A DNA stretch of 23,906 bases. Source: a virus. A program made the translations under genes and the position numbers. Below, piece after piece: positions 1 through 23,906 of the stretch. Location: positions 1 through 23,906 of IMG/VR virus record IMGVR_UViG_3300008267_000438; one strand, written 5' to 3'. The notes below the pieces were generated by a model, which searched no databases, was not told the origin of the DNA, and was given only the letters and a program-made list of their open reading frames with translations. The first letter of the stretch is position 1; each line of letters starts with the position of its first letter.

Positions 1-2
1 AA

Positions 3-287
3 TTCACCTATCGTTATGGCAAGGTTCATGCTACGGCAAGATTGATACCTGATTTGGCGGTACTACCCACCAATATACCACTCGGCAAGTTTACAGGTCC
101 TACACCAGCAATGCCTGATGAATGTAAGGTACCAGGCGATTCCTTGAGATCCTATCACAATTACTACAAAATGAATAAATCACACCTTTGGTCATGGAAA
201 GGTAAGATAAATAAACGAGAGGTACCAAAGTTTATGAAAGATTGGTATCGTGCAATGAATTCATCACTTACCCATGAGTACCTTTAA
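3..287 (+). CDS. Conserved small phage protein of unknown function, 5' truncated
   Basis: The frame is open from the window edge, so the true start lies outside. The first possible internal start is a TTG at 42, which is unlikely to be real because the upstream codons read as normal protein. The visible 94 residues contain a Pro-rich part (PDLAVLPTNIPLG, then AMPDE) followed by a SLRSYHNYYKMNKSHLWSWKG motif and a basic, aromatic C-terminus. I recall a similar arrangement (MPD, then a YxxYY-x-K-x-W block) in uncharacterised proteins of marine T4-like phages, but cannot name a function. The stop overlaps the next ATG by one base, so the two genes are probably translationally coupled. Confidence 0.7.
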   Translation, partial: FTYRYGKVHATARLIPDLAVLPTNIPLGKFTGPTPAMPDECKVPGDSLRSYHNYYKMNKSHLWSWKGKINKREVPKFMKDWYRAMNSSLTHEYL

Positions 288-568
288 TGCCGGCCTATGA
301 TTTTTTGAATAAACAAACCAATGAAGTTGAAGAACACCGTATGTCATACACGGTGTTAGATGAATTCATACAATCAAATCCACACCTACAACGATATCAT
401 TCAGCCGAGAACCTACCAGTTTTTGGTGATGTTGGTCGTATGAATGTTCCTCGTACAAAAACTGCTGATTCAGCCTTTGAGAAAGGTGTCATACAGAGAA
501 TTAAAGATACAGTACCTGGAAATACTTTACACAAATCACACAAAACAAAGTTGCCTAGAGAATGGTAG
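287..568 (+). CDS. Conserved small T4-like phage protein (MPxYDF family), unknown function
   Basis: This 93-residue protein starts MPAYDFLNK and has a DEFIQSNPHLQRYHSAENLP segment and a basic C-terminus ending LPREW. The opening resembles the start of FmdB-type zinc-ribbon proteins, but the zinc-binding cysteines are absent (there is no Cys at all). It therefore looks like the Cys-less small protein I remember from T4-like cyanophages and pelagiphages. Its start overlaps the previous stop by one base. Function is unknown; the family resemblance is from memory. Confidence 0.75.
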   Translation: MPAYDFLNKQTNEVEEHRMSYTVLDEFIQSNPHLQRYHSAENLPVFGDVGRMNVPRTKTADSAFEKGVIQRIKDTVPGNTLHKSHKTKLPREW

Positions 569-685
569 TATTCAATACTCAAACCCCTATTCTATTAACT
601 AAACGGCGAGGTGTCAATGATAAAATTGCTCCCATAGTAAAAGCTCAGCGTGTCCGAAAATATAATCAAGACCAAAGGAGAACGG

Positions 686-844
686 ATGAGCAAGAAGCGA
701 ATGATGTCAAAACAACAGCGGCTATACTACGAATCAGCGAACAAAGAAAGAGTAAGGCAAGAGTTGGTTGAATATAGTAAACAATCAATAGAACACGAAA
801 AAACACAAAGATATATACAGTTATTAAAAACAAATTGGAATTGA
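686..844 (+). CDS. Small highly charged protein, unknown function (52 aa)
   Basis: The ATG at 686 is chosen because a strong Shine-Dalgarno AAAGGAG (674-680) sits five bases upstream; a longer GTG-started version from 650 has no such site. The product is basic and Gln/Glu/Lys-rich, predicted to be largely one amphipathic helix, with no Cys, membrane segment or recognisable domain. It ends one base before the radical SAM gene, so it is probably the first cistron of that operon. No function can be assigned. Confidence 0.6.
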   Translation: MSKKRMMSKQQRLYYESANKERVRQELVEYSKQSIEHEKTQRYIQLLKTNWN

Positions 845-845
845 A

Positions 846-2315
846 ATGATATTTGAAATACACTCTGAACGAAGTGCAAACGATAAAAAAATCTTTTACT
901 ATGACAATGAAACCAATACATTAAAGAGTGAAGATGGAATCACCTTTCAGTTTCCTGAAGGAACGGTTCATAATCATAATTTAACACCTTATCGTCCATT
1001 CGACAAAGACCATCCACTTAAAAAATCTAAGAATGTTCAGTTACTTAAAATCCAAATGGGTTTGAGTTGTAACTATTCATGCGACTATTGTTCTCAGAAG
1101 TTTGTTGAGCGCATGCCTGAAACATCCAAGAAAGATATTGATGCTTTTATGGAGATGTTTGACACATTGGAGTTTGATGAAAAAAAAGGCCTTGCGATTG
1201 AGTTTTGGGGTGGTGAACCATTTGTCTATTGGAAGACAATGAAGCCATTGGCTGAGACCATTCGTGAGCGCTTTGAACATTGGGAAAATAAACCACGATT
1301 CTCTGTAATCACCAATGGTTCTATTTTGACACCAGATATTTGTGATTGGTTGATGATGATGGACTTTTCTGTATCAATCTCACATGATGGACCTGGTCAA
1401 TCAGTTCGTGGTCCTGATCCATTTGATGATCTAGACCAAAAGAAAATCATTTTAGATTTCTATCGTGCAATGACCCGATTAGGTAAAGGCATCAGTTTTA
1501 ATCCAATGATGAATAGTAAAAACAAATCACGCAAAGAGATTTATGATTGGTTTGTTAAACTCACTGGTGATACTGATATTAAATTGGGTGAAGGTGGTAT
1601 TGTAGATAGTTACGATGAAGATGGTATGCAGAACAGTTTGCAAACCAAAGCTGAACATTTTGAATATCGCAGAACAGCTTTCTCAGATATATTTTCAACC
1701 AATGGTCAGATTGGATTCTTTGGACAATTAGGTAAAATAGATGGTTTCACTCAGGCTGTTTTATCACACTCAGAATCAAAATATCTCAATCAAAAGTGTG
1801 GGATGGACAATGAACACACCTTGGCGGTAGACTTACGAGGTAATGTAATGACCTGCCAAAACGTAAGTGCTGTTGAGGAGGGTAAGAACGGTGAATCACA
1901 TTATGGTGGTAACCTAAAAGAATTTGATAAGGTTGAGATTAAGACCTCAACCCATTGGTCAAATCGTAAAGAGTGTCCTAAATGTCCAGTTTTACACCTA
2001 TGTCAAGGTGCCTGTATGTTCTTAGATAAAAAGTTTTGGGATGTTTCTTGTGCCAATTCATATTCAGACAATGTGGCTCTTTTTGCAATTGCTCTGGCTC
2101 GTATGACGGGTTATATTCCTGTATTAATTAAACATCCAGAATTGCCATTGGATCGCCAAGATATTTGGGGTACCGTGTATGAACATAAAGAAGAACCAAA
2201 GAAAAAGATTATACCGATCAAGGTCGTAAGTGAAAAGATAGGTGAGATTGAAGGTGTGGAAGTCTATGGTAAATCACGGTTGGCCGATGATATAAATACT
2301 AAAATAACCAATTAA
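846..2315 (+). CDS. Radical SAM/SPASM-domain protein-modifying enzyme
   Basis: The 489-residue protein carries a canonical radical SAM cluster motif C75-x3-C79-x2-C82 (GLSCNYSCDYCSQ), a WGGEP motif at 121-125 for SAM binding, and TNGS and SISHDGPG strands typical of the partial TIM barrel. The C-terminal half has a complete SPASM signature: C318-x13-G-x4-C337, then C377-x2-C380-x5-C386-x3-C390, then C402, which would hold two auxiliary 4Fe-4S clusters. SPASM enzymes of known function mostly modify peptides or proteins (sactisynthases, ranthipeptide synthases, QhpD, anaerobic sulfatase maturases). The next gene, 12 bases downstream, encodes a protein with a dense Cys/Asn block, the obvious candidate substrate. 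About 60 residues precede the barrel and about 75 follow the SPASM domain. Family is certain; substrate and chemistry are inferred. Confidence 0.95.
   Translation: MIFEIHSERSANDKKIFYYDNETNTLKSEDGITFQFPEGTVHNHNLTPYRPFDKDHPLKKSKNVQLLKIQMGLSCNYSCDYCSQKFVERMPETSKKDIDAFMEMFDTLEFDEKKGLAIEFWGGEPFVYWKTMKPLAETIRERFEHWENKPRFSVITNGSILTPDICDWLMMMDFSVSISHDGPGQSVRGPDPFDDLDQKKIILDFYRAMTRLGKGISFNPMMNSKNKSRKEIYDWFVKLTGDTDIKLGEGGIVDSYDEDGMQNSLQTKAEHFEYRRTAFSDIFSTNGQIGFFGQLGKIDGFTQAVLSHSESKYLNQKCGMDNEHTLAVDLRGNVMTCQNVSAVEEGKNGESHYGGNLKEFDKVEIKTSTHWSNRKECPKCPVLHLCQGACMFLDKKFWDVSCANSYSDNVALFAIALARMTGYIPVLIKHPELPLDRQDIWGTVYEHKEEPKKKIIPIKVVSEKIGEIEGVEVYGKSRLADDINTKITN
2291..2298 (+). promoter_or_regulatory. T4-type late promoter-like element TATAAATA
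   Basis: An exact match to the T4 late promoter -10 element TATAAATA lies 29 bases before the ATG of the Cys/Asn-rich gene, inside the 3' end of the radical SAM gene. T4-like phages transcribe virion genes from such sites with gp55, gp33 and gp45, and a gp33 homologue is in this window. Exact matches also occur by chance in AT-rich DNA, and here the bases also encode protein, so this is only suggestive. Confidence 0.35.
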
Positions 2316-2327
2316 TCGAGTAATACT

Positions 2328-3227
2328 ATGACATTACCATCATCTGGAGCAATTAGTTTTAATGACGTAAATAGTAAAATAGGTCAATCACCTACTTTCT
2401 CATCCAGCCTACAATTTCTGAACAACCAGATTGTACCTACTCAACGGCCAGCAACACCGGCCATGAACAATTTTTACAGTAAAAATTGGTTTCAGAACAA
2501 TACACAAGGCAATTGCAACAATGGTAATTGCACAAGTAACTGTAACTGTGGTAATATTCAATGTAATAATTGTTTAATTTCTGGCGGGGTAAATTGCACC
2601 AATTGTGATGCACAAAACTGGTTACAAACAAATTGTAACTGTGCTTGTACCTATAACTGCACCACAGCAGAAACTTCATTTAACTGTAACTGTGCTTGTA
2701 ATTGTTCTAAGATTATCTGTGCCAAATTATACGAGTTTGGTATGTTGGACTATCGTGTGTGGGCTGCTGATCAAAAGTATGGTTCTTGGTTAAAGAAAAA
2801 TGATAAGGTTGTTTACCGTGGTTATATTCGTTGGGCTAAAACAGTAACAGCATGGATGGACGGTACAGGTCCTGATTTTATGTTATGGGTAAACAAAAAA
2901 GAAAGAAATCAAAAACAAAAAGAAGCAACTACAAAGTGGGCTCATAAAATTGCCACACCTTGGGCCGAACACATGGCGTATCTCATGGGAACTATTGAAA
3001 AAGATAATCCTGTCGGTAAGATACTAATGAAAATTGGTCGTGTAGTGTGTAAACTTGTGTTTATGTTACCCAAGAAATATAAATTAGGATTGTTTGGATC
3101 ATGGATGATGTGGTTCTTATGTTTAGGTAGTTTTTTCTGTGCAAAATCAATTGTAAAAACTTCTAAATTAATAGATAAAATAAAATTAATTGTAAAAACA
3201 AAATTTATCCAAGGATTTGCTAAATGA
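2328..3227 (+). CDS. Cys/Asn-rich protein with tail-fibre-type N-terminus; candidate substrate of the modification cassette
   Basis: Residues 1-55 (MTLPSSGAISFNDVN..., ending FYSKNW) match the start module of phage fibre proteins; the same layout begins the gene at 23145. Residues 62-131 hold 17 cysteines: 63, 68, 72, 74, 79, 82, 90, 93, 103, 105, 107, 111, 120, 122, 124, 126 and 131. Thirteen of them directly follow Asn. The CxCxC spacing fits no zinc-finger class I know. Residues 132-300 form a Trp/Lys-rich part with a PWAEHMAYLMG segment and a hydrophobic stretch at about 254-275 that could enter a membrane. I recall similar C-terminal domains in marine phage tail proteins, unverified. The gene lies between a radical SAM/SPASM enzyme and three 2OG oxygenases and overlaps the next ATG by four bases. 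A virion or adhesin role and post-translational modification are inference. Confidence 0.85.
   Translation: MTLPSSGAISFNDVNSKIGQSPTFSSSLQFLNNQIVPTQRPATPAMNNFYSKNWFQNNTQGNCNNGNCTSNCNCGNIQCNNCLISGGVNCTNCDAQNWLQTNCNCACTYNCTTAETSFNCNCACNCSKIICAKLYEFGMLDYRVWAADQKYGSWLKKNDKVVYRGYIRWAKTVTAWMDGTGPDFMLWVNKKERNQKQKEATTKWAHKIATPWAEHMAYLMGTIEKDNPVGKILMKIGRVVCKLVFMLPKKYKLGLFGSWMMWFLCLGSFFCAKSIVKTSKLIDKIKLIVKTKFIQGFAK
2635..2700 (+). repeat. Short direct repeat inside the Cys-rich block
   Basis: A 15-base sequence, GTAACTGTGCTTGTA, occurs at 2635-2649 and again at 2686-2700, 51 bases apart and in frame. Each copy encodes the CNCAC motif (residues 103-107 and 120-124). This suggests that the Cys/Asn block grew by small in-frame duplications. 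Confidence 0.7.
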
Positions 3228-3589
3228 TAAACATTAAAGATATTGATTTCAATGCCGATGGTATTGCTGACGCCGATTTAAATCGTGATGGCACAGTAAC
3301 AGAGGAAGAAATTGAAAAGTATAGAAAACACATTGTTCACTACTTTGATAGTCAATTAGGTAATGACATATTGAATTTAACACCAGAAGATAAAAGTCGT
3401 TTTTTTCAAATGATTGAACAGTATGCTGATATTTTAGAAAAAATACTACACCCCGGTATCGATATCATTGAACACGTCCAAGGTAAACGCTTTGCAGCAG
3501 CTAATGCCAACCCACACGAAGGCATTAATTGGGATTATGATTGCCCAATTATTCGTCAATATGAAGAATGGAAAGCCTCTAAGGCTTAA
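3224..3589 (+). CDS. Small acidic protein with an EF-hand-type calcium loop
   Basis: Near the N-terminus of this 121-residue protein is a canonical 12-residue EF-hand loop, DLNRDGTVTEEE (D18, N20, D22, V25, E29). It is preceded by a degenerate copy, DFNADGIADADL (8-19), that lacks the final Glu. Such tandem loops resemble dockerin or EF-hand modules and usually bind calcium. The rest is helical and charged, with no signal peptide or membrane segment. The ATG overlaps the stop of the Cys/Asn-rich gene by four bases, so the two are probably made together. It may be a partner or stabilising subunit of that protein, but this is inferred from position only. Confidence 0.75.
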   Translation: MINIKDIDFNADGIADADLNRDGTVTEEEIEKYRKHIVHYFDSQLGNDILNLTPEDKSRFFQMIEQYADILEKILHPGIDIIEHVQGKRFAAANANPHEGINWDYDCPIIRQYEEWKASKA

Positions 3590-3605
3590 TACACCATGAT
3601 TTGTT

Positions 3606-4136
3606 ATGTTTCAAAAATTAAAATACAAATTCAATCCAGAACCATTTGATATAATCGGTTCTCGCATACGATTTGGTGAACAAGTAAACGACCAGTTTAA
3701 AGGCATCGAATACTTCAACATCAATCATTCAAATACCAATTCTCTCTTTAATGTGGTACCTAACCAACATAGAGAGAATTTTTGCTTGACATTAATGAAA
3801 ATTAATACTATAATACCTCCACATACAGACACAGGTATTTTGGTAACAATTAATTTTTATATTGAAACAGATAATTGTATTACACAGCTTTATAAATTTA
3901 AAGGTGAGCCAAAGAAATATCAAATAGAGAACCAAAAAGAAGGTTTCATATTTAATGAAAATGATTTGGAAAAAACAAAAAGCTTTGTTGCAGAACAATA
4001 TGATGCATGGGTTCTTGATGTAAGTAAACCACACAGCGTAAGTGGTGGTGATAATAGAATGGCCTTCTCTTTGGCAACGAATACATATACCTATGATGAT
4101 GTTTGTAATATGTTGTATGAAACAGGAAACTTATAA
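3606..4136 (+). CDS. 2-oxoglutarate/Fe(II)-dependent oxygenase-like protein (first of three)
   Basis: The 176-residue protein has the iron facial triad expected of the double-stranded beta-helix oxygenases: H73-x-D75 (PPHTDTG), a distal H143 in KPHSV, and R151 eight residues later as candidate 2-oxoglutarate ligand. The core reads like small phage 2OG oxygenases (INFYIETDNC segment). The family hydroxylates side chains, nucleic-acid bases or small molecules. It belongs to a close-packed set with the two following oxygenases, which are not close copies of it, and its stop overlaps the next start by one base. Substrate unknown; the neighbouring Cys/Asn-rich protein is the best contextual candidate. 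Confidence 0.75.
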   Translation: MFQKLKYKFNPEPFDIIGSRIRFGEQVNDQFKGIEYFNINHSNTNSLFNVVPNQHRENFCLTLMKINTIIPPHTDTGILVTINFYIETDNCITQLYKFKGEPKKYQIENQKEGFIFNENDLEKTKSFVAEQYDAWVLDVSKPHSVSGGDNRMAFSLATNTYTYDDVCNMLYETGNL

Positions 4137-4912
4137 TGTGGATTGAAAAATTAGATTTTAAAGTAGACATTGACCGACTCCGTAAAGAAGTTGAAGAAAA
4201 TGTTTTCACACTTGGTAAACAACAAGTTCAAGGTGAAGAATTTGAAACTGTAGAATATCATGGCTTTGGTGGTTGGACATTGACATCTAGAACTGGTGAT
4301 TGGCGAGATGGTTGGGAAGTATATCACTCAGATGATAAAGAAACAAACGATTTATTCTTTCCCAATGGTCAATACAATTGGCGAGCCATGAAATATCTTG
4401 ATGTTGCTCATGCCTTTGAACATAAGAATCCAACTCAAGGTTGCACAGGTTATATTAAAGAAGTATTGAATCAATTAGAAGAATTAGGATTCTATCCACG
4501 CCGTGCCAGAGTATCATGCTTACAGGCACACTCTAAATCATTAGTTCACAAAGATGCAGCCACAGACAATTACATGGCTCGTATTCATATACCATTAATC
4601 ACCAATAAGAAGTGTGTTCATATCTGCCAAGGTAAATCGTTGCATATGCCTGCTGATGGTTCTGTGTATATTATGTGGGTGAATGTTTGGCACCAGATTC
4701 GTAATGATTCAGATGAAGATCGTTTTCATGTTATTATGGATGCCTATGATACGAAACACATCACCAATAAATTTAAATATATGGGTGACATCAAACTAAT
4801 GGAAAATGATGCAATTCAGTATCGCAAGAATGTTGATGGAGTTACACTTACACCAGAGGAGATTGCATTCTTTGATAGAATTAAATCAAAGTTTGTTACC
4901 AAAAAAGAATAA
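4136..4912 (+). CDS. Aspartyl/asparaginyl beta-hydroxylase-like 2OG/Fe(II) oxygenase
   Basis: The 258-residue protein shows the Asp/Asn beta-hydroxylase (AspH-type) pattern: H138-K-D140, then R149-x-H151-I-P-L, a G-S-V-Y strand, H186 in NVWHQIRN, and R196-x-H198 near DRFHVIMDAY. H138, D140 and H186 would bind iron, and R196 the 2-oxoglutarate. Known members hydroxylate the beta-carbon of Asp or Asn in Cys-rich EGF-like domains. That is striking here, because the protein encoded two genes upstream carries 13 Asn-Cys pairs. Starts and stops of neighbouring genes overlap by single bases, which points to coupled translation. The family call is firm; the target is inference. Confidence 0.85.
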   Translation: MWIEKLDFKVDIDRLRKEVEENVFTLGKQQVQGEEFETVEYHGFGGWTLTSRTGDWRDGWEVYHSDDKETNDLFFPNGQYNWRAMKYLDVAHAFEHKNPTQGCTGYIKEVLNQLEELGFYPRRARVSCLQAHSKSLVHKDAATDNYMARIHIPLITNKKCVHICQGKSLHMPADGSVYIMWVNVWHQIRNDSDEDRFHVIMDAYDTKHITNKFKYMGDIKLMENDAIQYRKNVDGVTLTPEEIAFFDRIKSKFVTKKE

Positions 4913-5571
4913 TGGATATTGTAAAGAGTAATTGGTGGATATCACCATACTGGACTGTTGAAACAGGACTAAACAACCAATTTAATTGGGAATTAGAAGA
5001 AGAACTGTATTGGATTGCCAAAGACATTGCAACAGGCCGTGATGCCAATCCAAAAGATAGTTTATGGGAATATGACCGACCACATTTAAACTATCTAAAG
5101 AACATTATAAATTTGGCTGTTAAGAAACATGTGTTCTCTCTTATATCAGAAGCACAACAATTAAACATTGAACCTGATTATGTAATGGCGTGGGCCAATA
5201 TTAAAGAACCAGGTGAAAGTATTGAAGCTCATGCACACAATGATGCCTCACTCACGGCTACCTATTATATTCGTGCCAAAGAAAACTCTGGTGATTTGGT
5301 ATTACTTAGCACAGAAAACATTATTGATGATAATGGTGCATTTATTCGTAATGATAAATCAGAATTAAAACATATACACATTGAACCTAAGGAAGGATTA
5401 CTGGTATTTTTTCCAGCATATGTTATTCATGAGGTACAAGAAAATAAATCAAATGATTTGCGTATTTCTTTATCAACCGATATAATACAAAAGATAGATA
5501 GAAATGCACCAAATGCCATGGTGTTGAAAAGTTGGACTAATAGTTTTTTAAAAATGAGAGAAAATGTTTAA
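4912..5571 (+). CDS. 2OG/Fe(II) oxygenase of the phage/bacterial 'putative 2OG-Fe(II) oxygenase' type (third of three)
   Basis: In this 219-residue protein, HAHNDASLTATYYI (107-120) supplies the first iron-binding His/acid pair, G-D-L-V-L-L follows, and GLLVFFPAYVIHEV (162-175) carries the distal H173 with R184 eleven residues later in LRISLSTD. This layout matches the small oxygenase family common in marine T4-like phages (PF13759-like, from memory). It has an N-terminal WISPYW... extension. It differs from the two preceding oxygenases, so the cluster combines three subfamilies rather than a recent duplication. The stop overlaps the exonuclease start by eight bases. Substrate unknown. Confidence 0.82.
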   Translation: MDIVKSNWWISPYWTVETGLNNQFNWELEEELYWIAKDIATGRDANPKDSLWEYDRPHLNYLKNIINLAVKKHVFSLISEAQQLNIEPDYVMAWANIKEPGESIEAHAHNDASLTATYYIRAKENSGDLVLLSTENIIDDNGAFIRNDKSELKHIHIEPKEGLLVFFPAYVIHEVQENKSNDLRISLSTDIIQKIDRNAPNAMVLKSWTNSFLKMRENV

Positions 5572-6223
5572 TTACTGCCCACCAAAACAATTACAAGACC
5601 TGCAATCAGAAACATTTCCTGACGGTAAACGATTCTATAAACTACCTGACGGTACAAAACTACCATCGGTTACCACAGTAATTGGTGCTCAAAAGAAACA
5701 TATCTTTCAAGCATGGCGTAACAAAGTGGGTGAAGATGTTGCCAATGCCATTACAAAGAAAGCCACTTCTCGTGGTACCAATGTTCATACATTATGTGAA
5801 CGATATTTAAACAATGAATCATTAGGTGATATTATGCCTGATGCACATGAAATGTTTTTATCAATTAAGCCAGAGCTGAATCGTATCAACAATATTCATT
5901 ACCAAGAACAGGCATTATGGTCTAAACAATTAAACATGGCAGGCCGAGTGGACTGCATTGCTGAGTTTGATGGCACACTCTCGGTAATTGATTTTAAAAC
6001 ATCCAAAAAAATTAAGAGCCACGAAGATATTGAAGATTACTTTTGGCAAACATCTGCCTATGCCTTGATGTATGAGGAGTTGATTGGTGAACCTATCCAT
6101 GACTTGGTTATCGTCATGGCCGTTGAGGATTCGAGTCCTATCGTGTTCAAACAAAAGACTGAGGATCACATAACAGGCCTAGTCAATGCCATTTCATATT
6201 ATGAGAAGAATGGTAAACATTGA
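5564..6223 (+). CDS. PD-(D/E)XK exonuclease, RecB/Cas4/MGME1-like
   Basis: The 219-residue protein has the RecB-type nuclease motifs: H75 in GTNVHTLCE, the GRVD motif at 127-130, D143-F-K145 (VIDFKTSKK), and Q162-x3-Y166 (QTSAYA). These are the metal-binding and catalytic residues of single-domain RecB-like exonucleases, found in many T4-like cyanophages and pelagiphages and presumed to act in recombination or DNA processing. There are no Cys residues for an iron-sulfur cluster, unlike Cas4. It is the last gene of the operon that begins with the radical SAM gene, but its role is probably separate from modification. Confidence 0.88.
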   Translation: MFNYCPPKQLQDLQSETFPDGKRFYKLPDGTKLPSVTTVIGAQKKHIFQAWRNKVGEDVANAITKKATSRGTNVHTLCERYLNNESLGDIMPDAHEMFLSIKPELNRINNIHYQEQALWSKQLNMAGRVDCIAEFDGTLSVIDFKTSKKIKSHEDIEDYFWQTSAYALMYEELIGEPIHDLVIVMAVEDSSPIVFKQKTEDHITGLVNAISYYEKNGKH

Positions 6224-6232
6224 CTGAACGGC

Positions 6233-6261
6233 TTGACTAAATAAGTATAAACACTTATAAT
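6233..6261 (+). promoter_or_regulatory. Sigma-70-type promoter (TTGACT - 17 bp - TATAAT)
   Basis: TTGACT at 6233-6238 and a perfect TATAAT at 6256-6261 are separated by 17 bases, the ideal spacing for host RNA polymerase. It lies just after the exonuclease stop and nine bases before the first small membrane-protein ATG. It would drive the two small proteins, the tmRNA and possibly the lysis/replication genes behind them. An early or middle expression role is inferred. Confidence 0.75.
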
Positions 6262-6269
6262 AGGACACT

Positions 6270-6395
6270 ATGAATAGATATTGGAAAAAACTCTGCACGC
6301 CCGAGCAGAACGAAAGACAAATGGGAGCTCTAAAAATATTGGCTGGTGGTTTAAGTTTTCTTTTTGTTATTTGGTTACTAGAAAGGATCCTGTAA
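6270..6395 (+). CDS. Small single-span membrane protein (41 aa), possible holin-like peptide
   Basis: ATG at 6270 is preceded by AGGA (6262-6265). The peptide is MNRYWKKLCTPEQNERQMGA followed by a hydrophobic segment (residues 21-37, ILAGGLSFLFVIWLL) and a short ERIL tail, so it should be a single-pass membrane protein with a polar N-terminal half. Its stop shares a base with the ATG of the next small membrane gene (TAATG), an arrangement typical of coupled partners. An exported cell-wall hydrolase lies about 0.8 kb downstream, so a holin/antiholin role is possible, but no homology supports this. Confidence 0.65.
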   Translation: MNRYWKKLCTPEQNERQMGALKILAGGLSFLFVIWLLERIL

Positions 6396-6505
6396 TGCCT
6401 AGCAAAGATTGTGTAAAAGAATATAAAGTAAAAAGTTTTGCTTTCTACATGGGTGCCTGTGCATTTGCTGTGTGTGTATTAGCAATACTTTTTATATTGA
6501 AGTAA
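6395..6505 (+). CDS. Small membrane protein (36 aa)
   Basis: The ATG at 6395 follows a GAAAGGA ribosome-binding site (6381-6387) and overlaps the preceding stop by one base. The peptide has a short charged N-terminus (MPSKDCVKEYKVKS) and a long hydrophobic helix from about residue 15 to 35, ending with Lys. A longer reading from 6281 in the same frame exists but overlaps the better-supported 41-residue gene. Topology and size fit a tiny phage membrane peptide (holin, pinholin or superinfection-exclusion type); none can be proved. Confidence 0.65.
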   Translation: MPSKDCVKEYKVKSFAFYMGACAFAVCVLAILFILK

Positions 6506-6510
6506 TTCGT

Positions 6511-6565
6511 AGAAGTTGTTTAAAAGTTGTTGTGGACGGCGGTGCAAATCCGCCCACCTCCACCA
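6511..6565 (+). ncRNA. ssrA: tmRNA acceptor piece (T-arm and 3' CCA)
   Basis: The T-stem is GGCGG (6538-6542) with CCGCC (6550-6554) around the seven-base loop TGCAAAT (6543-6549), followed directly by the acceptor strand 6555-6561, A6562 and CCA. TTGTTT at 6516-6521 can pair with AAACAA at 6664-6669 of the coding piece to form the long P2 helix joining the two pieces. The mature 5' end is not visible from sequence alone. Confidence 0.88.
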
Positions 6566-6633
6566 AAAGTATATTAACGAACCGAGTTTCCGGTAGCAAA
6601 CACACATTATAGTTGTGGTAATATACTTCTGAT
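6566..6633 (+). other. tmRNA intervening segment removed during maturation
   Basis: A perfect ten-base inverted repeat, AAGTATATTA (6567-6576) with TAATATACTT (6619-6628), would extend the acceptor stem and hold the two halves of the precursor together. Two smaller hairpins lie in the loop: ACCG/CGGT around 6581-6594 and CACA/TGTG around 6601-6617. Permuted tmRNA precursors are cut on both sides of this segment to free the CCA end and the 5' G. Confidence 0.8.
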
Positions 6634-6820
6634 GGGGGTGCTTAGATTCGACATGGCAAAATAAAACAATGGAGAATCGTCAAAGCTAAAGACGTTAGGA
6701 TTGAGGACACTCGGTCGAAGAAGCAATTGATTTAACCGCAAACGATAATAAGTATGCACTTGCTGCCTGAATAAGGTAAGCGGAGTTTCACCAGGTGAAC
6801 TTAGCAACAGAATCACCTGG
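6634..6820 (+). ncRNA. ssrA: tmRNA coding piece with tag ANDNKYALAA
   Basis: It begins with the acceptor 5' strand GGGGGTG and the conserved GATTCGAC (6645-6652). A CGTC/GACG stem (about 6678-6694) may be part of the first pseudoknot. The resume codon GCA is at 6738-6740 and the tag frame ends with TGA at 6768-6770. An eight-base perfect hairpin, CCAGGTGA (6791-6798) with TCACCTGG (6813-6820), follows. It may be a structural helix or the 3' processing boundary. The mature 3' end is uncertain. Confidence 0.88.
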
Positions 6821-6886
6821 ATAAATAAATCACCAGCACAACACAAACCGCTGGTAATACACATAAACACACACAAGGAGAAGTAA

Positions 6887-7165
6887 ATGAGTATGACACC
6901 CTATGAGATACGGCTAGAACTCTTAAAAATGGCCAAAGAAATGCTCACCGATGACTATTATGGCAAGCGTGAAGTTATTTCAAACGAGTGGACAACCAAG
7001 GTAGAAGAATCCAAAATTAACGGAACTCCTTCACCACAACATCCAGGTTTTCCACCATTTCCCTCCGAAGAAGAAATCATTAAAAAAGCAGAGATGCTCA
7101 ATGGTTTCGTTTCTCAAACCCCTCCACAACCTGAAGTAAAAATAAAATCGAAAACGAATTCGTAA
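6887..7165 (+). CDS. Conserved small protein of marine T4-like phages, unknown function
   Basis: The 92-residue protein starts MSMTPYEIRLELLKMAKEML and continues with a PFPSEEEIIKKAEMLNGFVSQ segment, a pattern I recognise from conserved hypothetical proteins of T4-like cyanophages. It is helical at both ends with a Pro-rich centre, and has no Cys or membrane segment. A strong AAGGAG (6875-6880) lies six bases before the ATG. It directly follows the tmRNA and precedes the lysis and replication genes. Function unknown. Confidence 0.82.
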   Translation: MSMTPYEIRLELLKMAKEMLTDDYYGKREVISNEWTTKVEESKINGTPSPQHPGFPPFPSEEEIIKKAEMLNGFVSQTPPQPEVKIKSKTNS

Positions 7166-7176
7166 TTGGAGACCAA

Positions 7177-7198
7177 GGCGGTCAGATGTTTGGCCGCC
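7177..7198 (+). other. GC-rich hairpin in the leader of the cell-wall hydrolase gene
   Basis: GGCGGTC (7177-7183) pairs with GGCCGCC (7192-7198) over seven bases with one G-U pair and an eight-base loop. It ends nine bases before the AAGGAAG ribosome-binding site (7208-7214) of the hydrolase. No U-run follows, so it is not an ordinary terminator. A competing GACC/GGTC stem (7171-7183) is also possible. It might modulate translation of the lysis gene. Confidence 0.4.
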
Positions 7199-7218
7199 GT
7201 AATCAAAAAGGAAGAAAA

Positions 7219-7761
7219 ATGTATTTCAACCGTAAAGTAACAAATAAATTTTTAATTGCAATCTCAACAGTTCTCATTGCAGTTAATCTACTAATTCCCG
7301 TAGCCAAGGCACAAGCAAACAAAGCAACTGTTTCAAATCTTGGCAATCATTTCAGTAACGAGGTACAATGCCTTGCTGAAAACATTTATTATGAATCTGC
7401 TAGTGAGTCCTTTGAAGGTAAACTAGCAGTAGCACAAGTAACACTCAATCGTGTAAACTCTGGTAAATTTCCTAAAACAGTTTGTGGTGTTGTCAAGCAA
7501 AAAGATGAAGTGAATGGTAGAATAGTCTGCCAGTTCTCTTGGTTCTGTAGTTCAGCATACAGTATGATTCGTAATTCATACCAATGGGAAGAATCGGTAC
7601 TTGTTGCAAAGAAAGCCTTGACATCCGAAGTTTCTCATGTTATACTTCATCGTGAAAAGGCCATGTATTATCATGCCAATTATGTGAAGCCTAATTGGAA
7701 TTTACCAAGAATCACACAGATTGGTAATCACATTTTTTATAAAGAGAGAAGTAAAATATAA
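7219..7761 (+). CDS. Exported SleB-type cell-wall hydrolase (probable endolysin)
   Basis: I chose ATG 7219 over 7186 because AAGGAAG (7208-7214) lies just upstream and because this start gives a clean signal peptide: MYFNRK, a hydrophobic stretch, then VAKAQA as the likely cleavage site. The mature part follows the cell-wall hydrolase SleB/CwlJ pattern (PF07486): CLAENIYYESASESFEGKLA, AQVTLNRV, KTVCGVV and CQFSWFCSS. The first Glu of the AENIYYE block is the likely catalytic residue. The family cleaves peptidoglycan glycan strands by lytic transglycosylation or amidase action. Having its own export signal, it may not need a large-pore holin. It is an obvious lysis enzyme, separate from the GH19 domain encoded in the tail module. 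Confidence 0.9.
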   Translation: MYFNRKVTNKFLIAISTVLIAVNLLIPVAKAQANKATVSNLGNHFSNEVQCLAENIYYESASESFEGKLAVAQVTLNRVNSGKFPKTVCGVVKQKDEVNGRIVCQFSWFCSSAYSMIRNSYQWEESVLVAKKALTSEVSHVILHREKAMYYHANYVKPNWNLPRITQIGNHIFYKERSKI

Positions 7762-7762
7762 T

Positions 7763-7984
7763 ATGCCAACAAAAGGTGAGATTAAAGATTTTAGCATGAT
7801 GATTGAAGAACTGGCATTCAAATTGAGATGTAATCACATGGATGCCATTCTACACCATTGCAAAGAAACGGGATTAGAAGTTGAAGTGGCATCTACATTA
7901 ATTTCTTCCGCACTCAAAGCAAAAATTCGTGAAGAAGCACAAGAATTAAATTTGATTAAGAAAAGCTCTAAGTTGCCAATCTAA
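7763..7984 (+). CDS. gp33: Late-promoter transcription accessory protein, gp33-like
   Basis: With the ATG at 7763 the product has 73 residues. The order MDAILHHCKETGLEVEVAS...LKAKIREEAQELNLIKKSSKLPI matches the gp33 homologues of T4-like cyanophages as I remember them, ending in the hydrophobic SKLPI-type tail. In T4, gp33 links the gp45 sliding clamp to RNA polymerase and, with gp55, activates late promoters. T4 gp33 is longer (112 residues), but short versions are usual in marine relatives. Its position directly before the gp59 helicase-loader gene supports the call. Confidence 0.75.
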   Translation: MPTKGEIKDFSMMIEELAFKLRCNHMDAILHHCKETGLEVEVASTLISSALKAKIREEAQELNLIKKSSKLPI

Positions 7985-7990
7985 TTAGTC

Positions 7991-8611
7991 ATGACAGAGA
8001 ATACCGGTTTTGCCGCATATGCCTTATGGAATGCTTTGAAATTACATTTTACTTCCGAATCTTATGATTACTTTAAGTATAACGGAAAAACAAATGTATC
8101 TAAACAGACATTCACCACCAACAAATCAAAATACCAATTCTATAAACTATCCCGTAAATACAATTTGGATGAATTGAAGAACTTCTATATTGCCAACTTT
8201 ATACAAGGTAAAGGTGATTGGGTAGGTGACTTATTACAAGATGGTGATGAGAACTATACTAAGTGGCAAAAAACTCAACAGAGCTTGACATATACCTTTG
8301 AGAATGATATAATGTATATGTTTGATAGTGTTGATGGTGCCGAATTCTGGCACATTGACGATTATTTCAAACCTATTGATGGTGGTTGGCCAATGTTAAT
8401 TACTAAGATGATGCATGAGAAGATTTCATTGGAAACAGTTTGTATCCTAATTGATATACTTGGTTGTATGCCAAAATGGGAGAAACAAATTACAGAAGAT
8501 ATTATTTGGCCAACACACCAAAGAATTATAAAAAAATATACACCGTTTATACCATATGATAAAGAAAAGTATAAACAAATTTTAAAAGAAAAGATTAAAG
8601 AATATGCATAA
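7991..8611 (+). CDS. gp59: Replicative helicase loader, gp59-like
   Basis: The 206-residue length is close to T4 gp59 (217). Conserved points seen are FKYNGKT near the N-terminus, the KYQFYKLSRKYNLDELKNFYIANFI helix pair, GDWVGDLL, and FENDIMYMF with ISLETVCILIDIL in the C-terminal half, in the same order as in T4. gp59 loads the gp41 helicase at forks on gp32-coated DNA; gp32 is encoded two genes downstream. The stop overlaps the next gene by eight bases. Confidence 0.88.
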   Translation: MTENTGFAAYALWNALKLHFTSESYDYFKYNGKTNVSKQTFTTNKSKYQFYKLSRKYNLDELKNFYIANFIQGKGDWVGDLLQDGDENYTKWQKTQQSLTYTFENDIMYMFDSVDGAEFWHIDDYFKPIDGGWPMLITKMMHEKISLETVCILIDILGCMPKWEKQITEDIIWPTHQRIIKKYTPFIPYDKEKYKQILKEKIKEYA

Positions 8612-9089
8612 GATTACCAAGATTTACTTGGACATGGATGGTGTGATTGCTGACTTTGATAAACGATACAAAGAATTATATAAGATTGCACCAAAAGATG
8701 CGGACACATATAAAACATTTGATAAGTTTTTCACAACCTTCATTGCTGACAGACAATTTGCTAAATTAAACTTGATGCCTGATGCGATGATGTTGATTAA
8801 CTATCTTAGGTCATTAAAGATACCAACAGAGATTCTTTCATCCACTTCCTCTGAGAAACGAGATGCAGAGATTCGGGAACAAAAGATAGAGTGGTTGAAT
8901 AACCATAACATTGAGTTTCCTGTTAATTTGGTACCAGGTAAAAGGTTGAAAAAGAATTTCTCTAACCAAAATTCACTATTGATTGATGATACTTCACAAA
9001 ACATCGACCAATGGCGAGTAGAAGGTGGTATTGGTATACTTCATACTGATGCCATTACTACCATCGGTATTTTGAAAATGTACACTTGA
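8604..9089 (+). CDS. HAD-family 5'-nucleotidase-like phosphatase
   Basis: The 161-residue protein has HAD motif I D10-M-D12-G-V (LDMDGVIADF), a motif II Ser/Thr in LSSTS (79-83), a candidate Lys in PGKRLKK (about 111-117), and the motif III acidic pair LLIDDT (D128, D129). This fits the 5'(3')-deoxyribonucleotidase (NT5C-like) group often found in T4-like phages, where they remove phosphate from nucleoside monophosphates. The small cap between motifs I and II (residues 20-60) agrees. Substrate preference cannot be read from sequence. Confidence 0.85.
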   Translation: MHKITKIYLDMDGVIADFDKRYKELYKIAPKDADTYKTFDKFFTTFIADRQFAKLNLMPDAMMLINYLRSLKIPTEILSSTSSEKRDAEIREQKIEWLNNHNIEFPVNLVPGKRLKKNFSNQNSLLIDDTSQNIDQWRVEGGIGILHTDAITTIGILKMYT

Positions 9090-9114
9090 CATTGGATAAA
9101 TATTCTTATATAAT
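9086..9114 (+). promoter_or_regulatory. Consensus sigma-70 promoter for gp32 (TTGACA - 17 bp - TATAAT)
   Basis: TTGACA (9086-9091) and TATAAT (9109-9114) are both perfect with a 17-base spacer, starting inside the stop region of the nucleotidase gene. Transcription would begin near 9121, leaving a leader of roughly 60 bases before gp32. Such a strong host-type promoter fits the large amounts of gp32 needed during replication. Confidence 0.85.
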
Positions 9115-9130
9115 GAATAATGTGGACAAG

Positions 9131-9163
9131 CCGTTTTATACACCGTTAATAATCCGTTTATAC
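9131..9163 (+). repeat. CCGTTTTATAC-type repeats in the gp32 leader
   Basis: CCGTTTTATAC (9131-9141) and CCGTTTATAC (9154-9163) flank CCGTTAATAA (about 9143-9152), giving three CCGTT units in an otherwise unstructured U/A-rich leader just before the AAAGGAAG ribosome-binding site (9165-9172). T4 gp32 represses its own mRNA by binding an unstructured leader, so this may be the equivalent operator. That is analogy only. Confidence 0.4.
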
Positions 9164-9178
9164 GAAAGGAAGTAAATT

Positions 9179-10066
9179 ATGAGTTCATTTGCGAACCTCA
9201 AACGCCAATCTGGCAACCTCGATAAGTTATCTAAAGCAATCGAGGCACTCAATACCTCATCCGAGGGCAACGAAAAATCCGATAATTTCTGGCGACCAGA
9301 AGTAGACAAAGCTGGCAACGGCACGGCTACGATTCGTTTTCTGCCAGCACCTGCTGTAGATGGCGATGATGCATTACCATGGGTCAAAATATTCTCACAT
9401 GGATTTCAAGGAGCAGGCGGATGGTTGATTGATAACTGTCTGACCACCAAGAATCAACAATGTCCTGTGTGTGAACACAATTCTTCATTGTGGAATTCTG
9501 GTATCGAAGCAAATAAAGATATTGTTCGTAAGCAAAAACGTAAACTAAATTACATTGCCAATGTTTATATTGTGTCCGACCCAAAACATCCTGAGAATGA
9601 AGGTCAGGTTAAATTGTTTAAGTTTGGTAAGAAAATCTTTGATAAGATTACTGAAGCAATGAATCCTCAGTTTGAAGATGAAACAGCAGTCAATCCATTT
9701 GATTTGTGGAAAGGTGCCAACTTCAAGTTAAAGATTCGTAAAGTTGAAGGTTATCAGAACTATGACAAGTCTGAATTTGAATCATCATCTCCATTGTTGA
9801 GTGATGATGATGAATTAGAAAAGATTTGGAAGTCGGAGTTTTCTTTGGCTGAAATGACTTCTGATAAAGAATTCAAGTCATATGATGTTCTGAAACAACG
9901 CCTTGATAAAGTTCTAGGCCTCAATGGTGAAGCACCAAAGACAACTGTAGAACAAACCAAAGCGAAGAACTTTGACGCCAAAACTAAATCTAATGATTCT
10001 CCATTCAAAGATAATTCTGAAGATGATGATATGGCTTATTTCAGCAAACTCGCTGAAGAAGATTAA
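9179..10066 (+). CDS. gp32: Single-stranded DNA-binding protein gp32
   Basis: The 295-residue length is close to T4 gp32 (301). The N-terminus has a basic LKRQSG segment like the LAST cooperativity motif. The zinc ligands H74-x12-C87-x7-C95-x2-C98 correspond to T4 H64-x12-C77-x9-C87-x2-C90. The core includes the aromatic- and basic-rich OB fold (for example DNFWRPEVDKAG, KQKRKLNYIANVYIV), and the C-terminal tail is acidic (SEDDDMAYFSKLAEED), used for protein contacts. It coats single-stranded DNA and coordinates helicase loading, replication and recombination. Its own consensus promoter lies upstream. Confidence 0.96.
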   Translation: MSSFANLKRQSGNLDKLSKAIEALNTSSEGNEKSDNFWRPEVDKAGNGTATIRFLPAPAVDGDDALPWVKIFSHGFQGAGGWLIDNCLTTKNQQCPVCEHNSSLWNSGIEANKDIVRKQKRKLNYIANVYIVSDPKHPENEGQVKLFKFGKKIFDKITEAMNPQFEDETAVNPFDLWKGANFKLKIRKVEGYQNYDKSEFESSSPLLSDDDELEKIWKSEFSLAEMTSDKEFKSYDVLKQRLDKVLGLNGEAPKTTVEQTKAKNFDAKTKSNDSPFKDNSEDDDMAYFSKLAEED

Positions 10067-10112
10067 TGATGAGTTGTTTGTGATTTTTTAACTTTGATTG
10101 AAAGGAAGTAAA

Positions 10113-10253
10113 ATGAAATACATAGTTTCTCTACTCGCAGCTGCATTTGCAGTAACCGCCTTTGCTCAAGCTCCTAAGAAAGAAGAGCCAAAGAAAGAAG
10201 CTCCAAAAGCAGAAGTTAAGAAAGAAGTTAAGAAAGACGAAAAGAAGAAGTAA
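10113..10253 (+). CDS. Small exported Lys/Glu-rich peptide (46 aa)
   Basis: ATG 10113 follows AAAGGAAG (10101-10108), the same strong ribosome-binding sequence used by gp32. Residues 1-18 form a signal peptide (MKYIVSLLAAAFAVTAFA) with likely cleavage after AFA. The remaining 28 residues are almost only Lys, Glu, Ala and Pro (QAPKKEEPKKEAPK...). Such short exported low-complexity peptides are common in beta- and alphaproteobacteria. It is followed at once by a strong terminator, so it is probably the last gene of the gp32 transcript. It may have been acquired from a host; function unknown. Confidence 0.75.
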   Translation: MKYIVSLLAAAFAVTAFAQAPKKEEPKKEAPKAEVKKEVKKDEKKK

Positions 10254-10271
10254 TTTTTTCTTTCTTAAAAG

Positions 10272-10297
10272 AAACCCACCTTTATGGTGGGTTTTTT
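10272..10297 (+). terminator. Rho-independent terminator between convergent transcripts
   Basis: AAACCCACC (10272-10280), loop TTTAT, GGTGGGTTT (10286-10294) and a T-run to 10297 form a nine-base-pair stem with U-tail for the rightward gp32 transcript. On the minus strand the stem is followed by TTTCTTTT, so it probably also stops the leftward tail-module transcript. Confidence 0.9.
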
Positions 10298-10305
10298 ATT
10301 GGTTA

Positions 10306-11589
10306 TTATACAACTCTGGTACTGTATAATATCATTCTTTGGAATGTTTCTTCCATATTCCTTACCGAAGGAATCTCGGTGACACTTTGCTCAGATGGTT
10401 GATTTTGTGTATTGATATTTGTTGTATTGATTGTTTCACCAGCCAAAGTTGAATCCTTTGGTAAATTCATTTCTAAATTTTCATTAGTTGCTGGCATTAC
10501 GGCTGCTGATGCAGGCGCCGCAGGCATTGGTGTGGCCGTGTCGGAAGATTCTGCTGAAGCCGTTGGTGTCGCTGTGGGTCCTGAATTGGATTCTGGTGTT
10601 GCTGTCGCTGGTACTGTGGCAGGTTTGCCAAGTAACTTATCTCTTTCAATTTTATAATCTTGAACTGCTCGTGCAGCTTCTGGACCTCGCTCTGCATATC
10701 CTTTTAATTGTGCATCATTTAATTTATCACCTTCATTGTAGTTTTTCTCATAATTAGCAATTTCAGCTTTTGTTTTTTCATATTCTGGAAGTTTTCTAAT
10801 ACGGTCTTCCTCATCTTTGGCACCAGCAAGACCTCCAATATCTTCTGCTTGTTTTAAGGCCAAATTAAAAGGTGAGTTTGGATCTTTATCGTAACTGGAT
10901 TCATCAGTCAAAACTTTATACATGAAATAAGCAATACCAGCTGCAGCTGCACCACCTAATAAAACTCCACCAACACCAGTAACAGCGGCTGATGCTAGGC
11001 TACCTAATCCTTTAATTGCTAATTTACCAAGGTCTTTTAAACCAAACATGGCCAATATATCATCAAGTATTGAACTACCTGGTTCTTCTTTCTTTGTTGC
11101 TGTTTCTTCTTTTGTTGATTTATAACCTAAAGCATCCATTAATTCTTTATGGCGTTGTCTAGCTCTCAATTCTCTTTCAAATATTTCTTCTTCTGTGGGT
11201 GATAGATTTTCAAGTGAACGCCGAGAATCTTCCAACAAAAGATAAATCTCATTGAGCATCTCTAACATACCTTCCCCACCTTCATTAGTGGGTTTTATCT
11301 TTGATGCTGTGTCCATTTTACCTTGCTTACCGGTAAAATATTTCATATTCTTTTCACTTCTACCCATCAATCTACCAACAATAGCAGGAGCCAAATTTGA
11401 ACCACCAGTCATAAACTTGGCAATGTTCATTGGATCAAACTTCTTCTTCAAGTTTGTCATTCTAGCTTTACCACCTTCTGAAACAGATTTAGAAATGGAT
11501 TTACCAAAAGACTCTCCGCCAACCATTTTCTCAGCAATTCTATCTGATAGTGTTTTTTTTCTTATTCTATCGGCTTGTTCGTAGTCCAT
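10306..11589 (-). CDS. Tail/baseplate structural protein with hydrophobic core segment (hub or tape-measure candidate)
   Basis: The first ~85 residues of this 427-residue protein (RIRKKTLSDRI..., KKFDPMNIAKFMTGGSNLAPAIVGRLMGR) clearly match the N-terminus of the neighbouring 541-residue protein, so the two are related by duplication. A glycine/alanine-rich hydrophobic region (about residues 187-222, ending GIAYFMYKVL) looks membrane-compatible. The rest is charged helix, then Pro/Ala/Thr-rich linker, then a C-terminal TRVV end. Hydrophobic segments are common in tape-measure proteins, and the gene lies downstream of the gp26 frameshift region. No known T4 counterpart could be recognised by sequence. 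Confidence 0.7.
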   Translation of the reverse strand: MDYEQADRIRKKTLSDRIAEKMVGGESFGKSISKSVSEGGKARMTNLKKKFDPMNIAKFMTGGSNLAPAIVGRLMGRSEKNMKYFTGKQGKMDTASKIKPTNEGGEGMLEMLNEIYLLLEDSRRSLENLSPTEEEIFERELRARQRHKELMDALGYKSTKEETATKKEEPGSSILDDILAMFGLKDLGKLAIKGLGSLASAAVTGVGGVLLGGAAAAGIAYFMYKVLTDESSYDKDPNSPFNLALKQAEDIGGLAGAKDEEDRIRKLPEYEKTKAEIANYEKNYNEGDKLNDAQLKGYAERGPEAARAVQDYKIERDKLLGKPATVPATATPESNSGPTATPTASAESSDTATPMPAAPASAAVMPATNENLEMNLPKDSTLAGETINTTNINTQNQPSEQSVTEIPSVRNMEETFQRMILYSTRVV

Positions 11590-11591
11590 TT

Positions 11592-13217
11592 TTAACCTTT
11601 ACTCTTTTCAAGAATTGCTGGCCTGTCATTCTCTTTTTGTTTCTTACTTGGTTGTTGTGTATTATTTGTTTGATTAACATTGGTGGTATTTACAATGTTT
11701 GCATTTTTATCAGATTCAGTCCGTTTTAAATCTTTATTTTCTTTTGATGATTGGTCTATTTGTGATCCTGCATTTGAAACATTATCTAAAGCGGTTGAAT
11801 ATTCATTTACTGTCTGTAATATCTTAGCACCAATGCCTTCATCCAAATTTAATTTTTTTCCACCAATTGCTTGAGTAACCGCTCTGTTTGCTTCGGATTG
11901 AGATTGAAAATCTAATTTTCCATTAGTTCCCTTTTTTACAAATTCGGCCACTACTTTATAATCAATATCTGGTTGATTAACTAATTCAGGATTAGATACA
12001 AGGTCTTGTCCTACAATCTTTGAGTATGCTTTGTAATTGTTTTTACCAGTTAATTGAATTGCACCGCGGCCACGATATTTAAAACCATCACCTTCTTGTG
12101 TGTTGCCCATTGATTGGCCAATAGCCGTATCTTTTCCATACACCATTTCAGCAAATTTATATTCGTCTTTTTTAATTTGGTTTAATTCTTCATCAGTATA
12201 TTTTGCAGCTCTAGTAGTAAATACTTCTCGTATTCTTTTATTTGAAGTGTTTGCATACGCTTTTAAATCTTCATTTCTAGGTTTAAATCCTGTTTCTTTA
12301 CCAACGTTGGCTAAAATTGCTTTTTGTGCATAAGCATTTGTTATGCCTGCTGACGTTAAAGCTGCTGTTAATACTCCTATTACTCCTTTTCCAGCTGCAA
12401 TCACACCTTCTTTTCCAGGAAGTTTTGCTGCTGTTGGTGGTTTAACTGTTGGCGCTGGCGCCGCAGTTGGTGGTTTAACCTCTGGTTTAGGTGCAGGCGC
12501 AGCTGTTGGTTTTTCTACTGGCTTAGCTGGTGGCTTTGGTGCTTCTTTAGTAGGTGGCTTTGGTGCTTCTTTAGTAGGTGGCTTTGGTGCTTCTTTAGTA
12601 GGTGGCTTTGGTGCTTCTTTAGTAGGTGCTTTGCCTTTACCTGAAGGTGCCGTAGGTTTTGATGGTGCAGCAGGTTTTTCTTTTACTTCTTCTTTCTTTT
12701 TTCTTTTCTTTTTATCTTCTTCTTCTTTTTTCTTTCTACCCGTCAAAGCTGCAATGATAGCTTTATTTTTTTGTATTTCTCTTTCTTCATTTGATTCATC
12801 TTCTTTTTTTCTGGCTTTGGCCAATGACTTTCTGGTTTCTTCAGCCATTTTTAATTCTTCATAAATCATTCCCAACACTTTAGTTGATTCACCGCCTTCT
12901 TCTAATGCACCACCAGTTTCAAAATTAACTCCTCGTGCAGAAGGTCTTTTTCTTGGTTTGGCAAAATGTTCTATTGTGGATTGTTTACGACCCATTAAAC
13001 GGCCGAGAAGTGCTGGTGCTAGATTAGAACCGCCAGTAAGTTTCTTGGCAATATTGAGTGGGTCGAACTTTTCTTGAATGCCAGTGAATGTGGCTTTGGT
13101 TCTATCGGATATGGCGGAACCAAAAGACGAACCAATGCCTTGACCTTCAACCAAATTGTTGGTGATGAGGCCTGCAAGTCCTTTTTTTCGTATGCCTTCA
13201 GCTTTGCCGTATTCCAT
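11592..13217 (-). CDS. Tail-associated protein with C-terminal GH19 lysozyme/chitinase domain
   Basis: This 541-residue protein opens with the same ~85-residue module as its downstream neighbour, followed by a Lys/Glu-rich coiled-coil region (130-180) and a Pro/Lys linker containing four TKEAPKPP repeats (199-230). Residues about 285-470 form a glycoside hydrolase 19 domain: ILANVGKETGF with candidate catalytic E308, then GDGFKYRGRGAIQLTGKNNY (376-395), the family's strongest signature. GH19 in phages cleaves peptidoglycan. In a tail protein it would locally open the wall during infection, the job done in T4 by the lysozyme domain of gp5, which is missing here. The C-terminus is polar and Asn-rich. 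Confidence 0.87.
   Translation of the reverse strand: MEYGKAEGIRKKGLAGLITNNLVEGQGIGSSFGSAISDRTKATFTGIQEKFDPLNIAKKLTGGSNLAPALLGRLMGRKQSTIEHFAKPRKRPSARGVNFETGGALEEGGESTKVLGMIYEELKMAEETRKSLAKARKKEDESNEEREIQKNKAIIAALTGRKKKEEEDKKKRKKKEEVKEKPAAPSKPTAPSGKGKAPTKEAPKPPTKEAPKPPTKEAPKPPTKEAPKPPAKPVEKPTAAPAPKPEVKPPTAAPAPTVKPPTAAKLPGKEGVIAAGKGVIGVLTAALTSAGITNAYAQKAILANVGKETGFKPRNEDLKAYANTSNKRIREVFTTRAAKYTDEELNQIKKDEYKFAEMVYGKDTAIGQSMGNTQEGDGFKYRGRGAIQLTGKNNYKAYSKIVGQDLVSNPELVNQPDIDYKVVAEFVKKGTNGKLDFQSQSEANRAVTQAIGGKKLNLDEGIGAKILQTVNEYSTALDNVSNAGSQIDQSSKENKDLKRTESDKNANIVNTTNVNQTNNTQQPSKKQKENDRPAILEKSKG
12529..12624 (-). repeat. Four perfect 24-bp tandem repeats encoding TKEAPKPP
   Basis: The unit (plus strand GGTGGCTTTGGTGCTTCTTTAGTA is split here as GGTGGCTTTGGT and GCTTCTTTAGTA) occurs four times without change at 12529, 12553, 12577 and 12601. 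It encodes TKEAPKPP in the linker before the GH19 domain. Perfect identity between units points to recent expansion, so copy number may vary between relatives. Confidence 0.9.
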
Positions 13218-13220
13218 TTA

Positions 13221-13418
13221 CTATTTTCTTTGTCTTTCCCGTATCTTTTGGTTTTCTTCTTCAATATACGCAATCAACATAGAAACGTAAATGTCCCGTT
13301 CCCAAGGCATCATATTTTCAAGCTCTGACAAACTATACTTATGGTGATGTATCAATGCAAAGTTTGTCTTATAGTAATTCTTTAAATTGTCATGACGAAA
13401 TATTAAACGAAAAAACTT
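13221..13418 (-). CDS. -1 frame extension of gp26 (62 aa, gp51/tail-chaperone-like), made by ribosomal frameshift
   Basis: The minus strand has a frame open from 13418 to a TAG at 13221 that overlaps the last codons of gp26. It reads RLIFRHDNLKNYYK, then ...HHHKYSLSELENMMPWERDI..., then YVSMLIAYIEEENQ. This has good amino-acid composition and a look I recognise from small proteins following gp26 in T4-like phages. There is no ATG before the internal Met-Met pair 33 residues in, and no ribosome-binding site at its start. Shifting -1 at T TTT TTC joins it to gp26, giving a 302-residue fusion. It ends just before the 541-residue tail gene. The coding call is fairly strong; production by frameshift is inference. 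Confidence 0.75.
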   Translation of the reverse strand, partial: KFFRLIFRHDNLKNYYKTNFALIHHHKYSLSELENMMPWERDIYVSMLIAYIEEENQKIRERQRK

Positions 13419-14128
13419 TCAAGTCCTTCTACTTCAATTTTATGTTCGAAACCACATTTACTACATTTAATATCCAATGTTTCTTTTAATTTTGGTAGAT
13501 TATTAAAGAAATTTTCAATCTTACCAAATTGTTCTTGGTTTAAACCTTCAACAAACTCCATTAATTCTTCTGGTGTTGATTCAGTTGCGTAGTAAAATTG
13601 TTCACCATCATAAATATATTCAATACTCTGTGCGATCATATGAAAGGTGACATCATTAATATTTTCATATTGCAAAGAATCTTTAACAATACCAAACTCT
13701 GGATACTTTAACTTAATTGAAATGTTTGATGTAAGTTTAATCTCAGCCGAAACATCTTCATTCATTTGTACCTGAATTTGAGTTAAATCAACTTCTTTCT
13801 CCATAATATTACCACATTCAACATCATCAACCACATTATTACAACGATACCGTGATTCAACTATCTCACCAACTGATTTGGCACGAAGATTGACGAAGTA
13901 ATATTCAACATCAATGATAGGCAATTTCTCTATATTTACACCTTCTGTAAGAGTGCAATTATAAAGAATATCTTTAATGTTTTGTTGAATGGTGGTTGAT
14001 TCAGACGATTCAATGGCCATTAATAGATTTCGTTGTTCTTTTACAAGAAATGGTCTATATTTAATTTTAGTTTTTGAAACCGGCAACTCAATTTCATATG
14101 TCGGCACATCAATTTTTGGTAAAGCCAT
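13403..14128 (-). CDS. gp26: Baseplate hub assembly protein gp26-like (T4 baseplate family)
   Basis: The 241-residue protein opens MALPKIDVPTYEIELPVSKTKIKYRPFLVKEQ and continues NIKDILYNCTL, EKLPIIDVEYYFVNLRAKSVGEIVE and ISIKLKYPEFG. This is the pattern of the T4 gp26 / T4_baseplate family (PF12322). Two Cys pairs (C96, C105 and C222-x2-C225) could form a zinc site. In T4, gp26 acts with gp51 in hub assembly. Here the gene ends in a slippery sequence leading into a second frame, so a minor longer product is likely. TAGGAGT lies upstream of the start. Confidence 0.88.
   Translation of the reverse strand: MALPKIDVPTYEIELPVSKTKIKYRPFLVKEQRNLLMAIESSESTTIQQNIKDILYNCTLTEGVNIEKLPIIDVEYYFVNLRAKSVGEIVESRYRCNNVVDDVECGNIMEKEVDLTQIQVQMNEDVSAEIKLTSNISIKLKYPEFGIVKDSLQYENINDVTFHMIAQSIEYIYDGEQFYYATESTPEELMEFVEGLNQEQFGKIENFFNNLPKLKETLDIKCSKCGFEHKIEVEGLESFFV
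13409..13430 (-). promoter_or_regulatory. Putative -1 programmed frameshift site T TTT TTC with upstream SD-like element
   Basis: In the gp26 frame the last codons are GAA AGT TTT TTC GTT TAA. The heptamer T TTT TTC (13409-13415, minus strand) is a classic X XXY YYZ slippery sequence. AGAAGGA (13424-13430) lies eight bases upstream and could act as a stimulatory internal Shine-Dalgarno, as in dnaX. No clear downstream pseudoknot was seen. Confidence 0.7.
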
Positions 14129-14161
14129 AATTAACTCCTATAATAAATTAAAATTATTTTT

Positions 14162-14887
14162 TTATACTATGTTGTTTGCATCTCTTTGACTTATTAAATC
14201 TAAAGCACTTATCTCTAGTTCTTGTGTGTTTCCACCAGCTAAAGCATTTGGTAAAAAATTACCAGACTGACCTAAAGCACCAACCGCATTACCACCTAAA
14301 CCACCAATTGCATCAGAAACAAATGCAAGACCAGCATCAACCAGTTGCATACCATAAGCCTGCAACGAATTGTTCTGCCAGTATGTGTATGCAAATGTAA
14401 CTCTTAGTTTGTGGTATCCATCGGTTGCCCAATCTAAATCTAAAGCTTCAATAGAAATAGGATAAGCATCATATAAATTACAAGAATATGATATTTGATT
14501 TGTAACATCATATTGATTTACAGTAATAGCTGTTGCATAATCACCTTTGTATCTAAAATTGTAATTATATTGTGGATTGATAAAGTTTAACCAAGCGTCA
14601 AAAAATACCTTTTGGCTCATGTCATCATCAACCATAAATGTTAACTGCATATCATTAAATGTTGTAAGATAAGGATATTTTTCAACAGGATTTGAACCAA
14701 TCTTTTGTTCTGTGGTTGCTAGTGACCGACCAGGTAAATTAGCACTCTCACACCGGTAAGTTAAACTCTTTGCATTATTGACATAAGGTATCAAAGTTAA
14801 TGGAACAGGAATACTGACATCAAATCTATTTGGTCGTGCTAGGTCTTTTCTAAAACTTGCTTTGAAGTCGCTAATGTTACCAGCCAT
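14162..14887 (-). CDS. Tail-tube-fold baseplate protein (gp54/gp19 family)
   Basis: The 241-residue protein contains ARPNRFDVSIPVP, YRCESANLPGRSLATTEQKIG, EKYPYLTTFNDMQLTFMVDDDM, FFDAWLNFINP and DAYPISIEALDLDWATDGYHKLRVTFAYTYW. These are typical of the tail-tube fold shared by T4 gp19, gp48 and gp54. It is longer than gp19 (163) and shorter than T4 gp54 (320), so it is most likely the tube-initiator gp54 counterpart or an alternative tube protein. The C-terminal 60 residues are Gly/Ala/Asn-rich and end DANNIV. AAGGAA precedes the ATG. Confidence 0.8.
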   Translation of the reverse strand: MAGNISDFKASFRKDLARPNRFDVSIPVPLTLIPYVNNAKSLTYRCESANLPGRSLATTEQKIGSNPVEKYPYLTTFNDMQLTFMVDDDMSQKVFFDAWLNFINPQYNYNFRYKGDYATAITVNQYDVTNQISYSCNLYDAYPISIEALDLDWATDGYHKLRVTFAYTYWQNNSLQAYGMQLVDAGLAFVSDAIGGLGGNAVGALGQSGNFLPNALAGGNTQELEISALDLISQRDANNIV

Positions 14888-14896
14888 TTTGTTTCC

Positions 14897-15481
14897 TTAT
14901 CGTATCTGTTCTAGTGATTCTTGCCACACTTTGGCCGGTGCAGCTTTCCTAAACTGTTGAATTGGCAAGAATGCCGCAACGTCCCATTCATTTGGCTGCA
15001 CGGCAAGTATTTTTGACTGAACATGGCTCATCAGATACTTTTTGAAGCATGGTTTAAACTCTTTAAACCGTCTGGAGGCGTTCAATATGTCATAGGTGAC
15101 ATTCATACGCTGTATGTCTTTATTGCCGTCAACCACCGCAAAATCCATCAATTTATCCAAAAAGGCGACTCGATACTGAATTGGTAAATAATGTAGGTTT
15201 AGACCAGTAAAACCATCTGCTTCAATGTTTAATACCAATACCAATGGGAATCGGTCATAATATGGTAAATCTGCTTTTGTTTTTGGATCATAATAAAAGA
15301 AATATAAACCACCATTATAAAAGTGATTACCTCTATCTTCTCGTGCAATCGTAGAAGCAATACCTGTAGAGTTACTAAGTGAACTTATCTTCTTGGTCAA
15401 CCAACGATAAGCATCTCGGCCCATCGTTTGAAGTTCCGAAGCAGTCTTTTGTCGTGCTAATTGTGTAAGTTTCGATGCCAT
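14897..15481 (-). CDS. Conserved T4-like protein, possible gp2-type DNA-end protector
   Basis: This 194-residue protein shows RDAYRWLTKKI, LYFFYYDPKTKADLPYYDRFPLV, GFTGLNLHYLPIQYRVAFLDKLMD, FKEFKPCFKKYLMSHVQSKILAVQPNEWDVAAFLP and a basic C-terminus. I remember very similar proteins in T4-like cyanophages annotated as gp2, DNA end protector. T4 gp2 binds packaged DNA ends and protects them from RecBCD. Its position beside gp4 agrees with the T4 gene 2-4-53 cluster. The family membership is firm; the functional label rests on memory and synteny. Confidence 0.7.
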   Translation of the reverse strand: MASKLTQLARQKTASELQTMGRDAYRWLTKKISSLSNSTGIASTIAREDRGNHFYNGGLYFFYYDPKTKADLPYYDRFPLVLVLNIEADGFTGLNLHYLPIQYRVAFLDKLMDFAVVDGNKDIQRMNVTYDILNASRRFKEFKPCFKKYLMSHVQSKILAVQPNEWDVAAFLPIQQFRKAAPAKVWQESLEQIR

Positions 15482-15492
15482 CTACTATTTAG

Positions 15493-15927
15493 TTACAGTC
15501 CAAGATGGTCTTCCGTGAGAACTTTGAACTCCCAACCACGGTCTAAACAAAACTCGGTGGCGGCTTTCCATTTGGATTGATTAACTCCCCATGTAGTTAC
15601 TTCATTGATATACTGCTTAGTGATTCGTTTGCGTGGTTCTGGTGGTTGTGCCTGTCGTTTAGGTTTAACTTCAAGTACCATTGTTTTGAGTAAACCATCT
15701 CGTGTTCGCATCTTCACCAGAAAATCAGGAAAGTATCGGTGCCATTGGCCATCAACAGGTGACTTATAGGGTATCGTGAGTTCTTCAGATGCCCACGAGA
15801 TAATCTCTGAATTTTTGTCGAGCCAGTTCATCACCTTTGCTTCCCATGATGAGCGGTAGATGATATTCTTGTAGTCCCCAATGTATTTTTGGGGGTTAGA
15901 AGGTGTAAATCGTCCAGAATATGCCAT
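15493..15927 (-). CDS. gp4: Head completion protein gp4 (TnsA/PD-(D/E)XK nuclease-like fold)
   Basis: The 144-residue protein matches T4 gp4 (gp50/65) in length (150) and order: MAYSGRFTPSNPQKYIGD, IIYRSSWEAKVMNWLD, WASEELTIPY, DGQWHRYFPDFLVKM and VLEVKPKRQ. The pattern E (SSWEAK), D (FPDF) and E-x-K (LEVK) is that of TnsA-type nucleases. gp4 closes the filled head before tail joining. It is the first gene of the leftward tail module, divergent from gp48. Confidence 0.92.
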   Translation of the reverse strand: MAYSGRFTPSNPQKYIGDYKNIIYRSSWEAKVMNWLDKNSEIISWASEELTIPYKSPVDGQWHRYFPDFLVKMRTRDGLLKTMVLEVKPKRQAQPPEPRKRITKQYINEVTTWGVNQSKWKAATEFCLDRGWEFKVLTEDHLGL

Positions 15928-15965
15928 AAATATAGTATTATGTATCTCTCTTTTAGGACAACCTA
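15928..15965. promoter_or_regulatory. Divergent intergenic region between gp4 and gp48
   Basis: Only 38 bases separate the two divergent starts, so both transcripts must start here or in neighbouring coding sequence. CATAAATA (15925-15932) on the plus strand differs by one base from the T4 late element TATAAATA and lies about 34 bases before the gp48 ATG. AGGACA (15956-15961) serves gp48 as ribosome-binding site. A minus-strand promoter was not clear. Confidence 0.4.
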
Positions 15966-16922
15966 ATGGCTATCATTTCAATACCAACATCCATTGGCGG
16001 TGTATCAATACCTGGTGCAGTGGTTAACGGACCTCTTGGTTCTCTTTATCAAAATGCATTTGGTCGAACCGATTTACAGTATCCACGAGATTTACAATCT
16101 GCAACCAGAGGTCATTATGTTCAGTTTACAATTAGCGAAATAAAACCCGCCACATTTAATGAAGTAACGAATAAACTTATTGGTGCAGCCAAGTCAGCGG
16201 CCGCAGCTGCAGCCAGCGGAATCACAGATGCAATCACAAGTCCTGTAGAAACATTCAATCAATTAGCTGGTAGTATTTCTAAGTTTAGTGAAGATCCAAA
16301 CAGTATTTTAAAATCAGTTCAATTTACCCAGCCAGAATTAAAAACAGTTGGAACAATTTCATTATATATTCCAGAAACAGTAAATTTTACATATGCAGCT
16401 CAATATGACAAATTAAGTTTAGCGACCGCAGCACAACAAACACCTATTATTGGCAAAGCGGCCAAAACTGTTTTGGGAGCCATTAATTCAGGACCAGCTA
16501 AATTACTACTAAGAGGTCAAGGTTACGCTTTTAACCCACAACAACAAATTTTGTTTGAAGGTATTGATTTTAGAACTTATCAGATGGCTTTTACATTTAC
16601 ACCATATTCAAAACAGGAAGCTGCAACAGTAGAAAAAATTATTAAACTATTTAAAGTTCATGCCGCTCCTCGACTGGCTACAGGTTCAGCTGGTATGTTT
16701 TTTGTACCTCCTTCTATTTTTACACCAAAATTCTTTTTTAATGGCCAAGAGAATAAAAAAATTAATAAGATAACCAAAAGTGTTATAGAAAATATAGATG
16801 TAAATTATGCGCCAAACGGTTTCACCACTCAGTCTGATGGTGCACCAACTCAAATTCAATTAACTATTAATTTTAAAGAAATCGAACTCTTGACAAGAGA
16901 TAGAATAGAACAAGGATATTAA
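15966..16922 (+). CDS. gp48: Baseplate tail tube cap gp48
   Basis: The 318-residue protein ends with the conserved stretch of T4 gp48-type proteins: LLRGQGYAFNPQQQILFEGI, DFRTYQMAFTFTPYSKQEA, IIKLFKVHAAPRLATGSAG, FFVPPSIFTPKFFFNGQENK and DVNYAPNGF...TQIQLTINFKEIELLTRD. The N-terminal third is Ala-rich. gp48 sits on the hub and, with gp54, forms the platform for tube polymerisation. It starts the rightward structural operon, followed two bases later by gp53. Confidence 0.9.
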   Translation: MAIISIPTSIGGVSIPGAVVNGPLGSLYQNAFGRTDLQYPRDLQSATRGHYVQFTISEIKPATFNEVTNKLIGAAKSAAAAAASGITDAITSPVETFNQLAGSISKFSEDPNSILKSVQFTQPELKTVGTISLYIPETVNFTYAAQYDKLSLATAAQQTPIIGKAAKTVLGAINSGPAKLLLRGQGYAFNPQQQILFEGIDFRTYQMAFTFTPYSKQEAATVEKIIKLFKVHAAPRLATGSAGMFFVPPSIFTPKFFFNGQENKKINKITKSVIENIDVNYAPNGFTTQSDGAPTQIQLTINFKEIELLTRDRIEQGY

Positions 16923-16923
16923 A

Positions 16924-17523
16924 ATGCAATATTTTAATACATTACCAAAAATTATAAAAACGGATGCAAATCGTAATTCTGTTATTATGACCGATTTGAT
17001 GGCTCGGTGTTCCATTATACCTGAGATATTAAAAAATCCAATGGTATTTTATGATTATGATATACAGGATAGCGATACACCTGAAATTGTTGCATACAAA
17101 TATTACGGTGATTCTTATCGGTATTGGGTGGTGTTGTTTGCAAATCAGATTACAGATCCACAATGGGACTGGCCACTTAATTCTAATGACTTTGATGCTT
17201 ACATAACAAATAAGTATCCATCATTTAATCCATACTCAACTGTGCATCATTATGAAAAAAATATTACACAGTATGATACAAATACTTTGACCACAACATT
17301 GAAAAATATTGTTATTGACCAGGCCACATATAACTCGTTGGTCACAGGAACACTTACATATACATTACCAACAGGAAATGTAGCGATTACAATTGAAAAA
17401 TCTGCTGTATCATATTATGATTATGAATTAAATTTAAATGAATCAAAGAGAAGTATTAGAATTTTAAATTCTGCTTATGTTGACCAATTAGAAAAACAAT
17501 TTACTGATTTGATGGCTGCTTAA
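16924..17523 (+). CDS. gp53: Baseplate wedge protein gp53
   Basis: The 199-residue length equals T4 gp53 (196). Diagnostic parts are YFNTLPKI near the start, MVFYDYDIQDSDTPEIVAYKYYGDSYRYWVVLFANQ and DPQWDWPLNS, which form the LysM-like N-terminal part of the gp53 family (PF11246). In T4 it joins the six wedges round the hub. The C-terminal half is variable and contains acidic repeats ending QLEKQFTDLMAA. Confidence 0.92.
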   Translation: MQYFNTLPKIIKTDANRNSVIMTDLMARCSIIPEILKNPMVFYDYDIQDSDTPEIVAYKYYGDSYRYWVVLFANQITDPQWDWPLNSNDFDAYITNKYPSFNPYSTVHHYEKNITQYDTNTLTTTLKNIVIDQATYNSLVTGTLTYTLPTGNVAITIEKSAVSYYDYELNLNESKRSIRILNSAYVDQLEKQFTDLMAA

Positions 17524-17526
17524 AAT

Positions 17527-18912
17527 ATGGCTGAAATTGACCAAAATATTTACACCGATGTAGAAAATCCTGGTGCATATTATCCTCAAGATTATTCTTT
17601 AGAATCTATTAATTTTTTAACAGGTTCTGGCCAACGATTTGAAATGAAAAAGTTGTTAATAGAATTATCATATTATGAAGATATCTATAGTTTTTCTGTG
17701 TCTGGTTATGTCACTATTGTGGATGCTCAAGGATATATTGAGCTGTTGGATTTAACAGGAAATGAATTTGTTGAAATAACCTTTGCCAAAACTAAAAATG
17801 CTTCAAATACAAATAAACAAGTATATCGAGTATATAAAATAGGAGATAGAAAACCTGTTGGTAATTTAAACTCCGAATATTATACATTTTATTTTTGCTC
17901 AGAAGAATTATTATTATCAGAACAAACTAAGATTAGTAAGTCATATAAAGGTAAAGAGATTGATAAGGTTATTACTGATATATTAGTCGATAAATTAAAA
18001 GTAAAAAAAGAGAAGCTACGAATCGAGAAAACAAATGGTATAAATGATTTTATTGTGCCTCGTTTCAAACCTTTTGAAGCAATCAGTTGGTTGTCAACGT
18101 ATGCAAGGCCTAAAGGTACAGGTGAAATTGGTGCTGATATGTTATTTTTTGAAACAAAAGACGGATTTAATTTCCGTTCTTTGCAATCTATGTTTAAAGA
18201 TAACATTTATACCACATACAAATATCAACAACAAGGTATAGAAGATAAGACACAATCATTTCAAGAAAAAACAATAAGTGTTTTGGATTATGAATTTGTT
18301 AAAGTTTATGATATGATGAACGATGTTAATTCTGGTACTTTAGCAAATCGACTCATATCTCTTGATACGATGGCTAGAACAAGTAAGGTTACAGATTTTA
18401 ATTACCTCAAATACAAATCTCAGGCAAAAACATTAAATCCTGGTAGTCCAACAAACTCATTAAAAAATAGATTAGGTTTGACAAATGCTGATTCATACAA
18501 CGCCTCATTTAAGGTGGCTACTAGTAATGCCTTTCAACAAAATCAGCCATATATAAAGCAGGCAGTTAATGGTGGAGTTGCAAAAGATATTGCAATTGAA
18601 ACATATGTGCCAAATAGAACTGCTCAAATTTCATTGGCAAACTATACTGTGTTAAAAATTAAAATACCTGGTGATTCAGGAATTACTGTTGGTCGAACAA
18701 TTAACTTTAATTTACTAACTTTAAAACCAACTACAGAAACAAAAGGATTGGATGAATTTTACTCCGGTAAATATTTGGTGACTGCTGTAAGACATATTAT
18801 ACAACCAACAGCATTTCAAACTGTTCTTGAAATTGCAAAAGATAGCACACCGAAACCATATAGTGGTATTAACAATGATTCTGGTATTTGGCAAAATACA
18901 GTTAAATTATAA
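17527..18912 (+). CDS. Baseplate central hub protein, gp27-like
   Basis: The 461-residue protein has QRFEMKKLLIELSYYEDIYSFSVSGYVTIVDAQGYIELL, VEITFAKT, a VYRVYKIGDR strand and an IDKVITDILVDKL segment typical of the gp27/VgrG N-terminal barrel domains. Late regions DSGITVGRTINFNL and YSGKYLVTAVRHIIQPTAFQTVLEIAKD are hallmarks of hub proteins of the gp27/gpD superfamily. It would form the trimeric hub holding the gp5-type spike encoded next. T4 gp27 has 391 residues. The stop overlaps the next start by one base. Confidence 0.82.
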   Translation: MAEIDQNIYTDVENPGAYYPQDYSLESINFLTGSGQRFEMKKLLIELSYYEDIYSFSVSGYVTIVDAQGYIELLDLTGNEFVEITFAKTKNASNTNKQVYRVYKIGDRKPVGNLNSEYYTFYFCSEELLLSEQTKISKSYKGKEIDKVITDILVDKLKVKKEKLRIEKTNGINDFIVPRFKPFEAISWLSTYARPKGTGEIGADMLFFETKDGFNFRSLQSMFKDNIYTTYKYQQQGIEDKTQSFQEKTISVLDYEFVKVYDMMNDVNSGTLANRLISLDTMARTSKVTDFNYLKYKSQAKTLNPGSPTNSLKNRLGLTNADSYNASFKVATSNAFQQNQPYIKQAVNGGVAKDIAIETYVPNRTAQISLANYTVLKIKIPGDSGITVGRTINFNLLTLKPTTETKGLDEFYSGKYLVTAVRHIIQPTAFQTVLEIAKDSTPKPYSGINNDSGIWQNTVKL

Positions 18913-19205
18913 TGGAAAATTTTTTAGGAAAAGATGGTTTTACTTGGTTTATCGGTGTAGTTGAGAACCGAGTAGACCCTTTGGGTATGGGCAGATGTCA
19001 ACTTAGAATATTTGGTTGGCACACAGACAATGTAAGTGAATTGCCTGTAACAGATTTACCGTGGGCTCAACCAATGTATCCAATTAACAATTCAAAATCA
19101 TTTTCAGTACCACGATTAGGTGATTGGGTGGTGGGATTTTTTATGGATGGCGATTCAGGCCAAGCACCAATCATGATGGGCGTTTTACCAGGAATACAAA
19201 AATAA
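18912..19205 (+). CDS. gp5 OB-fold domain as a separate protein
   Basis: This 97-residue protein comprises only the N-terminal OB fold of T4 gp5 (PF06714): WFIGVVENRVDPLGMGRCQLRIFGWHTDN, LPWAQPMYPI and PRLGDWVVGFFMDGDSGQAPIMMGVLPG. In T4 this domain is followed within one chain by lysozyme and beta-helix domains. Here the chain ends and the other parts are separate genes. It would sit between the gp27 hub and the spike. Confidence 0.92.
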   Translation: MENFLGKDGFTWFIGVVENRVDPLGMGRCQLRIFGWHTDNVSELPVTDLPWAQPMYPINNSKSFSVPRLGDWVVGFFMDGDSGQAPIMMGVLPGIQK

Positions 19206-19997
19206 ATGGCAGATATTAATCCTTTACCAGAAACAGCGCCAGTAGTTATTAAAACTACAGGTGTTACAGAAACAAATAAACCGGTTGCACCAAACACTGG
19301 TGATACACCACAATCAGGTAATCCAACACAACCACAACTGTCAGCTGGACTCATACAAAATACAGGCATTGCAGTTTCAAACAATAATCGGTCACACGCT
19401 TGTGATACAACTTTATTTGTTCGTAGAAATGTTTCTTTAGCTGCAATATTTGAACCTACAATCACAGCCATTCGTACAATTATTAAAGAAATTTTAGCGG
19501 CTCTTGGTATTTCACCAGGATCAAATGCTATAATTGAGCAAATTAAAACAATTAAAAGGTACGTTGACGATGTTACAAGACTTTTAAACAAAGTACAAAA
19601 AGCACTTGATGCTTTGGTTACTGTTGTTAAAAAAATCAATGCATTAATTAGTTATATTTTAAGTTTACCTGCTCGTTTGTTGGCATTATTTGCAAATTGT
19701 TTAAAAGAATTATATGCTGAACTTAGTGCACAATTCACAGACATTGTAAAAGCTAGCACTGGCACAAGTAATAATGGTGAAAGTGTTGTTCAAGAAGCTC
19801 AATCACTATTGAAATCTACTGGATCATTAGTCACAACAGTTGTTTCAACAGCGACACAGGTTACATCTTTACCTGCAACAACATTAAGTTCTATTATGAA
19901 TCCGTCTGGCACCACACTAACAGATACTCAAGCTGCAAATTTGGCTTCTGAATTATATTCAACTTTTGATACTACTAAAACATACGAAATGGCATAA
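19206..19997 (+). CDS. Helical structural protein between gp5 parts, unknown function
   Basis: The 263-residue protein has a Pro/Thr-rich N-terminus (about 1-50), then ACDTTLFVRRNVSLAAIFEP, long amphipathic helices with coiled-coil character (AIIEQIKTIKRYVDDVTRLLNKVQKALDALVTVV, given here as shape rather than motif), a hydrophobic ISYILSLPARLLALFANCL stretch at about 147-165, and a Ser/Thr-rich tail. It replaces the lysozyme part by position between OB and beta-helix but shows no lysozyme residues. It may be a spike- or hub-associated scaffold. I do not recognise a family. Confidence 0.75.
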   Translation: MADINPLPETAPVVIKTTGVTETNKPVAPNTGDTPQSGNPTQPQLSAGLIQNTGIAVSNNNRSHACDTTLFVRRNVSLAAIFEPTITAIRTIIKEILAALGISPGSNAIIEQIKTIKRYVDDVTRLLNKVQKALDALVTVVKKINALISYILSLPARLLALFANCLKELYAELSAQFTDIVKASTGTSNNGESVVQEAQSLLKSTGSLVTTVVSTATQVTSLPATTLSSIMNPSGTTLTDTQAANLASELYSTFDTTKTYEMA

Positions 19998-20848
19998 TGG
20001 CAGAATTAATAAAAGAACCACCAACACCAGAAGGTGTTTTTGCATGGACTGAACCAGCATCGGCTTATAACGCAAAATATCCTTACAATAATGTAATGCA
20101 AACTGAATCTGGTCATTTTCAGGAGTTTGATGATACTCCTGGAGCTGAACGTATTCGTACACAACACCGTTCAGGCACATATACAGAGATTCGGCCAGAC
20201 GGAACCGAAGTTCATAAAGTTATGGGTGAAGGATATGAAATCACCGTATCAAATAAAAAGGTTTTAGTACAAGGCTTTTGCACAGTAACTATTGAAGGTG
20301 ACTCTGTTTTAGAAGTTAAAGGTAATTGTACACAACGAATCAAAGGAAATTTTGAACAATTAGTCGAAGGTAATTATGATTTGGTTGTCAAGGGTGAAAC
20401 AAATATATCTTCTGGTGGAGATATGGGTGTGCAAGTATTGAATCCAATTTCTGGCAGAATTTCATTTTTGGCTGGCGATGTGATTCAAGTAAACTCTGAC
20501 GTTTCGGTGAGTGGTGCAATTGAAGGAGATTCGGTGCATTCAATAGGTTCCGTTACAGCTGGTACTGGTATTCATGCCGGCATTCCAGGATCAGCAAATC
20601 CGGTCGCTGGAATAACTACACTAGGAGGCATTAACGCTGGCGTACCTCCGCCCACTCCAACTGTTCCTGGAGTGGTTAACGCTTCAGTTTTAGTTACTGC
20701 ACCAGTAGTTGTTGGTACTGTTGCTGTATTTGGTGGATTATTATTAGATCCGACTGGTGGTGCACCTATAATGAGAATCATATACAATACACATATTCAT
20801 CCTACACCAAAAGGTCCTTCTGGTACACCTATTACTTTTATGCCTTGA
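19997..20848 (+). CDS. gp5-like beta-helix spike protein
   Basis: The 283-residue protein begins with a gp5-type linker: SGHFQEFDDTPGAERI, then HRSGTYTEIRPDGTEVHKV. It then has six consecutive octads of the V/I-x-G-x5 type (starting at residues 91, 99, 107, 115, 123 and 131), the signature of the triple-stranded beta-helix needle in T4 gp5. The C-terminal third is Gly/Val/Pro-rich and ends YNTHIHPTPKGPSGTPITFMP, which resembles spike-tip ends that carry a metal-binding H-x-H. It should trimerise and puncture the outer membrane. Translation is coupled to the previous gene by a one-base overlap. Confidence 0.88.
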   Translation: MAELIKEPPTPEGVFAWTEPASAYNAKYPYNNVMQTESGHFQEFDDTPGAERIRTQHRSGTYTEIRPDGTEVHKVMGEGYEITVSNKKVLVQGFCTVTIEGDSVLEVKGNCTQRIKGNFEQLVEGNYDLVVKGETNISSGGDMGVQVLNPISGRISFLAGDVIQVNSDVSVSGAIEGDSVHSIGSVTAGTGIHAGIPGSANPVAGITTLGGINAGVPPPTPTVPGVVNASVLVTAPVVVGTVAVFGGLLLDPTGGAPIMRIIYNTHIHPTPKGPSGTPITFMP

Positions 20849-20858
20849 ATAAAATATT

Positions 20859-21695
20859 ATGACAATATTTAACAGATATCAACTAAATTTTGATACATCA
20901 CGATTTGGTGATGCAGACAACTTATCACCTAACGCTAGTAATACTATTAATTTAATTGCTAGTAGTTCCGGAACAATATATCCTTGGCAAGCCAATTGTA
21001 TTGCATCTGGCCCAATTGTGAGAGGTGATTATCTTCAGAATCCAACCACTATTAATACTAACTCTATGTTGGTTAGTGTAGCAAATATAGCAATTAATTC
21101 TTTGGCTGTGTCAAATGCAAACACTCAATTTACAACTGTATTTGCATATGCCAATAATTTAATTATTTCATTGAATTCTTTTCAATCACATACTGATAAT
21201 ATTTCAGGTTTAAATATTGTAAAAAGTCCTGATGTTCCATCATATGACTATTCTTTTAACACTGGCCAAATTTCTTTAATTAATTTAGCCAAATTTAATG
21301 AACCTCAACCAAATACTGATATCATATTAGGTTCCTTTACTAGCCTTTTTATACCTGATATTTTAAAAGCTAATGATGAACAACTACAAATTTTTAATAC
21401 ACAATTATCTAACAGTATAGCAATAGGCACAGATGAATATGGAAATACATACTATTATAGTACCTTGACTGGTTCACAAGTAGCTAATTTAGAAAATTAT
21501 ATTTCTTCAACAACGTCAATTTTAAACACCAGAAGAACACAAGATTGGAATTTTCATCAAAATTCTATGCAAATTTTAGAAGATGAAGCTTTTATGCAAC
21601 AATTTAGTAATTTAGGTGGAACGCAATCTTATCTATTAAATAATATTATTGGGGCTCCAAATTTAGTTGCAAACTTAACATCAAATATCACATAA
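20859..21695 (+). CDS. Virion structural protein, unknown (Asn/Ser-rich)
   Basis: The 278-residue protein is rich in Asn, Ser, Thr and Ile, with FDTSRFGDADNLSPNASNTINL near the start and a helical C-terminal part (NTRRTQDWNFHQNSMQILEDE). There is no recognised domain. Its composition and position between the spike and the long tail fibre, with a one-base overlap with the fibre gene, suggest a fibre-attachment or short-fibre subunit. Its opening resembles the start of the following fibre protein (both have a SxNTI-L-A-SS motif in the first 40 residues), hinting at a shared attachment module. Confidence 0.7.
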   Translation: MTIFNRYQLNFDTSRFGDADNLSPNASNTINLIASSSGTIYPWQANCIASGPIVRGDYLQNPTTINTNSMLVSVANIAINSLAVSNANTQFTTVFAYANNLIISLNSFQSHTDNISGLNIVKSPDVPSYDYSFNTGQISLINLAKFNEPQPNTDIILGSFTSLFIPDILKANDEQLQIFNTQLSNSIAIGTDEYGNTYYYSTLTGSQVANLENYISSTTSILNTRRTQDWNFHQNSMQILEDEAFMQQFSNLGGTQSYLLNNIIGAPNLVANLTSNIT

Positions 21696-23143
21696 TGACC
21701 ACATATACATTACCTTTATCTTCAAATACAATTGATTTATTGGCCAATTCATCTGGTTATAATGTTCAGACTGATGGAGTTTATTTTCCTGGTGACGTTA
21801 TTTTAACAACAAATTTATCTGATCCTTTACCTTTTGATTATTATGATATATTAGCAGCAAACGCATATAATTTAGCCATTACACTTGCTGGAGGTTCTTC
21901 AGTTGACAATGTAGCTCGACAAATAGCTTTATCTGCTCAAGCTAATACAGTTATTATACAAGGTGTTAATGCTACACAGAATACAAATATCACCACATTA
22001 CAAGGTGTAAACACAACACAGAACACTACTATTAGTTTGGCATATGATCGTGCAAATACTTCTATCAATACCGTATTTGGTACCTCTGGTTCAGTGATAA
22101 CATCTAATGGTAGAATAATATTTCAAAGCACAAATGGTGTTACGGTAGTTGGATCCGATACATCTTTAACAATTAATACACCACAAGCACTGCGAACATC
22201 TGATTCTCCTACTTTTGCAAGCCTTTCATTGACATCTCCTCTAGCATTGTCGCAAGGAGGAACTGGTGCAACATCATCCAGCAGTGCTTTAACTGCTTTA
22301 TTACCAACAGGAACTGTTCGTCAGTTTGCATCAGAATATACAGAAACAAGTAATACAATAGTTACTTTTTCTTCTTCTCCACCATCAGGTACTGCCATAT
22401 TAGTTGAAGTAGACGGGTTTATTGACAATCCTTATTATGCCAATAATATTACATTCACTGCGCCTTTTGGTAGTATTGATTCTTCGGCAAATACAATTCA
22501 GTTGGCAATTCAAGATTTAGAAACTCGTAAAGCAACTTTGGCAAATCCATCTTTCACAGGCGTTGCATTATCTTCAACTCCTTCTGTTAGTACCAGTAAT
22601 ACACAATTAGCAACAACAGGTTTTGTTCACACATTGGTGAATTCAGGAATAACTTTTTCACACAGTATTACAGGAGTAGCTGCATCCGCTACTTCTGCTA
22701 CTTCTGCTACTTCTGCTACTTCTTTAATTCAAAACAACAATTATCGAATAAATTCTTTGGGTGTAGGCACAGCGTCATCTAACGTAGCTGGTGAAATTCG
22801 TGCAACCAATGAAATCACTGCTTTTTATTCTTCTGATGAGCGACTTAAAGAAAACATAAAAAAAATTGATAATGCTCTCTATAAACTACGCAAAGTGCGT
22901 GGCGTTGTGTTTGATTGGAAAGATGAAGTTATTGAAAAACGAGGTGGTGAAGATAATTATTTTGTAAGAAAACATGATACAGGAGTAATTGCACAAGAGG
23001 TTGAACAAGTACTACCTGAGGTGGTTGCAATTAGAGAAGATGGATATAAAGCAGTTCGTTATGAAAAACTTGCTGGTATTATTATTCAAGCGATTAATGA
23101 ATTGGCTGATGAAGTGGAAGAAATAAAAAAAAGGTTAAAGTAA
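21695..23143 (+). CDS. Tail fibre protein with C-terminal S74 intramolecular chaperone
   Basis: The 482-residue protein has coiled-coil-like QGVN-TQNT repeats (90-110), a LALSQGGTGATSSSSALTALLP motif (182-204) and an ANPSFTGV...NTQLATTGFV module (283-311), both typical of tail fibres. It then has a TSA repeat (331-343) and a Peptidase_S74 domain from about 376: S380-D-E-R-L-K385-E-N-I, GVIAQEVEQVLPEVV and GYKAVRYEKLAGIIIQAINEL. In known cases the S380/K385-type dyad lets the domain trim itself off after helping the fibre trimerise. It is probably a host-recognition fibre. Confidence 0.93.
   Translation: MTTYTLPLSSNTIDLLANSSGYNVQTDGVYFPGDVILTTNLSDPLPFDYYDILAANAYNLAITLAGGSSVDNVARQIALSAQANTVIIQGVNATQNTNITTLQGVNTTQNTTISLAYDRANTSINTVFGTSGSVITSNGRIIFQSTNGVTVVGSDTSLTINTPQALRTSDSPTFASLSLTSPLALSQGGTGATSSSSALTALLPTGTVRQFASEYTETSNTIVTFSSSPPSGTAILVEVDGFIDNPYYANNITFTAPFGSIDSSANTIQLAIQDLETRKATLANPSFTGVALSSTPSVSTSNTQLATTGFVHTLVNSGITFSHSITGVAASATSATSATSATSLIQNNNYRINSLGVGTASSNVAGEIRATNEITAFYSSDERLKENIKKIDNALYKLRKVRGVVFDWKDEVIEKRGGEDNYFVRKHDTGVIAQEVEQVLPEVVAIREDGYKAVRYEKLAGIIIQAINELADEVEEIKKRLK
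22688..22723 (+). repeat. Four 9-bp tandem repeats (GCTACTTCT) encoding Ala-Thr-Ser
   Basis: Four identical units at 22688, 22697, 22706 and 22715 lie between the fibre shaft and the S74 chaperone. They probably form a flexible linker and could change length by slippage. Confidence 0.85.
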
Positions 23144-23144
23144 A

Positions 23145-23906
23145 ATGGCATTACCGGCAAGTGGTGCAATACGAATGGGTGGTGATATTGGTGTTGAATT
23201 AGGTAACACAGCAACATCAATGATATCTTTAGGTGCCACAGCACCACGAACATTGGCTGGCGTACCATCAGGTGCAATTCGTGTTGCTGCTGATTTTTAT
23301 GGTAAATCTAGTGCACAATCATTTACTATAACTACAAATCAACAAGAATTAAATTTGAGAACATACCTATTAGCAAATGGTTGGAATGGTGCTTCTCAAG
23401 CTTTAGTAACAATTAATCCTAGTGTATATATTTGGTCAGATAGTATCAGTACAGCTGCTTTGACTATAACAGGCTCTTTTCCTGGCGGCGTTCAAATAAC
23501 AAATAATGGATACATTATTGGTAAAGGTGGCACCGGTGGTTTTAATTATTATCAAAATTCAGACACAAGTGGTAGAATTGGCCTATCAGGCGGTCCAGCA
23601 ATTTCTTTAGGAGTTAATGCAACCATAATCAACAACTCTGGTGCGTATATTGCTGGTGGTGGAGGAGGTGGAGGTGCAGGCGGATTTTATAGTCCAAGTG
23701 TTGGCAGCGCAGCTGGTAGTGGCGGCGGCGGTGCAGGAGGCGGCAACGGCGGATTTTCACAACGGCAGAGCTTTTTAGGACCTACATCGGGCGGTGTTGG
23801 TGGATCAATAGGCACATCTGGTTCTAATGGAACTCCGGGTGACGTGAACTCCGGTTTTGGCACCGGTGGTGGTGGTGGAAGAATTCTTCCTGGTACTGGT
23901 GGTATT
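23145..23906 (+). CDS. Gly-rich tail fibre/adhesin, 3' truncated by window end
   Basis: The ATG lies one base after the S74 fibre stop, and the 254 visible codons stay open to the window edge. The N-terminus MALPASGAIRMGGDIGVELG...FYGKS is the common phage-fibre start module, also seen at the start of the Cys/Asn-rich protein at 2328. From about residue 124 the protein reads ITNNGYIIGKGGTGG, IINNSGAYIAGGGGGGGAGG and further poly-Gly blocks, like polyglycine-sandwich adhesins at distal tail fibres (gp38-type). It probably sets host-receptor specificity. Confidence 0.85.
   Translation, partial: MALPASGAIRMGGDIGVELGNTATSMISLGATAPRTLAGVPSGAIRVAADFYGKSSAQSFTITTNQQELNLRTYLLANGWNGASQALVTINPSVYIWSDSISTAALTITGSFPGGVQITNNGYIIGKGGTGGFNYYQNSDTSGRIGLSGGPAISLGVNATIINNSGAYIAGGGGGGGAGGFYSPSVGSAAGSGGGGAGGGNGGFSQRQSFLGPTSGGVGGSIGTSGSNGTPGDVNSGFGTGGGGGRILPGTGGI

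Follow-up and report, generated by a model that had tools for sequence, protein, structure and literature searches.

Organization of the gp26 locus

The window analyzed here is the complete 23,906-nt stretch of IMG/VR record IMGVR_UViG_3300008267_000438, a 23.9-kb virus record whose tail genes form a T4-like cluster that includes tail tube, gp4-like head closure, gp53 and tube cap genes. Its source is a marine T4-like virus. On the minus strand, the tail tube gene is followed by a gp26 family gene, 62 open codons in the -1 frame relative to gp26, and a large gene for a 541-aa protein starting with an ATG at 13217 (Table 1). The 541-aa protein combines a GH19-like domain with a run of APKPPTKE repeats and one moderately hydrophobic segment. 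Tape-measure similarity for the gene at this place was seen only in its S-CRM01 counterpart, and was weak there.

The 541-aa protein and a 427-aa protein (10306-13217 for the pair, minus strand) are paralogues over their first ~170 residues (38-39% identity) and represent tandem duplicated candidates for a tape measure or hub. Elsewhere in the window (846-3227, plus strand), a 489-aa protein with a CNYSCDYC motif looks like a radical SAM or SPASM enzyme; the next protein, of 299 aa, has a stretch very rich in Cys and Asn. These two are possibly an enzyme and its modified substrate.

Table 1 Features at and around the gp26 locus of the window
Feature	Position	Strand	Evidence
gp26 family protein, 241 aa, short form, TAC-N-like	13403..14128	-	PF12322 E 5e-60; PHROG 150; AlphaFold2 pLDDT 86.5
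Slippery heptamer T TTT TTC	13409..13415	-	Direct reading; kept in 79/79 close and 167/167 wider relatives
-1 frame extension, 62 codons + TAG; T4 gp51 C-terminal domain, TAC-C-like	13221..13409	-	PHROG 634 E 3e-29; third-position bias
SD-like AGAAGGA inside gp26, possible stimulator	13424..13430	-	Read from sequence
541-aa gene, GH19-like domain, candidate tape-measure/hub protein	11592..13217	-	Role from position only
Tail tube family gene, PHROG 45, directly upstream of gp26	14162..14887	-	

A slippery heptamer precedes the gp26 stop codon

In the zero frame, gp26 ends with GAA GGA CTT GAA AGT TTT TTC GTT TAA, which leaves one sense codon between the heptamer T TTT TTC and the stop (13405-13403). 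After a -1 slip, reading would continue as CGT TTA ATA TTT ... AAA TAG, comprising 62 codons (13409-13224) and a stop at 13223-13221, and the fused gp26-gp51 product would be 302 aa long. Both the heptamer and the 62-residue open frame had been reported in the first-pass annotation, together with an SD-like AGAAGGA ending 8 nt upstream of the heptamer, and all three were confirmed.

Neither feature is common in this DNA. In-frame X XXY YYZ motifs start at only 61 of 6,843 codons in the window, and none of ~6,800 gene-internal window positions is followed by a -1 frame that stays open for at least 62 codons (median 5).

The heptamer is conserved among relatives

The first-pass annotation had suggested searching relatives for a conserved heptamer and -1 frame. 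Among close IMG/VR relatives whose contigs include the end of gp26, the heptamer was found in 79 of 79; the -1 extension could be read to its stop in 75 of these, and the other four contigs end too early. A wider set, gathered with S-PM2 and KVP40 as queries (the KVP40 protein returned two contigs only), comprised Kyanoviridae, KVP40-type and environmental gp26 genes, leaving out Ackermannviridae and T4-type phages, and carried the heptamer in 167 of 167 cases. Carriers include P-SSM2, S-PM2, ACG-2014e, S-SSM4, Mosig and vibriophage KVP40, as well as AS-zj, S-CRM01, S-WAM1 and P-TIM40. The motif lies one sense codon before the stop in 166 of the 167; in the exception, Pelagibacter phage Mosig, it is still present and the zero frame continues several codons further. 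A disrupted heptamer, which had been named as a possible refutation, did not occur in any Kyanoviridae or KVP40-type relative checked.

This conservation bears on the suspicion that a sequencing error or a recent disabling mutation interrupts a gene that is really continuous. Nothing speaks for it beyond the frame break itself, and the same heptamer occupies the same place in 167 records from isolates and metagenomes alike. Among the extensions that were read, Synechococcus phage S-SCSM1 has the only one outside the -1 frame. Purifying selection on the extension (see below) argues against it as well. Heptamer conservation and codon pattern refute a sequencing error or pseudogene for the group, and we consider this explanation scarcely credible.

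At the nucleotide level, T TTT TTC was present in all 62 non-redundant relatives. Their Phe-Phe pair is preceded by AGT, TCT, AAT, GAT or GCT, a codon ending in T throughout, and the pair itself is always TTT TTC, though elsewhere TTT is favored by 357 to 136. With the residues fixed, the mean chance of NNT TTT TTC was 0.125 per sequence, an estimate that counts related sequences as independent; over 14 clusters of divergent extensions, the log10 probability amounted to ~ -12. Part of the invariance has another source, because these bases must spell Phe-Phe in the zero frame and Phe-Phe-Arg in the -1 frame at once; selection for slipping does not account for all of it. The C of the heptamer is nevertheless kept even where the -1 codon encodes Leu or His, and only a slip at exactly this point would bring the T before the Phe-Phe pair into the second reading frame.

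A six-T run could also make RNA polymerase slip, in which case a message of changed length would encode the fusion. The homopolymer this would need is present, but the invariant C and the codon register are as expected for slippage of tandem tRNAs, and six T are short for slippage by bacterial polymerases. We therefore give transcriptional slippage next to no weight.

The extension is coding sequence of the gp51 family

The extension matched PHROG 634, the T4 gp51 family, over the C-terminal part of the profile. Compared with 65 relatives, differences numbered 337, 110 and 885 at first, second and third codon positions, and 645 codon changes were synonymous versus 419 non-synonymous. Over the same stretch, the other two frames contained 378 and 392 stops in these relatives. 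An alignment of the extensions revealed a strongly conserved core, NYYKTNF..HHKYSL..ENM.PWER. Judged by these substitution patterns, the extension is real coding sequence under purifying selection.

How this sequence is reached by ribosomes is the point at which a frameshift has to be weighed against a separate small gp51 gene that ribosomes would enter by termination-reinitiation, using a start codon close to the end of gp26. GenBank records of P-SSM2, S-PM2, Mosig and others annotate a separate gp51. In several relatives an ATG overlaps or just follows the stop, the overlap taking the form TAATG or TGATG in KVP40, 1.081.O, S-CRM01 and Rhizobium phage RHph_I34; the last of these has T TTT TTG at the slip site. 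In S-SCSM1 (2200-2400), the heptamer is kept and the gp51 extension lies in another frame with its own ATG, which could be a genuine exception or else the result of a sequencing indel.

Against a separate gene stands the reading frame of the window itself: the -1 frame offers no TTG before codon 19 and no ATG before codon 33, inside the conserved domain, which bears out the first-pass claim that the extension has no start codon at its beginning. ATG, GTG and TTG are likewise absent from the first 12 extension codons in 31 of the 62 non-redundant relatives, and the ACG-2014e and S-SSM4 records have no annotated gene there. Reinitiation would also leave the invariance of T TTT TTC unexplained. 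Relatives with an independent ATG had been proposed as a refutation of the frameshift; an ATG near the extension start does occur in some, and half of the non-redundant set lacks any such start. We reject an independent gp51 start for the window's clade, without extending this rejection to KVP40-like phages, and regard it as improbable overall. The homologue comparison strongly supports the first-pass proposal that a programmed -1 frameshift fuses gp26 to an extension of the gp51 family.

Ackermannviridae deviate from this pattern. Their gp26 genes are devoid of a zero-frame X XXY YYZ heptamer; the junction carries a conserved ATTTTCATTTAA, and the extension is again in the -1 frame. This family may use either another type of slip or reinitiation. 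A conserved ATTTTCATTTAAT marks the junction in Ackermannviridae gp26 genes, and D507 has a junction that is similar to theirs but not identical.

Aeromonas phage AS-zj has the -1 extension (3193-3351) without an annotation for it. Phage Aeh1 is presumably a relative of AS-zj. The listing of gp51 as missing in Aeh1 (Sullivan et al. 2010) possibly has the same cause as in AS-zj, namely an unannotated -1 extension.

T4-type phages carry a gene duplication in place of the proposed frameshift

In T4 and in phages of the Aeromonas 31 type, genes 26 and 51 are separate and divergently transcribed. They share the families PF12322, PHROG 150 and PHROG 634 with the window, yet consist of two divergent genes without a frameshift, whereas the window has a single gp26 with the extension in the -1 frame. 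T4-type gp51 matched PF12322 over its first 200 residues (E 4e-55), and its final part can be aligned with the extension of the window, FFRLIFRHDNLKNYYKTNFALIHHHKYSLSELENMMPWERD. T4-type gp26, in turn, ends at FFELL, which is where the short form stops in the window. T4-type gp51 is a full-length paralogue of gp26 that carries the extension in frame. The earlier statement that gp26 and gp51 are separate genes in T4 thus holds, while the view of gp51 as merely an extension does not.

Copy numbers follow the same division: ten records that lack the T4-type gene pair, Ackermannviridae among them, gave one PF12322 copy apiece, and the two T4-type records tested gave two each, a comparison that rests on these other records because the window is a fragment. 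A continuous protein of gp26 plus extension means that the fused form exists in nature, and its paralogy to gp26 means that T4 has a gene duplication where others have a frameshift. The duplication would give T4 separately what its relatives appear to obtain by slipping.

The gp26 model resembles tail assembly chaperones

Residues 1-86 of the gp26 AlphaFold2 model (Table 1) aligned with the HK97 tail assembly chaperone 2ob9_A at Z 6.9. For residues 1-95, the top four structures listed, HK97 2ob9 among them, scored Z 5.5-7.6 and the next, unrelated one 2.4, with all values below Z 8. B. subtilis YqbN, which we take to be a prophage tail protein, was also among the top four (Z 6.8). A Foldseek search of the gp26 model against the PDB returned nothing below E 0.001, and a sequence-based search for a solved structure of gp26 or the extension returned none. 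The predicted resemblance to tail assembly chaperones is supportive rather than decisive. Matches of the extension to HIV gp41 helices were taken as chance helix similarity and rejected.

The gp26 model ends in a short helix (residues 235-240), and the model of the extension starts with a helix. As both models place the junction in helical structure, the slip would probably fall within one helix.

Candidate stimulatory elements appear to differ between clades

A purine-G SD-like motif was found in 60 of the 62 non-redundant relatives, and in 40 of the 62 its duplex with the anti-SD surpassed a synonymous control. In the window, the duplex was no stronger than the control (-5.4 versus a control mean of -5.6), and the Gly codon that supplies the GG of the motif is conserved for the protein.

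Downstream structure free of pseudoknots was sought by folding, alifold and shuffles. In 42 relatives outside the window's clade, mostly cyanophages, the fold 3' of the heptamer had a mean z of -2.63 compared with -0.43 for control coding windows, and 60% of them had z < -2. Many cyanophages show a strong stem-loop that starts a few bases 3' of T TTT TTC, and its stem sequence varies between groups. Covariation is weak, with one pair in one group changed on both sides. Given this and the fact that the same bases code for protein, the stem-loop is probable but short of proven. The window's clade, by contrast, showed no 3' stem-loop in this search (mean z +1.0; no consensus pairs in 100 nt by alifold; z 0.37 for the window).

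The clades may accordingly differ in their stimulators. Cyanophages would use a 3' stem-loop, and the window's clade, having lost or never had one, would rely on the bare heptamer and perhaps an internal SD, with the ratio of short to long form set differently or by host features. We offer this tentatively and would not bet on it at even odds. E. coli dnaX, which encodes an unrelated protein, combines a slippery heptamer with an upstream SD-like motif as the window does; the likeness extends to the 3' stem-loop in cyanophages only, as the window's clade is without one.

Proposed mechanism and relation to known systems

Taken together, we infer that the locus is a single tail assembly chaperone gene of a T4-like phage that yields two forms by a programmed -1 frameshift: a short gp26 and a long gp26-gp51. 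Based on the comparative sequence evidence, we assign this reading a probability of about 0.93. Most ribosomes would read to the gp26 stop and produce the 241-aa short form. A minority would slip back by one base at T TTT TTC, where both Phe tRNAs would re-pair to TTT TTT, and would then read 62 more residues in the -1 frame, yielding the 302-aa long form with the T4 gp51 domain at its C-terminus. By analogy to lambda gpG/gpGT, the short form would be the major chaperone that coats the tape-measure protein, and the long form a minor one that recruits tail tube subunits. As in lambda, neither form would be expected to stay in the virion.

The likeness to lambda lies in a short and a long form made from one gene. 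Lambda slips at another heptamer, and gp26 is larger than its lambda counterpart and has cysteine pairs that may bind zinc. In lambda, the short and long forms gpG and gpGT attach to the tape measure and connect it with tube subunits (PMC5009743).

T4 genes 26 and 51 are reportedly separate short and long genes, and frameshifting is said to be kept in several T4-like groups. G-T frameshifting was described as widely conserved in long-tailed phages 'except T4' (Atkins et al. 2016). Our search of the open literature on gp26, gp51 and frameshifting returned no direct paper; the work of Vladimirov, Gautam and Davidson (2022) surfaced as a cited reference. According to the papers citing it, poly-T -1 signals occur in T4-like TAC-N genes (PMC12846349), and other T4-like phages have, in place of such a signal, a short gene and a long fused one (PMC10274946). 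The fused form, which the first-pass annotation had considered a notable variant linking both schemes, was thus already published. As relayed by these citations, the published scheme has gp26 as the short and gp26-gp51 as the long form, as in the window. The window represents an environmental clade without a downstream stem-loop. By the account of the citing papers, the gp26/gp51 frameshift is known in outline among T4 relatives and the window adds another case; the clade difference in the 3' stimulator may be new.

For the biology of these phages, the proposed frameshift would extend the scheme of one gene and two tail chaperone products to an abundant environmental group. It would also mean that gp51 is not free-standing in these genomes, where public annotation is often wrong or omits it. 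Finally, the comparison lends support to the view, already in print, that two genes in T4 do the work of a ribosomal frameshift in its relatives.
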